DNA of 64,000 nt, from contig JAADHK010000045.1 in assembly GCA_013151835.1 (NCBI GenBank), forward strand, positions 1 through 64,000. Reading direction: 5' to 3'. Below, in pieces: positions 1 through 64,000 of this stretch. This DNA is from Deltaproteobacteria bacterium (GTDB lineage: Bacteria > Desulfobacterota > Desulfobacteria > Desulfobacterales > Desulfosalsimonadaceae). The first letter of the stretch is position 1. Every line of letters begins with the position of its first letter. A model generated the notes under the pieces. That model saw only the letters and a program-made list of their open reading frames with translations. It did not search any database and had not been told where the DNA came from. Made by a program: the position numbers and the translations under genes.

Positions 1-32
1 TTCACCGCCCTTTTAAATGGAAAAAGCCTCTG

Positions 33-1067
33 TCATAGAGGTTCATTTGTTTTTTTCAGGACCTGCTTGAATTCTTTTTCAGTGGGCAGTTTATTTGATA
101 GTTCATCCGGCAGGTGATGATGCAGGGAGTATTCGGCCATACCGATGGGATTGATTTTTGTCTTAAGCGAATATTCCACTTCCAGGCGATCTTTTTCAGC
201 ACACAGAATAATACCGATGGATGGATTGTCTTCCGGCGCTTTTTCCCTGTCATTTAAAAGATTCAGGTAAAAATCCATTTTCCCGGCATATTCGGGCTTG
301 AATTTCCCGACCTTTAATTCAATCACCACCAGGGCTTTAAGAAACCGGTGGTAAAAAAGCAGATCCAGAAAATACTCATTATCGCCCAGAATCAGCTTAG
401 ACTGATTTCCGATAAAACAAAATCCATAGCCCAGTTCAAGGATAAAACTCTTCAGACGCGCGATTAATTGCTGCTCCAGTTCACGCTCGCGCACGGGTCA
501 GCCAATCCCCAGAAAATCAAGGTTATAGGAGCTTTTCAGCGCTTCATCTGCCTGTTCAGCCAGATTTGCGGGCAGTACCTTTTCAAAATTATGGGTTTTT
601 GTTTCCACCCTGGCCCGATCGTATGCATTGACTTTGATCTGGTTCAAAAGGACATTACGGCTCCACCCCATCTGCCGGGCATTTTCAATGTAATACATGC
701 GGGCTTCAAGGTCGGAAATTTTGTTCATGATCAACAGGTTATGGCTCCACTAAAGTTCTGCGACAGCCTGTCGCAGATTTGTATGGCCGGCGTATTGCTC
801 ATAAAAGCGTTTCATATCCCACAGGTTGCGGGACGAGAACCCCTTGCCCCCGGGGAATGCCTGCTTCAAATCCCGGGATAAATTTTCCACAATGGATTTT
901 CCCCAGCCTTCTTTGATCTGTTTCTCTACGATCATTCGGCCGATATCCCAATACAGGGCGATTAATTCCCGGTTAACCGAGCGGGCCGCTGAAATACGCG
1001 CTGATATCACCCTCTGTTTGATATCGGATAAAAAATTAATATATGTGCTGCTGGATTCGATTTTCAT
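33..1067 (-). pseudogene. YhcG-like (DUF1016) PDDEXK nuclease, interrupted by two in-frame stops
   Basis: Three consecutive minus-strand open segments (1067-753, 749-501, 497-33) lie in the same frame and together read as one roughly 340-residue YhcG/DUF1016 protein. The N-terminal part starts at 1067 with the DUF1016_N region (ALYWDIGRMI, RNLWDMKRFYEQY). The middle holds WSHNLLIMNKISDLEARMYY. The C-terminal part holds the PDDEXK nuclease core (FYLDLLFYHR, VVIELKVGKFKPEYAGKM). The only breaks are a TAG codon at 750-752, just before WSHN, and a TGA codon at 498-500, just before PVREREL. No frameshift or deletion is needed to rejoin the family. YhcG proteins are linked in the literature to restriction and defence islands and DNA processing. 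A decayed gene is the simplest reading; translational recoding of the stops is possible but has no visible support such as a SECIS-like structure. Confidence 0.82.
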
Positions 1068-1164
1068 TAAACGTATCCTGTGTGGACTTGGGGACGCCCC
1101 AAACTTAATAACTTGATGTGATCGAACCGTACGTCGATTATCCCAGGGATCAATTGCCTTTGTT

Positions 1165-1451
1165 TTAAGTATCTTCTTTATTATTTTGTTCTGAGCTTTT
1201 TATAAATTCAAGTGCTTCTGCATCGGCCAAGTCCTTAGCTCTTCCAGAGGTTCTCTTGTTCAGAATCAGGTCGTCGATCGACGGAATATGCACTTCTAAT
1301 CCATCGATATACACAGGTAGTGACCGTTTATAAGCTTCTTCAAACTTCAGTCCGGATGCAGTTGTGATGATGTCGATTCTCCTACGAGAAGAAATCTAAC
1401 CTTCTCGGCGGACAAGGCTTGTAACATGTCTTTGTAATCTTCGTTCAGCAT
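1165..1451 (-). pseudogene. MNT/DUF6036-type nucleotidyltransferase remnant with internal deletion
   Basis: A minus-strand start at 1451 opens with MLNEDYKDMLQALSAEKV and FLLVG (to about 1380), the typical beginning of small nucleotidyltransferases of the DUF6036/AbiEii-like group. The reading then jumps frame into RIDIITTASGLKFEEAY, followed by HIPSIDDLILNKRTSGRAKDLADAEALE, and ends with TAA at 1165-1167. These match the two ends of the family, but about 60 residues that should carry the catalytic GSxAxD/E-type core are missing and the two halves are in different frames. So an internal deletion is seen directly and loss of function is inferred. Intact relatives act as toxins of MNT-HEPN type systems or as uncharacterised nucleotidyltransferases. 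The start overlaps the small ORF at 1396-1587. Confidence 0.72.
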
Positions 1452-1587
1452 CGTGTTTTTTGCTCAAGGACGAGATTTCCCGGGTCAGAATCCAGACGAG
1501 CTTAATGCGGTCTGCCGGTGTCCCGGGAACGAAGTCGTCATTTCTAATGTCTGCAATTTTGTATATGGCGGTGTGGTTTCTGTTCAT
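1396..1587 (-). CDS. small protein overlapping the nucleotidyltransferase start
   Basis: A 63-residue minus-strand frame from an ATG at 1587, beginning MNRNHTAIYKIADIRNDDF and ending RLQRHVTSLVRREG. Its last 56 bases overlap the first codons of the nucleotidyltransferase remnant in another frame. Both frames look protein-like there: one gives RLQRHV, the other MLNEDYKDML. I infer that this is the usual upstream partner of that nucleotidyltransferase rather than a chance frame. I recognise no named domain; it could be a small antitoxin-like or accessory protein. It may still be translated, but since its partner is deleted it is probably a leftover. The divergently oriented hicA stump begins only a few tens of bases upstream of its start, suggesting a recombination junction between 1588 and 1623. 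Confidence 0.5.
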   Translation of the reverse strand: MNRNHTAIYKIADIRNDDFVPGTPADRIKLVWILTREISSLSKKHDAERRLQRHVTSLVRREG

Positions 1588-1623
1588 AGTTATAATGTAA
1601 CATTTTTACAGTTGGATATCAAC

Positions 1624-1695
1624 ACCCCCCAAAAAGATATACCCATTGGCACTTTGAAAAGTATAGAACGTCAGTCGGGAATTCGATTCAACTGA
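1624..1695 (+). pseudogene. hicA: HicA mRNA interferase, C-terminal stump
   Basis: The plus-strand frame ending in TGA at 1693-1695 encodes NTPQKDIPIGTLKSIERQSG, which is the conserved tail of HicA toxins (PHPKKDIPIGTLxSIxKQAG). The N-terminal part with the double-stranded RNA-binding fold and catalytic His (GSHHxF motif) is absent. Upstream of about 1620 the DNA instead carries the oppositely oriented small ORF at 1396-1587. The fragment ends 13 bases before the hicB start, the normal hicA-hicB spacing. The toxin is therefore truncated at its 5' end and non-functional, while its antitoxin partner survives. Confidence 0.65.
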
Positions 1696-1708
1696 GTGAG
1701 GTATACCC

Positions 1709-2125
1709 ATGGCAAACTACATTGCGATCGTACATAAAGACCTCCAGAGCGACTTCGGCGTGTCATTTCCAGACTTTCCGGGCTGCATAACGGCTGGAAA
1801 AAATATCGACGATGCAAAGGACATGGCACAGGAAGCTCTGAACCTTCATATTCAGGGCATGATTGAAGATGGAGACCAACTGTCGGCTCCTTTAAAGCTC
1901 GAAGAAATTATGGCTGATTCCGATTTTGCTGATGTAGCTGCCTATTTGGTGGTTGAGGTCCCGGATGTAAGGCCTCGAACCGTCAGGGTCAATATTTCTG
2001 TTCCCGAAATGACGCTTAAACAAATTGATGCCGCTGCTAAAAATCGCGGCATGTCAAGATCTTCATTTCTTGTTTACGCAGCTAAAAACGCCATACAGCC
2101 GAGCCAATCGGAAGCAACTGTTTAA
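1709..2125 (+). CDS. hicB: HicB-family antitoxin (orphan)
   Basis: A 138-residue protein. The first 60 residues show the HicB partial RNase H-like fold (MANYIAIVHKDLQSDFGVSF, FPGCITAGKNIDDA). The C-terminal 45 residues (RTVRVNISVPEMTLKQIDAA, GMSRSSFLVYAAKNA) form a ribbon-helix-helix DNA-binding segment. The ATG at 1709 is preceded by GTGAGG. In complete HicAB systems this protein blocks the HicA RNase and represses the promoter. Here hicA is reduced to a C-terminal stump directly upstream, so HicB is probably an orphan antitoxin or simple repressor, possibly able to neutralise a HicA encoded elsewhere. It converges on leuA with 18 bases between the stop codons and no obvious terminator. Confidence 0.85.
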   Translation: MANYIAIVHKDLQSDFGVSFPDFPGCITAGKNIDDAKDMAQEALNLHIQGMIEDGDQLSAPLKLEEIMADSDFADVAAYLVVEVPDVRPRTVRVNISVPEMTLKQIDAAAKNRGMSRSSFLVYAAKNAIQPSQSEATV

Positions 2126-2143
2126 CTTCTGATGCTGCGAACC

Positions 2144-3682
2144 CTACAGACCCCTCATGCTCCGAGGCGGATTCTGTTTCAGGTATTCCAGCCGGTTTAA
2201 GCCGTTAACATAGGCATAGGCGCTGGCGGTTATGATATCCGGATCCGAGCCCTTGCCTATGGATATAAGCCCGGCTTCGGACAAACGTACGGTTACCTCA
2301 CCCTGGGCGTCGGTTCCACCGGTGAGCGCGGAGATGGAAAAGCGTTCAAGCTTTGATTCCGTGCCCGTAATTTTTGCAATGGCATTATATACCGCGTCTA
2401 TGGGGCCGTTACCGCTGCCGGTATCAAACACCTCCCGCCCCTCTATCATGAGCTTGACCGATGCCGTGGGAAGCACGGTAGTTCCCGCGCTCACATTCAG
2501 GTATTCCAGGGAATAGGTATCTGACGTCCTGAGGACCACTTCGTTTACAAGGGCTTCGAGGTCGTCGTCCAGCACAATTTTTTTCTTGTCTGCCAGATCC
2601 TTGAATTTGGCGAACAAGAGTTTAATCTCTGCGTCGGAAAGGTCATATCCCATTGCCATGAGATGTTTTTTTAAGGCATGCTTTCCCGAGTGTTTTCCCA
2701 TTATCAGTTTATTTGCGGAAAGTCCGATGGTCTCGGGTCGCATTATCTCATAAGTCATGGGGTTTTTGAGCATCCCGTCCTGGTGAATTCCGGCTTCGTG
2801 GGCAAAGGCATTAGCCCCCACAACGGCTTTATTGGGTTGTACGATGATTCCCGAAATCATACTGACCAGGCGGCTGACGGAGTATATCCGTTTGGTCCGG
2901 ATGTTCGTTGAGACCGGCATGTCGCTGGGCCGGGTCTTTATGATCATTACGACCTCTTCTAAGGAGGTATTGCCCGCCCGTTCCCCGATTCCGTTGATGG
3001 TTACTTCGACCTGGCGTGCGCCGGCGTGGATTGCGGCTATGGTGTTGGCCGTGGCAAGGCCGAGATCGTTATGACAGTGTACGCTCAATATGGCCTTGTC
3101 GATATTTGACGTATGTTCCTTCACATAACGGACCAGGCGGCCGAATTCTTTTGGTATGGCATATCCCACAGTATCCGGGAGGTTCACGATCTTCGCTCCG
3201 GCATCTATAACCGCCGAGAAAATCTCGCAGAGAAAATCCGGATCGCTTCTTGATCCGTCCTCGGCTGAAAATTCCACGTTTTCGGTAAATGAACATGCGT
3301 ATTTAACGGCGTCAACAGCGGATTTCAAGACCTCGTTTCGTTCCATGTTGAGCTTGTATTTCATGTGAATATCGGAGGTGGCAAGAAAGGTATGAATCCT
3401 GGGCCGGGCCGCTTTGCACACAGCCTTCCATGCACGGTCAATATCAGGACGGTTTGCCCTGGCAAGGGCGGTTATGTCGGCCTTTGTCACCTTTTTTGCC
3501 ACGGCTGCAACCGCCTCGAAATCACCTGCGGAAGCCGCCGGAAAACCGGCCTCGATCACGTCTACGCCGAGCTTTTCAAGCTGTGTTGCAATCCTGACCT
3601 TTTCAGCCGTGTTCATGCCCGCACCCGGGGACTGTTCCCCGTCTCTTAAGGTAGTGTCGAAAATAAAGAGTTTTTCTTTCAT
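2144..3682 (-). CDS. leuA: 2-isopropylmalate synthase
   Basis: A 512-residue enzyme that condenses acetyl-CoA with 2-oxoisovalerate in the first committed step of leucine synthesis. The HMGL-like barrel opens with FDTTLRDGEQSPG (residues 8-20) and carries the metal-binding VHCHNDLGLA (201-210; His202, His204) and NGIGERAGNTS (230-240). HEAGIHQDG follows at 295-303. Residues from about 370 onward form the LeuA allosteric dimerisation domain that usually binds leucine. Length is typical of full LeuA. It is the last gene of the ilvD-ilvB-ilvN-ilvC-cimA-leuA operon, 21 bases after cimA. leuB, leuC and leuD are not in the window. Because CimA products use the same LeuBCD enzymes, this operon's two Claisen enzymes feed both leucine and isoleucine routes. 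Confidence 0.95.
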   Translation of the reverse strand: MKEKLFIFDTTLRDGEQSPGAGMNTAEKVRIATQLEKLGVDVIEAGFPAASAGDFEAVAAVAKKVTKADITALARANRPDIDRAWKAVCKAARPRIHTFLATSDIHMKYKLNMERNEVLKSAVDAVKYACSFTENVEFSAEDGSRSDPDFLCEIFSAVIDAGAKIVNLPDTVGYAIPKEFGRLVRYVKEHTSNIDKAILSVHCHNDLGLATANTIAAIHAGARQVEVTINGIGERAGNTSLEEVVMIIKTRPSDMPVSTNIRTKRIYSVSRLVSMISGIIVQPNKAVVGANAFAHEAGIHQDGMLKNPMTYEIMRPETIGLSANKLIMGKHSGKHALKKHLMAMGYDLSDAEIKLLFAKFKDLADKKKIVLDDDLEALVNEVVLRTSDTYSLEYLNVSAGTTVLPTASVKLMIEGREVFDTGSGNGPIDAVYNAIAKITGTESKLERFSISALTGGTDAQGEVTVRLSEAGLISIGKGSDPDIITASAYAYVNGLNRLEYLKQNPPRSMRGL

Positions 3683-3703
3683 GGCCTTATGCTCCGTATT
3701 GCT

Positions 3704-5320
3704 TTACGCTTTGTTTCCATTGACCTTTCCGGCATTGTCCAGCTTGAACTGGACGCTGTCCGCCAGAGCCTGCCAGCTGGCTTCTATGATATCCTCTGAT
3801 ACGCCTATGGTGCTCCAGACATTGTTTTCATCGCGCGATTCGATAAGCACTCTAACGCGTGCCGCTGTTCCTTCCCGGCCGTCCAATACCCTGACCTTAA
3901 AATCCACCAGATGCACCGGGTCGAGCACATTGGCATACACGTTATTTAAAGCCTTGCGAAGGGCGTTGTCCAGGGCGCTGACCGGACCCGTGCCCTCGGC
4001 CGCCGTGATCTCTTCCACGCCCCCGTCCACCCGGATCTTGATGATGGCGTTTGACCGGCAGGGCCGGTCGCGGTCCTTTTCAACCGTGACCCTGAATGAA
4101 TCGAGTTCAAAGCCGGCCTTAAACTGGCCCGAGAGCTTTTCCATCAGGATTTTAAATGACGCATCCGCCATGTCAAACTGGAAGCCTTCGTTTTCCAGGC
4201 GTTTGATCTCGGTTATGACGGCAGAGCTGTCCGTCCCGTCTCCGTCCAGGGATATCCCGAATTCCCTTGCCCTGTATTCCATGTTGCTCTTGCCGCCAAG
4301 GTCGGAAACCAGAACGCGCCGTTTGTTCCCCACAAGCAGCGGGTCCATGTGTTCGTATGCCCGGGGCTCCTTCATTATGGCGTTTACATGAACTCCGGCC
4401 TTGTGTGCAAAAGCGCTCTTTCCCACAAAGGGCCTGGCGTTTAAGGGCGTCATATTGGCGATTTCGCTCACAAAAAGAGAGATGCTCCTGAGTCGGGCCA
4501 GGTTTTCGTCTGAAATACAGTCATACCCCATCTTGAGCTTTAAAATGGGTATGATGGATGTCAGGTCGGCGTTTCCGCACCTTTCTCCATACCCGTTGAT
4601 CGTTCCCTGGACCATGGTTGCTCCGGACCGCACGGCCGTGATGCTGTTGGCAACCGCCATGCCGGTATCGTTGTGAGTGTGAATCCCTATGATTACCGGC
4701 TGGTTTGAGGATTTTTCGATAAAATCGCAGACCCTGCCCACGGCAGATTCAACCTCGTGGGGCAGGGTGCCCCCATTGGTATCGCACAGGACAATGGCTT
4801 GCGCACCGGCGGTTGCAGCGGTTTCAATGGTCTTTAAGGCATAATCCGGGTTTTCCCTGTACCCGTCGAAAAAGTGCTCGGCATCATAGATCACTTCCAG
4901 ATTATTTGCCTTAAGATAGGCAACCGAATCGGCGATCATGTCTATGTTGTCGGAAAGTCCGATACCAAAGACCTTTTCCACATGGAGATCCCATGATTTT
5001 CCGAAAATTGTACCCGTGGAAACCCCGGTCTGGATAATGGCGTTTAAATGCCTGTCAGACTCCGCCTCGATACTTGCCCTCCGGGTGGATGCAAATGCAA
5101 CAAGACGCGAGTTTATAAATCGTTCCTCACGGGCTTTTTCGAAAAAAGCGGTGTCTTTTTTTGTTGACCCGGGCCATCCTCCCTCGATGTAATGGATGCC
5201 CAGCTCGTCAAGCTTTTTTGCGATTTTAAGCTTGTCTTCGGCCGTGAAGTTGATTTTCTCGCCCTGGGTTCCGTCCCGTAAGGTTGTATCATAGAGCAGA
5301 ATTTTTTTCATGACAGACAT
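3704..5320 (-). CDS. cimA: (R)-citramalate synthase
   Basis: A 538-residue paralogue of LeuA in the CimA/TIGR00977 group. It condenses pyruvate with acetyl-CoA to (R)-citramalate, the threonine-independent entry to isoleucine. Seen motifs: YDTTLRDGTQGEKINFTAED (10-29), GGWPGSTKKD (47-56, characteristic of this subgroup rather than LeuA), IHTHNDTGMAVAN (213-225) and NGYGERCGNADL (242-253), with a C-terminal regulatory domain from about 400. Starts at 5320 (MSVMKK) or three codons later at 5311 are both possible. It lies between ilvC and leuA in the operon. Its presence without a threonine deaminase gene in the cluster indicates that 2-oxobutyrate comes from citramalate through LeuCD and LeuB. 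Confidence 0.93.
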   Translation of the reverse strand: MSVMKKILLYDTTLRDGTQGEKINFTAEDKLKIAKKLDELGIHYIEGGWPGSTKKDTAFFEKAREERFINSRLVAFASTRRASIEAESDRHLNAIIQTGVSTGTIFGKSWDLHVEKVFGIGLSDNIDMIADSVAYLKANNLEVIYDAEHFFDGYRENPDYALKTIETAATAGAQAIVLCDTNGGTLPHEVESAVGRVCDFIEKSSNQPVIIGIHTHNDTGMAVANSITAVRSGATMVQGTINGYGERCGNADLTSIIPILKLKMGYDCISDENLARLRSISLFVSEIANMTPLNARPFVGKSAFAHKAGVHVNAIMKEPRAYEHMDPLLVGNKRRVLVSDLGGKSNMEYRAREFGISLDGDGTDSSAVITEIKRLENEGFQFDMADASFKILMEKLSGQFKAGFELDSFRVTVEKDRDRPCRSNAIIKIRVDGGVEEITAAEGTGPVSALDNALRKALNNVYANVLDPVHLVDFKVRVLDGREGTAARVRVLIESRDENNVWSTIGVSEDIIEASWQALADSVQFKLDNAGKVNGNKA

Positions 5321-5426
5321 CTCGTTTTTACAAAAACATTATAAAAAATGCGGCCCCCGGCAGTATCAATTAATAAAGCCGGACGCCGCAAGTGGATATG
5401 TTCCGTTATCTTATGGCTTGAGTTTA

Positions 5427-6473
5427 TTAACGTCTGCTGGGCCTCAAAGAACGGACTGCGGCGCCGGTCTTCCACATTTCGGAATTTTTAATGGCATCCA
5501 GTTCTTCGGTCATTTTTTCCTTGTAATCAGGAGCGCCGTTGGATTCGATTACGCGCTTTGTCTCCCTGCCGGATTTAACGCTTTCATAAAGGTCTTCAAA
5601 AACAGGCAGAACCGCGTCCCTGAATTTAGGAGCCCAGTCAAGCGCACCCCGCTGAGCCGTGGCGCTGCAGTTTGAAAACATCCAGTCCATGCCGTTTTCG
5701 TCCACGAGACGAATCAGGCTCTGGGTCAGTTCCTCGACCGTTTCATTAAAAGCCTCGCTTGTTGAATGGCCGTTTTTACGAAGCGTCTTGTACTGGGCCT
5801 CCATGACACCCGCAAGGCATCCCATGAGCACGCCCCGCTCGCCCGTAAGGTCGCTGTAGACTTCTTTTTCAAAGGTCGTGGGGAAAAGATATCCGGAGCC
5901 AATGGCGATCCCGAGTGCAAGCGTCCGATCCATGGCCCTGCCGGTTGCGTCCTGGAAAACGGCGAAGCTGGAATTGATTCCGCTTCCATCCAGAAAATTT
6001 CTGCGCACGCTTGTGCCCGAGCCCTTGGGGGCGGCAAGAATCACGTCAATGTTATCGGGCGGAATGACCCCGGTCTGTTCCTTGTACACGATTGAAAATC
6101 CATGGGAAAAATAAAGGGCATCCCCGGGATTCAGGCACTTTTTGATCTTGGGCCAGACCGCTGCCTGGCCCGCGTCTGAAATGAGCATCATGATGATGGT
6201 CCCTTTTTTTGCCGCCTCTTCGATAGGGAACAGGCTCTCGCCGGGTACAAACCCGTCCTTGATTGCCTTTTCCCAATATTCGTCGCCTTCGAGCTGGCCT
6301 ATGATTACGTTAATACCGTTGTCTTTCAGATTTAAGGCCTGGGCCGGTCCCTGAACTCCGTATCCGAGGACCGTTATGGTTTCATTTTTCAGTATTTCAC
6401 GGGCCTTCTCAATGGGGAACTCGTCTGCCGTGACCACGTCTTCCACCATGCCGCCGAAATCTATCTTTGCCAT
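5427..6473 (-). CDS. ilvC: ketol-acid reductoisomerase (predicted NADH-preferring)
   Basis: A 348-residue class I (short) enzyme that isomerises and reduces acetolactate or acetohydroxybutyrate. The nucleotide fold begins LGYGVQGPAQALNLKDNG (36-53). Most NADPH enzymes have the following loop as GLRxGSxSW; here it is GQLEGDEYW (59-67), with the phosphate-contacting Arg and Ser positions replaced by Leu, Asp and Tyr. Acidic replacement of those serines is known to favour NADH, so NADH use is inferred. The knotted C-terminal domain carries the conserved acidic metal-binding segments. A good Shine-Dalgarno (AAAGGAGG) lies about 9 bases upstream of the ATG at 6473. It follows ilvN after a 114-base gap in which I see no gene, and precedes cimA by about 106 bases. 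Confidence 0.94.
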   Translation of the reverse strand: MAKIDFGGMVEDVVTADEFPIEKAREILKNETITVLGYGVQGPAQALNLKDNGINVIIGQLEGDEYWEKAIKDGFVPGESLFPIEEAAKKGTIIMMLISDAGQAAVWPKIKKCLNPGDALYFSHGFSIVYKEQTGVIPPDNIDVILAAPKGSGTSVRRNFLDGSGINSSFAVFQDATGRAMDRTLALGIAIGSGYLFPTTFEKEVYSDLTGERGVLMGCLAGVMEAQYKTLRKNGHSTSEAFNETVEELTQSLIRLVDENGMDWMFSNCSATAQRGALDWAPKFRDAVLPVFEDLYESVKSGRETKRVIESNGAPDYKEKMTEELDAIKNSEMWKTGAAVRSLRPSRR

Positions 6474-6587
6474 TTTAAAACGCCTCCTTTAAATGTGATA
6501 AGTTGCGACTTTTTGCCGCGTTGGTATGTAGTTGTCATTAATTCCACGGCCCGTGAATCGGGGGGAATTTGCTTCTTTGTAATTTTG

Positions 6588-7070
6588 TTAACCGCGCGAA
6601 AGGGCAATACACCCTGTTTTTGCGATTTCCCGGATACCGAACGGTTTTAAAAGATTCAATATGGCATTAATTTTCGATGTGTCGCCGGTAACCATTATCA
6701 TGAAATGTTCCTGGCTCACATCTAACACCTGACCCCTGAAAATATCCGTGATCCTGAGGATTTCGGCCTTGTGGTCCGGTTTCGCGTTTACCTTGATCAG
6801 GGCCATCTCCCTTTTCACATATTCCTGGCCGGTTAAATCTATCACCTTGATTACATTGATGAGCTTGTTGAGCTGTTTTTGTATCTGTTCGAGAATCGGC
6901 GGGCTGCCCGATGTAACCATTGTCACGCGGGAAACCTTGGGGTCGGTGGTTTCAGCAACACTCAGGCTTTCGATATTATAGCCGCGTCCGGAAAAAAGGC
7001 CGGTTATACGGGAAAGCACTCCGGGCTCATTGTCTACAAGAATAGAGAGTAGCTGTTTTTGAACTTCCAT
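6588..7070 (-). CDS. ilvN: acetolactate synthase small (regulatory) subunit
   Basis: A 160-residue regulatory subunit of acetohydroxyacid synthase. The N-terminal ACT domain (LSILVDNEPGVLSRITGLFS, residues 8-27) binds valine in characterised homologues and confers feedback inhibition. The C-terminal half has the second ACT-like domain ending KTGCIALSRG. Length matches IlvH/IlvN proteins. The gene follows ilvB, separated by a 124-bp palindromic repeat whose far end forms the ilvB stop codon. The catalytic and regulatory subunits are thus transcribed together but with an unusually structured junction in the mRNA. Confidence 0.94.
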   Translation of the reverse strand: MEVQKQLLSILVDNEPGVLSRITGLFSGRGYNIESLSVAETTDPKVSRVTMVTSGSPPILEQIQKQLNKLINVIKVIDLTGQEYVKREMALIKVNAKPDHKAEILRITDIFRGQVLDVSQEHFMIMVTGDTSKINAILNLLKPFGIREIAKTGCIALSRG

Positions 7071-7121
7071 TATTATATTTCCTTAATCAAAGATGATCAC
7101 CTGTCGAAAATTAGAACCAAA

Positions 7122-7245
7122 GGCTTTGTAAAAAGTTCCGTATGCAAGGCGCGCGAGCCGGGAAAGACCGAAGGCGTACATGTAGTACGTTGAGAGCTTT
7201 CCAGGCGAGCGCAACGCCGCAGACGGTCTTTTTACGGAGCCGTCA
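7122..7245. repeat. palindromic repeat, family A, copy 1
   Basis: A 124-bp imperfect palindrome between ilvB and ilvN. The left end reads GGCTTTGTAAAAAG and the right end CTTTTTACGGAGCCGTCA. Inside these are matching arms (GCAAGGCGCGCGAG and GCGAGCGCAACGCCGCAGAC) and a central GTACATGTAGTAC. A second copy sits at 63619-63743 with the same layout and very similar sequence. Reading from the minus strand, the element starts TGACGGCTCCGTAAAAAG and its TGA is the stop codon of ilvB. It is consistent with a REP/MITE-like non-autonomous element; no transposase is visible nearby. Confidence 0.85.
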
Positions 7246-8928
7246 TACCAAAAGCATCTTGTTAATGGGCGCTCCCGCCGGCACCATGGGATACACGCTT
7301 TCCTCGGGTTCAACGATAAAATCCATGACCACCGGCTTGTCGGTCGCAAGCGCTTTTTCTATTACGGCCTCGACTTCTTCGGGTTTGTTCGCTCTGAGCC
7401 CCACGGCTCCGTATGCCTCCGCCAGGCGCACGAAATCAGGCGAGTGCGAAAAATGGGTCGAGGAATAGCGGCGGTCATAGAAAAGCTCCTGCCACTGCCT
7501 AACCATCCCGAGAAATCCGTTGTTCAATATCGCCACCTTGACCGGCAAATTGTATTGAACAGCCGTGGCCAGCTCCTGTATATTCATCTGGATGCTACCG
7601 TCACCCGCGATGTCGATCACTGTTTTGTCGGGAAAACCCGCCTGCGCACCAATGGCCGCCGGCAGACCGAAACCCATGGTTCCAAGTCCACCCGACGAGA
7701 TGAACTGCCCGGGACGATTGAAATGATAGTACTGGGCCGCCCACATCTGGTTCTGTCCGACCTCCGTTGTGATGATGGCGTTTCCACCGGTCAGCTCATA
7801 GAGCTTTTCCACCACGAATTGGGGCTTGATCGTTTCCTTCTGATCATATACAAGGGGTGTGCTTTTTTTCCATTTTTCTATCCTGGTAAGCCATGCCTCG
7901 TGTTTCGCTGCTATTTTACCACGGTCCATTTGCTCAAGCAGATCGTTTAAGAGTTCGAGCGTTATTCTGCAATCCCCAACCACAGGCACCGAGACAGGCA
8001 CGTTTTTCTGGATCGAAGTGGGATCTATGTCTATCTGGATGATTTTTGCGTTTGGCGCAAACTCGTCGGTCTTTCCGGTCACGCGGTCGTCGAACCTCAC
8101 CCCCACGGCGATCATGAGATCACACTCGGATATGGCCATGTTGGCACGATAGGTTCCATGCATTCCAAGCATCCCGAGCCACAGCGGGTCTGTTCCCGGA
8201 AAGGCTCCTAACCCCATGAGAGAACCTGTTACCGGGATGCGTGTTTTCCTGGCCAGGGTCGTCAACGCCTCATGGCCCAGGGAGAGATTCACCCCGCCTC
8301 CGGAAAAAATAACCGGCATTTTCGCCTTTTCAATTAATTCGGCAACCTTTTTTACCTGACGGATATTGGGCTTGTATGTCGGATTGTATGATTTCATGCG
8401 AACGTCACCCAAAGGGTTGTAAGTCGCCGTCGAATTGATCATATCCTTGGGCAGGTCCAGGAGCACGGGCCCGGGTCGGCCGGAACGGGCGATGTGAAAG
8501 GCTTCCTTTATCTTTGCCGCAAGACATCTGACATCCTTTACAAGATAGTTATGCTTGGTGCATGGCCGGGTGATTCCCACGATATCGACTTCCTGGAAGG
8601 CGTCATTGCCTATAAGTGGTGTCGGCACCTGTCCGGTTAAAATCACAACAGGAATAGAGTCCATGTATGCGGTTGCAATCCCGGTGACCGTATTGGTTGC
8701 ACCCGGACCCGAAGTCACGAGGCATACCCCAACTTTGCCGGTGGCGCGGGCATATGCGTCGGCGGCGTGAATGCCTCCCTGTTCGTGCCTTGGCAGGATA
8801 TGCCGGATATTTGAATCCATGAGCGCGTCATAGATGTCTAATACTGCTCCGCCCGGGTAGCCAAATATGGTGTCCACACCTTCTTCCTCGAGCATTTTCA
8901 ACAGAATCTGGGCGCCTTTGAGTTTCAT
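7243..8928 (-). CDS. ilvB: acetolactate synthase large (catalytic) subunit
   Basis: A ThDP- and FAD-dependent enzyme making acetolactate (valine/leucine) or acetohydroxybutyrate (isoleucine). I choose the ATG at 8928 ([17 protein letters not shown]), giving 561 residues, because family homology starts there; an upstream in-frame start at 8973 would add 15 unrelated residues. Seen: [15 protein letters not shown] near the N-terminus, [18 protein letters not shown] with the catalytic Glu, the central FAD/structural domain, and the ThDP-Mg motif [15 protein letters not shown] to [13 protein letters not shown]. The last codon is followed by a TGA contributed by the end of repeat family A. Second gene of the operon, 66 bases after ilvD. 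Confidence 0.95.
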
Positions 8929-8994
8929 TGGGGTACCTTTATTGTTGTTGCAGGTTTTTAGTTCTCGGACCATGGTCCTTTTGTCCGCAGTCCT

Positions 8995-10662
8995 CTACAA
9001 ACATATCGCCCCTTTGTCGGCTGATGATACCTGCCGGGCATAACGGGCCATGTATCCGGAAGTGATTTTCGGCTCGGGGGCCTTCCAGTCGGTTTTTCGC
9101 TTTTCAATCTCTTCTTCGGAAACCTTTAATGTTATGTTCTTTGCCGGAATATCAATAGCTATCATATCGCCTTCGCGTACAATGGCGATAGTCCCTTTTT
9201 GCATGGCCTCGGGCGAAACATGACCGATGGCGGCTCCCCGGGTGCCTCCTGAAAAACGGCCATCCGTGATGAGGGCCACATCGGCATCAAGACCCATTCC
9301 GGCAATTGCAGAGGTTGGAGTGAGCATTTCGCGCATGCCGGGCCCGCCCTTGGGGCCTTCATACCGGATTACGATTACATCACCCTTTTTTATCTGCGCA
9401 GACAAGATGGCCTTTGTGGCGTCCTCCTCTGATTCATAGATCCGGGCCGGGCCCTCATGCTTCAGCATCTCTTTGGCGACCGCAGACTGCTTGACCACGC
9501 ATCCGTCCGGCGCCAGGTTGCCGAACAGGATGGCGAGCCCTCCTTCTGCGTGATATGCCTTATCCATGGGCCTTATAACATCGGCGTCAAGGACGGGGGC
9601 GCTTGATATGTTTTCGCCCACGGTTTTACCCGTCACCGTGATGCAGTCCTCGTTTATCAGTCCTGCGCCCGACAGGGTCTTAAATACCGCCTGGATTCCG
9701 CCGGCGTAGTCAAGGTCCTCTATGCGATGGGGTCCGGCCGGGCTGAGCGAACAAAGGTGCGGTGTTCGTTTGCTTATTGTGTTTATCATATCAAGGTTGA
9801 AGTCGAGCCCGGCCTCGTGAGCGATGGCAGCCAGATGCAGGGTTGTGTTGGTGGAGCATCCAAGGGCCATGTCAACCGAAAGTGCGTTTTCAAGGGCTTT
9901 GTCCGTCATGATTTTGCTCGGGGTTATGCCTTTTTCAAGTAGGCTCAAAATCTGGATTCCCGCCTGTTTGGCAAGCCGAAGCCTTGCGGACATTACGGCC
10001 GGAATCGTCCCGTTTCCGGGGAGGCCCATGCCGATGGCTTCTGTCAGGCAGTTCATGGAGTTGGCCGTGAACATACCCGCGCATGACCCGCAGGTGGGAC
10101 AGGCGGAATCTTCAATGGCAGTTAGTTCGTTTTCCGTCATATTGCCGGAGCGCACGGAACCCACAGCCTCGAATACCGAGATCAGGTCGATCTTCTTGTG
10201 CGGATTCGACGGATGTCTTCCGGCAAGCATCGGCCCTCCGCTGATGAATATGGTGGGCAGATCAAGCCGGGCTGCGGCCATGAGCATGCCGGGAACGATC
10301 TTGTCACAGTTGGGGATCATAACCATGGCGTCAAGGGCGTGGGCCGTCGCCATTATCTCAACCGAGTCCGCGATAATTTCGCGGCTGCCCAGGGAATATT
10401 TCATCCCGATATGATTCATGGCGATGCCGTCACACACGCCGATGACGCCGAATTCAACGGGTGTGCCTCCCGCCATGTAAATTCCCGCCTTGACCGCCTC
10501 TGCAATCTGATGAAGGCCGGCGTGTCCGGGAATAATGGTGTTTGCGGAGTTGGCGATGCCGATAAGAGGCCGCCTGATTTCGCCGTCGGTATATCCGATG
10601 GCTTTTAGCAATGATCTGTGTGGAGCCCTTTCAATTCCCTTTTTCGCGCTGTCACTCTTCAT
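8995..10662 (-). CDS. ilvD: dihydroxy-acid dehydratase
   Basis: A 555-residue Fe-S dehydratase producing 2-oxoisovalerate and 2-oxo-3-methylvalerate. Cluster and substrate motifs are visible: [21 protein letters not shown] and [19 protein letters not shown], then GLPGNGT. The C-terminal swivelling domain has [20 protein letters not shown]. It is the first structural gene of the operon. It starts about 22 bases downstream of the intrinsic terminator at 10685-10722, so read-through of that terminator should control the whole cluster. Such clusters are usually oxygen sensitive, in keeping with an anaerobe. Confidence 0.95.
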
Positions 10663-10684
10663 GATTTTCCCCTTTTGTGTAAAA

Positions 10685-10722
10685 AAAAACCGCTATCAGT
10701 TTTTCGGCTGATAACGGTTTTT
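10685..10722 (-). terminator. attenuator terminator in the ilv leader
   Basis: On the minus strand a hairpin with arms AAAAACCGTTATCAG and CTGATAGCGGTTTTT (one mismatch, loop 10700-10707) is followed by a run of T (to about 10680). It is an intrinsic terminator placed between the leader peptide stop (10762) and the ilvD start (10662). In that position it would end transcription before the operon unless an alternative fold forms. The competing antiterminator pairing was not resolved by eye. Confidence 0.85.
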
Positions 10723-10761
10723 AAGGAAGTTGAAAAAACTAGGAACTTGCTTTCGCCATTA

Positions 10762-10848
10762 TCAACCCTGCCGAAGGCGTACAACCTGTACGCCGGGTAC
10801 GGCTACAATTAGAAGTATAAGGCTGAAAATGGCAATACGTTCTTTCAT
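10762..10848 (-). CDS. branched-chain amino acid leader peptide (attenuator)
   Basis: A 28-codon minus-strand frame, ATG at 10846-10848 and TGA at 10762-10764. It starts MKERIAIFSLILLIVAV and ends with a tail rich in Val and Leu (GVQVVRLRQG). About half the residues are Ile, Leu or Val, including the run SLILLIVAV, as expected of a ribosome-stalling leader for Ile/Leu/Val operons such as ilvGMEDA. It lies 39 bases downstream of a promoter with a perfect -35 box and upstream of an intrinsic terminator. When charged branched-chain tRNAs are scarce the ribosome would stall here and permit read-through into ilvD. The ribosome-binding site is weak (ACGGGAA). The sequence is not related by eye to the enterobacterial leader, so this is a functional rather than a homology call. 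Confidence 0.8.
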   Translation of the reverse strand: MKERIAIFSLILLIVAVPGVQVVRLRQG

Positions 10849-10886
10849 TTTATAAAAATTCCCGTTTACTTTTGATTTATCTGCAT

Positions 10887-10915
10887 CTTTAACAACAAAA
10901 AAAATCCAATGTCAA
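10887..10915 (-). promoter_or_regulatory. sigma-70-type promoter of the ilv-leu operon
   Basis: Minus strand: -35 TTGACA (10915-10910, perfect consensus), 17-base spacer, -10 TTAAAG (10892-10887). Transcription would start near 10880, about 32 bases before the leader peptide ATG. The surrounding DNA is A/T rich. The sulfotransferase gene ends about 50 bases further upstream, so the operon has its own promoter. Confidence 0.7.
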
Positions 10916-10966
10916 GGATTTGTTTGGAAAATATTTTTTTAATGCCGTCATATATCGTTCTGTCCC

Positions 10967-12121
10967 TTAATCCCCATCCGTCGGGAAACCGAACCGCTCA
11001 AAAATCGGCTTGAAATCGGCGATAATCCGCTCTTTTGTCAGGCCGTATTGTTCAAGCGAATAGGCATGATTGCTTTTATAGTTTTTCGCCCGGTCCGTTT
11101 CCTGTTGAAGCAATTGCCGGTAATGATCAGACATATGATACCCGAATCGATCATACAACATCGTGACAAAACCGCCCGGATCGGACACCAGGTGGTCATA
11201 TTTTTCCACCGCCCGGTTGTTTTCCGGCCGACGATCTAGCTGGTCTATGGGGTAGGTGTACCAGTTTGATATCATGGACAATATTTTTTCCGTCATCACG
11301 GGCTGGTCGGCTGTGTTAAATCGCGCGAATCCGTAGGATATCCAGCTGATGGCGGACGGGACGGCCTCAAAGGGGGTTCTTACCATGCAGACGATCTTCG
11401 CATCCGGAAAGGTCTCGTAAATCGAATTGATTTTACTGCTGGAGGCCGGGTTCTTGGATAAAAAATGCTTGTTTGAGCCGAAAACATAAAGATGCCTTTG
11501 TACGCATTTTTTGTAAAATTTCATGATCGCTTTGCGCTGTTTCGGGTCAATATTCATATCAAACCGGCTGAACCGTTCCATCTCTTCAAAGGGGAACATA
11601 AATGCGAGAAACAGGGATGAAAAAATATGGATCAGGACAATCTCGTCCTCTTCGGGCTCAAAATGGCTGATCCGGTGCATTGTGCGGGAACCGGCAAACG
11701 CCTTGTCCTCTATGGCGATCATCAGACGGTACAGCGGCTTGCCGATCAGCCGGTCAGCCTTTCCCAGAAGCAAAAAGAATTTTTTCTGGATAATCGATGG
11801 CGCAACAAGGATCTCCCAGAGCCTGAGAGATGTAAACCGATCTTCATCATTGTTGATCAACCGATGTAGAAACGTGGTGCCGCCCCTTGGAAAACCCAGC
11901 ACAAAAAGGGGTTTGTTTACAACAATTTTTCGGTAGCCGGGGAAGAAAATTTCATCCAAAAACAGGCAGATCCAGGTGATAACTTCCTGCAGGAGAAAGA
12001 ATATGGGGAAAAAAATGATAAAACACACCCTTTTGAACGTAAAGCGTGCGCCGGTGGTGTGATAGGCAAAAATCGATTTGATCCACATGCGGATCATCAA
12101 CCCTGCATTAAATGTCATCAT
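10967..12121 (-). CDS. sulfotransferase family protein (PAPS-dependent)
   Basis: A 384-residue protein. A hydrophobic N-terminal stretch (about residues 32-60, FIIFFPIFFLLQEVITWICL) could anchor it to the membrane. The sulfotransferase P-loop-like motif FVLGFPRGGTTFLHRLI (73-89) binds the 5'-phosphosulfate of PAPS. Further on, FLSKNPASSSKINSIYETFP and PDAKIVCMVRTPFEAVPSAI form the 3'-phosphate-binding region (Arg/Ser). Overall resemblance is to the Sulfotransfer_3 group, whose acceptors are often lipids or carbohydrates; the acceptor here is unknown. The downstream alpha/beta hydrolase ends 13 bases before this start, so both are probably co-transcribed. Confidence 0.8.
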   Translation of the reverse strand: MMTFNAGLMIRMWIKSIFAYHTTGARFTFKRVCFIIFFPIFFLLQEVITWICLFLDEIFFPGYRKIVVNKPLFVLGFPRGGTTFLHRLINNDEDRFTSLRLWEILVAPSIIQKKFFLLLGKADRLIGKPLYRLMIAIEDKAFAGSRTMHRISHFEPEEDEIVLIHIFSSLFLAFMFPFEEMERFSRFDMNIDPKQRKAIMKFYKKCVQRHLYVFGSNKHFLSKNPASSSKINSIYETFPDAKIVCMVRTPFEAVPSAISWISYGFARFNTADQPVMTEKILSMISNWYTYPIDQLDRRPENNRAVEKYDHLVSDPGGFVTMLYDRFGYHMSDHYRQLLQQETDRAKNYKSNHAYSLEQYGLTKERIIADFKPIFERFGFPTDGD

Positions 12122-12134
12122 TGCCCTCCATTAG

Positions 12135-12854
12135 TTATTCCGGAATTTTTTGAATTAATTTGGATACAAACCATTTGACGGCAAGGTCGATAAACTTTTC
12201 CTGGTGTGCAGGGTCGCTCAGGGGATGATCCGCGCCTGTCAGTGTAAAGAGTTCTTTGGGCTCCTTTACCCGCTGAAGGATTTGCCTGGCATTTTCATAG
12301 GGGACGACTGTGTCGGCGTCGCCGTGAAAGATAAGAACGTTTGACAGCAGGCTGAGGGATTCTGAAATATCAAACTCCATTTGCCCGGCAGTCATACCCG
12401 CCACCCGCGAATCCGCAAGGGACGCATCCGTTACACGGATCATGGCAAAACTTACCGGAGCGGCCAGAACGACCAGTGCCTTTATATTATGGTCACCCGC
12501 AACGCCAAGGCACGCAGCCCCTCCCATGCTGCTCCCGAACAGGCCGATTGCATCCCCTGTTTTCGGGTGTGCGGCCATGGCTGTTATTGCGGCAGACAGA
12601 TCGGCTTTTCGTGCCGCAAAGGAAGTTACTTTCACAAATTCACCATGGCTTTCCCCGCAACCCCTGTGGTCGAAACGAAAATAAGCGATGCCGGCCGCGT
12701 TTAATCTCTTTGCCAGGGCGATCTGTTTTGGCGAGTCCTTGGTGGAAAACAGGCCGTGCGAACCGATTACGACAGGCGGATTTTCAGCCTCGGGCAGGTG
12801 CAGAACCCCGATTAATTGAAAACCTTGTGATATAAAGATGATGCGTTGCTCCAT
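12135..12854 (-). CDS. alpha/beta hydrolase (esterase/peptidase-like)
   Basis: A 239-residue serine hydrolase. Seen: oxyanion region GSHGLFSTKDS (31-41), FDHRGCGESHGEF (61-73), nucleophile elbow FGSSMGGAA (106-114, Ser109), acid GDADTVVP (178-185, Asp181) and GADHPLSDP with the catalytic His210. This matches small cytoplasmic alpha/beta hydrolases annotated as acyl esterases or dienelactone-hydrolase-like enzymes; substrate unknown. It is the first gene of a two-gene minus-strand unit with the sulfotransferase. The 247 bases between it and the divergent rlmD hold a palindromic repeat (12928-13073) and presumably both promoters. Confidence 0.8.
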   Translation of the reverse strand: MEQRIIFISQGFQLIGVLHLPEAENPPVVIGSHGLFSTKDSPKQIALAKRLNAAGIAYFRFDHRGCGESHGEFVKVTSFAARKADLSAAITAMAAHPKTGDAIGLFGSSMGGAACLGVAGDHNIKALVVLAAPVSFAMIRVTDASLADSRVAGMTAGQMEFDISESLSLLSNVLIFHGDADTVVPYENARQILQRVKEPKELFTLTGADHPLSDPAHQEKFIDLAVKWFVSKLIQKIPE

Positions 12855-12927
12855 ATTCTTTCCTTTCTGGATTTTCTTGACACTACCCTTACCCTACATT
12901 AGAGGTGAACACAACTTAAGATGACGA

Positions 12928-13073
12928 CAGCAATTTTCATTTTGGAAAAAATTACGGTACGGCCCACGTAGCGGAAGGCTTCAGCCTTCCAGTTAATGGC
13001 GGCCTGAAGGCCGCCGCTACGTTGACCCGCGCATGGCAACATTAGTTTTGTGTATCCATAATTAAAATTGCTG
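12928..13073. repeat. palindromic repeat, family C, copy 1
   Basis: Outer inverted repeats CAGCAATTTT (12928-12937) and AAAATTGCTG (13064-13073) flank an inner palindrome: ACGTAGCGGAAGGC at 12966 pairs with the closing GCCGCCGCTACGT, and within it lie GGAAGGCTTCAGCCTTCC and GCGGCCTGAAGGCCGC. The two inner hairpins recur at 60017-60095 within a different terminal repeat. It sits in the divergent alpha/beta hydrolase-rlmD intergenic region and could fold strongly in RNA or single-stranded DNA. Confidence 0.75.
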
Positions 13074-13101
13074 AAATGACGGCTTTTTACAAAGGGCAAT
13101 T

Positions 13102-14529
13102 ATGGTAATAAAAAAAAGAGACGAAATCGAACTTGAAATAACAGGCATGGCATTTGGCGGCAGAGGCATAACACGCCATGCGGGGCTTGCTGTTTTTGTG
13201 GACGGCGCCGTTCCCGGCGACAAGGTACTTGCAAGGATAATTAAAAAAAAGAAGTCCTATGCCGAAGCCCGCGCGCTTGTTATCATTTCTCCATCTTCGG
13301 ACCGGGTGGACCCCCCGTGTCCGTACAGCGGGTCGTGCGGAGGGTGCAAGTGGCAATTTTTATCATATGGAAAACAGCTTGAATACAAACGACAGCATGT
13401 GGCCGAGGCCATTGAGAGAATAGGGGGCATTTCCGGAGTGCCGGTACATCCCGTAATTGGTTCTGAAAAAATATTCGGCTACAGGAACAAGATGGAGTTT
13501 TCTTGCGCGGACAGGCGCTGGCTGCTTCCCCATGAACTCGGTGATCCTGATATACCCCCCAACATACCTATTGATTTCGCCCTTGGCCTTCATGTTCCGG
13601 GTACGTTTCACAAGGTGCTCGACATGGATGCCTGTCTTATCATGCCTGACTCGGGCAGTCACATATTGAAACAGGCCGGAGAATGGATGAAAACCTCGGA
13701 CCTGCCTCCATACGGGCTGCGCACTCAAATCGGATTCTGGCGGTTTCTGATGCTTCGCCACAGCGTGGCGGAGGATAGCTGGCTTGTGAACATCGTGACC
13801 GCCTCTGAAGAAAAGGCCGAAATCGAGGCTTTTGCCCGGCAACTATATGAATCCTGCGACAACGTGGCGACTGTCGTCAATAACGTGACATCACGGAAAT
13901 CAAGCGTGGCAATCGGCGAATACGAGCGCGTTATTACCGGTCCGGGTGTGCTTTCAGAGAAACTCGGCAAATATCATTTCGATATATCGGCTAACTCGTT
14001 TTTCCAGACAAATACAAGGGGCGCTGAAAAATTATATGATATTGTGGCTAAATTCGCGGAACTCACGGGCGTGGAAACGGTCGTTGATCTTTATTGCGGG
14101 ACCGGCACCATAGCCATCTGGCTTTCGGAATTGGCGGCCTCGGTTGTCGGCATTGAAATTAATGAGAGCGCCGTGTCGGATGCGATGCAAAACTGCGAAA
14201 AAAACGGCATTGAAAATTGTCGTTTCATCTGCGGTGACATTCGTGAGGTTATCTCCGGCCTGTCCATCCATCCGGATGTGATGATAATAGATCCGCCCAG
14301 GTCGGGCATGCACAAAGACGTGGTCAATGCAATCCTGTCTCTTGCGCCTGCCAGGATCGTATATGTTTCATGCAACCCGGCTACCCTTGCAAGGGATGTT
14401 GAATTGCTCGCCGAATCCTATGATATCGCCGAGATCCAGCCGGTTGACATGTTTCCTCACACTTTCCACATAGAGGCCGTGGCAAGGCTCGAAAAGAAAA
14501 AGGAGGATAAACATGGAAATTTCATTTAA
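13102..14529 (+). CDS. rlmD: 23S rRNA (uracil-C5)-methyltransferase RlmD-like
   Basis: A 475-residue RumA/TrmA-family enzyme that makes 5-methyluridine in 23S rRNA. A TRAM domain occupies residues 1-63. [4Fe-4S]-ligand cysteines are seen at C73, C79, C82 (CPYSGSCGGCKWQ) and C178 (DMDACLIM). The SAM-binding motif VVDLYCGTGTIAIWL follows, then DPPRSGMHKDV and the catalytic loop VYVSCNPATLARD with Cys424. Within the family it could modify U747 or U1939, or both, as known for single-copy homologues; the position is not decidable here. Its 3' end overlaps trmO by 17 bases, so the two tRNA/rRNA methyltransferases are translationally linked. Confidence 0.9.
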   Translation: MVIKKRDEIELEITGMAFGGRGITRHAGLAVFVDGAVPGDKVLARIIKKKKSYAEARALVIISPSSDRVDPPCPYSGSCGGCKWQFLSYGKQLEYKRQHVAEAIERIGGISGVPVHPVIGSEKIFGYRNKMEFSCADRRWLLPHELGDPDIPPNIPIDFALGLHVPGTFHKVLDMDACLIMPDSGSHILKQAGEWMKTSDLPPYGLRTQIGFWRFLMLRHSVAEDSWLVNIVTASEEKAEIEAFARQLYESCDNVATVVNNVTSRKSSVAIGEYERVITGPGVLSEKLGKYHFDISANSFFQTNTRGAEKLYDIVAKFAELTGVETVVDLYCGTGTIAIWLSELAASVVGIEINESAVSDAMQNCEKNGIENCRFICGDIREVISGLSIHPDVMIIDPPRSGMHKDVVNAILSLAPARIVYVSCNPATLARDVELLAESYDIAEIQPVDMFPHTFHIEAVARLEKKKEDKHGNFI

Positions 14530-14905
14530 GCCGATCGGTTTTTTTCGCACCGCCGAGACCAGAATTCCCAGACATTGGAGCGTGTCGGATGCTCTGGGGC
14601 GCATTGAGATTGATCCTGTCTTTGTGGAAGGTCTGAAGGACATCAGACGGCAAGACCGGATCATTGTGCTTTTTAATTTTCATAAAAGCTCTCCCTTTAC
14701 CCCCGGCCATATCCTCCAGACGCCTCCCCACAAAACCATTCCCATGGGCGTTTTTTCCATCTGCTCACCGGTCCGGCCTAATCCCATCGGCCTGTCGGTT
14801 CTTACGGTAAAAGATATTCGGGAGAATATAATCGAGGTTGAACATATCGATATGCTCGACAAAACCCCGGTTCTGGATATAAAACCCTACATACCACCGG
14901 CGTAA
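14513..14905 (+). CDS. trmO: tRNA t6A37 N6-methyltransferase TrmO-like
   Basis: A 130-residue protein of the TsaA/YaeB/TrmO family, which uses SAM to methylate N6-threonylcarbamoyladenosine at tRNA position 37. Seen: KPIGFFRTAETRIPRHW at the start, IIVLFNFHKSS, the signature PHKTIPMGVFSICSPVRPNPIGLSVL (residues about 79-104), and the ending DTPVLDIKPYIPPA-like segment (KTPVLDIKPYIPPA). It is a single-domain short form, shorter than the E. coli protein, which has a C-terminal extension. A Shine-Dalgarno (AAAGGAGG) in the end of rlmD serves the ATG at 14513. Confidence 0.85.
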   Translation: MEISFKPIGFFRTAETRIPRHWSVSDALGRIEIDPVFVEGLKDIRRQDRIIVLFNFHKSSPFTPGHILQTPPHKTIPMGVFSICSPVRPNPIGLSVLTVKDIRENIIEVEHIDMLDKTPVLDIKPYIPPA

Positions 14906-15023
14906 TTTTTTCAATGGAACCGGATGTCATGACATTGTTCTTGTGATCGGCTTGAGGCTGGTGTAAAATAGCATCAGCAATTATATTTGTGTTTTTCAAC
15001 CCGGGAAAAAGGTGGGCCTTGCC

Positions 15024-15944
15024 ATGAGAAAACAGATCAGGCGGATCCTTGCCGCCACAGATTTTTCAGAGGTATCCGGGAATGTCGTTCCCCTTGGCGT
15101 GAAGATTGCAAGAGAGCTTGACGCTACCCTTTATGTCTGCCATGTCATCGATCTTCCAACAATTTCCCTGTATGGTGAAACGGTTTTCGAGCCCATCATG
15201 CAGCAACAGCGTTACATCGATTTTGCCCGCCGGGAAATCGAAACGTTAATGGAAAAGTCAGGCGGAGAGGGGATTGATTGGGAGCCCGTGATATCGGTGG
15301 GCCAACCCGTTGATGAAATCACAAGTGTCGTGGCTGAAAAAAATATCGATCTTGTGATCACGGCGACCCACGGCCGGTCGGGCTTGAGGCGGCTTTTCCT
15401 CGGCTCGGTCACGGAAAGGCTCATGCGGGCGCTTGCATGTCCGCTTCTTTTGTTTAAGGTCGATGCCCCGGAATCTTCACGGCATGTGATCCAAAGGTTC
15501 CCCTTCCGCCGGATATTGGTGGGGTGCGATTTTTCGGACGATTCCAACCGGGCGGTTGAGTTCGGCATCAGCATGTCCCAGGAATTTGAAAGCGAACTTC
15601 ATCTGGTTCATGTTGTGGAGCCCACGGCTTATAATGAATATTTCCGGCTTCCGTCAGGCCCTGAAGAACCACTCCAGCAAGACCTCTATGATTCAATCCG
15701 GGAGAAACTCGGAACTCTGATTCCCGGGGAAGCACTCGACTGGTGCACGGCCAAATCCACGGTTCTGGTGGGAAAGCCATATGCCGAAATCGTGCGATAC
15801 GCCGGGATCAATGATATCGATCTTATCTGCCTTGGCGTAAGGGGGCATGGCATGGTGGAAGAGATTCTCATCGGTTCCACAACCGACCGGGTGGTTCGAC
15901 GTGCCCCGTGTCCTGTTCTTTCCATGAGCCCGGCGGTCAAGTGA
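15024..15944 (+). CDS. tandem-domain universal stress protein
   Basis: Two UspA domains in one 306-residue chain (ATG at 15024 chosen because AGGTGG lies 9 bases upstream; a GTG at 15012 would add four residues). Domain 1 (about 1-150) starts RRILAATDFSEVSGN and has ATHGRSGLRRLFLGSVTERL. Domain 2 (about 155-306) starts FRRILVGCDFSDDSN and has GVRGHGMVEEILIGSTTDRV. Both carry the G-x2-G-x9-G-S/T ATP-binding pattern, so nucleotide binding is expected in both halves. It stands alone between trmO and an oppositely oriented gene pair; repeat family B begins 3 bases after its stop. Confidence 0.88.
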   Translation: MRKQIRRILAATDFSEVSGNVVPLGVKIARELDATLYVCHVIDLPTISLYGETVFEPIMQQQRYIDFARREIETLMEKSGGEGIDWEPVISVGQPVDEITSVVAEKNIDLVITATHGRSGLRRLFLGSVTERLMRALACPLLLFKVDAPESSRHVIQRFPFRRILVGCDFSDDSNRAVEFGISMSQEFESELHLVHVVEPTAYNEYFRLPSGPEEPLQQDLYDSIREKLGTLIPGEALDWCTAKSTVLVGKPYAEIVRYAGINDIDLICLGVRGHGMVEEILIGSTTDRVVRRAPCPVLSMSPAVK

Positions 15945-15947
15945 GGG

Positions 15948-16105
15948 TGGCGTCGTAAAAAGTCCCATCTACTGCGTTGTAGCGGAGTCGCGAAATGCTC
16001 GGAATACTATATGTATGCCTCCGCTTTCACGACTCCACTACGCCTTGTATATGGAACTTTCTACTAAGCCATCATAATCGGGTTAACTGACTTTTTACGA
16101 GTCTA
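15948..16105. repeat. palindromic repeat, family B, copy 1
   Basis: About 158 bp directly after the usp stop codon. The left end is TGGCGTCGTAAAAAGTCCC and the right end GACTTTTTACGAGTC. Inside, GTAGCGGAGTCGCGAAA pairs with TTTCACGACTCCACTAC around TGCTCGGAATACTATATG. Copy 2 at 62355-62516 is nearly identical across the whole length. The ends resemble family A (CGTAAAAAG), suggesting related mobile palindromes. Confidence 0.85.
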
Positions 16106-16125
16106 TCAAGTGAGGGGAAGGCCGG

Positions 16126-16884
16126 TTATTTGATGCCGGTATCTTCCATCACCGCTCCGGTGCCGCTGATGATTATCTCCCGTAGTGGGATATCCGCAGC
16201 GGATTTTTCCAGCCCTTTTTTGACAATGTATGGCAGTCCGGCGCAACATGGGACCTCCATGTATGCAACGGTAATGCTTTTTACGCCTGCAGTGGAAAAA
16301 ATCTGGTTGAAGCGTTCGATATACAGCTCCGTGTCGTCGAACTTGGGGCATCCCATCATCACGATCCGGCCGGAAAGGAGGTCGGAGTGAAGGTTTGGAT
16401 AGGCCACGGCAGCGCAATCGGCCAGCACAAGGAGATCGGCATCCTTTAAGAATGGGGCGTTTGCCGGCACAAGACGGATTTGTAACGGCCACTGTCTCAG
16501 GGCCGAAGCCTGTTTTCCCGCAGGCTGAGCGCCGACCGGTTTTACACCGGTATCCATGAAGGTCTTAACCTGGGCTGACGGGCACCCGCAGGCAAGCGTG
16601 GGAGGCGGATTGTCTTCTTCTTTTTTCTGCCCGGGCTGGCCTGATGCAAGATGCTTTTCCACAGCCTTTTCGTCAAATTCCACTGCTTCCCGTTCCACGA
16701 TTTTAAGCGCACCGGTAGGGCATTCACCGATGCAGGCGCCAAGGCCATCGCAGAGGTTGTCTGAAATTGTCTTCGCCTTTCCGTCAACCAGGGCCAGGGC
16801 GCCTTCGGCGCAGGAGATAATGCATTGTCCGCACCCGTCACAAAGTTCTTCGTCTATTTCTATTATTTTACGCATGGTTTTCAT
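16126..16884 (-). CDS. two-cluster Fe-S protein with extra Cys-rich domain
   Basis: Start taken at 16884 (MKTMRKIIEIDEELC), preceded by TAAGGAG; an upstream in-frame start at 16926 lacks one. Residues 10-60 form a ferredoxin fold. Site 1 is a full C15-x2-C18-x2-C21-x3-C25 [4Fe-4S] motif. Site 2 reads CDGLGACIGEC with Cys at 45, 51 and 55 but Leu at 48 where the second ligand should be, so a [3Fe-4S] or differently ligated cluster is inferred. The remaining 190 residues have further conserved-looking cysteines (LACGCPSAQ, MMGCPKFDD, EVPCCAGLPY) typical of a family annotated only as Fe-S cluster-binding. Redox role and partner unknown. The HD-domain gene lies 42 bases upstream in the same direction. 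Confidence 0.78.
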   Translation of the reverse strand: MKTMRKIIEIDEELCDGCGQCIISCAEGALALVDGKAKTISDNLCDGLGACIGECPTGALKIVEREAVEFDEKAVEKHLASGQPGQKKEEDNPPPTLACGCPSAQVKTFMDTGVKPVGAQPAGKQASALRQWPLQIRLVPANAPFLKDADLLVLADCAAVAYPNLHSDLLSGRIVMMGCPKFDDTELYIERFNQIFSTAGVKSITVAYMEVPCCAGLPYIVKKGLEKSAADIPLREIIISGTGAVMEDTGIK

Positions 16885-16926
16885 GTTTTTCTCCTTAAAA
16901 ATTTGGTTTTTTTGCGTAGTCGTCAA

Positions 16927-17673
16927 TCAAGTGTCATCCGATACTGAAAATACCTTTTCAGCCCTTTTCCGGCCCGCATCCGTGAAAAATTTGTTTTTAA
17001 TGATTTTTCTCAGATGAGCCGGATCGGGCGCGCCTTTTTCATTTGCATTGTCTTCAATGTTGGCAATCAGATCCGCGTCATAGAGAATCATGAAATTCTT
17101 GCTCTCGTTTTTTTCGGGATGGTGGTGATGCCCTATGATATCGCAGACCTCATCTATCATGTCCGGGCGTGCACCAAGTTCTTCCATGATCGATTTTGCA
17201 ATGGGCGGCCCCTCTATTTCCTGGTATTTTGCCGCAGTGGAGTTGTATTTACGTTCCGCCTCATGGATGCCGATATCATGCAGGTAGGCCGCAGCCATAA
17301 TAATAGCCATGTCACCGCCGTCCTCCTGTTTTGCAATGGCCTCGGCGTGGCGCGCCACGCGCGTGGCATGGCCGATCCTTTTAAAATCCTGTTTAAAATA
17401 TTTTTTCATCTCAATTGCAATGCGGTCCTTGATAAGGCTTTCCCTCTCGGCCACGAGTTCGGGCGGAAGATTGCCGATGCACTGGTCTGCAAATTTGCAG
17501 TATGCGGCGCATCCGAAATCCATTTTGGGATTGACGAATTTATGCCCGCAATGTCCGCATCGGCGCATGGTATCGTCTTTAAAAAATTCAACCGCATGTC
17601 CGCACTCGGGGCATTTGGTTTCATATATCGAGTCTGTTTTCCAGTAACGGCTGTCCTGTCCGGGGCATTTCAT
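16927..17673 (-). CDS. HD-domain protein with N-terminal zinc ribbon
   Basis: A 248-residue protein. The N-terminus has a zinc-ribbon pattern: C21-x2-C24 (KCPECGH) and C39-x2-C42 (RCGHCGHKF), followed by three more cysteines (C55, C59, C65). The HD phosphohydrolase domain spans about residues 98-220, with His102 (IGHATRVARHAE), the HD pair His132-Asp133 (YLHDIGIHEAE), GHHHHPEK and DADLIANIED. Such HD domains hydrolyse nucleotides or phosphoesters; the substrate is not predictable. It is transcribed just before the Fe-S protein gene, so a redox-linked function is possible but inferred only from context. Confidence 0.8.
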   Translation of the reverse strand: MKCPGQDSRYWKTDSIYETKCPECGHAVEFFKDDTMRRCGHCGHKFVNPKMDFGCAAYCKFADQCIGNLPPELVAERESLIKDRIAIEMKKYFKQDFKRIGHATRVARHAEAIAKQEDGGDMAIIMAAAYLHDIGIHEAERKYNSTAAKYQEIEGPPIAKSIMEELGARPDMIDEVCDIIGHHHHPEKNESKNFMILYDADLIANIEDNANEKGAPDPAHLRKIIKNKFFTDAGRKRAEKVFSVSDDT

Positions 17674-17758
17674 GACTTCTCCTTAATTGTTTTTCCTGTG
17701 ACTTTTAGTCCTTTTTACAAAATCAACGGCCCGACGTCATTGATCTGGATCAAAAAAC

Positions 17759-17805
17759 AAAAAAAGCCCCAATTGCATGTCTTTTGTGCAATGAAGGCTT
17801 TTTTT
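17759..17805 (-). terminator. intrinsic terminator after the acyl-CoA synthetase gene
   Basis: Arms AAAAAAAGCC and GGCTTTTTTT enclose an inner stem ATTGCA/TGCAAT with a loop of about 9 bases. A-run on one side and T-run on the other make it potentially bidirectional. It lies 20 bases past the stop of the minus-strand acyl-CoA synthetase gene, separating it from the downstream HD/Fe-S pair. Confidence 0.8.
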
Positions 17806-17825
17806 GTTTGAAGTATATTTCCGAA

Positions 17826-19598
17826 TTATTTATACATATTTTCTATGGCAGCTGCGTATTTTTCATTTATGATACGCCGTTTCATCTTCATTGTTGGCGT
17901 GAGTTCCCCACCCTCCACCGTGAATTCCTCGGGCAGGATGGTGAATTTCTTGATGGTCTGGACCCTGGCGAGGCTTATATTTACATCGTCAAGCTGCTTC
18001 TGGATATATGCGTGTATTTTTTTGCATTTCGATGCCGAAGCCATGTCCGTTGCAGGGCTTCCCGCTTCTTTTATCACTTGTTCAAGCTTTTCCGGATCAA
18101 GGGTGAAAAGGGCGGTCAGGTATTTGCGCCTGTCCCCTATGACAGCCACCTGGCTGATAACCGGGATGGCCTTGAGTTTTCCTTCAAGAACCTGGGGCGG
18201 TATGTTCTCCCCTCCGGCAGTGATTATAAGCTCTTTTTTTCTGTCGGTTATCTTTAAAAAATCCATATCATCCAACATGCCGATATCACCTGAATGAAGC
18301 CAGCCGTCTGAATCAAGGGATTCTTTAGTGGCTTCCTCATTTTTAAAATAACCCATGAATACATGGCGGCCGCGCATCAGCACTTCCCCGTCTTCTGCAA
18401 TGGAGATTTCGGTTCCGGCAAGCTTGGGGCCCGCCCATCCGGTCCGGTACTTGAACGGCTGGGGCATGGATGCGGTCCCCGGACCGGTGCATTCACTCAT
18501 GCCGTAGATTTCGGTTAAAGGCAGCCCCAGGCTTAAAAAGAATTCGAGGGTATCCATTGAAATAGGTGCGGCCGTGGTGATAAAAAATCGGCACCTATCA
18601 AGGCCGAGCTTTTCTTTGACCTTGGAGAAGACCAGTTTATTGGCAAGCCCGTACAAAAAGGGCATGGGTTTGCCTTCCTGGTGGGCATATGCGCCTTCAA
18701 GCCCTTTTTTTCGTGCCCAGGCCGCGATTTTTTTCTTGAGCGGCGGATTTGCCGCTCCGGCGGCCATCATCTTGGCCTGGATTTTTTCCCATACCCTGGG
18801 TACTCCGACAAACACGGTGGGTCGGACTTCCCGTAAGTTATCTCCCAGAAGATCGAGGCTCTCTGCAAACCAGGTGGTACAACCCATGGTATATGGACCG
18901 TGGACGCTTAGCATCTGCTCTGCAATGTGGCTCAACGGGAGATAACTGATCAAATGCTCTTCATCGTTTCCGTTGACAAGATCCCGAATCTGCCCTGCGG
19001 TCCAGATTATATTATCATGGGAGATCATGACCCCCTTTGGGTTGCCGGTGGTACCGGATGTGTAGATAAGCGTACAGCAGTCATCCGGTTTCTGAGCGGC
19101 GATTCTTTCGTCAAGTTCCTTGTCAGTGACTGATTCAGCCAGTTTGTCTAATTCATCCCATGAATAGACGCCATCATCATCATCCGAACCGTTCATCAGA
19201 ATAATGGCCTTGAGATCCGGGAGATTGTGGCGGATCTGCTTGAATTTTGCCAATTCAAGATCACCTTCAAGCACCGCGATGTTGGCCTCGCTGTGCTTAG
19301 CGATGTATTCGCATTGTTCCGGGCTGTTGGTTGTATATATACCACCCGGCACGGCTCCGGCAAAGATTGCGGCAAGATCGGAAATCAACCACTGGGAGCA
19401 GTTGTATCCCATGATGCTGATGGCCTTGCCGGCCTCGAGCCCGAGGGCCATGAACGCACGGGCCGTTATGCGAACACGTTCGGAATACTCTTTCCAGGTC
19501 ATGGCCGTCCAGTCCCCGTTTTTCTTGGACATCAGGGCGGGTTTATCGCCGAATCGTTCAATTGTTCGTGCAAATTCTTCCATAACGGTTTTTTTCAT
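17826..19598 (-). CDS. long-chain acyl-CoA synthetase (AMP-forming)
   Basis: A 590-residue AMP-binding (ANL superfamily) ligase that activates fatty acids to acyl-CoA. I start at 19598 (MKKTVMEEF) with AAGGGGG upstream; nine extra residues from 19625 are unlikely. Seen: LIYTSGTTGNPKGVMISHDN (adenylation P-loop), the YGMSECTG motif (A5), HSGDIGMLDDMDFLKITDRKKELIITAGGENIPP (A7-A8 hinge), and a short C-terminal tail lacking the usual single final Lys context by eye. It resembles bacterial and eukaryote-like long-chain ligases of the FAA1/bubblegum type rather than FadD of E. coli. Monocistronic, divergent from the sigma-54 regulator. Confidence 0.9.
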   Translation of the reverse strand: MKKTVMEEFARTIERFGDKPALMSKKNGDWTAMTWKEYSERVRITARAFMALGLEAGKAISIMGYNCSQWLISDLAAIFAGAVPGGIYTTNSPEQCEYIAKHSEANIAVLEGDLELAKFKQIRHNLPDLKAIILMNGSDDDDGVYSWDELDKLAESVTDKELDERIAAQKPDDCCTLIYTSGTTGNPKGVMISHDNIIWTAGQIRDLVNGNDEEHLISYLPLSHIAEQMLSVHGPYTMGCTTWFAESLDLLGDNLREVRPTVFVGVPRVWEKIQAKMMAAGAANPPLKKKIAAWARKKGLEGAYAHQEGKPMPFLYGLANKLVFSKVKEKLGLDRCRFFITTAAPISMDTLEFFLSLGLPLTEIYGMSECTGPGTASMPQPFKYRTGWAGPKLAGTEISIAEDGEVLMRGRHVFMGYFKNEEATKESLDSDGWLHSGDIGMLDDMDFLKITDRKKELIITAGGENIPPQVLEGKLKAIPVISQVAVIGDRRKYLTALFTLDPEKLEQVIKEAGSPATDMASASKCKKIHAYIQKQLDDVNISLARVQTIKKFTILPEEFTVEGGELTPTMKMKRRIINEKYAAAIENMYK

Positions 19599-19903
19599 GA
19601 ATCCCCCTTGTGGTTTGGTTAGCACATGGCCTGTTTTTTAAAAATTATGCGATTTTTTTACATAAAACCATATTTTTTTGATTTTTGCAAGAAATTTGAA
19701 TGAGCTGGAATCTACACTTCAATGTTTATGCTCCGGAAGCCGTCCACCGTGGTTCGACGGAAAGGGATGCCGTCAGCAAGGCGTGATAGATGGATTTGAA
19801 TCGGCCCGGGGACGGGACGCGAGCGTAAAAGGGGAAGTTCGAATATACTGATCCACGGTTTTTCTTTGACATTAAGCCTGAAAGTGAAATATAAAAAAAT
19901 GTT
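19599..19903. other. divergent intergenic region, no gene identified
   Basis: About 305 bases between the divergent acyl-CoA synthetase and the sigma-54 regulator. The half near 19600-19700 is A/T rich and probably holds both promoters. Short frames on both strands (for example a 28-codon plus-strand frame from 19697) have no recognisable motif or good ribosome-binding site, so I call none. No strong inverted repeat was seen. Confidence 0.5.
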
Positions 19904-21274
19904 ATGACTGATCAACGACTCACAAAATTTCTTTCCGACACCCGGAACCTGATCCGGATTTTAGACAGCCTCAAGGAAGGGGTAATCGCCCATGACCTGG
20001 ACCGGAATATATTTTTTTTCAATCGCGAAGCCGAGCGGATCACCGGCTATTCCAGAGATGAAGTCCTGTCAAAAGACTGCCATATGGCATTTGGGCACCC
20101 GTTTTGTGGTGAACGGTGCCTGTTTAAATCCGAACCGGATGGCGATCCTTTTCTTCCCGAGACTTCGGAATATCCGGTTAAGGTGATCCGGAAAGACGGA
20201 AATGCGCGCAATGTCAAGATGTCGGTCTCAACCATTTTGGATGAAAAAGGCGGTGTTGTTGGTGTGCTCGCTTTTATAAAGGACGTCACCGATATCGTGA
20301 AATTTAAAATCAGGAGCGGCGATTTAAAGGGGTTTGGCGATATTGTCGGCCGCGACCCCCGGATGCTCCAGATTTATCAGCAGATACAGGACCTTGCCGC
20401 CTATGACTACCCGGTTCATGTTTTTGGCGAAACCGGTACCGGCAAGGAATTGGTTGCGGAAGCCATTCACAACGAAAGCCAGCGGGCCGGCGCGCCATTT
20501 GTACCGATCAATTGCGGGGCATTGCCCGAAGGACTGATTGAAAGCGAGCTTTTCGGCCATGTGCGCGGCGCGTTTTCAGGCGCGGTCCGCGACAAGAAGG
20601 GACGTTTTGAGCTGGCCGATGCCGGGACTATTTTCCTCGACGAGGTTGCAGAGTTGCCGTTCGACCTGCAGGTTAAATTGCTCCGTTTCCTTCAATCCGG
20701 AACTTTCGAAAAGGTAGGTGGGGAAAAGACCGTGTCCGTGAGTGTGAGGATCATCAGCGCCACGAATAAGGACCTCAGGCAGGAGGTTCGGCGTAACCGC
20801 TTTAGGGAAGACCTCTATTACCGCTTGAATGTTATCCCAATCCTCCTGCCCCCGTTAAGGGAAAAAAAGAGCGATATCCCGCTTCTTGTGGAATATTTTC
20901 TTGATGTTTACGGCAGGGGCAGGGATTCGAGCCCTACTGCTGTCTCGGCCGAGGCAATGACCAACATGATGGGATATGAATGGCCGGGAAATGTCCGGCA
21001 ACTCCAGAATGCACTCCAGTTTGCCATAGTGAAATGCCGTGGCGAACTGATCACTCCCAATGATCTTCCCATGGAGCTGAATGAGAGTCGAGGGATGTCT
21101 GACGGTCGGGGCCGCCGAGGACCGGCAAGAAAGCTTGATTCCGATGCCGTCCGCCTTGCCCTGGAAAAGACCGGGGGAAACAAGGTCAAGGCGGCAAAAC
21201 GCCTTGGCGTGGGCCGGGCAACCCTGTACCGGTTTTTAAAGGACCATCCCGAGGCCTTGCCCGAGGACGTGTAA
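19904..21274 (+). CDS. sigma-54-dependent activator with Cys-rich PAS sensor
   Basis: A 456-residue NtrC-family activator. A PAS domain (about 12-125) contains three cysteines near its centre: C59, C68 and C72 (CHMAFGHPFCGERC), a pattern that could bind a metal or act as a redox switch. The AAA+ domain (about 140-375) has Walker A GETGTGKE (near 175), GAFSGA (near 222, Ser instead of the usual Thr of GAFTGA), Walker B GTIFLDEV and the arginine-finger region. A Fis-type HTH (NKVKAAKRLGVGRATLYRFL) closes the protein. There is no receiver domain, so it senses directly rather than through phosphorylation. It lies 276 bases upstream of the AOR gene, its likely target. Confidence 0.88.
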   Translation: MTDQRLTKFLSDTRNLIRILDSLKEGVIAHDLDRNIFFFNREAERITGYSRDEVLSKDCHMAFGHPFCGERCLFKSEPDGDPFLPETSEYPVKVIRKDGNARNVKMSVSTILDEKGGVVGVLAFIKDVTDIVKFKIRSGDLKGFGDIVGRDPRMLQIYQQIQDLAAYDYPVHVFGETGTGKELVAEAIHNESQRAGAPFVPINCGALPEGLIESELFGHVRGAFSGAVRDKKGRFELADAGTIFLDEVAELPFDLQVKLLRFLQSGTFEKVGGEKTVSVSVRIISATNKDLRQEVRRNRFREDLYYRLNVIPILLPPLREKKSDIPLLVEYFLDVYGRGRDSSPTAVSAEAMTNMMGYEWPGNVRQLQNALQFAIVKCRGELITPNDLPMELNESRGMSDGRGRRGPARKLDSDAVRLALEKTGGNKVKAAKRLGVGRATLYRFLKDHPEALPEDV

Positions 21275-21358
21275 GTCGATGGGCCGCACAATATAACGGC
21301 TTTGTAAAAAACAGTTTATCCCCCGTTCCCATGCTCCGGAGTGAAAACTCATGCCTTG

Positions 21359-21374
21359 TGGCATTCCGCCGGCT
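21359..21374 (+). promoter_or_regulatory. candidate sigma-54 promoter upstream of the AOR gene
   Basis: The sequence TGGCATTCCGCCGGCT has the essential GG and GC dinucleotides spaced by 10 bases as at -24/-12, and TGGCA at the -24 side. The -12 side (CCGGCT against TTGC) is poor. It lies about 177 bases before the AOR start, a rather long leader. It is offered only because the adjacent activator is of the sigma-54 class. Confidence 0.3.
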
Positions 21375-21550
21375 TTTTCCATACACCTCTTCAGCCCCGT
21401 ATCGAATATCCGAGAGTATCAAAGTTTGTTGGGCACAACCGTAAAACCCCTTAATGATATATAGGGATTGTGCGGCGTTTAATGCCATGGTAATGTGTCT
21501 CTCAAGCTCTGCGAGCCCTTTAAATTTACCCAAAACCATGAGGAGGAAAA

Positions 21551-23506
21551 ATGGCTGACGCATACATGGGAAAGATATTGAAGGTTGATCTGGGTAGCGG
21601 TGTTATTGAAGAGGAGAGTATCCCGGATTCGGTATATGAAAAATTTCTTTCAGGCTCCGGCCTTGGCGGCTTTATTCTCTACAACAGGATTCCCGCCGGA
21701 GCCGACCCCCTTGGGCCTGACAATATCATGGGGTTTGTGTCGGGACTTCTTACCGGGACCGGAAGCCTGTTTACAGGGCGCTGGATGGCTATGGCGAAAT
21801 CCCCGCTTACCGGCGGATACGGCGAGTCCAATTGCGGCGGCAATTTATCGCCCGCAATTAAGCGATGCGGATACGACGGCATATTTTTTTCAGGGATATC
21901 TGAAAAGCCGGTATATTTATACATTTCCGGAGCAAAGGCTGAATTAAAGGATGCTTCCGATCTCTGGGGCAAAGATGCCATTGAAACGGAAAATATCCTG
22001 CTCGAACGTCATTCTTCGGGACGCAAACCACGGGTCGCCTGTATTGGCCAGGCAGGGGAAAGGCTTTCCCTGATTGCGGGAATAAGTAACGATCTGGGTC
22101 GCATGGCCGCCAGATCCGGCCTCGGCGCGGTCATGGGGGCAAAACGGCTTAAGGCGATTGTCCTTGGCGGTTCGAAAAAGATAGCAAGCCACGATAAGGA
22201 CGCGATGAAGGCCCTTTCCGCCGGATGTAACAAGTGGGTGCAATTCCAGCCCTGGTTTTTATCGGGTAACGGCCTTAGGTTTTTAGGCATGATTCTTCGG
22301 TACCTCCCTTTTCAGACGGCCATGGACGGAATGCTTTTTAAAATTATGCTCACCAAGTGGGGGACCGTCAGCCTGAACCAGTATTCCATTGAAATCGGAG
22401 ATTCGCCGGTCAAGAACTGGGCAGGTTCCAATCTTGATTTTCCAAAAGCGCTTTCCGACTCAATCGGCCCGGACAGGATAAAGGCCCGTGAAACAGCAAA
22501 GTACCATTGCTATTCCTGCCCCCTGGGGTGCGGGGGGATATGTTCCGGACCGTCTCTTGCGGGCGAGACCCACAAGCCGGAATATGAAACCGTAACGGCC
22601 CTCGGCGCCCTGCTTTTAAACAATGACCTGGAAAGCCTTTTTTTGTTGAATGACAAGTTGAACCGGGCCGGCATGGATACGATATCGGCTGGCGTGACGG
22701 CGGCCTTTGCCTTTGAATGCTTTGAAAAAGGAATATTGACGGAAAAAGAGACGGACGGGCTAAAGCTTAAGTGGGGCGACAGCCGGGCGCTTGTTTCCCT
22801 GATTGACAAGATGATTGCAAGGGAAGGGATAGGAGATATTCTGGCCGACGGGGTGAAACGCGCCGCTGAAAAAATAGGTAAAAACGCCGACTGCTATGCC
22901 ATGCATTCCGGGGGGCAGGAACTTTCCATGCATGACGCGCGATTTGACCCCGGTTTTGGTCTGCATTATACAACCGAACCGACTCCGGGCCGGCATACCA
23001 TAGGGTCTCAGATGTATTACGAGATGTACAGGCTCTGGAAACGGGTTCCCGGCCTTTCGCGGCCATGGCTTGTGTATAGTAAAAAGAGCAAATACAGGGT
23101 AAACCGGAAAAAGATACTCTGGGCCGTTGCCTGCAGCCGGTTTATAAACGTACTGAACGGTGCCGGAGGGTGTGCCTTTGGAGCATTTATAGGGGTTGAT
23201 CGTTTTCCCGTCTTCGAGTGGTTAAACGCCGCAACGGGTTGGAACAGGACGCCTTTGGACTATATGGCGGTGGGCAAAAGGATTCAGGCCATGAAGCAGG
23301 CCTTTAATTTGAAACACGGCCTGGATCCGGCCTCCATACGGCCCAATCCCAGAGCCGTGGGTTCTCCCCCTGCCGAAAAGGGTGCGAACAAGGGCCGCGA
23401 TCTTGACCTGGATAAGATGGTGGCAGACTATTGGAGCGAGTCCGGGTGGAACACGAAGACCGGTGTGCCGGGAGCGGATACCGCCGCCGATTTTACCAAT
23501 GTATAA
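21551..23506 (+). CDS. aldehyde:ferredoxin oxidoreductase family tungsten/molybdenum enzyme
   Basis: A 651-residue member of the AOR family, which oxidises aldehydes (or related substrates) with ferredoxin using a bis-pterin W cofactor. The N-terminal domain begins YMGKILKVDLGSGVI and includes GGYGESNCGGNLSPAIKRCGYDGIFFSG (residues 88-115, pterin contact). [4Fe-4S] ligands are C320, C323, C327 (YHCYSCPLGCGG) plus a distal Cys in NGAGGCAFGAF. Motif EYETVTALGALL (345-356) is typical. The branch is closer to uncharacterised AOR paralogues than to archaeal AOR or GOR as far as can be seen. A good ribosome-binding site (GAGGAGG) precedes the ATG. A dedicated ferredoxin gene follows at once. Confidence 0.88.
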   Translation: MADAYMGKILKVDLGSGVIEEESIPDSVYEKFLSGSGLGGFILYNRIPAGADPLGPDNIMGFVSGLLTGTGSLFTGRWMAMAKSPLTGGYGESNCGGNLSPAIKRCGYDGIFFSGISEKPVYLYISGAKAELKDASDLWGKDAIETENILLERHSSGRKPRVACIGQAGERLSLIAGISNDLGRMAARSGLGAVMGAKRLKAIVLGGSKKIASHDKDAMKALSAGCNKWVQFQPWFLSGNGLRFLGMILRYLPFQTAMDGMLFKIMLTKWGTVSLNQYSIEIGDSPVKNWAGSNLDFPKALSDSIGPDRIKARETAKYHCYSCPLGCGGICSGPSLAGETHKPEYETVTALGALLLNNDLESLFLLNDKLNRAGMDTISAGVTAAFAFECFEKGILTEKETDGLKLKWGDSRALVSLIDKMIAREGIGDILADGVKRAAEKIGKNADCYAMHSGGQELSMHDARFDPGFGLHYTTEPTPGRHTIGSQMYYEMYRLWKRVPGLSRPWLVYSKKSKYRVNRKKILWAVACSRFINVLNGAGGCAFGAFIGVDRFPVFEWLNAATGWNRTPLDYMAVGKRIQAMKQAFNLKHGLDPASIRPNPRAVGSPPAEKGANKGRDLDLDKMVADYWSESGWNTKTGVPGADTAADFTNV

Positions 23507-23517
23507 GGAGTATGTCC

Positions 23518-23772
23518 ATGGCCAATAAAAAATCTCATTCATATCCATCTATTACACTTGCGGATTGTATAGCCTGTCTGATGTGTGTGGATGTGTGCCC
23601 CACCGGCGCGCTTGATATTGTGACCCGAAACGGGGCTCGCGGCTTCAGGCGCTATCCCTGCCTGTCCTTTGCCGACAAGTGCGTAAGTTGCGCTGCATGC
23701 AAGTTCGAATGCCCCACGGGAGCCATCTTTATGAAGCAGGAAGTTGCCGAGGCCGCAGAAGAGGAGATGTAA
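23518..23772 (+). CDS. 2x[4Fe-4S] ferredoxin-type electron carrier of the AOR unit
   Basis: An 84-residue polyferredoxin. I start at 23518, seven bases after AAGGAG, rather than at the ATG at 23512, which is too close. Two complete cluster motifs are visible: C17-C20-C23-C27 (CIACLMCVDVCP) and C55-C58-C61-C65 (CVSCAACKFECP), with an extra C48. It starts 11 bases after the AOR stop and is almost certainly the small electron-transfer subunit or partner of that enzyme, analogous to AorA-type subunits. Acidic C-terminus (EVAEAAEEEM). Confidence 0.9.
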   Translation: MANKKSHSYPSITLADCIACLMCVDVCPTGALDIVTRNGARGFRRYPCLSFADKCVSCAACKFECPTGAIFMKQEVAEAAEEEM

Positions 23773-23942
23773 TGAAAAAAATCATGCGGAACTATCTCCC
23801 GGGCTGGATTTATACTTATATCTACCGCAGGATATTCTAAAAACTATGTGACAATCCATGATAAAAGGTATATAGAATAAAATCGTGCTCATGTCCGGAT
23901 AGGTCCGGCAAGAAAAATGTATTTTAAAAAAGACGGGGTTTA

Positions 23943-25343
23943 ATGATAAAAAACAAGGATAAACCGACCGGTTCAGGCAAGCGCCGTCCGGACAGAGAAG
24001 GGCGGTCTCTTTCCCGCGAGTCAAGGGGCCGGAAAAAAAAGGAAGCATCAGAGCGCACACGGGCGGTTCATGCCGAACCGGAAACCTGGGATGTATCGAG
24101 CTTTAAGGTTCCGCCTATTGAAGGTAAGGTTCGATTTCACGATTTTGACCTGGCAGAACCGTTGATGCACGCCATTTTTGATGCCGGTTTTGAGTATTGC
24201 ACACCCATCCAGGAAGAGATACTCCCGGTAATTCTCAGGGATCGTGATGCAACAGGCCGCGCCCAGACAGGCACCGGCAAGACGGCCGCCTTTCTGATTT
24301 CCGTTATTACCCGCCTTGTAATTCATCCTCTTGACAAAAAACGCGATCCCCGTTGCCCCAGGGTTTTAGTCCTTGCTCCGACCCGGGAGCTAGTAATCCA
24401 GATATCAAATGAAGCAAAGGACCTTGGGCGTTATTGCAGTATCAACGTAGTTCCGGTGTTCGGGGGTATGGATTATGTAAAACAGAAGCGTATGCTCTCG
24501 GAGGCGCCCGTGGATATCGTGGTGGCAACTCCGGGCCGGCTGCTCGATTTTCAGCGTCATCACGATATTTATCTTAATAAAACCGAGGTCCTGATCATAG
24601 ACGAGGCAGACAGGATGCTCGATATGGGATTTATCCCGGATGTGCGGAAGATCGTCCATGCCACGCCTTACAAGGACAAGCGCCAGACGCTTCTTTTTTC
24701 CGCCACGCTGACCGGAGAGGTAACCCGGCTTGCGGCACAATGGACAAAAGACCCCGTCACAATCGACATTGAACCCGAGCAGGTAGCGGTGGATACAGTT
24801 GACCAGATCGTATACATCGTCCGGGTTGATGAGAAATTCGCCTTGTTGTATAATATCATAAAACGCCAGAATCTGGACACCGTCCTTGTGTTTTGCAATC
24901 GAAAAGACGAGGTAAGAAGGCTCTCGGAACATTTAACACGATATGGAATCAATTGTTCCACTCTTTCGGGCGATGTTGATCAAAAAAAAAGGATTGCCCG
25001 CCTGGATCAGTTCAAGGACGGAAAGATCAGGATCCTCGTGGCGACGGATGTTGCCGGGCGGGGAATACATATTGAGGGAATGAAACACGTGATCAATTTC
25101 ACGCTTCCCAGGGATCCCGAGGATTATGTGCACAGGATAGGCCGTACGGGCAGGGCCGGAACCCTGGGCACCTCAATTAGTTTTGCGGACGAGGACGATG
25201 CTTTTTATATCACGCCCATCGAAGAGTTTATCGGCCGTAAACTGCCGTGTATTGCTCCCGATGATGACTGGCTGTCACTTCCTGAATTGCCGCTGCGGCC
25301 GATAAAGAAAGAAAAGCGGGCGCGATCAAGGAGAAGGCGATAA
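23943..25343 (+). CDS. DEAD-box ATP-dependent RNA helicase (RhlB/RhlE-like)
   Basis: A 466-residue helicase. The first 55 residues are basic and low-complexity ([10 protein letters not shown]). The Q motif ([24 protein letters not shown]) is followed by motif I AQTGTGKT (107-114), PTRELV, TPGRLLD, DEAD in [17 protein letters not shown] in LLFSATLTG, then the C-terminal RecA domain with [14 protein letters not shown] and [10 protein letters not shown]. It ends in an Arg/Lys-rich tail, which probably tethers RNA. Role: RNA unwinding in ribosome assembly or mRNA decay. It stands alone; 170 bases upstream contain no gene, and a single-domain Hpt gene follows. Confidence 0.92.
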
Positions 25344-25462
25344 CAAAGGGTTTACTGATCTCGGCAGAAATTTTAACCATCGGAAATCTTTTTCCTATGG
25401 AGTGCCTGAGCCCATGCAAACAAAAAAGGCCCGATTTTAAAGGGCCGGGAAATGGAGAAAAG

Positions 25463-25813
25463 TTGAGTGACAACCCCATCGATATTGCCGAACTTTCTGA
25501 CATCCTAGGCACTGCGGATCCATCTGTGCTTTGCCCCATTTTTGAAGTCTGGCTCGAAGCCTCTTTGCCAAGGGTAGAGGCTATCTCCAGCGCTGCCGAT
25601 GCCAGGGATCGAACCCTGTTGCGGCAGGCGGCTCATGGGGCAAAAGGGACAGCACTTCAGATCGGAGCAAAACAAATGGCAAAAATGTGCGCGCAGATAG
25701 ATGTAGAGGTTGCAGCTGGCAGTTGGGAGGATCTTTTACAGCTTGTAGGCGAAATTCTTGATGAAAACGAATGTGCCAGGTGTTTTGTAAAGAGCTTTTT
25801 GGCAAGAGCTTGA
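25463..25813 (+). CDS. Hpt (histidine phosphotransfer) domain protein
   Basis: A single-domain protein of about 116 residues if translation starts at the TTG at 25463, which has GGAG five bases upstream; an ATG at 25397 would add 22 residues that do not look conserved. The phosphorylatable His sits in LLRQAAHGAKGTALQIGA, the Hpt signature (H-x-x-K-G). Helical throughout. It would relay phosphate between a hybrid histidine kinase elsewhere and a response regulator. The adjacent response-regulator gene, 52 bases downstream, is the obvious candidate partner. Confidence 0.8.
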   Translation: MSDNPIDIAELSDILGTADPSVLCPIFEVWLEASLPRVEAISSAADARDRTLLRQAAHGAKGTALQIGAKQMAKMCAQIDVEVAAGSWEDLLQLVGEILDENECARCFVKSFLARA

Positions 25814-25865
25814 TAATTTGCATGAAATCCAACAATTTATCATAAGTATATAATTAGGAGCATTC

Positions 25866-26573
25866 ATGAAAACAGTATTGATCGCAGATGATGACAAAGT
25901 TCTGGTAAAGACTTTGCAGGCGGGGCTTGCAAAATTTTCAGACAAGTTTGAGGCCATATACGTAAATGATGGCCTTGAGGCAATGAACATACTGAATTCA
26001 AAACCCATTGACATCATGGTTACCGATATCCAGATGCCGATGATGGATGGTCTGGTCCTGCTTGCTTTCATGCAGGGAAGCTTTCCTGATATACCCTGTA
26101 TAATCATGACTTCCCATGGAACTTCCGAACTGAAGGCGCAGTTGAAAAAAGATGTCCTCCATTTTATAGACAAACCGGTCAGGCCGGATGAACTCGGCCG
26201 GATGATACTTTCATCATTTGAGAAAAAAGAAGGCAAGGAAAAGCAGAAGATTGGAATAGCGGATCTTTTGTCCCTTATAATGATGGGAAAAAAGACGTGC
26301 ATATTCAAGCTCAGAACCCAAGAAGGCACGACCGGATATTTCTATTTCCACGAGGGGGAACTATTTAGCGCCGTCTGGGGCAAACTGACCGGCGAGGAAG
26401 CGGTGCTGGAAATGCTTGGCTGCGAGAAGGCGGAATTGACGTTTACAAAGGCCCCCCAGTCGGCGGGGAAAAAAACGATGGAAAAGTCTCTTTCCGAATT
26501 GATTTCCCTTGCGAAAAAATCGAACCTTTCCCTTAAGACCAATCAACTGAAACAAAAAAAGAACGCGGGGTAA
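25866..26573 (+). CDS. response regulator with DUF4388 (PATAN) output domain
   Basis: A 235-residue protein. The receiver domain (1-120) has the acidic pocket D8-D10, phospho-acceptor Asp54 (IDIMVTDIQMPMMDG), Thr/Ser at IIMTSHG and Lys in HFIDKPV. Residues about 128-205 form a DUF4388/PATAN domain (IGIADLLSLIMMGKKTCIFKLR, GYFYFHEGELFSAVWGKLTGEEAVLEML), found in deltaproteobacterial and cyanobacterial signalling proteins controlling motility and pili. The C-terminal tail is Lys rich. Context (Hpt upstream, GspE/PilB-like ATPase 450 bases downstream) suggests control of a type IV pilus or secretion function; that link is inferred. A palindrome GGGCGTACGCCC (26574-26585) abuts the stop codon. 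Confidence 0.88.
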   Translation: MKTVLIADDDKVLVKTLQAGLAKFSDKFEAIYVNDGLEAMNILNSKPIDIMVTDIQMPMMDGLVLLAFMQGSFPDIPCIIMTSHGTSELKAQLKKDVLHFIDKPVRPDELGRMILSSFEKKEGKEKQKIGIADLLSLIMMGKKTCIFKLRTQEGTTGYFYFHEGELFSAVWGKLTGEEAVLEMLGCEKAELTFTKAPQSAGKKTMEKSLSELISLAKKSNLSLKTNQLKQKKNAG

Positions 26574-26680
26574 GGGCGTACGCCCCGAGTAGCCTCCAAG
26601 CCCGGCAGGATAGGTTGACACCCGCAGCCAGGATCGATATTATAACAAACGCTGACTATGGCGGACATTCGGGAGGGTAT

Positions 26681-26950
26681 GTGGATTCAAAGGACAGGGT
26701 TCAACTTGTATGGGGACTCGCCCTGGTGGTTATGGGGATGGCTTTTCTCTTCCACGCCCAGTCTGTCATTGATCGGATTTTTGTTTCGGCAGATGCGGGG
26801 AGTTTCCATTTCTTTATACGGACCTGCATGTTTTTTATGTCAATTATTCTGATTGGTGGCGGGTTGAAAAAACTCATTCATATCCGACGGATTCTCATTA
26901 ATCGGTCCACCCCAGAAAATCACAGGGATAATCGGGAGGATACCGGATAA
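26681..26950 (+). CDS. small membrane protein of unknown function
   Basis: I recognise no family. The likely start is the GTG at 26681 (VDSKDRVQLVWGLALVVMG) just after GGAGGG; an in-frame TTG at 26615 is a weaker alternative. Two transmembrane helices are clear: LVWGLALVVMGMAFLFHA and FFIRTCMFFMSIILIGGGL, followed by a basic, polar cytoplasmic tail (HIRRILINRS to the end). It sits between a PATAN response regulator and the GAF-GspE ATPase, same strand, so it may belong to that unit. Confidence 0.6.
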   Translation: MDSKDRVQLVWGLALVVMGMAFLFHAQSVIDRIFVSADAGSFHFFIRTCMFFMSIILIGGGLKKLIHIRRILINRSTPENHRDNREDTG

Positions 26951-27023
26951 ATAATGTTAAGACGCTCCCTTTTTTTATTTTATACAAAACCCGGCACAAT
27001 AACCATCCATACCGGAGGTAGTC

Positions 27024-29330
27024 ATGGTTAAAGCAAGTGCATCCGCATCCACACCGGCGGCCGACGTCAACCATCTCAAGTCCGAGGTCGCCTTTCGCGC
27101 CCGACTTCAGGAAATATCCAATTCCATTTATTCGGCGAATAATCTTGATGAGATCCTCATTGACCTGAAGGACGATATTATTGATCTTGTAGGTGCAGAG
27201 AGGATAACGATCTATTATGTTGACGGCGTAAAGCGGGAATTGGTTTCCCGGTTCAAGTCCGGAAGCGAAGTGTCTGAAATCCGTTTGTCCATTACAAACG
27301 GGAGCATTGCGGGTTACTGCGGGGCCAATCAGAAGATGCTGAATATCAAGGATGTCTATAACAGCAAGGAGCTGTTTGATATTGATCCGGGCCTCCAGTT
27401 TGACAGTAGCTGGGACAAAAAAACCGGATTTAAAACCCAACAGGTCATGGTTGCGCCCATCCTTTTCAAATCCTTTGTTCTAGGCGTGATCCAGATGATC
27501 AACCGGAAGGAAGGCGGGCCCTTTATTCAACAGGACGAGGAGAATGTCACCGAGCTTGCCAAGATTATCGGGATCGCCCTTTATAAACAGAAGAAGATGG
27601 CATCCAACAGAAAAAGTAAGTTTGATTTTTTGCTGGAAAGACATGTGATTACCCGCAAGGAATTAAACAAGGCCATATCGGATGCCAGGGAAAAGAAAAC
27701 CCCAATAGAATCCGTTCTCATGACCACCTTCAAGGTGCCCAAGACCGATATCGGCGAGGCATTGAGCCGATATTACGATATCCCGTATGTGGAATTCAAG
27801 AATACCCTGCCGATTCCCAGTGATCTCCTTCACGGTCTTAAAGTCGCGTTTATGCAGAAAAATATATGGGTCCCCATCCGGAAAGAGGAAGATGGTATTC
27901 TGATCGCCATTGACAATCCGGATGACTTAAAGCGTATAGACGATATAAAGACCCTGTTTGCCGGCAGGAAAATAAAGTTCGCTATTTCCTTTAAAGAGGA
28001 CATCCAGGATATCATTAAGCACTTTACCCTTGATGAAAAAAAGCAGTCTTCAATTGACGATATACTCTCCAAGCTCCAGGATGAAGATGAGGAAATTGAG
28101 GAGGAGACCGCGTCGGTTTCCGAAGAGAGCAGCGCCGTGGTCCAGCTTGTAAATAAGGTTATTCTGGATGCATACGACAGGAAAGCCTCAGATATTCATC
28201 TGGAGCCGTATCCTGGCAAGCAGAACACGCAGGTCAGGGTCAGGGTTGACGGGTCCTGCTCACTCTACCAGACAATTCCTTACAGCTACAAGAACGCGGT
28301 TATTGCCCGTGTCAAGATCATGGCCGACCTTGATATCGCGGAAAAACGGAAACCCCAGGACGGCAAGATCCAGTTCAAGAAATGGGGAGGCAAGGATATC
28401 GAATTGCGTGTTGCGGTTGTTCCCACCCAGGGGGGCATGGAAGATGTGGTCATGCGTATACTTGCAGCAGGAAAGCCGCTACCCCTGGATAAGATGGGAT
28501 TTTCCCAGCGTAATTATGATAATTTCATCTCGGCCATTACCAAACCTTACGGCATGACCCTGGTCTGCGGGCCGACCGGTTCAGGTAAGACCACAACCCT
28601 CCATTCGGCACTGGGTTATATAAATAATGTCGAAACAAAGATATGGACTGCTGAAGACCCTGTTGAAATTACGCAAAAAGGGCTCCGCCAGGTCCAGGTG
28701 AATGCTAAGATAGGTTATGATTTCGCATCGGCCATGCGCGCCTTTCTCCGGGCCGACCCGGACGTGATCATGGTTGGTGAAATGCGGGATCATGAAACAA
28801 CACAGATGGGGATAGAGGCATCGCTTACCGGGCATCTGGTCTTCTCCACTCTGCATACCAACTCGGCCCCGGAAACCGTAACAAGGCTTCTGGATATGGG
28901 AATGGACCCCTTTAATTTCGCCGATGCCCTCCTGTGTATCCTGGCCCAGCGCCTTGTACGGACCCTTTGCAAGTCGTGCAAGGAGGACTATCATCCAACT
29001 CGCGATGAATATGATGAGCTTGTCCGCGAATACGGACCGGAGGATTTTGAAAGGGTCGTAAAAACACCTTATACGGATGATCTGACCTTGTGCCGTCCAA
29101 ACGGGTGCCCGGATTGCAATAACAGTGGATACCGGGGCCGGATGGGCCTGCATGAACTCCTCATGGGAACAGACACTATCAAGGAAAAGATCCAGGCCCG
29201 CGCCCGCATGACTGAAATCAGGAATCTTGCCATCGAAGAAGGCATGACCACCCTGAAGCAGGATGGAATAGCCAAGATATTTGCCGGGCATTGCGATCTG
29301 CTCGAAGTGCGTAAGGTCTGTATCAAGTAA
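27024..29330 (+). CDS. GspE/PilB-type ATPase with N-terminal GAF domain
   Basis: A 768-residue secretion/pilus ATPase. A GAF domain (about 30-190) is fused ahead of a GspE N-terminal MshEN-type domain (about 200-335) and the T2SE ATPase (about 365-768). Walker A is GPTGSGKTTTL (516-526), Walker B is MVGEMRDHET, the His box is TGHLVFSTLHTN, and a four-Cys zinc site is split between CKSCK and CPDCNNSG. PilB/GspE proteins power type IV pilus extension or type II secretion. The GAF fusion is known in deltaproteobacteria (PilB-like proteins) and suggests allosteric control by a small ligand, possibly a cyclic nucleotide. No pilin or other pilus gene is in the window. Confidence 0.88.
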   Translation: MVKASASASTPAADVNHLKSEVAFRARLQEISNSIYSANNLDEILIDLKDDIIDLVGAERITIYYVDGVKRELVSRFKSGSEVSEIRLSITNGSIAGYCGANQKMLNIKDVYNSKELFDIDPGLQFDSSWDKKTGFKTQQVMVAPILFKSFVLGVIQMINRKEGGPFIQQDEENVTELAKIIGIALYKQKKMASNRKSKFDFLLERHVITRKELNKAISDAREKKTPIESVLMTTFKVPKTDIGEALSRYYDIPYVEFKNTLPIPSDLLHGLKVAFMQKNIWVPIRKEEDGILIAIDNPDDLKRIDDIKTLFAGRKIKFAISFKEDIQDIIKHFTLDEKKQSSIDDILSKLQDEDEEIEEETASVSEESSAVVQLVNKVILDAYDRKASDIHLEPYPGKQNTQVRVRVDGSCSLYQTIPYSYKNAVIARVKIMADLDIAEKRKPQDGKIQFKKWGGKDIELRVAVVPTQGGMEDVVMRILAAGKPLPLDKMGFSQRNYDNFISAITKPYGMTLVCGPTGSGKTTTLHSALGYINNVETKIWTAEDPVEITQKGLRQVQVNAKIGYDFASAMRAFLRADPDVIMVGEMRDHETTQMGIEASLTGHLVFSTLHTNSAPETVTRLLDMGMDPFNFADALLCILAQRLVRTLCKSCKEDYHPTRDEYDELVREYGPEDFERVVKTPYTDDLTLCRPNGCPDCNNSGYRGRMGLHELLMGTDTIKEKIQARARMTEIRNLAIEEGMTTLKQDGIAKIFAGHCDLLEVRKVCIK

Positions 29331-29564
29331 GATGATGGCAAGTAACAAGCTCATTATCCCGACAATGGGACGACTTCTTCTTTCAAATAACTTCATACTT
29401 TCCGCTTGACTTTCGAACGTAGTTTAGTTATTTTCTCCATCATTTGCTGGAAACATCTGCTGTCCTCTGGTTCAGTCTTGCTTCGGCGGTTTTTTTTCAT
29501 AAACAATCAGATTGCTGCCTGCCGTAAACACAGTCGAAGGGCTGATAGAAAAGGAAGATTTGGT

Positions 29565-29969
29565 ATGAAGGTATTAAGCATAGATCATATCGGAATTGCC
29601 GTAAACTCGATTCAGGAAAAAAACGGCTTCTGGGCTGATGCGCTGGGTCTTGATTTTGTCGGCGATGAGGTGGTTGAGCAACAGAAGGTAAAGACCGCCT
29701 TTTATCCTGTGGGCGAAGCGGAGGTAGAGCTTCTTGAGTCCACGACACCCGATGGGCCGGTGGCAAAGTTTTTGGAAAAGAAAGGTGAGGGTTTCCACCA
29801 TATAGCGTTTAAGGTTGCCGATATTGCTTCAGCCCTTGCCGAGTTGAAAAAAAAAGGCGTCCGGCTCATTGATGAAACTCCCAGGCATGGCGCCGGCGGC
29901 GCAAAGATCGCCTTTATCCATCCAAAGGCCACCGGTGGGGTGCTCGTGGAGCTGTGTGAAAGAAAATAA
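29565..29969 (+). CDS. mce: methylmalonyl-CoA epimerase
   Basis: A 134-residue vicinal-oxygen-chelate enzyme interconverting (S)- and (R)-methylmalonyl-CoA. The start at 29565 is supported by AAGGAAG and by homology beginning [16 protein letters not shown], with metal-ligand His8. Other matches: [35 protein letters not shown] (second metal His) and [11 protein letters not shown] at the end with the metal-binding Glu. First gene of the methylmalonyl-CoA block; the mutase follows 30 bases later. The 234 bases between the GspE stop and this start contain no recognisable gene and probably carry the operon promoter. Confidence 0.93.
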
Positions 29970-29999
29970 TCAATTTCATGAATCACTGGAGAATGCATT

Positions 30000-32129
30000 A
30001 TGGCCGAGAAACCGGATATTGAAAAATGGAAACAACTTGCCCAAAAGGAATTGCGCGGCAAACCGCTCGAAACCCTTGACTGGACAAGCTCGGAGGGACT
30101 TTCGTTAAAGCCTTTATATACTGCCCATGATCTTGAAGACATAGATGCCGGTGATTCTCTGCCAGGAATGGAACCCTTTGTTCGTGGACCCCGGGCAACA
30201 ATGTACACGGTCAGGCCCTGGACCATCAGGCAGTATGCGGGTTTTGCGACCGCCAGAGAATCAAACGAATTTTACCGCAAGAACCTTGCCGCTGGACAGA
30301 AGGGCCTGTCTGTTGCCTTTGACCTTGCCACTCACCGGGGGTATGATTCCGATCACCCCCGCGTGCGTGGTGATGTGGGCAAGGCGGGTGTGCCCATTGA
30401 TACAGTGGAAGATATGAAAATCCTGTTTGACGGTATCCCTTTGGATGAGATGACCGTTTCCATGACCATGAACGGGGCTGTTCTTCCCATACTTGCCGGT
30501 TATATCGTGGCGGCTGAGGAACAGGGCGTTTCACGCGAAAAACTTAAAGGAACAATCCAGAATGATATTTTAAAGGAATACCTTACCCGCAACACATATA
30601 TATATCCTCCCGGGCCTTCAATGCGAATCGTATCTGATATCATAGGGTATTGTTCAAGGAATATGCCGAAATACAACACGGTAAGCATAAGCGGGTATCA
30701 TATGATGGAGGCAGGAGCTGATGCCGTGCTGGAACTGGCGTTCACCCTGGCTGATGGCATAGAATATGTCAGGGCCGCCATTGGCGCAGGACTTGAGGTT
30801 GATGCATTTGCGCCAAGGCTCTCCTTTTTCTTTGGCATGGGTATGAATTTTTTCATGGAGATTGCAAAGCTGAGGGCGGCCCGGTTTCTATGGGCTGAAC
30901 TCATGGGCCGGTTTAATCCAAAGGACCCCAAATCAAAAATGCTTCGCACCCATGTGCAGACATCCGGATGGAGTCTGACCCGCCAGGATCCTTACAATAA
31001 CATCATAAGAACAACTCTTGAATGCATGGCTGCGGTTCTTGGGGGAACACAATCCCTGCACACCAATGCCTTTGACGAAGCCGTGAGCCTTCCAACGGAT
31101 GTCTCCGCGCGTGTTGCACGAAACACACAGATCATCGTGGCCGAAGAATCACATGTGACAAAGGTCGTGGATCCCCTTGGCGGATCTTATTATGTCGAGG
31201 CCCTTACGGCCGAAATCATTAAAAAAGCCAGGTCTATTATCGAGGAAGTCGAGGAGGTTGGAGGCATGGCAAAGGCTATCGAGTCCGGCATGCCCAAGCT
31301 CAGGATCGAGGAGGCGGCGGCCAGGAAACAGGCCCGCATCGATCAGGGGAAAGACGTCATCGTCGGGGTGAATAAGTATCAGGTGGAAGATGAGACCCCG
31401 ATTGCGGTAAGGGAGATTTCGGAGTCCGTAAGGGATGAGCAGGTGGCCCGCTTAAGGGAAGTCCGGCGAAACAGGGACAATGACGAGGTAAAAAGACTGC
31501 TTGATGCAATAACAAACTGCGCGCAATCTGATGGCAATCTGCTGGAGGCCTGCATTCCTGCGGTCAGAGCCCGGGCCACGCTGGGTGAAATATCGGATGC
31601 CATGGAAAGTGTTTTCGGCAGGTATACCGCAACGACGCAATGCATTTCAGGCGTCTATGCCGGGGAGTACACGGACCTTGAAATAATTTCCGCCATAAGG
31701 AAGCGTGTTGAAAATTTTTCTGAAAAAAACGGTAGAAGGCCAAGGATATTATTGACTAAAATGGGGCAGGACGGGCATGACCGCGGGATCAAGGTGGTTG
31801 CAACCGCCTATGCCGATCTCGGGTTTGACGTGGATATCAGCCCAATGTTCCAGACACCTGAAGAAGCCGCTAAAATGGCGGTGGAAAATGATGTGCACGT
31901 GGTGGGCGTTTCAAGCCTGGCCGCGGCCCATAAGACCCTGGTGCCCGAGCTTATAGGCGAGCTTGCGCGACAGGGCGGTGACACAATTATCGTGATTGTC
32001 GGGGGTATCATTCCCCCGCAGGACTATGATTTTCTCTACAATGCCGGGGCTGCCGGGGTATTCGGGCCCGGCACGGTTGTGACCGATTCCGCGAATCAGG
32101 TGTTAAACCTCCTGGAAAAGTGTGCATAA
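30000..32129 (+). CDS. methylmalonyl-CoA mutase (adenosylcobalamin-dependent)
   Basis: A 709-residue single-chain mutase that isomerises (R)-methylmalonyl-CoA and succinyl-CoA. The catalytic barrel (about 40-520) contains [48 protein letters not shown] and [10 protein letters not shown]. The C-terminal B12 domain has the base-off signature D-x-H-x-x-G in [20 protein letters not shown] (around residue 590) and the [11 protein letters not shown] and GGIIPPQDY segments. Both halves are in one protein, as in the catalytic large-chain type. It overlaps meaB by 8 bases, and works in propionate oxidation to succinyl-CoA or in the reverse, succinate-to-propionate, direction. Confidence 0.95.
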
Positions 32130-33129
32130 AGTGGAAACGGCTTCCCATTACATCAAAGGGGTTGTCGCCGGTGACAGGCGGATATTGTCAAAAACCATCA
32201 CGCTTATTGAAAGCTCACTTGCAGAACACCAGGAGCTTGCCGCAAAGGTACTTGATGCGCTTGCCGACCGCACGGGAAATTCAGTCAGAGTCGGAATTAC
32301 CGGTGTGCCGGGTGTTGGCAAGAGCACGTTTATCGAGAGCCTCGGTAATTTCCTTCTTAAAAGAAAGCTCCGGGTTGCGATCCTGGCGGTCGATCCAAGT
32401 TCCGTTAAAAGCGGCGGGAGCATCATGGGCGACAGGACGCGTATGGAACGTCTCTCCGCGGACCCGCGCGCATTTATCCGGCCGTCTCCTTCCGCCGGAA
32501 GCCTGGGGGGGGTTGCCCGTAAAACAAGGGAAACGATTTTAGTCTGCGAGGCGGCCGGATTTGACGTGGTAATGGTTGAAACCATCGGGGTCGGCCAGTC
32601 CGAGGTAACCGTTGCGGCCATGGTGGATTTTTTCCTCGTGCTCTTGCTTCCCGGTGCCGGAGATGAACTCCAGGGGATCAAGCGTGGCATAATAGAGCTT
32701 GCTGACGCCATTGCCGTAAACAAGGCCGATGGGGAAAATATCCGGCCGGCGGAACAGGCAAGTAAGGCATATGAAAACGCACTTCACCTCATGACGCCGG
32801 CATCAACTTCATGGCAGCCCCCGGTTCTGACCTGTAGCGCTTTAACGGGCGAGGGGATTGAATCCGTCTGGGATACTGTCATGTCTCATCGTCGTAAATT
32901 AATAGATACAGGGGAATTTTTTGAAAAAAGAAGGACTCAGGCCTCTTTATGGTTCAGATTCCTTGTTGACGAAGGGTTGAAAAACTGGTTTTATCAGCAA
33001 TCCGGTATAAAGGAATTGATCCCACACCTGACACGTCAGGTTGAATCAGGTTCGGTGAGTCCCATGGCCGCTGCGAGCCGTTTATTGGGCATTCTACCTA
33101 AAAGAAGGGGAAAATATGAGCAGTCTTGA
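32122..33129 (+). CDS. meaB: methylmalonyl-CoA mutase-associated GTPase
   Basis: A 335-residue G3E-family GTPase (MeaB/ArgK) that protects the mutase and gates cobalamin loading. GTG start at 32122 inside the last codons of the mutase gene. Seen: Walker [16 protein letters not shown] (about 61-75), the switch region [33 protein letters not shown], and NKADGEN (base recognition). The C-terminal helical dimerisation segment is present. Overlap with the mutase (8 bases) and with the carboxyltransferase gene (14 bases) indicates tight co-expression. Confidence 0.94.
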
Positions 33130-34669
33130 TGAAAAGATCAGAGAATTGGCCGAGCGTAAGGCTAAAATACGAAAGATGGGCGGGGACAAGGCGGTTGCCC
33201 GTCACAAGGGAAAAGGGAAACTTTCGGCGCGGGAGCGCCTTGATTGTTTTTTTGATACGGACACCTTCCATGAAATAGATATGTTTGTAAGCCACAGGTG
33301 CGCCAATTTCAACATGGCTGATACGGATATTGCCTCGGACGGGGTTGTAACCGGTTATGGCAAAGTGGACGGACGTCCCGTTTTTGCCTTTGCCCAGGAT
33401 TTTACTTCGCGTGCCGGATCCCTTGGTGAAATGCATGCGAAAAAAATATGCAAGGTTATGGATCTTGCCATAAAGGCCGGCGCTCCATTGGTCGGGATGA
33501 ACGATTCCGGTGGCGCCAGAATCCAGGAAGGCGTGGATGCGCTTTACGGTTATGGTGAAATCTTTTACAGAAATGCTATGGCATCGGGCGTAATACCACA
33601 GATTTCGGCCATAATGGGTCCCACTGCGGGGGGTGCGGTATATTCGCCGGCCATGACGGACTGGATATTCATGGTAAAAAACACCAGCCATATGTTTATC
33701 ACGGGTCCCAACGTTATCAAGGCCGTGACCGGGGAAGAGATTTCCTTTGAAAATCTCGGCGGGGCCATGACCCATAATGAAAAGAGCGGGGTGGCCCATT
33801 TTGCCTGTGAATCGGATGATCATGCCTTGGAAAGGGTACGTACTCTCCTGTCATACCTCCCGTCAAACAACATGGAAGACCCACCGGTTGTCCTCAAAGG
33901 CGATGATCCTGCCAGAATATCTAAGAAATTAAACAGCCTGATGCCCGATGATCCGAATCAATCCTATGATATGAAAGAGGTTATCCGGGAAATAGTGGAT
34001 AACGGTGAATTTTTCGAACCCCATGAATTTTTCGCGCCGAATATTATAGTCGCCTTTGCACGGTTAAACGGTCGAAGCATAGGAATCATCGCAAACCAGC
34101 CCGCAGTCATGGCGGGATGCCTTGACATAAACGCCTCGGACAAGGCAACTCGATTTATCCGTTTTTGTGATGCATTTAACATCCCGCTTTTGACGCTTGC
34201 GGATGTTCCGGGCTACATGCCCGGATCAGATCAGGAATGGGGCGGGATCATAAGGCACGGCGCAAAGCTTCTCTGGTGTTATTCCGAGGCCACGGTGCCC
34301 AAACTCCTGGTTATTATCCGAAAGGATTATGGTGGCGCCTATATCGCCATGTCCTCGAAACATCTTGGCGCGGACATGGCCTTTGCCTGGCCGTGCGCCG
34401 AGATCGCGGTCATGGGCGCGGCCGGGGCTGCAAACATCATTCACCGCAAGGATATCGAGGCTGCGGATGATCCCGAAACCAGGCGTAAGGAAAAAATTGA
34501 TGAATACCGGCACCTTTTTTCAAATCCCTATGTGGCGGCGTCCCGGGGCTATATTGATGATGTGATTGTTCCGGCCGAAACCCGGCCACGATTAATAGAT
34601 GCTTTAGAATTGCTGTGTACAAAGCGGATGAGTCTGCCGCCCAAAAAACACGGAAATATCCCCGCATGA
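33116..34669 (+). CDS. mmdA: methylmalonyl-CoA/propionyl-CoA carboxyltransferase subunit
   Basis: A 517-residue acyl-CoA carboxyltransferase (crotonase-like, two repeated domains). Seen: GKLSARERLDCFFD near the N-terminus, GAPLVGMNDSGGARIQEGVDALYGYGEIFYRN, GPTAGGAVYSPAMTDWIFMV, ITGPNVIKAVTGEEIS, and in the second half DVPGYMPGSDQEWGGIIRHGAKLLWCYSEATVPKL and AWPCAEIAVMGAAGAANII. This is the propionyl/methylmalonyl-CoA-specific type (PccB, MmdA, 12S transcarboxylase). No biotin carboxylase gene is in the cluster, so I favour the 12S-type transcarboxylase role with the biotinylated protein at 34965. The stop codon is followed by GGCGTCGTA, matching the end of repeat family B. Confidence 0.92.
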   Translation: MSSLDEKIRELAERKAKIRKMGGDKAVARHKGKGKLSARERLDCFFDTDTFHEIDMFVSHRCANFNMADTDIASDGVVTGYGKVDGRPVFAFAQDFTSRAGSLGEMHAKKICKVMDLAIKAGAPLVGMNDSGGARIQEGVDALYGYGEIFYRNAMASGVIPQISAIMGPTAGGAVYSPAMTDWIFMVKNTSHMFITGPNVIKAVTGEEISFENLGGAMTHNEKSGVAHFACESDDHALERVRTLLSYLPSNNMEDPPVVLKGDDPARISKKLNSLMPDDPNQSYDMKEVIREIVDNGEFFEPHEFFAPNIIVAFARLNGRSIGIIANQPAVMAGCLDINASDKATRFIRFCDAFNIPLLTLADVPGYMPGSDQEWGGIIRHGAKLLWCYSEATVPKLLVIIRKDYGGAYIAMSSKHLGADMAFAWPCAEIAVMGAAGAANIIHRKDIEAADDPETRRKEKIDEYRHLFSNPYVAASRGYIDDVIVPAETRPRLIDALELLCTKRMSLPPKKHGNIPA

Positions 34670-34699
34670 TGGCGTCGTATCCATAATACAGGAGTTCAT

Positions 34700-34927
34700 A
34701 TGTCCGACAAAAAGAAAAAAGCCGCAGCAATAACAGGGGTTCTTCTATATCTCAGAGCCCGGCAGGCGGCCATGCCGGCAGAAGAGGTCAAGATTCCGAC
34801 CGGGGATATGCTTTCTGAAACCACTCCGGTGACGAGCACTTCAATCTGGGGACTTTCTGGACGACAGGCCCAGATGCAGTTAAGATCTCTTGTCCAGTTA
34901 AGGACCTTTCGGATAATAGGGAGATAA
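34700..34927 (+). CDS. small protein between carboxyltransferase genes, possible transcarboxylase accessory
   Basis: A 75-residue protein, ATG preceded by AGGAG, starting MSDKKKKAAAITGVLLYLRA and ending LVQLRTFRIIGR. The segment AAAITGVLLYLRARQAA resembles the short helical tails (AAITAAVxAYL) of delta/gamma and epsilon subunits of biotin-dependent decarboxylases such as MmdD/MmdE and OadG, where it helps hold the carboxyltransferase complex together. That likeness is by eye and weak. Its position exactly between the two carboxyltransferase genes supports a structural role in the same enzyme. It has no real membrane anchor and no biotin motif. Confidence 0.65.
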   Translation: MSDKKKKAAAITGVLLYLRARQAAMPAEEVKIPTGDMLSETTPVTSTSIWGLSGRQAQMQLRSLVQLRTFRIIGR

Positions 34928-34964
34928 TCTTTTAACCTAACTAATCGTTTACGGAGACAAAAAG

Positions 34965-37040
34965 ATGACGGACCACCATGAAATCAAACTGACGGAAGTC
35001 AAGTATGGAAAAGACCGGCCCGCCGCCAAAAATCCGGTAAAAATAATGGATTTAAGCTTGAGAGACGGCCACCAGTCCCTTTTCGCAACCCGCGGCAGGA
35101 CCGAAGATATGATACCTGTCGCCGAAATGATGGATGAAATCGGGTATTGGGGCGTTGAGGTTTGGGGCGGGGCCACCTTTGACACCATGCATCGGTTTTT
35201 AAATGAAGATCCATGGGAAAGGATTAGAGTATTAAAGCGATACTTTAAGAAAACCCCCCTTTCCATGCTCCTTCGGGGCCAGAACCTTGTGGGATACAGG
35301 CAATACGCCGATGATGTTGCCAAGGCATTTGTGGAGAGGAGTGCGGAAAACGGCATGGATATCTTTCGCACCTTTGACGCTTTGAACGATTTCCGTAATT
35401 TTGAAATCGTTGTGGATGTAATCAAGAAATGCAAAAAGCATTTCCAGGGATGCGTTTGCTATTCCATGACCGAGCCGCGCATGGGCGGTGATGTCTACAG
35501 CCTTGAATATTTTGTGGATAAGGCAAAGCAGCTCGAAGCCATGGGGGCGGATACCATCTGCATTAAGGACATGGCCGGTCTCCTTTCCCCCTATGATGCT
35601 TTCAGGCTGATTTCCGCCTTAAAGGAAAATGTGTCACCCCCGATTCACCTTCACAGCCATTTTACTTCCGGCATGGCCCCTATGACGCATCTAAAGGCAG
35701 TCGAGGCGGGTGTTGATATTCTCGACACCTGCCTTTCGCCCTATGCTTACCGGACTTCCCATCCGGCGGTCGAACCCATGGTCATGTCTCTTCTGGGCAC
35801 GAACAGGGACACGGGGTTTGATATCAAGTCGCTTGCGGCCATAAATTCAAAACTTGAAAAAGAGATTCTTCCCAAGTACAAACACCTGCTTAATGATTCC
35901 AGGGTTTCGGTTATTGACATAAACGTTTTGCTTCACCAGACGCCCGGTGGAATGCTTTCAAACTTGGCAAACCAGCTCAGGGAAATGGATGCTTTAGACC
36001 GTATAGACGAAGTTTACACCATGCTGCCCAAGGTGAGAAAGGATCTCGGCCAGGTTCCGCTCGTCACTCCCACCAGCCAGATCGTCGGAATACAGACCGT
36101 GAACAACGTCTTGTTCGACGATGAAAAAGAGAGCTACAAGATGATTACTTCGCAGGTCAAGGATCTCTGCTTCGGCCTGTATGGAAAGACACCCGTGCCC
36201 ATTAATCCCGAGTTGAAAAAAAAGGCGCTCAAGGGTTATCCCAGGGGCGAGGAACCTATCACCTGCCGGCCGGCCGAGATGCTGGAGCCTGAACTCAAAA
36301 AAGCCGAGGAGGCCGTAAAAGGCCTGGCTGTGGATATTGATGATGTCCTGGTCTACGCACTTTACCCGGTTACAGGAAAAAAGTTTCTGGAATACAAATA
36401 TGGCCGGGAGGCGGTGCCGGATACGCTTAAGCCACGGACGCTTGAGCAGGCGAAAAAAGAGGCTGAACTCGTTCGAAAAGCCCGGGCGGGAAAGCTTGTG
36501 GAAAAAGATGAAGCCGGGAATAAAGAGGTTGAACTTCCTGAAAATGTGGCTAAATTCAGTGTCTTTGTTGATGGTGAACCATTTGAGGTGGCGGTTGAGA
36601 ATACCGGGGCAATTCCCATGGTGCACTCGGTTGCACCTGCGCCCGGGCCATTTTCCGGGGCACCTGTATCATCTATTGCGCCGACTTTTGTTCCCCCAAC
36701 CGCCCCGATATCTGCTCCGGCCCCGTCCACGCCGTCCCCGGTACAAACTCATGCGGCTCCCGCTCCCCCAACCCCGCCCCCGGCGAACGTTCCCACGCCC
36801 GGCAAAGCCCCCGAAACTGCGGGTGAGGGTACTCCGATCAAGGCACCCATGCCCGGGATCATAATAAAATATGAAAAGAACGTGGGTGACACCGTAAATA
36901 TAGGCGATCCGGTGGTTGTCCTGGAAGCCATGAAAATGGAGAATTCTCTGGTTTCCGCAGTTGACGGGGTTTTAAAATCGATCGCGTTTGCATCCGGTGA
37001 TTCCGTGGCCAAGAATGATGTGTTGTGCGTAATAGGGTAG
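34965..37040 (+). CDS. oadA: pyruvate/oxaloacetate carboxyltransferase with biotin carrier domain (transcarboxylase 5S-1.3S type)
   Basis: A 691-residue protein. Residues about 25-300 are an HMGL-like barrel (MDLSLRDGHQSLFATRGRT, carbamylated Lys in CIKDMAGLLSPY, HLHSHFTSG metal His pair). Residues 300-545 are the PYC/OADA conserved domain. A Pro/Ala-rich linker (about 560-620) leads to a biotinyl domain with EAMKMEN, biotin attachment at Lys657. It transfers carboxyl between biotin and pyruvate. Related subunits occur in oxaloacetate decarboxylase, pyruvate carboxylase and methylmalonyl-CoA carboxytransferase. With mmdA beside it and neither a biotin carboxylase nor a Na+ pump beta subunit in the cluster, transcarboxylase (methylmalonyl-CoA + pyruvate to propionyl-CoA + oxaloacetate) is the best inference. 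Confidence 0.9.
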   Translation: MTDHHEIKLTEVKYGKDRPAAKNPVKIMDLSLRDGHQSLFATRGRTEDMIPVAEMMDEIGYWGVEVWGGATFDTMHRFLNEDPWERIRVLKRYFKKTPLSMLLRGQNLVGYRQYADDVAKAFVERSAENGMDIFRTFDALNDFRNFEIVVDVIKKCKKHFQGCVCYSMTEPRMGGDVYSLEYFVDKAKQLEAMGADTICIKDMAGLLSPYDAFRLISALKENVSPPIHLHSHFTSGMAPMTHLKAVEAGVDILDTCLSPYAYRTSHPAVEPMVMSLLGTNRDTGFDIKSLAAINSKLEKEILPKYKHLLNDSRVSVIDINVLLHQTPGGMLSNLANQLREMDALDRIDEVYTMLPKVRKDLGQVPLVTPTSQIVGIQTVNNVLFDDEKESYKMITSQVKDLCFGLYGKTPVPINPELKKKALKGYPRGEEPITCRPAEMLEPELKKAEEAVKGLAVDIDDVLVYALYPVTGKKFLEYKYGREAVPDTLKPRTLEQAKKEAELVRKARAGKLVEKDEAGNKEVELPENVAKFSVFVDGEPFEVAVENTGAIPMVHSVAPAPGPFSGAPVSSIAPTFVPPTAPISAPAPSTPSPVQTHAAPAPPTPPPANVPTPGKAPETAGEGTPIKAPMPGIIIKYEKNVGDTVNIGDPVVVLEAMKMENSLVSAVDGVLKSIAFASGDSVAKNDVLCVIG

Positions 37041-37055
37041 AAGAGGAATGCTTGC

Positions 37056-38216
37056 ATGAAAATACATGAGTTCCAGGCCAAAAAGCTCATGGGCGCTTAT
37101 GATATTCCCGTGCCCGAGGGTGGTGTCGCATCGACTCTAAAAGAGGCAAAAGAGATCGCACGGCGTATCGGCGGCCTTCCACTTGCGATCAAGGCGCAGA
37201 TCCATGCCGGGGGCAGGGGCAAGGGCGGAGGGGTGAAGATAGCCCGCACCTTTGATGAAGTTTCGTCCCATGCCGGGTCGATAATCGGCATGAATCTGGT
37301 TACCCCGCAGACCGGCCCGGATGGACGCAAGGTCAGGCATATCCTCGTTGAACAGGGGCTTGATATCGCATCCGAGCTTTACCTGAGCCTGACATGCGAC
37401 AGGGAATCGGGATCGATCCTGATCATGGCATCCGAATCCGGGGGGATGGATATCGAGCAGGTCGCCAGAAAAACGCCTGAAAAGATCGTCAAAGTCCTTG
37501 TGGACCCGGTTTTTGGTATCCGGCCTTTTCATTTAAGACGCACCGCGTTCGGCCTTAATCTGGATAAGGATGTCATACGGCCTTTTTCGGCAATGCTTGA
37601 AAGGCTTTATGATCTCCTTGTTGAAAAAGACGCTTCCCTTGTGGAGATTAATCCGCTCGTCATTACCAATGATGGCCGTGTAATCGCCCTGGACGCCAAG
37701 ATCGACTTTGATGATAACGCCTTGTTCCGGCATCCTGATATCGCTGAATTCAGGGATGAAAACGAGGAAGACCCGCTCGAAGTCGAGGCGTCCGGATATA
37801 ACCTTAATTATATCAACATGGGCGGGACTGTTGGAAACATGGTCAACGGGGCAGGGCTTGCCATGGCGGTCATGGATACCATAAAGCTTGCCGGGGCCGA
37901 GCCCGCGAATTTTCTCGATGTCGGAGGTGGCGCATCCGCTGAAATGATTGAAAACGGATTTCGGATCATCCTGTCCGACCCCAAGGTAAAGGCGCTTTTG
38001 ATCAATATCTTTGGTGGTATTTTACGCTGTGATGTTCTGGCCGAAGGTGTCGTTACCGCAGCCAGGAATATAGATATAAAAGTTCCCGTCGTGGTGCGCA
38101 TGGAGGGAACCAACGTTGAAAAGGGCAGAAAGATTCTGGCCGAATCGGGTCTTGAGATAATCACCGCGTCGGATTTAAAGGACGCGGGTGAAAAGGTGGC
38201 CCGGCTTGTAGCCTGA
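37056..38216 (+). CDS. sucC: succinyl-CoA synthetase beta subunit
   Basis: A 386-residue ATP-grasp protein forming the nucleotide- and succinate-binding half of succinate:CoA ligase (ADP/GDP-forming). Seen: MKIHEFQAKKLMGAYDIPVPEG, AIKAQIHAGGRGKGGGVKIA (nucleotide-binding), SLVEINPLVIT, and the C-terminal NFLDVGGGAS and LINIFGGILRCDVLAEG with succinate-binding residues. Typical length. 16 bases separate it from the biotinylated carboxyltransferase gene; sucD follows after 21 bases. It makes ATP or GTP from succinyl-CoA during propionate oxidation. Confidence 0.95.
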   Translation: MKIHEFQAKKLMGAYDIPVPEGGVASTLKEAKEIARRIGGLPLAIKAQIHAGGRGKGGGVKIARTFDEVSSHAGSIIGMNLVTPQTGPDGRKVRHILVEQGLDIASELYLSLTCDRESGSILIMASESGGMDIEQVARKTPEKIVKVLVDPVFGIRPFHLRRTAFGLNLDKDVIRPFSAMLERLYDLLVEKDASLVEINPLVITNDGRVIALDAKIDFDDNALFRHPDIAEFRDENEEDPLEVEASGYNLNYINMGGTVGNMVNGAGLAMAVMDTIKLAGAEPANFLDVGGGASAEMIENGFRIILSDPKVKALLINIFGGILRCDVLAEGVVTAARNIDIKVPVVVRMEGTNVEKGRKILAESGLEIITASDLKDAGEKVARLVA

Positions 38217-38237
38217 CCCTGACAAGAAGGATATCTA

Positions 38238-39113
38238 ATGAGCATCTTTGTTGATAAAAATACCCGGGTCCTGGTCCAGGGGATAACGGGCAGGGAAGGG
38301 CAATTCCATACCCGGCAGTGCGTGGAATACGGCACGCGGATAGTTGCCGGCGTGACCCCGGGCAAGGGCGGAATGGAAATGGACGGAGTGCCGGTGTTTA
38401 ATACCGTTTCATCGGCTGTTGACGCCACCAATGCAGATTGCTCCATGATATTTGTTCCGCCACCGTTTGCGGCCGATGCCATCATGGAGGCTACGGACGC
38501 GGGAATCGGCCTTATCATCGCCATTACCGAAGGCATTCCGGTTCTGGACATGATGAGGGTCAAGCGTTTTTTAAGTACGGGCAAGTCCCGTCTTATCGGG
38601 CCGAATTGTCCGGGAATAATCACACCGGGCCAGGCCAAGGTCGGGATCATGCCCGGCCAGATACATAAACCCGGCGGTCCCATAGGGGTAATTTCCAGGT
38701 CCGGAACCCTTACCTACGAGGTGGTTTTTCAGCTTACCCGCGAAGGAATCGGACAGACGACCTGCATCGGCATAGGCGGCGACCCGGTTAACGGCACGAG
38801 TTTCATCGATTGTCTTGATGCTTTTGAAAAAGATCCCGACACCTCCGGTATCGTCATGGTCGGTGAAATCGGAGGAAACGCCGAGGAAGATGCCGCGACG
38901 TTTATCCGTGATAAAGTGACCAAGCCGGTCGTGAGTTTCATTGCCGGCATGACCGCTCCCCCGGGCAGGCGAATGGGACATGCGGGCGCTATTGTTTCAG
39001 GAAACAGCGGTACCGCGGCAGCAAAGGTCGCAGCTCTCAAAGATGCCGGAGTATATGTTTGCGAAGACCTGGGGAGGATTGGAGAACTATGTGCGGATGT
39101 GTTTCAATTTTGA
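38238..39113 (+). CDS. sucD: succinyl-CoA synthetase alpha subunit
   Basis: A 291-residue CoA-binding subunit. The Rossmann domain starts [21 protein letters not shown], followed by [19 protein letters not shown]. The phosphorylated active-site His is His248 in [37 protein letters not shown] and [16 protein letters not shown] are diagnostic. Forms the heterotetramer with SucC. The sdhC gene follows 33 bases later, in keeping with one transcript running from mce to sdhB. Confidence 0.95.
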
Positions 39114-39145
39114 TGATTTAGTAAAATTGACTCTGGAGAGTTCAA

Positions 39146-39787
39146 ATGAACTGGTTTATTGAAACAATCAGCAGTTCAATCGGCAAGAAATTGCTGATGG
39201 CCATAACCGGCGCAAGCTTTATCCTGTTTCTGATGATTCATTTGATTGGAAACCTCACGCTCTATTTCGGCAAGGCAGTCTTTCTTTCCTATGTTGCGCA
39301 CCTTCATGCGCTCGGGCCCCTGATCGTCGCCGTTGAAATCATGCTCTTAATCCTCGCATGCATCCATGTAACAACCGGGACTTTTCTTTTTTTTCAAAAC
39401 CTCTATGCGCGGCCCCGTCGTTACGCCGTCAAACGCTGGGCCGGCGGACGGACCATAGGGTCGGCAACCATGCCGTATTCGGGATTTATCATCCTGGCTT
39501 TTATCGTTCTTCATCTGAGCAATTTCCATTTTGTGGATCTTTCGGAGCGGACAATTTTCGATGTTATTTCCACGCATTTTTCAAGTATGCTTTATGTTTT
39601 CATCTATACCTGTGCGGTGGTCGTGGTTGCCTTTCACGTGAGTCACGGTTTCTGGAGCCTGTTTCAGAGTCTGGGGGCTAATAATAATAAATACATGCCG
39701 TTGCTTAGGGTCCTGGGTTTAATATTTGCCGTGTCGGTTGCCATTGGGTTCGGTTTCATTCCGAGCTATGTACGGTTTATGATTTGA
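39146..39787 (+). CDS. sdhC: succinate dehydrogenase/fumarate reductase cytochrome b subunit
   Basis: A 213-residue integral membrane subunit with about five transmembrane helices, the type B (single large anchor, di-heme) form seen in Bacillus, Wolinella and sulfate reducers. Several His residues lie within helices (FLMIHLIGNLTLYFG, ILACIHVTTGTFLFFQ, FIVLHLSNFHFVDL, VVAFHVSHGFWSLFQS), suitable as heme b ligands. It passes electrons between the menaquinone pool and the SdhAB head. The SdhA gene follows after 93 bases. Confidence 0.92.
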   Translation: MNWFIETISSSIGKKLLMAITGASFILFLMIHLIGNLTLYFGKAVFLSYVAHLHALGPLIVAVEIMLLILACIHVTTGTFLFFQNLYARPRRYAVKRWAGGRTIGSATMPYSGFIILAFIVLHLSNFHFVDLSERTIFDVISTHFSSMLYVFIYTCAVVVVAFHVSHGFWSLFQSLGANNNKYMPLLRVLGLIFAVSVAIGFGFIPSYVRFMI

Positions 39788-39879
39788 AACGGGCTGTCTT
39801 TCGAGGAATGATGATGGAAGCGCGGAATCGTAGGCAGGTAAGTTGCGCGTAATCCGAGAAAAAGTTTTTTATAGGGGCT

Positions 39880-41799
39880 ATGCATATGACGTTAGATGCA
39901 AAAATTCCGGCCGGAGACCTGGCCGGAAAATGGGATCGGTACCGATTTGATTGCAAGCTGGTAAACCCGGCCAATAAGAAGAAATTTACCATCATCGTCG
40001 TGGGAACGGGTCTTGCCGGCGCTTCCGCCGCCGCAAGTCTCGGGGAGCTGGGATATAACGTCAAGAGTTTCTGTATCCAGGATTCTCCGCGCCGGGCTCA
40101 CAGCATCGCGGCCCAGGGAGGAATAAACGCGGCCAAGAATTACGCCAATGACGGGGATTCCATATTCCGTCTTTTTTACGATACCATCAAGGGCGGAGAT
40201 TTCCGTTCACGCGAGGCCAATGTCTACCGCCTGGCGCAAATTTCCAACAACATCATCGATCATTGCGTGGCCCAGGGGATTCCGTTTGCACGTGACTATG
40301 GAGGGGGGCTTGCCTACCGCTCTTTTGGCGGTGCGCAGGTATCCCGGACGTTTTACGCAAAGGGACAGACCGGGCAGCAGCTTCTGCTGGGCGCATATGG
40401 AGCGCTCATGCGGCAGGTGGCAAAGGGGAGCGTGACCTTATATCCGCGCCGGGAAATGCTGGATTTGGTTTTAGTGGATGGAAAAGCCAGGGGGATAGTG
40501 GTGCGAAACCTTGTCACCGGGGAGCTTGAATCCCATGCAGGGCACGCGGTTATCCTTGCCACGGGCGGGTACGGAAACACCTATTTTCTGTCGACAAACG
40601 CCATGGGTTCAAACGTCACCGCCACATGGCGTGCGTACAAGAAAGGCGCGTTTTTCGCAAATCCCTGTTTCACCCAGATCCATCCCACATGCATACCGGT
40701 ACATGGAGAGCACCAGTCAAAGCTCACCCTCATGAGTGAAAGCCTGAGGAACGACGGCAGGGTCTGGGTGCCGAAACAGCCGGGCGATAAACGGAATCCG
40801 GCCGATATTCCGGAATCGGAGCGGGACTATTATCTTGAACGTAAATATCCGAGCTTCGGGAACCTGGTGCCCCGGGACGTGGCCTCCAGAAACGCCAAGG
40901 AGGAGTGTGACCGGGGAAAAGGCGTGGGCCAGACCGGGCTTGCCGTTTATCTCGACCTTGCGGATGCCATTAAAAGCCGTGGCAAGGCCGAAATAGAATC
41001 AAAATACGGCAACCTCTTCGAGATGTATGAGAAGATCACCGGTGAGAACCCCTATGAAGCGCCCATGAAGATTTACCCTGCCGTTCATTATACAATGGGC
41101 GGACTCTGGGTCGATTACAATCTTATGACAACCATCCCCGGCCTTTTTGCCGCAGGAGAGGCTAATTTTTCCGACCACGGAGCGAACCGACTGGGTGCGA
41201 GCGCCCTGATGCAGGGGCTTTGTGACGGTTATTTTGTCATACCATACACCATCGGCGGATATCTTGCGTCAAGCTCGCTTGGCGAAGCAAGTGCCAATGG
41301 GCCGGAGTTTTCCGATGCTATGGCCGCAATATCCGATAACATCAAACATCTCCTTGCCATCAACGGAAAACAATCCGCCATTTCATTTCACCGAAGGCTC
41401 GGAAAAATTTTGTGGGATCATTGCGGTATCGCGCGCAGAGACGATGACATGAAAAAGGGGCTTTGCCTGATTCAAAATCTTCGGGCAGAGTTCGGCAATG
41501 ACGTGCGTGTGCCCGGAGATGAGGCTGATTTTAACCAGGCGCTTGAAAATGCGGGCCGCGTGGCTGATTTTCTGGAATTTGCCGAGTTGCTTGTCACGGA
41601 TGCGTTGAGCCGCAGGGAATCGTGCGGGTGTCATCTTAATGTTGATTTCCAGACACCGGAGCATGAAGCCCTGCGGGACGATGAAAATTTCAGCCATGTT
41701 GCGGCATGGGAGTATTCCGGCCGCGATAAAGAGCCGGTGCTTCACAAGGAGCCGCTGGTATTTGAAAATGTCGCCTTAACCCGGAGGAGTTATAAATGA
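39880..41799 (+). CDS. sdhA: succinate dehydrogenase/fumarate reductase flavoprotein subunit
   Basis: A 639-residue flavoprotein. FAD binding: [21 protein letters not shown] near residue 32 and [14 protein letters not shown] with His74 as the covalent FAD attachment. Active-site and capping motifs include [32 protein letters not shown], and [17 protein letters not shown]. The length and C-terminal region agree with the type B enzymes paired with single-subunit cytochrome b anchors. ATG at 39880 or 39886; neither has a strong ribosome-binding site. Direction (succinate oxidation or fumarate reduction) cannot be read from sequence. Confidence 0.95.
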
Positions 41800-42545
41800 G
41801 CCGGACCATCAACCTGACGCTCAAGGTCTGGCGCCAGAACAAAGCCAATCCGGGCGGGTTTGAGACTTATGAAGCCCGATCCATATCAAAGGACATGTCC
41901 TTTCTCGAAATGCTCGACGTTGTTAATGAAGAACTGATTGTGGCGGGAAAGGAGCCGATCGCCTTTGACCATGACTGCCGGGAAGGTATTTGCGGCATGT
42001 GCGGTTCCGTGGTAAACGGCCGGGCGCACGGGCACATGGAAAAGACCACGCTCTGCCAGCTTCACATGCGGCACTTTTCGGATGGAGACACCGTTAGCAT
42101 AGAGCCATGGCGGGCCAGGGCCTTCCCGGTGATAAAAGACCTTGTGGTGGACCGTAGCACCCTGGATGAAATCATCCGTGCCGGGGGATATGTGTCAGTG
42201 AACACCGGGGGCGCACCTGACGCCAATGCCATGCCGATCCCGACTGAAATGGCGGAAAAGGCCTTTAACGCGGCCGCATGCATAGGCTGCGGCGCATGCG
42301 TGGCAGCCTGCCCAAATGCCTCCGCCATGCTTTTTGTGGGTGCGAAGATTTCCCATCTGTCCATACTTCCACAGGGGAGACCCGAGGCCGCAAAGAGGGC
42401 CTGGGCCATGGTTACTAAAATGGATAAACTCGGGTTTGGAAACTGCTCTAATGAAACAGAATGCGAGGCCGAATGCCCCAAGGGGATTTCCATACTGGAA
42501 ATTGCGCGCATGAACAGGGAATTTTTCAAGGCTGCATTTTTTTGA
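41796..42545 (+). CDS. sdhB: succinate dehydrogenase/fumarate reductase iron-sulfur subunit
   Basis: A 249-residue three-cluster protein. [2Fe-2S]: C61, C66, C69, C87 ([15 protein letters not shown]). [4Fe-4S]: C162-C165-C168 with C227. [3Fe-4S]: C172, C217, C223 ([33 protein letters not shown]). It overlaps sdhA by ATGA. The stop codon TGA (42543-42545) is the first triplet of TGACGGCTCCGTAA, the recurring repeat end also found at ilvB, phaR and the CoA-transferase gene. It ends the long plus-strand metabolic unit. Confidence 0.95.
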
Positions 42546-42678
42546 CGGCTCCGTAAGCGGGCCGCCGCTCTTTCCATAATTAGAATTGCTGGTTTTTGTT
42601 TAATTAATGTGTTACATAGAGCCGATGTTACAATAAAATTCGGAAACACATCAGACATCCAAATTTTAAGGAACAGAA

Positions 42679-42957
42679 ATGAACACGCTAAAATGGATTG
42701 GTATTTTTTTGCTCTTTTCGTCCGGGCTCGTATTTGGTTACGAGGCACTGAGCATGCTCATGAAACAGGACGGCTCTCATATGGTTACCCACACTCTTGT
42801 AATGCTTGGTGGAAGCGACGCCTTTGACTGGATCGATTCCCTTCCTCTGCGTGCCCTGCAACGTGGCGGCGCCTATATTATTAAAATGCCTCTTTATGCT
42901 CTTTTTGCAGCGGTCGGGGTTGTATGCCTGGTGATAAGCGGGCTGTTTACAAAATAA
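42679..42957 (+). CDS. small membrane protein of unknown function
   Basis: A 92-residue protein, ATG preceded by AAGGAAC. Two transmembrane helices: residues about 4-24 (LKWIGIFLLFSSGLVFGYEAL) and 71-90 (LYALFAAVGVVCLVISGLF), separated by a soluble loop containing VMLGGSDAFDWIDSLP. I do not recognise the family. It lies between sdhB and the convergent S1-domain gene and is probably a stand-alone gene, since its upstream region (42546-42678) contains a repeat remnant and an A/T-rich stretch. Confidence 0.7.
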   Translation: MNTLKWIGIFLLFSSGLVFGYEALSMLMKQDGSHMVTHTLVMLGGSDAFDWIDSLPLRALQRGGAYIIKMPLYALFAAVGVVCLVISGLFTK

Positions 42958-42969
42958 ATCCGGAAGCTG

Positions 42970-44448
42970 TCACCTTTTATTTTTTAAAGCAGCCGCAAGC
43001 TTTTCACCCAGAGTTCCCCCCAAGGACCCCATGGAGCCGGAAGAGGCTGTGTTGTCGGAAAAATTCTTCCACTCTCCGCCTTCCATTCCATCGGCCGGGC
43101 AAAGCGATATCTTCCTCTCCCTCGGATCGACGGACTTTATAATCACGGTTATGGTATCACCGGTTTTCAGCTTGTCTATCTCCCTGACATCAGGCGATGC
43201 ATTGATTTTCGAGATGGGCAGAAGCCCCGTGACGCCAGGCTCGAGTATGATAAAAAAGCCGAAGGCTTCTTTTTTGTCGATTATCCCCTTGACGGGTTGC
43301 CCCACAGGGTAGCGGGATTCCACGTTTACCCAGGGATCACCTTCAGCGTCCTTTATCGAAAGAGAAATTCTCCTGTTTTCAGGATCTATCGATTTTATCA
43401 TGACCGATATTTCCTGTCCCGGCTGCACGATATCCTCGGTTTTAACGATGCGCTTCCGGTAGCTCATCTCACTGATATGGACAAGTCCCTCAAGGCCGGG
43501 CGCGATCTCCACAAAGGCACCGAAATCCGCACACCGTGTTACAACTCCAAAGACCTTGCCCCCGGGCATGAACTTGTCGCCTATACTGTCCCATGGGTCT
43601 GTCTGCGCCTGTTTCATGGAAAGAGAGATTTTAGGCCCCCTGTTTTTATCCTTCGGGGCTTCCCCAATGGATACGACCTTTACGGGAACCATATCATTTA
43701 TTTTTACAATATCTTCTACTGAATTTACATGCGACCATCCCAGTTCAGAAATATGAACCATGCCCTCAACACCGGGGGCAATCGACACAAAGGCGCCAAA
43801 TGGCATAATTTTTGTCGTCCTTCCTTCGAGGATGTCCCCTTCCTTAAGTGTTAATAGAAATTCCTCTCGGGCTGCGGCCATCTGCCGGTTTAAAAGATCC
43901 CGCCGGGATATAACGATATTCCTTCCGCGTTCCTCAATGCGTGTGATCAGAAATTCAAAGGTAGTGCCGACGTAGTCTTCCCCTTTTTCAACATAGGCGA
44001 TGTCAATCTGGCTGATGGGACAGAAGGCGATTTTACCCAGGAGGTTTACCTTAAATCCGCCCTTGCATTCTTCAATGACACGACCCTCGACCGGGATTCC
44101 GGACTTGTTTGCATCATAGAGCAGGGACAGGCCCCCGGCTCCGGACAGGACCCGCGAAAGGCGGATTTCACCATCGTCCGTAGAAACAACATAGAGGGTA
44201 AGCATCTCGCCCACAGCGCAGGTTAGCTCGCCTTCCTCGTTTATAAGCTCAAGCTTGTCGATAACCCCGTCGATTTTGGTGCCGGTGGTGACAAAGACGC
44301 TTTTATCACCTATGGCGATGATTTCACCTGTTATCTGTTCTCCGGTTTGCAGGTTGTCTTTTCCGCCCGGAAGGTATGATTCGAAAAGGTCAGCGAAATT
44401 TTCTTCTGGTTCTTCATTTTTTTTGATGTCGATCGGATTGCTTGTCAT
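42970..44448 (-). CDS. S1-domain RNA-binding protein (ribosomal protein S1-like)
   Basis: A 492-residue protein with four to five tandem S1 (OB-fold) domains at about residues 35-110, 118-190 (degenerate), 203-275, 292-365 and 378-450. Examples are [42 protein letters not shown] and [19 protein letters not shown], each of the KGxV-GLxHxSE type. It begins with a polar N-terminal extension ([25 protein letters not shown]) seen in paralogues of ribosomal protein S1 in this phylum. Probable role: mRNA or ribosome binding; it may be S1 itself or a second S1-like protein. Confidence 0.85.
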
Positions 44449-44673
44449 AGCGCGCCTCGTTTTTCAGGTAAATGTCATCTGTAATTATTAAAGGAAGGGT
44501 CTCTCTCAACCCGGAGCATGTTGTTTTTTTGTCGGTTTATCAGTGTTTTTCTTTACTTTGCGCCATATCTGATTATTATCTAAAATGCAATGGAACTTTT
44601 GGCAGGTAAGGGTGCAGGAACGGCTCCTTGTGGTAAGCCCCCATTTTTGTATATTTTAAAAGGCATTACAAAC

Positions 44674-45615
44674 ATGAAAAAATCCCTGGTATATGGCCCG
44701 GTCCCGTCCAGGCGCCTCGGCAGGTCCCTGGGTGTTGATCTGGTACAGTACAAGGTCTGCACGTTTGACTGTATTTACTGTCAGCTCGGCAGCACATCGG
44801 CCACGACCCTTAAAAGAAGGTCTTATGTCGGGGCTGATGCCGTGCTGGCCGACATTTCCCGCTGTCTTGAATCAGGCGCCGCGCCCGATTACATCACCCT
44901 GGCAGGCTCAGGAGAACCGACCCTTAATTCATCCATCAAGGAAGTTATTAAGGGCATCAAGGCTTTTTCCGAGATTCCCGTGGCAGTGCTTACCAACGGT
45001 TCACTTCTCGGCCTGCCGGAAGTCGCGGAGTCACTTTTGGAAGCCGATGTGGTGGCTCCGTCGCTTGACGCTTACGACGAGAAAACATTTGCCCTGATAA
45101 ACAGGCCTGATCCGTCTATCTCCTATGATGCGGTCGTGTCCGGGCTTGAGGCCTTCCGTAAAGTCTATTCCGGAAGTATCTGGCTTGAGGTGTTCCTGGT
45201 AGCCGGTATTAATGATACCCCTTTTGCAATGTCGGAATTTTCCAGTGCCATAGAGCCCATAAGACCGGATAAGATTCATGTCAATACAGCGGTCAGGCCT
45301 CCGGCCTTTCCCGGGACAGGGCGTGTGGATAAAAAAAGGCTTGCGGACCTTGCGGCCATGCTCGGCAATAAGGCAGAGGTTATCGCGGAATTCAGAGCTA
45401 AAGGCGGTCAGGATGATGCGGATTCCAATATCGAGACGAAAATTTTAAATCTTCTTGCGCGCAGGCCCTGCACCATAGATGGCATGGCTGGCGGGCTGAA
45501 CCTGCATACGGCAGAAATTCTAAAGTATCTCGATGCCATGATCCAGGATGGACGTGTGATCATCCTGCCCGCAGGAGAAGAAACTTATTATCAGACCAAG
45601 GTTGAAACCGACTGA
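44674..45615 (+). CDS. radical SAM protein (COG0731-type Fe-S oxidoreductase)
   Basis: About 314 residues from the ATG at 44674 (MKKSLVYGPVPSRRLGRSLG); an in-frame start at 44590 would add unrelated residues. The radical SAM [4Fe-4S] motif is C29-x3-C33-x2-C36 (VCTFDCIYCQLG). The opening YGPVPSRRLGRSLGVD is typical of a prokaryotic group loosely related to wyosine-type enzymes; the SAM site GSGEPTL and TNGSLL follow. The C-terminal third (KILNLLARRPCTIDGMAGGL to the end) looks like a winged-helix domain. Function unassigned. Convergent with the AMMECR1 gene, only 8 bases between stops. Confidence 0.85.
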   Translation: MKKSLVYGPVPSRRLGRSLGVDLVQYKVCTFDCIYCQLGSTSATTLKRRSYVGADAVLADISRCLESGAAPDYITLAGSGEPTLNSSIKEVIKGIKAFSEIPVAVLTNGSLLGLPEVAESLLEADVVAPSLDAYDEKTFALINRPDPSISYDAVVSGLEAFRKVYSGSIWLEVFLVAGINDTPFAMSEFSSAIEPIRPDKIHVNTAVRPPAFPGTGRVDKKRLADLAAMLGNKAEVIAEFRAKGGQDDADSNIETKILNLLARRPCTIDGMAGGLNLHTAEILKYLDAMIQDGRVIILPAGEETYYQTKVETD

Positions 45616-45623
45616 TGCACTGA

Positions 45624-46223
45624 TCAATTCCTCTCTTTAAAGTAATGCACCTGGTAGGTATGAACCTTCAGCCCCGGTTTTTTCCATTCATCCGCTGGCA
45701 GACCGGCCTTCTGACACAGATGGCCGAGAAACCCGCGTTTATCCGGCAACTGGTCCCAGACCTGGGGAAGAAAAGTTGCACCGTGAATCCCTTTGCGTAT
45801 AATAAGCCCGTCAATACCGGCACGTATCTTTGAGAGCAGATCGTCCCCGTCTGTAAACAGAAGAGGTTTGGGATCTGAAAGAAGGCTTACCTCGATATGG
45901 ATTTTTTTATACTCATCGGGCGTAAGCGGAGCAAACCTGGGATCGCCGAATGCGGCATTTGAGGCATTGCCGGCCACACCATCCGCAATACTCCTGTCAG
46001 GTGCGATGTTGCCTATACAACCCCTGAGACGCCCGCCAATTGTGAGTGTCACAAAGGTCCCCCGCTTTTGGGAAAAAAATTCATCCCTCAAACAATTGTC
46101 CAGGTCAGGGGAATGAGAATAGACAATATCAAGCCGTTCGGCAATTGTTTTTCGGGCGAGTTCGAGGAGCAGCGATCCTTTTTCAGGGCTGATATAGTTT
46201 GCGGCTTTATTATTTTCGGGCAT
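45624..46223 (-). CDS. AMMECR1 domain protein (AmmeMemoRadiSam system protein A type)
   Basis: A 199-residue AMMECR1-family protein. The signature GRLRGCIGNI (conserved LRGCIG) is near residue 64-73, followed by NAAFGDPRFAPLTPDEY, IEVSLLS, and IDGLIIRKGIHGATFLPQVWDQLP. In many anaerobes the family is encoded with a Memo protein and a radical SAM enzyme (AmmeMemoRadiSam). Here the Memo partner is absent, and the neighbouring radical SAM gene belongs to a different group and is convergent. The molecular function of AMMECR1 proteins is not established. Confidence 0.9.
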   Translation of the reverse strand: MPENNKAANYISPEKGSLLLELARKTIAERLDIVYSHSPDLDNCLRDEFFSQKRGTFVTLTIGGRLRGCIGNIAPDRSIADGVAGNASNAAFGDPRFAPLTPDEYKKIHIEVSLLSDPKPLLFTDGDDLLSKIRAGIDGLIIRKGIHGATFLPQVWDQLPDKRGFLGHLCQKAGLPADEWKKPGLKVHTYQVHYFKERN

Positions 46224-46419
46224 TTTTGATTCTCCATGGATTTAACGAAAAATAAATGAAAATCCTTTATCGTTTCTCATTCAAAGTGTATAGTCGAATC
46301 AGAGCAGAAAACCCAAATAATCGACCGTGATAAAAGGTTTTATTGTCGGATTATGTTCAATAAATATAGAAAATACTCCGGACAGCAGGGATAGTCAAAC
46401 ATAAATAATCGGATAAGAG

Positions 46420-49155
46420 ATGGACGCTCCCGGACTACAAATTAAACTGGCATTTGCTTCAGAGGAGAAGTTCTGCAAGCACTTTAGACAATTAAGACGC
46501 GGATCAATTTTTCTTCCCATGCGCAATCCACTCCCGGTGGGCACCAGAATCATGCTCAATATTAATATCCCGCTTATCGATAAATCCTTTAAAATAATCG
46601 GCGATGTCGAGCAATCCTTTGACCGGCACGCCAGGATTTCCGGCATCAAGGTCCGATGTGAATACGAACTTGAAAAAATTATACCGGAAATGGAGGCGGC
46701 TCTGGCGGAAAACGAGATTTATCGCCGCCTGCTCGGCATTGAAGAAAAAGCGGTGCAAAAGGCAACGGCCCCTGTCGCGGGAAAAGGAGACCACGCAGAT
46801 GCCGGCATTTTAAAAAAGGCGGATTCGGGGGATTCGGGCCTTACCATGGAATGGATTCGCGATGCCGTGGCCGTGGAGGAAATTGCCCGCGAGGATGCAC
46901 TCCCGCCGGTGCCTGAAAAAGTCCTGCAGGAAAAGCTGGAGCTGACGGCACAGGAACGGGAGGAGGCCGAACCGTCCGGCTATTTTATCATGAACCTGAC
47001 CAGGGCCATGTTAAGAAGCGGGTATTACGATCCCGGCCATCCCGGGGCAAAAGACGCGAAACACGGCCTTTATGACGAGTTTTTAAAGGTCATGGGGCCA
47101 AAAGATGAACTCATGGTAACCAACCGGGAGACCCGGGAGCACAGCGACATCCTGATTATCGGCATGCTCGATGATCCCGTCAGCATCCGGACCCTGGTCG
47201 GGCCGGGCGTATCCGGACTCTTTGTGCCCAAGCTCAAGGAATATTGCAACCGCAAGGAACTCGTAAGCTTTACCATCAAACGGGAAATCATCCCGGACCA
47301 TTTTGAAGCCTTTGTCGATATCATGGGCGATCCTCATGTGGAGCAGCGGGAACACGGCACGCCCGGCCAGTACCTGACAGGCGCTCTTGTGGAAAAAGGG
47401 ATTACCGAAATTTCGGCCGTGTTCATAGACGATATGGTCCAGTTTGAGCGGGCGCTTCCCTGGCGGGTTGAAATGGCCATCCAGCGCCTGGCCAAGGACC
47501 TTCGGGTCATGCCCATGTTTGTGGGGTTTAGCGCGGAGAAATTCAAGGACATGAAGCAGAACATCGTAGCCGATATTATCCGGCCCCTGCGACATCCCCG
47601 GCTTTTAAACGATTTTCTGGTCAACTGCTATATTATTTCAAAGCATGTTGAGGGAATGGATGCCGAGGACATCGAGGAGATGATCGTTGAAGCCTTTCCA
47701 TTTAACCAGTTGGTTCCCACCGTGCAATTTACCTTTGAGGAATTCGAATCCCTGGCACTTATGCTTGAATCCGAACCTGATAACGCCGCTATTGCAATGC
47801 GACTTATGGGTATCAAACGGATTTTAAAACATATTGCACGCCGGGTCCTGACGGCAAAAAGCGCGGGAGGCGTCCGTTTTCTTGACCAGCTCTATCAGCA
47901 TGAAATCATGAGCTTTGAGGAGCTTCCCAAAGACGTCCGCTATGTTATCAAGACGCGGTTAATGGCCGATGACGTGAGAAACAATTGCGAAAATTACACG
48001 GACGGCATACAAAGCGTGGAAACTCCTGAAGACGCACTGGTATATCTCAAGTGTTTCAGGCGGTCCATCCCTTTGCTCCTCGAGACCAGGGACTGGGGGA
48101 TTGTCATTGCGATCGCTCGTGCCGTAAACAATGCGACAGCCCTCCGGCCCATCGGAACGAGGGAGTTTTCCGAAAGTCTTAAGGCGGAAAAAGGGGGAGT
48201 GGTGGTTGACGAGGCGGCAAACGAGATTTTTTTTAAACTAGCCGACATCGAGGACCGGCCGGTAATTTATGTTTTCAAGGAAGTCGCCCACGACCTTGCA
48301 ATGGCCTTTCGGGAACACATGCGAAATCCCTTGGACGCAAAGGCAACCGCCGCCTTTTTTAACGAGCTTATCGACATTCTCGGGCACCTGGGAACAGAGA
48401 TTCTTTCCCGCGTTCTTGCAGCGGAAATCAACCCCATGGCTTGGAAACGCGCCATTGAACTGATGAAAAAAAGAGGGGGTGCGGCAGTAGGCTGGGCCGG
48501 CAGAATTCTTTCCATTTCAGGCCAGCCGCTTTCTCTTTACCTGGCGTCCATCGAGGTCCTTTCAGGCACGGGGATGGACGAATCGGATTTTGAAGTAATC
48601 CGGCCTTTTTTGACAAACAAGGATCCACGGCTCAGGCGTGCCGCGCTCGACTCGGTGACGGTCCTGAAACCCTATGACGCCGAGGGCGTACTTATTTCAG
48701 CCTTAAATGATCCGGATGCCCGGGTCAGGTGGCATGCGCTCAGGGCCATTGATAAATTCGCACCCATTTCCGAATCGTCCATGATCGAGATGCTGTCAAT
48801 GATTATGTCGGATGCACCAAAGGCCGGGACCATTACCCGTAAGGACCATTTTGACAGGACAATTCGCCTTATTTCCGCCATTAACGGCATGTGGCAGATA
48901 CCGATTCCCTTGCGGATTGAATCAGATATTATTGCAACTATCGAAAAATACATCCCCACGGGGTCAGTGTGGAAGCGGGTCATCGGGCAAGTGGACGAGA
49001 ATGCAAACCTTGTGTTAAAGTCTGCGGTCCCGCTTCTCGTACGGATCGGCGGAAAGGAGAGCAAGGCTTTTTTTAAAAGGCTGAAATATCCTGGATCGCC
49101 GTACGGGGATGTTGCTGCCGATGCCCTGGCAAAGATCACTGCCGCAGAAGGGTGA
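46420..49155 (+). CDS. large PilZ-like / HEAT-repeat protein of unknown function
   Basis: A 911-residue soluble protein. Residues 1-100 resemble the PilZ-like domain of the TIGR02266 type (FCKHFRQLRRGSIFLPM, PLPVGTRIMLNINIPL, ARISGIKVRCEYE), but the c-di-GMP motif D/NxSxxG is not intact. Residues about 100-180 are acidic and probably flexible. Residues about 185-420 form a globular region with KDELMVTNRETREHSDILII, and 440-700 is helical. The end (from about residue 710) contains HEAT-like repeats (RPFLTNKDPRLRRAALDSV, ALNDPDARVRWHALRAID). No enzyme motif is seen. It may be a scaffold sensing cyclic di-GMP or a partner protein. The gene stands alone with about 196 bases of A/T-rich DNA upstream. 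Confidence 0.7.
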   Translation: MDAPGLQIKLAFASEEKFCKHFRQLRRGSIFLPMRNPLPVGTRIMLNINIPLIDKSFKIIGDVEQSFDRHARISGIKVRCEYELEKIIPEMEAALAENEIYRRLLGIEEKAVQKATAPVAGKGDHADAGILKKADSGDSGLTMEWIRDAVAVEEIAREDALPPVPEKVLQEKLELTAQEREEAEPSGYFIMNLTRAMLRSGYYDPGHPGAKDAKHGLYDEFLKVMGPKDELMVTNRETREHSDILIIGMLDDPVSIRTLVGPGVSGLFVPKLKEYCNRKELVSFTIKREIIPDHFEAFVDIMGDPHVEQREHGTPGQYLTGALVEKGITEISAVFIDDMVQFERALPWRVEMAIQRLAKDLRVMPMFVGFSAEKFKDMKQNIVADIIRPLRHPRLLNDFLVNCYIISKHVEGMDAEDIEEMIVEAFPFNQLVPTVQFTFEEFESLALMLESEPDNAAIAMRLMGIKRILKHIARRVLTAKSAGGVRFLDQLYQHEIMSFEELPKDVRYVIKTRLMADDVRNNCENYTDGIQSVETPEDALVYLKCFRRSIPLLLETRDWGIVIAIARAVNNATALRPIGTREFSESLKAEKGGVVVDEAANEIFFKLADIEDRPVIYVFKEVAHDLAMAFREHMRNPLDAKATAAFFNELIDILGHLGTEILSRVLAAEINPMAWKRAIELMKKRGGAAVGWAGRILSISGQPLSLYLASIEVLSGTGMDESDFEVIRPFLTNKDPRLRRAALDSVTVLKPYDAEGVLISALNDPDARVRWHALRAIDKFAPISESSMIEMLSMIMSDAPKAGTITRKDHFDRTIRLISAINGMWQIPIPLRIESDIIATIEKYIPTGSVWKRVIGQVDENANLVLKSAVPLLVRIGGKESKAFFKRLKYPGSPYGDVAADALAKITAAEG

Positions 49156-49246
49156 TAATGTATTTTTTGAACGTCCAACATCGAATAATGGCAGCGCTTC
49201 GCTCTGTTAAATTAAAGTTTTTTTATTCAGATAGGTAGGGAGAAAT

Positions 49247-51541
49247 ATGCCGATAAACGGTAATAACGGCAAAACTGAAACAGATGTCGCTTTTGTGCGA
49301 AGCCTTACGGCTTTTGACGCATCCATGATCGGAATCGGGGCCATGATCGGGGCCGGCATTTTCGTTTTGACCGGAATCGCCGCTGGACAAGCCGGCCCGG
49401 CCGCCCTTCTGGCATTTGCCTTAAATGGCGTAGTAACACTTCTAACGGCCCTGTGTTATGCCGAACTGGCATCAGCATACCCCCGGTCCGGGGGAGGGTA
49501 TGCCTATGTTGCCAAGGCGTTTCCCGGGCCGGCCGGGTTTGCTGCGGGCTGGATGCTATGGTTCTGCTACATCATTGCATGTTCACTTTACGCCCTGGGG
49601 TTTGGAAGCTATTTCTGGGAATTTATTCATGCCTATCTCCCGGGGTTTGCAACCTGGGTATTTTCAGTCGCCGGGCATAATTTTCCCGCGCTTTTCATGA
49701 CATGTGCGGTCTCGGCCGTATTTATCCTCATTAACATGCGCGGCACAGCGGTGACCGGCAAGGTCGAAAATGTCATCACCCTGGCCAAGATTGCCATACT
49801 CTGCGTGTTTATCCTGTTCGGGCTGAAAAGGATATTCGGTATTCCCACGGAGGCGATGTCGAGTTTTCACCCGTTTATGCCCAATGGCTTTTCCGGAGTG
49901 ATCCTTGCCATGGGCCTTACTTTTATAGCGTTTGAAGGCTATGATCTTATTGCAACCGTGGCCGAGGAGATCAAGGACCCGGAAAGAAACATACCTCTTG
50001 CCACTTTTATTTCACTTGGAGTAACAATCCTGATTTATCTCTTAGTAATTTTTGTGTGTATAGGCGCTATCCGGCCTGAATCCGGCAGCTCATGGCAGTT
50101 TCTCGGCAAATACCAGGAAACCGCCATTGCCAGGGCAGCCGAAACCTTCATGCCCGCCTTTGGCGTTGCCCTTATTATTTTCGGCGGACTCCTTTCAACG
50201 ATTTCAGCCTTAAACGCCACGATTCTCGCATCATCCCGGGTCGCGTTTTCCATGAGCCGGGACAAAATGCTTCCTGAATTTATGGGAAAAATTCACAAGA
50301 TACGAAGGACCCCGCATATTGCCATAGGAGTTACAGGCATTATTGTGATCGGCATTTCGCTCTTCTTTCCCATCCAGGTCATAGGGTCTGCCGCTAGCCT
50401 CATGTTTCTTCTTACCTTCAGCATGGTAAATCTTTCATTGATCGCGCTTCGCAGAAAGTTTCCCGAACTTAAAGGCGGTTTTCGGGTGCCGTTTTACCCG
50501 TTTACGCCGATTGCGGCCATGGCGCTCAATCTGCTGCTTGCCGTTTACCAGTTTAAGTTTGATCCAAGGTCATGGTATCTTGCGTCTGCATGGATCATTA
50601 CCGGCCTTTTTATCTACTTTGTATATTTTGAAAAAATCCAGGCCGGGCAAATGCCTCAGGTTCTTGAAGTAAATCCGGCCGAGCGCAAGCATGCAAAACT
50701 TTTTCGTATCCTTATTCCGCTTTGCAACCCGGATAACGTAATTCCCCTCATGGATCTTGCGATTCCCATTGCAAAGGCGCTCCACGGTGAAATCATCGTA
50801 CTCGGGGTTGTGAATATTCCCGTAAACATACCGGTCCATGAAGGAATGCGCTTTGTTCACCACACAACACCCCTTTTGCGTAACGCCGTTAAATATGGAA
50901 AAGAACAGGGGGTGGAAACGCGCCAGTCGATCCGTATCGCTCACCATGTGTGGGACGGAATTCTGCAGGCAGCCGAATCCGAAGATGCATCGCTGGTGCT
51001 CATGGGATGGAAGGGGTATACATCAACCCGCGACCGGATTCTCGGCGAGGTTACCGACAAGGTGGTAAGGCATGCGCCCTGTGATCTTATTGTCATCAAG
51101 CTGGTGGGAGAAAGACCGATTAAAAGGGTTCTGTTTCCCACGGCCGGCGGCCCTCATTCCCTGCTTGCGGCCGAATATCTCGGGTATTATTGTGATGCAT
51201 ATGATTACAAGGTGGACGGATGCTATGTCGTAAGGCCGGATGCAGACGAGTCAGCGCGGATCTCGGCCCGGCGCTGGGTGGAGAAGACGACCCGTCTTAC
51301 CGGGCTTTCCGGCCGCGTTAATACAAGGCTCATCAAGGGGAAGAGAGTGGCTTCGTCTCTTGCAATAGCCGCCAGAAAATACGATATGGTAATCATGGGC
51401 GCTTCAAATGAGGGTGTATTTTCCAACGCCCTTTTCGGCGAAATACCCGAGAGGGTGGCCCGCTATGCACAGACTCCGGTCATGATCGTAAAGCGTTACG
51501 AAGGCCCCGTGAAATCCCTGGTAAATCGGGTGCTGGGATAA
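49247..51541 (+). CDS. APC-family amino acid permease fused to two Usp domains
   Basis: A 764-residue protein. Residues about 15-465 are an amino acid permease of the APC superfamily with about 12 helices (starting SLTAFDASMIGIGAMIGAGIF, the conserved helix-1 unwound region GAMIGAGIFVLTG; SGGGYAYVAKAFPGPAGFAAGW). Residues about 475-625 and 628-760 are two universal stress protein domains (FRILIPLCNPDN; MGWKGYTSTRDRILGEVTDKVV; IKRVLFPTAGGP; MGASNEGVFSNALFGEIPERV). The fusion suggests transport gated by nucleotide or stress state. Similar permease-Usp fusions exist in archaea and deltaproteobacteria. The substrate is unknown. A phosphoesterase gene follows 9 bases later. Confidence 0.9.
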   Translation: MPINGNNGKTETDVAFVRSLTAFDASMIGIGAMIGAGIFVLTGIAAGQAGPAALLAFALNGVVTLLTALCYAELASAYPRSGGGYAYVAKAFPGPAGFAAGWMLWFCYIIACSLYALGFGSYFWEFIHAYLPGFATWVFSVAGHNFPALFMTCAVSAVFILINMRGTAVTGKVENVITLAKIAILCVFILFGLKRIFGIPTEAMSSFHPFMPNGFSGVILAMGLTFIAFEGYDLIATVAEEIKDPERNIPLATFISLGVTILIYLLVIFVCIGAIRPESGSSWQFLGKYQETAIARAAETFMPAFGVALIIFGGLLSTISALNATILASSRVAFSMSRDKMLPEFMGKIHKIRRTPHIAIGVTGIIVIGISLFFPIQVIGSAASLMFLLTFSMVNLSLIALRRKFPELKGGFRVPFYPFTPIAAMALNLLLAVYQFKFDPRSWYLASAWIITGLFIYFVYFEKIQAGQMPQVLEVNPAERKHAKLFRILIPLCNPDNVIPLMDLAIPIAKALHGEIIVLGVVNIPVNIPVHEGMRFVHHTTPLLRNAVKYGKEQGVETRQSIRIAHHVWDGILQAAESEDASLVLMGWKGYTSTRDRILGEVTDKVVRHAPCDLIVIKLVGERPIKRVLFPTAGGPHSLLAAEYLGYYCDAYDYKVDGCYVVRPDADESARISARRWVEKTTRLTGLSGRVNTRLIKGKRVASSLAIAARKYDMVIMGASNEGVFSNALFGEIPERVARYAQTPVMIVKRYEGPVKSLVNRVLG

Positions 51542-51550
51542 GGTGATCTG

Positions 51551-52204
51551 ATGATTATTTTAGGACTTGCCGACATTCATGGCGATCTTGATTCACTTAA
51601 ACATATCGCCGGACCAGTCTCGCGGGCCGACCTGGTGATACTGGCAGGAGATATCACGAATTTCAGGGGTTCGGATGCGGCAGCCAAGGTTGTGGATATG
51701 GTGGCAAAGAGCGGGAAAAGGGTGCTTGCGGTTTCGGGAAACTGCGATCTGTGCGAAGTCGACGGTTTTCTTGAGAGGCGCGGCATAAACCTCCATGCAA
51801 GGGCGGAAATGCTTGATGGGATCGGCATCATCGGGCTTGGCGGTTCACTTATAACACCGTTTAACACTCCCAATGAATATACGGAAGTGCAACTTGAAGC
51901 GTTTTTGATATCCGGGTTAAAGGCACTTCCGCCTGATACCCCGTTTATCCTGATATCCCATCAGCCTCCGATCAATACCGCATGCGATATGATCGGCGGG
52001 GGCATACATGTTGGAAGTCATGCCGTAAGAAATTTTATTGAAAGACAAAAACCCCTTGTCTGCCTGACCGGACACATTCACGAATCAGCCGGCAAAGACA
52101 GAATTATTAATACTGAAATCATCAATCCCGGCAGGCTTTCAGCCGGGGGATATGCATGGATTGAAATTTCCGGATTGAATGTTGTTGTGGAAATCCGTTC
52201 TTAA
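51551..52204 (+). CDS. metallophosphoesterase
   Basis: A 217-residue calcineurin-like phosphoesterase. Metal ligands in order: D8-x-H10 (LADIHGD), GDITNFRG (Asp34), SGNCD (Asn64), SHQPP and GHIHES. It is a minimal single-domain protein related to YfcE-type or archaeal phosphoesterases with phosphodiesterase or general phosphatase activity; the substrate cannot be told. The 9-base gap after the permease gene implies co-transcription, so it may act on a nucleotide signal sensed by the Usp domains (inference). Confidence 0.88.
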   Translation: MIILGLADIHGDLDSLKHIAGPVSRADLVILAGDITNFRGSDAAAKVVDMVAKSGKRVLAVSGNCDLCEVDGFLERRGINLHARAEMLDGIGIIGLGGSLITPFNTPNEYTEVQLEAFLISGLKALPPDTPFILISHQPPINTACDMIGGGIHVGSHAVRNFIERQKPLVCLTGHIHESAGKDRIINTEIINPGRLSAGGYAWIEISGLNVVVEIRS

Positions 52205-52225
52205 TGCATACTGCAAGCGCCCGCT

Positions 52226-52858
52226 TTATTTCTTTTTACTCCTTTTCCCCGCCTTGTTTGAAGAGATACTGACGGGAACCCCCTCATACGGAGTTCTTCT
52301 TGTGGTTTTTTTACGTTGAATCTCCTGCATGGTTTTTAAAACCTCGATGCTGCTTTTTAATCCTTTAATATACCGGGCCATGTTGATTGCTGCGCCGGCA
52401 ATTTGCGCCAGGGCCTGGACAAAATTCACATCAGCTAATGTAAATTCCCATGGCTGTGCAGTATACACCCGCATGGACCCGATTAAGGTCCCACCCACAA
52501 CAATGGGTACGGAAAGAATAGACGCAATCCCTTCTTTCTGCGCTTCTTCGGGATATTGGAGCCGGGGGTCATCTGTAATATCATAGATGGCCACGGGTCC
52601 GTCTTCCATGGATTGGGCAATGGATTTTAATGCGCTTACCGGGCCTTTATTAATATACTCTTTACTCAATCCAAAGGACGCGGCCAGCTCCAGTTCATGG
52701 GTTTTGCGGTTAAATAAAAATAAGGAACACCCCTTGGTATCCAGGGCTGATTTGATGCTTTCCGTTGTCATGAGCGCAACCTCTTCCGGATCTTTGGAAT
52801 GAGAGATGGCTTTTGTAATCCGAAGCATTGTTTCATAATTGATAAGCTGCTGTTTCAT
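52226..52858 (-). CDS. GAF domain signalling protein
   Basis: A 210-residue protein with one GAF domain (about 10-160): ITKAISHSKDPEEVALMTTE, DTKGCSLFLFNRKTHELELAAS, SILSVPIVVGGTLIGSMRVYT, and ALAQIAGAAINMARYIKG. A basic C-terminal tail follows (from about 165: QRKKTTRRTPYEG, SSNKAGKRSKKK), suggesting nucleic acid or membrane contact. There is no output enzyme domain. GAF domains bind small ligands or sense redox/NO; the ligand is unknown. Convergent with the phosphoesterase gene. The 185 bases upstream of its start are A/T rich, with no gene seen. Confidence 0.8.
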   Translation of the reverse strand: MKQQLINYETMLRITKAISHSKDPEEVALMTTESIKSALDTKGCSLFLFNRKTHELELAASFGLSKEYINKGPVSALKSIAQSMEDGPVAIYDITDDPRLQYPEEAQKEGIASILSVPIVVGGTLIGSMRVYTAQPWEFTLADVNFVQALAQIAGAAINMARYIKGLKSSIEVLKTMQEIQRKKTTRRTPYEGVPVSISSNKAGKRSKKK

Positions 52859-53043
52859 GATAGCCCTCCTTTTTAGATAAAAATTATAGGTGACGGTGAT
52901 GAAAAAGAGCCATAGATTCGGTCTGTTTGAACAGGACGCAGTGTTTACTGCATGCAGATATTATATTATGGCCAATGCCGGCCGGCAAGTCAAAGGATTT
53001 TTTTAACATTTCAAACCGGCCCGGTTGTGAAAAATATACTTTG

Positions 53044-53907
53044 CTAAGCCGTCAGGCCTTGTGAGGCTTTTTTAATCTCCGGTATCTGATCAAGCGCGGT
53101 TATTACCATGTCCGGGGGGTGGGACAGGCAATCCGGATTGTCGGCCCTGAGCCTGAGCGACCTTGCGTCTCCGGCGAAAAGGGCGGTCTGAAAGCCGCAG
53201 GCGCTTGCGGGATATATATCGTTTAGCATGTCGTTTCCAATGTACAATGTGTTTTCAGGCAGAATCTCAAGAGTCGCAAGCCTTGTTTCAGCTGCATGAA
53301 AGAGAACAAAAGACGGCTTTGCATAACCGAATTTGTATGAATAGATGGTCAGATCGGGATTTATTCCGAGCCCGGGCGGGAATTTACCGCAGAAATATCT
53401 AAAAAGATATGGGGTGAAGAACTGTGCATTGGAGATAATCCCCATGGCCGCATCCATAGATCTGTATTTTTCCAGCATGGCAAAAAGGCCCGGCATGGGT
53501 GCAGCGGGATTTACGGCAAGCTCGTAATCCATGGCAAATTGGCGGACAAGTTCGATGTCGGTCCATTTAAGAACCTTTTTCCATACGGCCTCTATGACTA
53601 TTTCGGGAAAGTCCACCCCCTTTTTTTTCATTATTTCATGCCTGATCCTCACTTCCTCTCCAAAGACGCCCACGAGCCTGTCCGGAGAAAGATCAAGGCC
53701 GTATTTATGTAATAGTGCGGCAAGCCCGGTTTTTTTCTGCGCCTTCTTTTCGGCAGTTCCTATGTCGCCGGATCCGCTGATAAACAGGGTGCCGTAAACA
53801 TCAAACAGCAGGGCATGAATCGGGGCGCTTGGAGAGCCTTTGGGGCTTATTCCGGTGGATTCAGGCGTTAGACCTGAAAGCCGTTCAAAGCTTGCATGGT
53901 ATTTCAT
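53044..53907 (-). CDS. HAD-superfamily hydrolase
   Basis: A 287-residue HAD protein. Motif I is LLFDVYGTLF with nucleophile Asp36; the position two residues later is Tyr rather than the acid Asp, as in haloacid-dehalogenase-like members. Cap region about 50-150. Motif II is GIISNAQF, motif III is in YKFGYAKPS, and motif IV is YIGNDMLNDIYPASACGFQTALFAGD. Probably a phosphatase acting on a small metabolite or sugar phosphate. Its first 23 bases overlap the end of the glycosyltransferase gene, so it is the last gene of the queE-queC-glycosyltransferase-HAD unit and may dephosphorylate a product of the glycosyltransferase (trehalose- or glucosylglycerol-type logic, inference only). Confidence 0.82.
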   Translation of the reverse strand: MKYHASFERLSGLTPESTGISPKGSPSAPIHALLFDVYGTLFISGSGDIGTAEKKAQKKTGLAALLHKYGLDLSPDRLVGVFGEEVRIRHEIMKKKGVDFPEIVIEAVWKKVLKWTDIELVRQFAMDYELAVNPAAPMPGLFAMLEKYRSMDAAMGIISNAQFFTPYLFRYFCGKFPPGLGINPDLTIYSYKFGYAKPSFVLFHAAETRLATLEILPENTLYIGNDMLNDIYPASACGFQTALFAGDARSLRLRADNPDCLSHPPDMVITALDQIPEIKKASQGLTA

Positions 53908-55306
53908 AGTCCCCCCATTTTAAAAGCGAGAAAACAGCCGGGCGGATAAATGCCCGGGCGATTTTTTCACGATCTATTTTTTGCTTTACGGCATGTGAGC
54001 ATACACGGCTGTATATTTCCTTCAATCGTTTTGCATAGGTTCCCTGGCCGAAGTTTTTAAGTATTGCGCTCCTGTTTGCGGCAATGATTCCGCGCTTGTC
54101 CTTTATGGACATAATTTCGTGAATAAAGGGATTGAGATCTGAAAAACGGGCCGAAATTCTCGAATCCGACATGATTTTTTTTATAACCGTCATTTGTGTT
54201 GATTCATCCAAAAGTGAAAAATCGATAGTTCCATCGCGTGTCACGGACTCATACGCCTCTTTGATTTCTTCTATGGAAAATATAACGGCGCGTTGCTCTC
54301 CGGCGGTTTTAAAGCTTTTTTTCCATTTATTTGCAAACCCGGGTTCGTCAATCCAGTTTAATGGTATTGAAATGCGCTTATACAGGCTGTCAAGGCAGAT
54401 TCCTTTTTCTTCGAAATCCGAACAGAGATCAAGACGTCTTCCAACAAGGCCCTTGCCCGCCGTCCAGGGTTCGAGAAAAGAAAAGCCGAACCCTTCGGAG
54501 ATGCTTGTGGTAAGCATTGCCTCGCAGGATTCAACCAGGGCGTCAAAACCATATCGAGTTGATGCCTCAAAAATAACCGGGAGTTTGTTTTTTGTGCAAA
54601 AATTTTTCCAGCATTCATATATGGGAAAATCAATGGGGCTGTTCGGGCCGAGGGTAATTGCAAGGTTTGTGTCTTGGTCGAAAAACAGGGAAAGCAGGAT
54701 CGCCTCACCGATATTTTTCCTGCGGATGGCACGCACCGGATAGACGACAAGCTTTTTATCAGTTTTATTGCCCTTTGCGGCAGTAAGCGGATTTACCATG
54801 TTGGGAATAAGATGAAGACCCGCGGGATCGAGCCCGGCGCTTTTCATTATTGAGTAGTCTTTGCCGTTTATCACGCCGTAATGGCAGTTTTCAGGGTAAT
54901 CCCGATCATGATAGAGCGCATGCGGCCTGCCGTCTTCGGCAAAGTCGTGAACCTGGAGAAAAAGGGGAATATTGCTCTTAGCAAGGACTGACAGGGTTTT
55001 TAAAAAACAGCGGTTTTTTGCAAGCAAAGGGTTGTGAACGTGGATGAGATCACAGCCGGAAGGCCAGGTTTTGTAGATGGCATCATTGATTTCACGGGCC
55101 ACCTGTTTTGGTGAAATTATTTTTTTGCCCGGAATATCATACCCCACGCCCGGCACAACGGCGAGTTTGCCGGAAAAGGGGAGGGGAGGTTTTTCCCCGC
55201 AGATAACAAGCGTGTCGCATTGCCCCAAAAGGGCCGTAACCTGCTGCCGGATCACTGTTGTTACACCGCCCGGCTTTAAATGATAATGGAGAATAACAAT
55301 TTTCAT
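53885..55306 (-). CDS. glycosyltransferase, GT-B fold (GT4-like)
   Basis: A 473-residue GT-B enzyme. N-terminal: [20 protein letters not shown] with the glycine loop typical of GT4, then [14 protein letters not shown] and [20 protein letters not shown]-terminal donor-binding domain: [41 protein letters not shown] (E-x7-E motif). Acceptor and donor are unknown. It begins with an ATGA overlap onto the queC stop and overlaps the HAD gene at its end. The glycosyltransferase-phosphatase pairing recalls two-step synthesis of compatible solutes or glycosides, but nothing in the sequence proves this. Confidence 0.82.
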
Positions 55307-55995
55307 GGTTTTGAATATCGGGTCGGATCGGGAATTTCAGCAATCTCAAATCCTTTTTTTCGCAACAGGCAGCTGTCGCATTTGCCGCAGGCAAGGCCCT
55401 TGTCCGAGGGGTCATAACAACTGTGGGTCATGCCGTAATCCAGCCCGAGTTCAGTTCCCGCAGCTATGATTTCAGATTTTTTCATGTTGATTATGGGGGT
55501 ATGAATCTTAAACCGAAGAGTCTTTTCAATTCCCGCGCGCGTGGCAAGGTTTGCCATTGTTTCAAATGCTTGAAAATATTCGGGCCTGCAATCCGGATAC
55601 CCGCTGTAGTCCACGGCATTCGCCCCTATGAATATATCGGCGCAGTTCATTGTCTCGGCCCAGGCCAGAGCGTATGACAGAAATATGGTATTTCTTGCCG
55701 GGACATAGGTTGTTGGAATGGATTGTGCCATATCAAAAGTCTCTCTTAATTTAGGCACATCAATGTCTGCAGTAAGGGCCGAGCCGCCTATGGGTGTAAA
55801 ATCAGTTTCCATGACCAGGTGTGATGTTGCTCCAAGCGTGGATGCAACCCTGCGGGCCGCATCCAGTTCAATCCCGTGTCTCTGGCCGTAGTCAAAGCTT
55901 ATGGCGTGACACTCATATCCCTGTTGCATGGCTATGGCAAGAACTGTGGCTGAATCAAGCCCTCCGCTTACCAGTACAATCGCTTTTTTTTGCAT
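55303..55995 (-). CDS. queC: 7-cyano-7-deazaguanine synthase (queuosine pathway)
   Basis: A 230-residue ATP-dependent enzyme making preQ0 from 7-carboxy-7-deazaguanine. Start at 55995 ([19 protein letters not shown]); 29 upstream in-frame residues from 56082 overlap queE and lack homology. P-loop SGGLDS at 10-15, FDYGQRH at 34-40, [26 protein letters not shown]. The C-terminal zinc site is C-x8-9-C-x2-C-x2-C in [18 protein letters not shown]. It starts 2 bases after the queE stop. Confidence 0.94.
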
Positions 55996-55997
55996 TT

Positions 55998-56642
55998 TTA
56001 TACCCCCCGCTCTTTGTCCGGCCACAGTATACGATGAAGCTGGACCTGGAGCCGGACATTGAGACGGTCCGCCAGTATCCATTCCGCTAACACAGCGGGA
56101 TCAAGGCCTCCTGAAACCGGTGAAAAGAGAACCGGGCACACGGGCGCGGTCTTTAATTTGTTCCTGATGAAAATTTTTGCAAAACAATAATCGTTCCTGT
56201 CGGATATTACGAATTTAAGCCTGTCTTTTTCCGTAAGGCGGTCAAGATTTTCAAGGTTATTTTCAGACGCTTCATTGCTGGAAGGACATTTAATATCCAT
56301 CACCCGTATACACCTTCGGTCGATTAAGTCGATGTCCATGCTTCCGTTTGTTTCAACCATGACCTCAAGACCTGTTTTTAGAAGCTTTGCGGCCAGTGCA
56401 GGTGTTTTTTCCTGGATGAGGGGTTCGCCACCGGTGATTTCAACAAGCCCGACTCCGTATGACAGGACCTGCCTGACGATTTCATCAATGCTTGTGGCGC
56501 TTCCTTCATCATATGCGTAACGCGTGTCACAATAGGCGCACCTGAGGTTGCATCCGGTAAGTCTCACAAACACGCATGGCATGCCGGTTTCGATGGATTC
56601 ACCCTGGATACTGTAAAATATTTCGTTTACAACAAGGGACAT
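55998..56642 (-). CDS. queE: 7-carboxy-7-deazaguanine synthase (radical SAM)
   Basis: A 214-residue radical SAM enzyme converting carboxytetrahydropterin to 7-carboxy-7-deazaguanine. Start at 56642 ([16 protein letters not shown]), where homology begins. The cluster motif C31-x3-C35-x2-C38 ([15 protein letters not shown]) and GGEPLIQ are visible; [12 protein letters not shown] near the middle is also typical. First gene of the queE-queC-GT-HAD unit. queD and queF are not in the window. It has a weak ribosome-binding site. The terminator of the atp operon lies 116 bases upstream, so it needs its own promoter in 56643-56757. Confidence 0.92.
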
Positions 56643-56757
56643 GGACTCGTACCTGTTAAAGTGACTATGTTGAGAAAATATATATTCTGATTTGAGTGCG
56701 GACGCAACCCGGAAGGCGTGAAAAATAGGATTGAGTAATGGTTTTTCAGTGAAAATC

Positions 56758-56794
56758 AAGAGGGCCGGGCCCCGCAACGGGGTCCGGCCCTCTT
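56758..56794 (-). terminator. strong hairpin after the atp operon
   Basis: A 16-bp stem with arms AAGAGGGCCGGACCCC and GGGGCCCGGCCCTCTT (one mismatch) and a 5-base loop, then GATTTTC on the minus strand. It lies 26 bases past the atpE stop and is the obvious end of the atp transcript. The T-run is short, so termination may rely partly on hairpin strength. Confidence 0.8.
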
Positions 56795-56820
56795 AACAAT
56801 CAGTTAAATTTTCGGTGTTA

Positions 56821-57120
<300 letters not shown>

Positions 57121-57217
57121 TTAATATTAACGGCTTCTTCCATAACTTGCCCGTAAAATTTTACAATCGGCTTATGGCCGATATTTTGAAGAATATGGCT
57201 TTCCGAATATTTCATCT

Positions 57218-57916
57218 TTAGTGGGCTTCTTCCATGGCCCCGGTAAAATACATGACGGAAAGGAGAAAAAAGATAAAGGCCTGGACAAATGCAACAAAAA
57301 TACCAAGGGCCATGATCGGCAGGGGGGCAAAAAATGCGCCCGCCAGCATGAACAGGATGCCGAGTACTAGTTCGTGGCCCATCATGTTTCCGAAAAGACG
57401 GAAAGAAAGTGAAAGCACACGGGCCAGGTGCCCTATGATTTCAATGGGCAGGATAAGGGGGACCATCCACCAGACCGGTCCTAGAAAGTGCTTGATATAA
57501 TGTGTTCCATGCAGTTTTATTCCCAGGTAATGGGTATAAAAGAAAACAATCAAAGCACATGACAACGTGGTGTTCAGGCTTGCCGTGGGCGAATAAAAGC
57601 CCGGGACCATGCCGATAAGATTGGAAATAAAAATGTAGATGAAAATGGTTGCGGTAAGAGGGAAAAAAGCCCGGCCCTCTTCACCGGTAACCGTGACCAT
57701 GAACTCTTCCATGCCGGAAAGAATCAGTTCGAACAGGTTCTGTAATTTTGACGGAACCAGATCTACCTTCTTGGATGCAATATAGCCGCAGCCGATCAGC
57801 AGCGCCATAACCACCCATGTGTACAGTACGTGTTTGTATTCGAATGCAAGCCCGGCTAAGGTTTCTAACCCCAGCACCTTGAAAATCGAGACAACAATCA
57901 GAAATGGATGTTCCAC
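57218..57916 (-). CDS. atpB: ATP synthase a subunit
   Basis: A 232-residue membrane protein. Conserved segments include PSKLQNLFELILSGMEEFM, FPLTATIFIYIFISNLIGMVPGF, and the critical Arg in GHLARVLSLSFRLFGNMMGHEL (SFRLFGN), facing the c-ring, plus FVAFVQAFIFFLLSVMYFTGA at the C-terminus. About five to six helices. It is preceded by atpI with one base between the genes and followed by atpE after 121 bases. This two-locus arrangement, atpZ-I-B-E apart from the F1 genes, is common in deltaproteobacteria. Confidence 0.94.
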   Translation of the reverse strand: MEHPFLIVVSIFKVLGLETLAGLAFEYKHVLYTWVVMALLIGCGYIASKKVDLVPSKLQNLFELILSGMEEFMVTVTGEEGRAFFPLTATIFIYIFISNLIGMVPGFYSPTASLNTTLSCALIVFFYTHYLGIKLHGTHYIKHFLGPVWWMVPLILPIEIIGHLARVLSLSFRLFGNMMGHELVLGILFMLAGAFFAPLPIMALGIFVAFVQAFIFFLLSVMYFTGAMEEAH

Positions 57917-57917
57917 C

Positions 57918-58304
57918 TTAGACCGCCTCCTTAAAAATAAGAATGGTTAATTCCCGGAACGTGGCGAGCATGATGCTCGCAACCACGACCGAAAGGCCCA
58001 CGAACAGGCCCAATGGGTTAACGTATTTGCCGGATATCAGAATACCGATTATAATCGCGGTTGCGGTAAATCGGATATAATACTTGAAGAGGACCACCCT
58101 GTGAGAAGATAGATGGGGAGGCGTAAGCGATTGTTTAAGCGTTTTGTATAAAAGGTGAAAATTGATTGTTGTTATGAGCCCGCCGCAAATGATGCCCATC
58201 GTAAATTCGGGTGACTCAGTCAGCAGGCCTGCGCAAACGGCCAGGGCAAACAGAATCCAGTTTGCATTAAGAATGAATTTGAGGAGTCTTTTTTGAATAA
58301 TCAT
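57918..58304 (-). CDS. atpI: ATP synthase subunit I (AtpI-like)
   Basis: A 128-residue small hydrophobic protein with four predicted helices (FILNANWILFALAVCAGLLT, FTMGIICGGLITTINFHLLY, KYYIRFTATAIIIGILISG, GLFVGLSVVVASIMLATFRE). Subunit I assists c-ring assembly and possibly Mg2+ supply to the ATP synthase. The start overlaps the atpZ stop by 4 bases, and atpB follows one base after its stop. Confidence 0.85.
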   Translation of the reverse strand: MIIQKRLLKFILNANWILFALAVCAGLLTESPEFTMGIICGGLITTINFHLLYKTLKQSLTPPHLSSHRVVLFKYYIRFTATAIIIGILISGKYVNPLGLFVGLSVVVASIMLATFRELTILIFKEAV

Positions 58305-58531
58305 CTTTTATTCACATATCCTTGGCTCTTAGCCATGGCCCGGAGAATGTTCCTGAATCCGGCGGCAATCCCTAATCCCAGAAAAACGAACATCAGCCAT
58401 GGCGCAGTATCCAATGTTCGGTCAAGGGCCAGCCCGATAAAAAGCCCGATAAAAATTGAAAGCGCTATTGAAAAACCGAGACTGCTGTAGTAAGCTAAAT
58501 CTTTAAACATTTGTTTTGTCTCTTGTTCCAT
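58301..58531 (-). CDS. atpZ: AtpZ/AtpI family F0 accessory protein
   Basis: A 76-residue protein from the ATG at 58531 (MEQETKQMFKDLAYYSSLGF), preceded by GGAGAG; an in-frame start at 58579 lacks support. Two helices (SLGFSIALSIFIGLFIGLAL, APWLMFVFLGLGIAAGF). The glycine-rich double-helix pattern is that of the AtpZ (putative Mg2+/Ca2+ channel) subunit encoded at the head of many atp operons. First gene of the block. The 207-base divergent gap to the secreted-protein gene contains the promoters. Confidence 0.82.
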   Translation of the reverse strand: MEQETKQMFKDLAYYSSLGFSIALSIFIGLFIGLALDRTLDTAPWLMFVFLGLGIAAGFRNILRAMAKSQGYVNKR

Positions 58532-58738
58532 TAGCTCTCCGGGGCCTGACCGGGACACAGAAACCAACTGAAGTTTCAAACTTTTTTAACTATCAAATGA
58601 ATCCGATCTCGTCAATTAAAAAAAGAAGTGGATATGTTTTTTTTTATTTTATTCAGTGCCTGGCCCGTAAATATACGAGGCGCCGGGAGGTATGGATTTT
58701 CAGATGACTAATTCGAAAAAGCCAGGGAAGGGGAGACA

Positions 58739-59776
58739 ATGAAAAAACATTTCAGTATGTTAATTTTTGTAATTACGGCTATTTGTTTTTCTGGATCGGC
58801 GTTTGCCCTTGTTTTAACACCCGTGGACCGTGAAATTCAATACAGCAGGGAAGCCACACAAAACCAATGGAAAGTATTAAACGACGGACAATGGCATCCA
58901 AAATTCGGATATATTGAAGTCCATGAAATCGACAAGGCTCTTGTGTTGCAGTTTGATTTAAACGCATATCCGGGTGAGGTCTTCGGAAACGCGGAAATCG
59001 GTTTTTTTATAACAGGTGTTTTTCAGATGAAAAAGACACGTATTGCCTCAAGGTATTACGAGGCGGACGACCTGATAACCTCAGCGGCCGAAGGAGAGCC
59101 TGAAAACGTCTCGGCCGCCCAGGAGCATATGTATGCCGGGGACGTTCTCCTGGAGCCGGTTTTTGAGATCAATACTCCCGATCTTGAGGCAAATGAGGAA
59201 TGGGATTTTAACGGTACGCCCATTGAGGTGAAATACAATATCACGGATCTGATGAACAACCGGACTCATAATATCGTAAATATCAATCTCCGGTTTGCCG
59301 GGAGTTATGAGGACGGATGGGACGGCAATGTTTTCATTACGCCCGACGGCCACAGTAACGAGCATTTTGCCCGGTTTTCAGCCAGCGAAACAAATTCGGG
59401 GTTCCGGCCGTATCTTACACTCGAGCAGGGACCGGTGGGTAATATCGCGGGCTCCGTCATTACACTCGTCACAGGTCAAACAAGCGGAATTAAGGGGGCG
59501 TCTGTGACCATAATGGAAAAAGAAAGAAAAACCGGGACGGACGGCAACGGCGATTATGTTTTCAACAATGTATCCGTCGGAACCTGGACATTGGTGATTA
59601 AAAAACCGGGTTTCGAGACCCTGACCATTCAGAATATCATTGTGTCGGACGGGCAGACAACCGATGTTGTTGACGCACAGATGGATTTTGACACAAGATG
59701 GGACATGAACAATGACGGTAAAAAAGGACTGCCCGAGGCCATCGATGCGTTGCAGACTGCGGCTGATCTGCGGTAG
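58739..59776 (+). CDS. secreted protein with carboxypeptidase-regulatory-like domain and C-terminal EF-hand motif
   Basis: A 345-residue exported protein. Signal peptide residues 1-24 (KKHFSMLIFVITAICFSGSAFA, cleavage after AFA). Residues about 25-235 form a beta-rich domain with no assigned family (NQWKVLNDGQWHPKFGY, FARFSASETNSGFRPYLTLEQ), resembling DNRLRE-type repeats that hold extracellular complexes. Residues about 240-322 are a carboxypeptidase-regulatory-like fold (GSVITLVTGQTSGIKGASVT, GNGDYVFNNVSVGTWTLVI). The tail DMNNDGKKGLPEAIDALQ is a dockerin-like calcium loop, a tail common in secreted proteins of this group. Probably a cell-surface or biofilm protein; partner unknown. Confidence 0.75.
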   Translation: MKKHFSMLIFVITAICFSGSAFALVLTPVDREIQYSREATQNQWKVLNDGQWHPKFGYIEVHEIDKALVLQFDLNAYPGEVFGNAEIGFFITGVFQMKKTRIASRYYEADDLITSAAEGEPENVSAAQEHMYAGDVLLEPVFEINTPDLEANEEWDFNGTPIEVKYNITDLMNNRTHNIVNINLRFAGSYEDGWDGNVFITPDGHSNEHFARFSASETNSGFRPYLTLEQGPVGNIAGSVITLVTGQTSGIKGASVTIMEKERKTGTDGNGDYVFNNVSVGTWTLVIKKPGFETLTIQNIIVSDGQTTDVVDAQMDFDTRWDMNNDGKKGLPEAIDALQTAADLR

Positions 59777-59911
59777 GTTTTGACTTCTTTACAAAAGGAC
59801 TTGCCATGGAAAAATATGATCAGATACGGCGCGTATCTTGTGAGTGGTGATCTTTTTTTTGACGGGGGAGTGGTTTTAACATATTAATTTCTCAAGGTGG
59901 GGGTCAGCACA

Positions 59912-60139
59912 GTCCGGTTTAGTTCTTGCTTGCTGAAGACGTTTGAACCTTTCTGCTCGAAAAAGGCCTGATTATGATCTTCAAAAAATGGTACAAAATA
60001 AAATATTCGCACGGCCAGCGTAACGGAAGGCTTCAGCCTTCCATGTACCGATGTTGCTTACACGCAATTAAATGGCCTGAAGGCCGCCCCTACGATGGCT
60101 GTACAAGAAAAATAACAGTCTGCAAGAACCAAACCGGAC
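59912..60139. repeat. MITE-like element with 18-bp inverted ends, containing repeat family C copy 2
   Basis: This 228-bp segment begins GTCCGGTTTAGTTCTTGC and ends GCAAGAACCAAACCGGAC: inverted repeats matching at 17 of 18 positions. Inside (60017-60095) lies family C: GGAAGGCTTCAGCCTTCC and GGCCTGAAGGCCGC hairpins, as at 12966-13025. The terminal repeats differ from those around copy 1, so the C core may be nested in a second element. It occupies most of the 379-base gap between the secreted-protein gene and the PhaE-like gene; the remainder (59777-59911) shows no gene. Confidence 0.72.
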
Positions 60140-60155
60140 ACTACTGGGCGGGGGT

Positions 60156-60665
60156 ATGAAATTGGAAAAAATCATGGATAAAAATTTTTTCAGGTTTTTT
60201 GAGGAAGTCTTCAGAAAAGGCGCAAATGAGAATGCAAGACTTTCCGCTGTCGGGAAACTGTTTGCTGACGGGAGCAAAGCCGGTGGGGAATATCTCGATA
60301 TATTCAGGAAAATATACGGATCAAAACCGGAAAAACAGCCTGCCGCAGACATGAATTTCAACATGGAAAGCGCCATGGCTGAATTTAAAAAGGGCATGGC
60401 CGAATTTCTTTCGGCCATGGACGTGGTTCCCCGGTCGGATTACCAGGCTCTTGTTAAGGAGCACGATGCTTTGAAAAAAAAAGCGGCTGAACAAGAGGCT
60501 GTCATAGCCGGGTTGCGCGCACTCCTTGAGGTGAAGCAGGGTGATGGCGCGGCCGGAATCGAAACCTTTTCAAAAATGGTCGAATCCCAGCAGGAGCTGT
60601 TTTTAAAATTTATGTCCGGCATGTCCGGCAATCCTGAAAAAGGAGAAGAGGATTCCACATCGTAA
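60156..60665 (+). CDS. PHA-metabolism coiled-coil protein (PhaE-like, tentative)
   Basis: A 169-residue, largely helical protein. Residues about 1-60 (NFFRFFEEVFRKGANENARL, YLDIFRKIYGSKPE) and the repeated MAEFKKGMAEFLSAMD are followed by a coiled coil at about 95-140 (EHDALKKKAAEQEAVIAGLRALLEV). The C-terminus ends with SQQELFLKFMSGMSGNPEKG. Such helical proteins resemble PhaE of class III PHA synthases or phasin-like granule proteins. I assign it to the PHA block from context (depolymerase, PhaR and phasin downstream) rather than a firm domain match. Start at 60156 or 60174. Confidence 0.5.
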   Translation: MKLEKIMDKNFFRFFEEVFRKGANENARLSAVGKLFADGSKAGGEYLDIFRKIYGSKPEKQPAADMNFNMESAMAEFKKGMAEFLSAMDVVPRSDYQALVKEHDALKKKAAEQEAVIAGLRALLEVKQGDGAAGIETFSKMVESQQELFLKFMSGMSGNPEKGEEDSTS

Positions 60666-60825
60666 TGTTCTGATATTCTTACCACGAAAACCATTAAGCC
60701 ATCATCAAAATCCTTCCTGCAACTACACTGCAAAAAAATCTTCCTTTTTGTTACACTTTAAATTGAAATGCAAATAATTGAAATAAAAGAACTTTATCGG
60801 TAATTGCCGTATAAACTTAAATTGC

Positions 60826-60879
60826 TTTTTGTGCATTGCAGCAAAATGCGCTTGACTTTGCATGCTTTAATACTAATTT
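60826..60879 (+). promoter_or_regulatory. putative PhaR operator and promoter of the PHA depolymerase gene
   Basis: TTTTTGTGCATTGCAGCAAAA (60826-60846), with core GTGCATTGCA at 60831-60840, lies 11 bases upstream of -35 TTGACT (60852-60857). A 16-base spacer leads to -10 TAATTT (60874-60879). The arrangement copies that before the phasin gene (63174-63226): core GTGCAGTGCA, TTGACA 9 bases later, 16-base spacer, TATTTT. PhaR proteins are known to recognise TGC-rich palindromes near phasin genes, so this is a plausible operator. Confidence 0.55.
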
Positions 60880-60920
60880 TTTATTCAGGCAATAACCACA
60901 ATGTAGCAGGAGGTTAAGAT

Positions 60921-62342
60921 ATGGGTGCATCATTGATAAGCTTATTTCCTGAAGCAAAAAATACGGCAAAAAATGTGATAAACGGTATCAGAATGCCGAT
61001 TGAAGCAGGAGCAGCGCTTTCGGAAATGACTGACCGAATCATGGCCCATGGCAAAGAAATGGCAACAGGTTCTTTTGAAGGCGGAATGCTGTCGAAAAGG
61101 CTATTTATGCCATGGATTGACGATAGAACAGATCATGCATTTTCCGGCCTGCTTAAAATATGCCAGGACAGCACAAACGTTTTTTTAAACCTGGCCCGGG
61201 GACCTGTCTCTTACACATTTGAAAAATTCAGGAAGGATAGACTTGCTGATATTGAATTCATTGATTTTATCAGCAATGAACCCCCGGTCCAGGACTGGGA
61301 AACCGATTATCAAAAAAAAGATATCCTCCTGGACCTGCCTGGAATGCGATTGATTGATATGTCGATCCACGGCACCCATAAAATAGAAAATTACAGCATC
61401 GTATTTGCTCCACGTGCCGGGCACCATTCAAACATTGCAGAAAAAACAGCTATTTATTTGAGAGATCACGGTCTTTCGAAAATGGCGGTGGTGGAACAGA
61501 AATGTGCTGCTGACATTCCCATGTATATTGACGGGAAACGGCATTATGAGGATTTTGAGAGCCAGGTGGAACAGTTTAAGACCATTCTGGAATTTCTTAA
61601 AAACAAAGCCGGCTTTCCATCGCACCTGATCGCCATATGCCAGCCGGGACCGCTCTTGATTACAACCCTGATTCTTTATCCCGAACTGGGAAAGACATTC
61701 GGGTCTGCCGGCTCTCCCATGCATACCGAGGGAGAACGGGGAATGCTGACTGATTTTTCACGCATGGCGGGAGAAAATTATATCGACTATCTGATCGATC
61801 TATTCTCCGGTATAATTCCCGAAGGTCAAATCGGCGCCGGCAGAAAGATATATGACGGCCGGCTCCAGGTAATGGGCTTTTATTACCTGGGCATGGATCA
61901 GCATATGAAAAATTTTCGCAAATATTATACCGATCTGAAATATGGAAACAATGAGTCGGCCCAAAGGCAAAGGGATTTTTACCAATGGTACAACTGGACC
62001 CATCATTTTCCGGCGGGTTTTATAAGGGACACCTACAAAAAGATTTTTGTTAACAACGACTTGATTCACGGCAGGATGAAAATAGGGAATAAAACGGTTG
62101 GTATCAGGGATTACCCCGGTAATGTACCCATCTGGTCCCTGGGTGGGTCCAAAGACGACATCGTGCCGCCTAAGCAGGCCAACGGACATCTGGATGAGAT
62201 CGAAAGTGTTCCGGAAAAAAACAAACTTTCCTTGCTCGCAAAAGCCGGCCATATGGGGCTTTTCAGGTCGTCTAAAGTCCTGAAAAATGATTATAGTAAA
62301 GTCGTGAGATTTTTACTGAAACACAGCGACAAGAAAAAGTAA
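60921..62342 (+). CDS. phaZ: intracellular polyhydroxyalkanoate depolymerase
   Basis: A 473-residue alpha/beta-fold depolymerase that breaks down storage PHA. The nucleophile is Cys240 in AICQPGPLLI, the C-Q-P form of intracellular depolymerases rather than the Ser of ordinary lipases and unlike the GGxCxG of PHA synthase. Acid residue Asp412/413 (GSKDDIVPP) and His444 (KAGHMGLF) complete the triad. The segment RQRDFYQWYNWTHHFPAGFI belongs to the PHB_depo C-terminal region. ATG at 60921 follows AGGAGG. No PHA synthase gene is in the window. Likely regulated by PhaR through the element at 60826-60846. Confidence 0.85.
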   Translation: MGASLISLFPEAKNTAKNVINGIRMPIEAGAALSEMTDRIMAHGKEMATGSFEGGMLSKRLFMPWIDDRTDHAFSGLLKICQDSTNVFLNLARGPVSYTFEKFRKDRLADIEFIDFISNEPPVQDWETDYQKKDILLDLPGMRLIDMSIHGTHKIENYSIVFAPRAGHHSNIAEKTAIYLRDHGLSKMAVVEQKCAADIPMYIDGKRHYEDFESQVEQFKTILEFLKNKAGFPSHLIAICQPGPLLITTLILYPELGKTFGSAGSPMHTEGERGMLTDFSRMAGENYIDYLIDLFSGIIPEGQIGAGRKIYDGRLQVMGFYYLGMDQHMKNFRKYYTDLKYGNNESAQRQRDFYQWYNWTHHFPAGFIRDTYKKIFVNNDLIHGRMKIGNKTVGIRDYPGNVPIWSLGGSKDDIVPPKQANGHLDEIESVPEKNKLSLLAKAGHMGLFRSSKVLKNDYSKVVRFLLKHSDKKK

Positions 62343-62354
62343 AAACTCATTCTT

Positions 62355-62516
62355 GATGGCGTCGTAAAAAGTCCCATCTACTGCGTTGTAGCGAGTCGTG
62401 AAATGCTCGGAATACTATATGTATGCCTCCGCTTTCGCGACTCCGCTACGCCTTGTATATGGAACTTTCTACTTAGCCATCGTAACCAGGTTGACGGACT
62501 TTTTACGGAGTCGTCA
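62355..62516. repeat. palindromic repeat, family B, copy 2
   Basis: A 162-bp near-copy of 15948-16105, starting TGATGGCGTCGTAAAAAG and ending CTTTTTACGGAGTCGTCA. It fills the gap between the convergent phaZ and phaR genes. Its right end, read on the minus strand, is TGACGACTCCGTAAAAAG, and that TGA is the phaR stop codon. Inner arms GTAGCGAGTCGTGAAA and TTTCGCGACTCCGCTAC can form a hairpin; it could act as the terminator for either or both genes. Confidence 0.85.
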
Positions 62517-63020
62517 TTCTTCCGGAGGATTTTTTTTGTCTTCTGCTTCTGTGTTGAATTTTGACGGATCCATAAACTGCTTAAAAAAAGATTGAAGTGG
62601 ATTTGTCTCCTCATGCGGGTGTAATCCCATGCCGGACCCCATACCGGACATTGATACCCCGATATCCAGCCACTTGTTGAACTGCTCATCCGCAATCTGT
62701 TTATATGACAGATAACTCCTTACCATTTTTTCAAGATACTTGCCGAAAAAATCGGCCAGCAGGGTTTCCCCGTATCGTATAATAAGATGCAGGAGGGGAA
62801 CAGGAAGCAATGCGTTTTTGTTTTTGGCTTCTTCCATGATAATTTGAGTAAGCGTAAACGCCGTAACATCTTCGCCGGATTTCACATCTGTTACTTCGAC
62901 CCACTGCCCCTGCTTTACCATATCGGACACATCATTTAACGTTACATAAGCGCTTTGCACGGTATCATACAGCCGTCGATTGGAATATTTCTTAAGAATG
63001 ATTTTATCTGATTCCGACAT
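62514..63020 (-). CDS. phaR: PHA synthesis regulator PhaR
   Basis: A 168-residue regulator. The N-terminal DNA-binding domain (residues 6-66) is clear: IILKKYSNRRLYDTVQSAYVTLNDVSDMV and TDVKSGEDVTAFTLTQIIMEE. The C-terminal part is helical with a Met/Gly-rich stretch (SGMGSGMGLHP) and an acidic end. PhaR binds both PHA polymer and promoters of phasin and PHA genes, releasing the DNA when polymer accumulates. It is encoded convergently to the depolymerase and divergently to the phasin; the stop codon belongs to repeat family B. A GTGCAAAA half-site upstream suggests autoregulation. Confidence 0.92.
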   Translation of the reverse strand: MSESDKIILKKYSNRRLYDTVQSAYVTLNDVSDMVKQGQWVEVTDVKSGEDVTAFTLTQIIMEEAKNKNALLPVPLLHLIIRYGETLLADFFGKYLEKMVRSYLSYKQIADEQFNKWLDIGVSMSGMGSGMGLHPHEETNPLQSFFKQFMDPSKFNTEAEDKKNPPEE

Positions 63021-63064
63021 ACGTCACCTCTATGTTCAGTCCATTATATTCAGTCCATGGTATA

Positions 63065-63072
63065 GTGCAAAA
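63065..63072 (-). promoter_or_regulatory. putative PhaR half-site upstream of phaR
   Basis: GTGCAAAA (TTTTGCAC on the minus strand) lies 45 bases before the phaR start. It is one half of the GTGCA(N)TGCAAAA element found before the phasin and depolymerase genes. Short and A/T-rich surroundings make chance occurrence possible. Confidence 0.35.
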
Positions 63073-63173
63073 TATTTTTATCGATTTATAACCAGAAAAT
63101 AATCTTTTTTATTATAACCATTTAATTTTAGAAATATTAGATCAAATTCAATTTTAAAAATCAAGGAAATAAT

Positions 63174-63226
63174 TTTTTTGTGCAGTGCAAAAAAATACTT
63201 GACAATCTGTTCTTTTTCACTATTTT
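63174..63226 (+). promoter_or_regulatory. putative PhaR operator and promoter of the phasin gene
   Basis: TTTTTTTGTGCAGTGCAAAA (63174-63193), core GTGCAGTGCA at 63180-63189, then -35 TTGACA (63199-63204, perfect), 16-base spacer and -10 TATTTT (63221-63226). Together with the near-identical arrangement before phaZ it defines a two-member regulon. The position adjoining the -35 box suits repression. Confidence 0.6.
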
Positions 63227-63307
63227 AATGGTAACAAGAGTTCAAAGCGCAAATAAAATACAACAATGTACTTTTAATCATAAATATAAACAAACGAGGA
63301 GGCTGCC

Positions 63308-63568
63308 ATGGATAACAAGCAGGTACTTAACCAGGTAATTAAGTTTAATAAGACGATATTTGACAATGCATTTAACGCGATGCAAATGGCACAGAACCAG
63401 GGCGAAAAAATAATAACTTCGCTATTGGATCAGGCCGCATGGCTGCCTGAAGAAGGCAGGAAAACCATTGATGGATGGGTGAACTCCTATCAGAAGGGAT
63501 TTTCGGATTTCAAATCAGCCGTGGACGAACAATATAAGAAGGTTGAAGAATTTCTCGAGGAAAAATAA
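63308..63568 (+). CDS. phasin (PHA granule-associated protein)
   Basis: An 86-residue amphipathic helical protein: MDNKQVLNQVIKFNKTIFDN, FNAMQMAQNQGEKIITSLLD, GRKTIDGWVNSYQKGFSDFK and a C-terminal coiled coil (VDEQYKKVEEFLEE). Short phasins coat PHA granules. The strong ribosome-binding site (GAGGAGG) and a perfect -35 box fit an abundant protein. Encoded divergently from phaR, the classic phaR-phaP arrangement. The family match is by pattern and context, since phasins diverge quickly. Confidence 0.8.
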   Translation: MDNKQVLNQVIKFNKTIFDNAFNAMQMAQNQGEKIITSLLDQAAWLPEEGRKTIDGWVNSYQKGFSDFKSAVDEQYKKVEEFLEEK

Positions 63569-63618
63569 TCTTATTTGTAGTGTTTGACAGGCCGCTATCC
63601 ATCAACTAATTCAGTCAT

Positions 63619-63743
63619 CGGCTTCGTAAAAAGCGCCGTCTGCAAGGCGCGCGAGTTGGGAAAGGGCGAAGGCGTACTTTTTGTACGTTGAGCTCTTTCA
63701 CGACAAGCGCAACGCCGCAGACGGGCTTTTTACGGAGTCGTCA
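63619..63743. repeat. palindromic repeat, family A, copy 2
   Basis: A 125-bp copy of the element at 7122-7245: left end CGGCTTCGTAAAAAGC, right end GCTTTTTACGGAGTCGTCA, arms GCAAGGCGCGCGAG and CAAGCGCAACGCCGCAGAC, central GTACTTTTTGTAC. As in copy 1 it lies at the 3' end of a minus-strand gene, and the terminal TGA is that gene's stop codon. Confidence 0.85.
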
Positions 63744-64000
63744 ATACTTAGCCATTTTATCCAGCGCACTCTTCGCCTCACTCCCGCTTTCATAAATATG
63801 GGGCGCAACATTTCTTTTGGCAAGCGCATCGCCTAGTTTCATGCGCAAAAATGCGCTCGTTGTGTAACGAGTAACGCCGCTATAACAATCATTGACCAAT
63901 TTTTTCACCATGTTCGTATATGGATCGACCAGATCCGGATTAATGGCAAAGCTGTCGTAATTAACAATCGCGAATACCTTTTTGCCCAAAGGCCCGGTCA
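63741..64000 (-). CDS. acyl-CoA transferase (propionate/acetate CoA-transferase type), C-terminal end
   Basis: Only the last 85 residues are in the window; the frame is open to the edge. The tail is characteristic: GKKVFAIVNYDSFAINPDLV, then VTRYTTSAFLRMKLGDALAK and RNVAPHIYESGSEA. This matches the end of bacterial family I CoA-transferases of the YdiF/Pct type (acetate, propionate or acetoacetate CoA-transferase). The catalytic Glu lies outside the window. A propionate-activating role would supply propionyl-CoA to the methylmalonyl-CoA block, but the specificity cannot be judged from this piece. The stop codon is the first triplet of repeat family A. Confidence 0.85.
   Translation of the reverse strand, partial: TGPLGKKVFAIVNYDSFAINPDLVDPYTNMVKKLVNDCYSGVTRYTTSAFLRMKLGDALAKRNVAPHIYESGSEAKSALDKMAKY

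Follow-up and report, generated by a model that had tools for sequence, protein, structure and literature searches.

Ribosome-mediated attenuation is a textbook mechanism, and the enterobacterial leaders ilvL, ivbL and leuL work in this way. The ilvGMEDA (ilvL) and ilvBN (ivbL) operons of enterobacteria combine a multivalent Ile/Leu/Val leader with a protector, an antiterminator and a terminator for the control of ilv genes (PMC3783181, PMC1183508). The attenuator described here, located upstream of ilvD in the window (the whole 64,000-nt stretch of DNA that was analysed), has the same components, but it shows no visible sequence relation to ilvL or ivbL, would govern ilvD-ilvB-ilvN-ilvC-cimA-leuA as one unit, carries an internal hairpin within its 1:2 helix, and belongs to a group in which one core sequence serves several branched-chain amino acid (BCAA) operons across an order. 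Starvation-sensitive Leu codons also serve leader-peptide attenuation in leuL (Rfam Leu leader) and in the Lactococcus Leu/phe leader (RF01743), whereas the window leader is of the Ile/Leu/Val type; the versions that precede cimA or leuA in relatives are rich in Leu. For the Corynebacterium ilvBNC operon (ilvB-II motif), published accounts describe an upstream ORF with alternative hairpins before the ilv genes (PMC11857589, PMC10272879), and runs of I/V/L codons have been reported in its leader (PMC1262725). That system is actinobacterial and has a different gene order. Finally, the catalogues of proteobacterial attenuators (Vitreschak 2004; Lopatovskaya 2010) concern systems of this type, for which conserved complementary triples are on record (as cited in PMC1262725); a conserved core is therefore not in itself new.

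Searches against Rfam, at gathering score and with E-values up to 10, returned no relevant match, either for the window or for 15 related loci, and the Leu leader, Leu/phe leader and T-box models did not match the window attenuator. A search of the openly accessible literature turned up no account of BCAA attenuators from Desulfobacterota. The RNA family thus appears to be undescribed in this phylum, where the regulation of BCAA synthesis has seemingly received little description in general, and the 2010 survey of Lopatovskaya et al. (cited in PMC4833913) may have predicted some of its members. The mechanism is classic; what is apparently new is an RNA family that a large group of sulfate-reducing bacteria has retained. 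It gives well over a hundred genomes a concrete RNA element that can be tested, and its loci constitute a covariance-model seed that is absent from Rfam.

The ilvD leader and its operon

On the minus strand of the window, the order of elements is TTGACA-17-TTAAAG (10915..10887), leader ORF, terminator and ilvD (Table 1). The initial annotation had placed a transcription-attenuation module at 10685-10915, and its main parts held up: the 28-codon Ile/Leu/Val-rich leader is present as claimed at 10848..10762, the terminator hairpin with a T-run near ilvD was borne out by folding, and NCBIfam equivalogs confirmed the identities and order of ilvD, ilvB, ilvN, ilvC, cimA and leuA. The span is correct for the module, except that its end at 10685 omits the last T residues. 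Regarding the proposed promoter, the -35 assignment is supported by relatives, 94 of 109 of which carry TTGAC 25-110 nt upstream of the leader (8.2 expected from shuffles), but the -10 element is weak. A promoter-consensus scan of the window called no promoter before the leader, probably because the candidate -10 matches at only three positions of six. Upstream, about 50 nt separate the -35 element from the end of a sulfotransferase-like ORF (10967..12121, minus strand; named from its sequence, with no NCBIfam match). Since the terminator scan called nothing between the two, readthrough from this ORF into the leader is possible.

Table 1. Features of the ilvD attenuator and the downstream operon (window coordinates)
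Feature	Coordinates	Strand	Description
-35 element	10910..10915	-	TTGACA; assigned by sequence and by TTGAC upstream of the leader in relatives
Candidate -10 element	10887..10892	-	TTAAAG; 17-nt spacer after the -35; 3/6 matches, weak
Leader peptide ORF	10762..10848	-	28 codons, MKERIAIFSLILLIVAVPGVQVVRLRQG followed by the stop; control codons ~5-17
Segment 1 (protector)	10821..10833	-	GCCATTTTCAGCC (RNA GCCAUUUUCAGCC); leader codons 6-10; minimum free energy (MFE) pairing and covariation
Internal hairpin	10776..10794	-	GGCGTACAGGTTGTACGCC; within the leader ORF, flanked by segments 1 and 2; small, strong hairpin with an 8-bp MFE stem
Segment 2	10755..10767	-	GGTTGATAATGGC (RNA GGUUGAUAAUGGC); covers the leader stop TGA (UGA)
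Segment 3	10706..10717	-	CCGTTATCAGCC; common to antiterminator (2:3) and terminator (3:4)
Segment 4	10690..10699	-	CTGATAGCGG; terminator 3' arm
Intrinsic terminator	10681..10722	-	15-bp hairpin (10722-10685), then a T-run as far as 10681
ilvD	8995..10662	-	first structural gene; TIGR00110, E 3.9e-242
ilvB	7243..8973	-	TIGR00118, E 8.4e-255
ilvN	6588..7070	-	TIGR00119, E 1.1e-62
ilvC	5427..6473	-	TIGR00465, E 5.1e-94
cimA	3704..5320	-	TIGR00977, E 1.6e-209
leuA	2144..3682	-	TIGR00973, E 8.6e-212

The leader peptide contains 13 I/L/V among its 28 residues, and a density of at least eight I/L/V per 12 residues is reached by only five of the 547 window ORFs that start with ATG and span 20-40 codons, the ilvD leader included. 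Apart from a convincing ribosome binding site, the sequence-testable defining features of leader-peptide attenuators are present; before the leader there is a weak candidate, CGGGA, and no good Shine-Dalgarno sequence. The conservation of the leader frame within the family and the order argues for its translation. The terminator folds into a 15-bp stem with an 8-nt loop (-19.2 kcal/mol, z -6.27), followed by nine T at 10689-10681; 18 nt lie between its end and the ilvD ATG. A simple terminator scan did not call it, though it is unambiguous by folding, likely due to the stem running into the T-tract. Downstream, ilvD is a single-copy gene in this genome; at the far end of the operon, an ORF on the plus strand (1709-2125) lies downstream of and convergent with leuA and has weak similarity to BrnA/VapB antitoxins.

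Folding, conservation and covariation of the four-segment switch

The initial annotation had also named two findings that would refute it, namely the lack of a mutually exclusive antiterminator fold and a loss of the BCAA-rich leader frame in relatives that keep the terminator; neither was borne out. Folding revealed a complete four-segment switch, in which a 2:3 antiterminator of 12 contiguous pairs (GGUUGAUAAUGG:CCGUUAUCAGCC) is accompanied by a 1:2 protector, the pairings 1:2, 2:3 and 3:4 being mutually exclusive. In the MFE structure of the full leader, 1:2 and 3:4 are formed (-63.1 kcal/mol, z -7.1), and when segment 1 is withheld and the transcript ends at segment 3, the 12-bp 2:3 duplex forms (-37.3 kcal/mol, z -4.1). 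Even with segment 1 missing, the equilibrium of the full transcript lies towards 3:4. Antitermination must therefore be kinetic and co-transcriptional, as in known attenuators, given that 3:4 is favoured once segment 4 is present. For the internal hairpin, we can offer a guess: it is possibly a pause hairpin for RNA polymerase.

In the alignment, relatives were found to keep both the BCAA-rich leader frame and the terminator. Within the family, each of the 30 ilvD orthologues for which upstream sequence was available has a leader, which starts with ATG, comprises ~27-35 codons, is located 182-233 nt before ilvD in the same layout, and contains 8-11 I/L/V in its best 12 residues. Terminators are likewise present in the aligned upstream regions of relatives; at L058, the terminator is plain in the sequence, though misread by the automatic terminator finder. 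Across the order, the leader precedes most ilvD orthologues of at least 68% identity, the exceptions being L047, L057, L064, L092, L100, L103 and L104. The leader was not found upstream of more distant IlvD-like paralogues (57-61% identity or below), nor in any of the 47 upstream regions taken from the phylum outside the class. The last 80 nt before ilvD at L098 retain a terminator with the conserved core next to a degraded BCAA leader, an apparent intermediate in the loss of attenuation.

We regard it as very probable that the ilvD leader is a classic ribosome-mediated transcription attenuator. What the sequences show is the anatomy with its mutually exclusive pairings, together with conservation, covariation and codon bias; we infer that the leader is translated, that ribosomes stall on uncharged tRNA, and that transcription does terminate or read through. 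In this scheme, a ribosome would translate the Ile/Leu/Val-rich peptide as RNA polymerase moves along the leader. A shortage of any one of the three aminoacyl-tRNAs should stall the ribosome at about codons 5-17, where it would mask segment 1, so that segment 2 would pair with nascent segment 3 in the 12-bp antiterminator and ilvDBNC-cimA-leuA would be transcribed. With ample aminoacyl-tRNAs, the ribosome would proceed to the stop inside segment 2, masking this segment and allowing the 3:4 terminator to form. If no ribosome is present, segment 2 would be sequestered by 1:2, and 3:4 would again terminate transcription.

We then analysed 110 leaders aligned across the order, the segments being matched up by sequence rather than by pairing. 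The 2:3 duplex was more stable than its shuffles (z<-2) in 106 of the 110 leaders and the 1:2 duplex in 75. Standard pairs made up 84% of positions in 1:2, 95% in 2:3 and 91% in 3:4, as compared to at most 43% in a slid control. Double changes numbered 51, 23 and 22 for 1:2, 2:3 and 3:4, respectively, exceeding the maxima of 37, 11 and 16 from 500 partner swaps; the partner-swap and shuffle controls ignore relatedness, whereas the slid control does not. In the modelled absence of a ribosome, 1:2 had a median probability of 0.82 over the 110 relatives, falling below 0.5 in 22% of loci. With segment 1 masked, the median for 2:3 was 0.99 (above 0.5 in 97% of loci), and with a ribosome placed at the stop, the median for 3:4 was 0.92 (above 0.5 in all loci). 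As modelled, these states fit the demands of the mechanism.

The leader as a probable sensor and competing readings

Because many short ORFs encode real small proteins, we considered whether the leader might yield a functional small hydrophobic membrane peptide that simply has its own terminator, the operon not being regulated by its translation. The peptide is indeed hydrophobic and conserved in character. Its frame and I/L/V richness are kept, yet its residues drift freely among I, L and V, and the conserved RNA core meets its C-terminal part in varying frames. With respect to the leader stop, which lies inside segment 2 at the same or a close position in relatives, segment 2 is read in three frames (88, 19 and 3 loci), G-stop and L-I-M being two of the readings; being read in more than one frame, the core points to selection on the RNA nucleotides, not on the end of the peptide. 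Moreover, segment 2 is complementary to segments 1 and 3, with covariation, and the ORF is lost where ilvD sits in another context. A further point against a membrane peptide is that Leu content tracks the downstream operon: Leu accounts for a share of 0.33 of the I/L/V codons in ilv leaders versus 0.46 in cimA/leuA leaders (p=3e-9), and Leu runs reach at least three in 32 of 37 cimA/leuA leaders and are at most three in all 139 ilv leaders. Taken together, we judge a membrane peptide to be a very improbable explanation.

The choice of Leu codons was also distinctive. CTT, CTC and CTA represent 78% of the leader Leu codons, and 83% outside segments 1 and 2, versus 36% in the ilvD genes, where CTG accounts for 44%. 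In E. coli, CUU, CUC and CUA are low-rate Leu codons that vary upon starvation (PMC3783181), and a leu attenuator with CUG put in place of CUA is less sensitive (PMC1183508). The CTT-rich usage could partly reflect constraints of RNA structure. Both the codon choice and the shift in Leu share would fit control by charged tRNA, as deduced from the sequences.

The exceptional conservation of the core GGUUGAUAAUGG/CCGUUAUCAGCC over the order, as can be seen for binding sites, might suggest a riboregulator that binds a protein or ligand (T-box, riboswitch or RNA-binding protein) and switches between terminator and antiterminator, the ORF being incidental. We give this reading very little credence, since the window and the 15 related loci are devoid of Rfam matches, no aptamer-like domain lies upstream of the ORF, segment 1 is carried by the leader codons themselves, and complementary triples of this kind are already known from proteobacterial leader-peptide attenuators (PMC1262725). 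That the main role of the leader lies in translational reinitiation or coupling at ilvD, and not in terminating transcription, is hardly credible at all: the proposal that leader genes near structural genes raise translation by reinitiation (PMC4833913) applies to short distances, and here the leader stop and ilvD are ~100 nt apart, with a strong terminator in between.

Distribution of the attenuator core

We followed the core of the attenuator by searching 84,980 species genomes with the pattern TGATAATG-N20..50-CCGTTATCA-N4..20-TGRTARCGG. The pattern occurred in at least 116 stretches and, among the matches listed, all were labelled Deltaproteobacteria or Desulfobacterales-type, except one. 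This exception, L239 (DAOVIP010000061.1), is a MAG labelled Candidatus Aminicenantes with an attenuator before cimA, and may represent a mislabelled bin or a horizontal transfer. Where the sequence suffices, the first gene after the core is nearly always ilvD, ilvB, cimA or leuA. A core match on the strand opposite ilvB at L216 was discarded, being explained by the palindromic terminator. In the phylum set, 13 of 297 genomes contained the pattern, as compared to none of the 297 for a reversed control pattern. Eight of these 13 matches come from two families beyond the class, where the gene that follows is cimA, leuA or ilvB. The window genome has a single copy of the core, and BLAST against plasmids gave no match. 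One attenuator core is thus reused before several operons, with the control codons shifted to match the pathway, and the family offers a way to find genes that cells treat as BCAA supply.

Several attenuators precede other kinds of operons. L213 carries two of them in tandem (5280-5460 and 6046-6160, minus strand) before a VorB-type 2-oxoacid:ferredoxin oxidoreductase cluster, the second leader reading, by eye, MKVIPQNMIGIIRAAGMRKTSLLLLLTVGSLKLPGLIMP; this arrangement hints that the enzyme is run for BCAA supply. At L230, L252 and L296, attenuators with Ile/Leu-rich leaders stand before acyl-CoA dehydrogenase operons followed by etf-like genes. We tentatively entertain the idea, which we consider possible but on balance doubtful, that a single attenuator family spread by duplication through Desulfobacterota, and that its BCAA regulon extends past the textbook pathway to 2-oxoisovalerate:ferredoxin oxidoreductase (VOR) and acyl-CoA dehydrogenase/etf clusters. 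If true, VOR and acyl-CoA dehydrogenase/etf would serve BCAA supply in these anaerobes, for example by reductive carboxylation of branched-chain acyl-CoA. At L252, a 2-hydroxyacyl-CoA dehydratase-type activase is located upstream.
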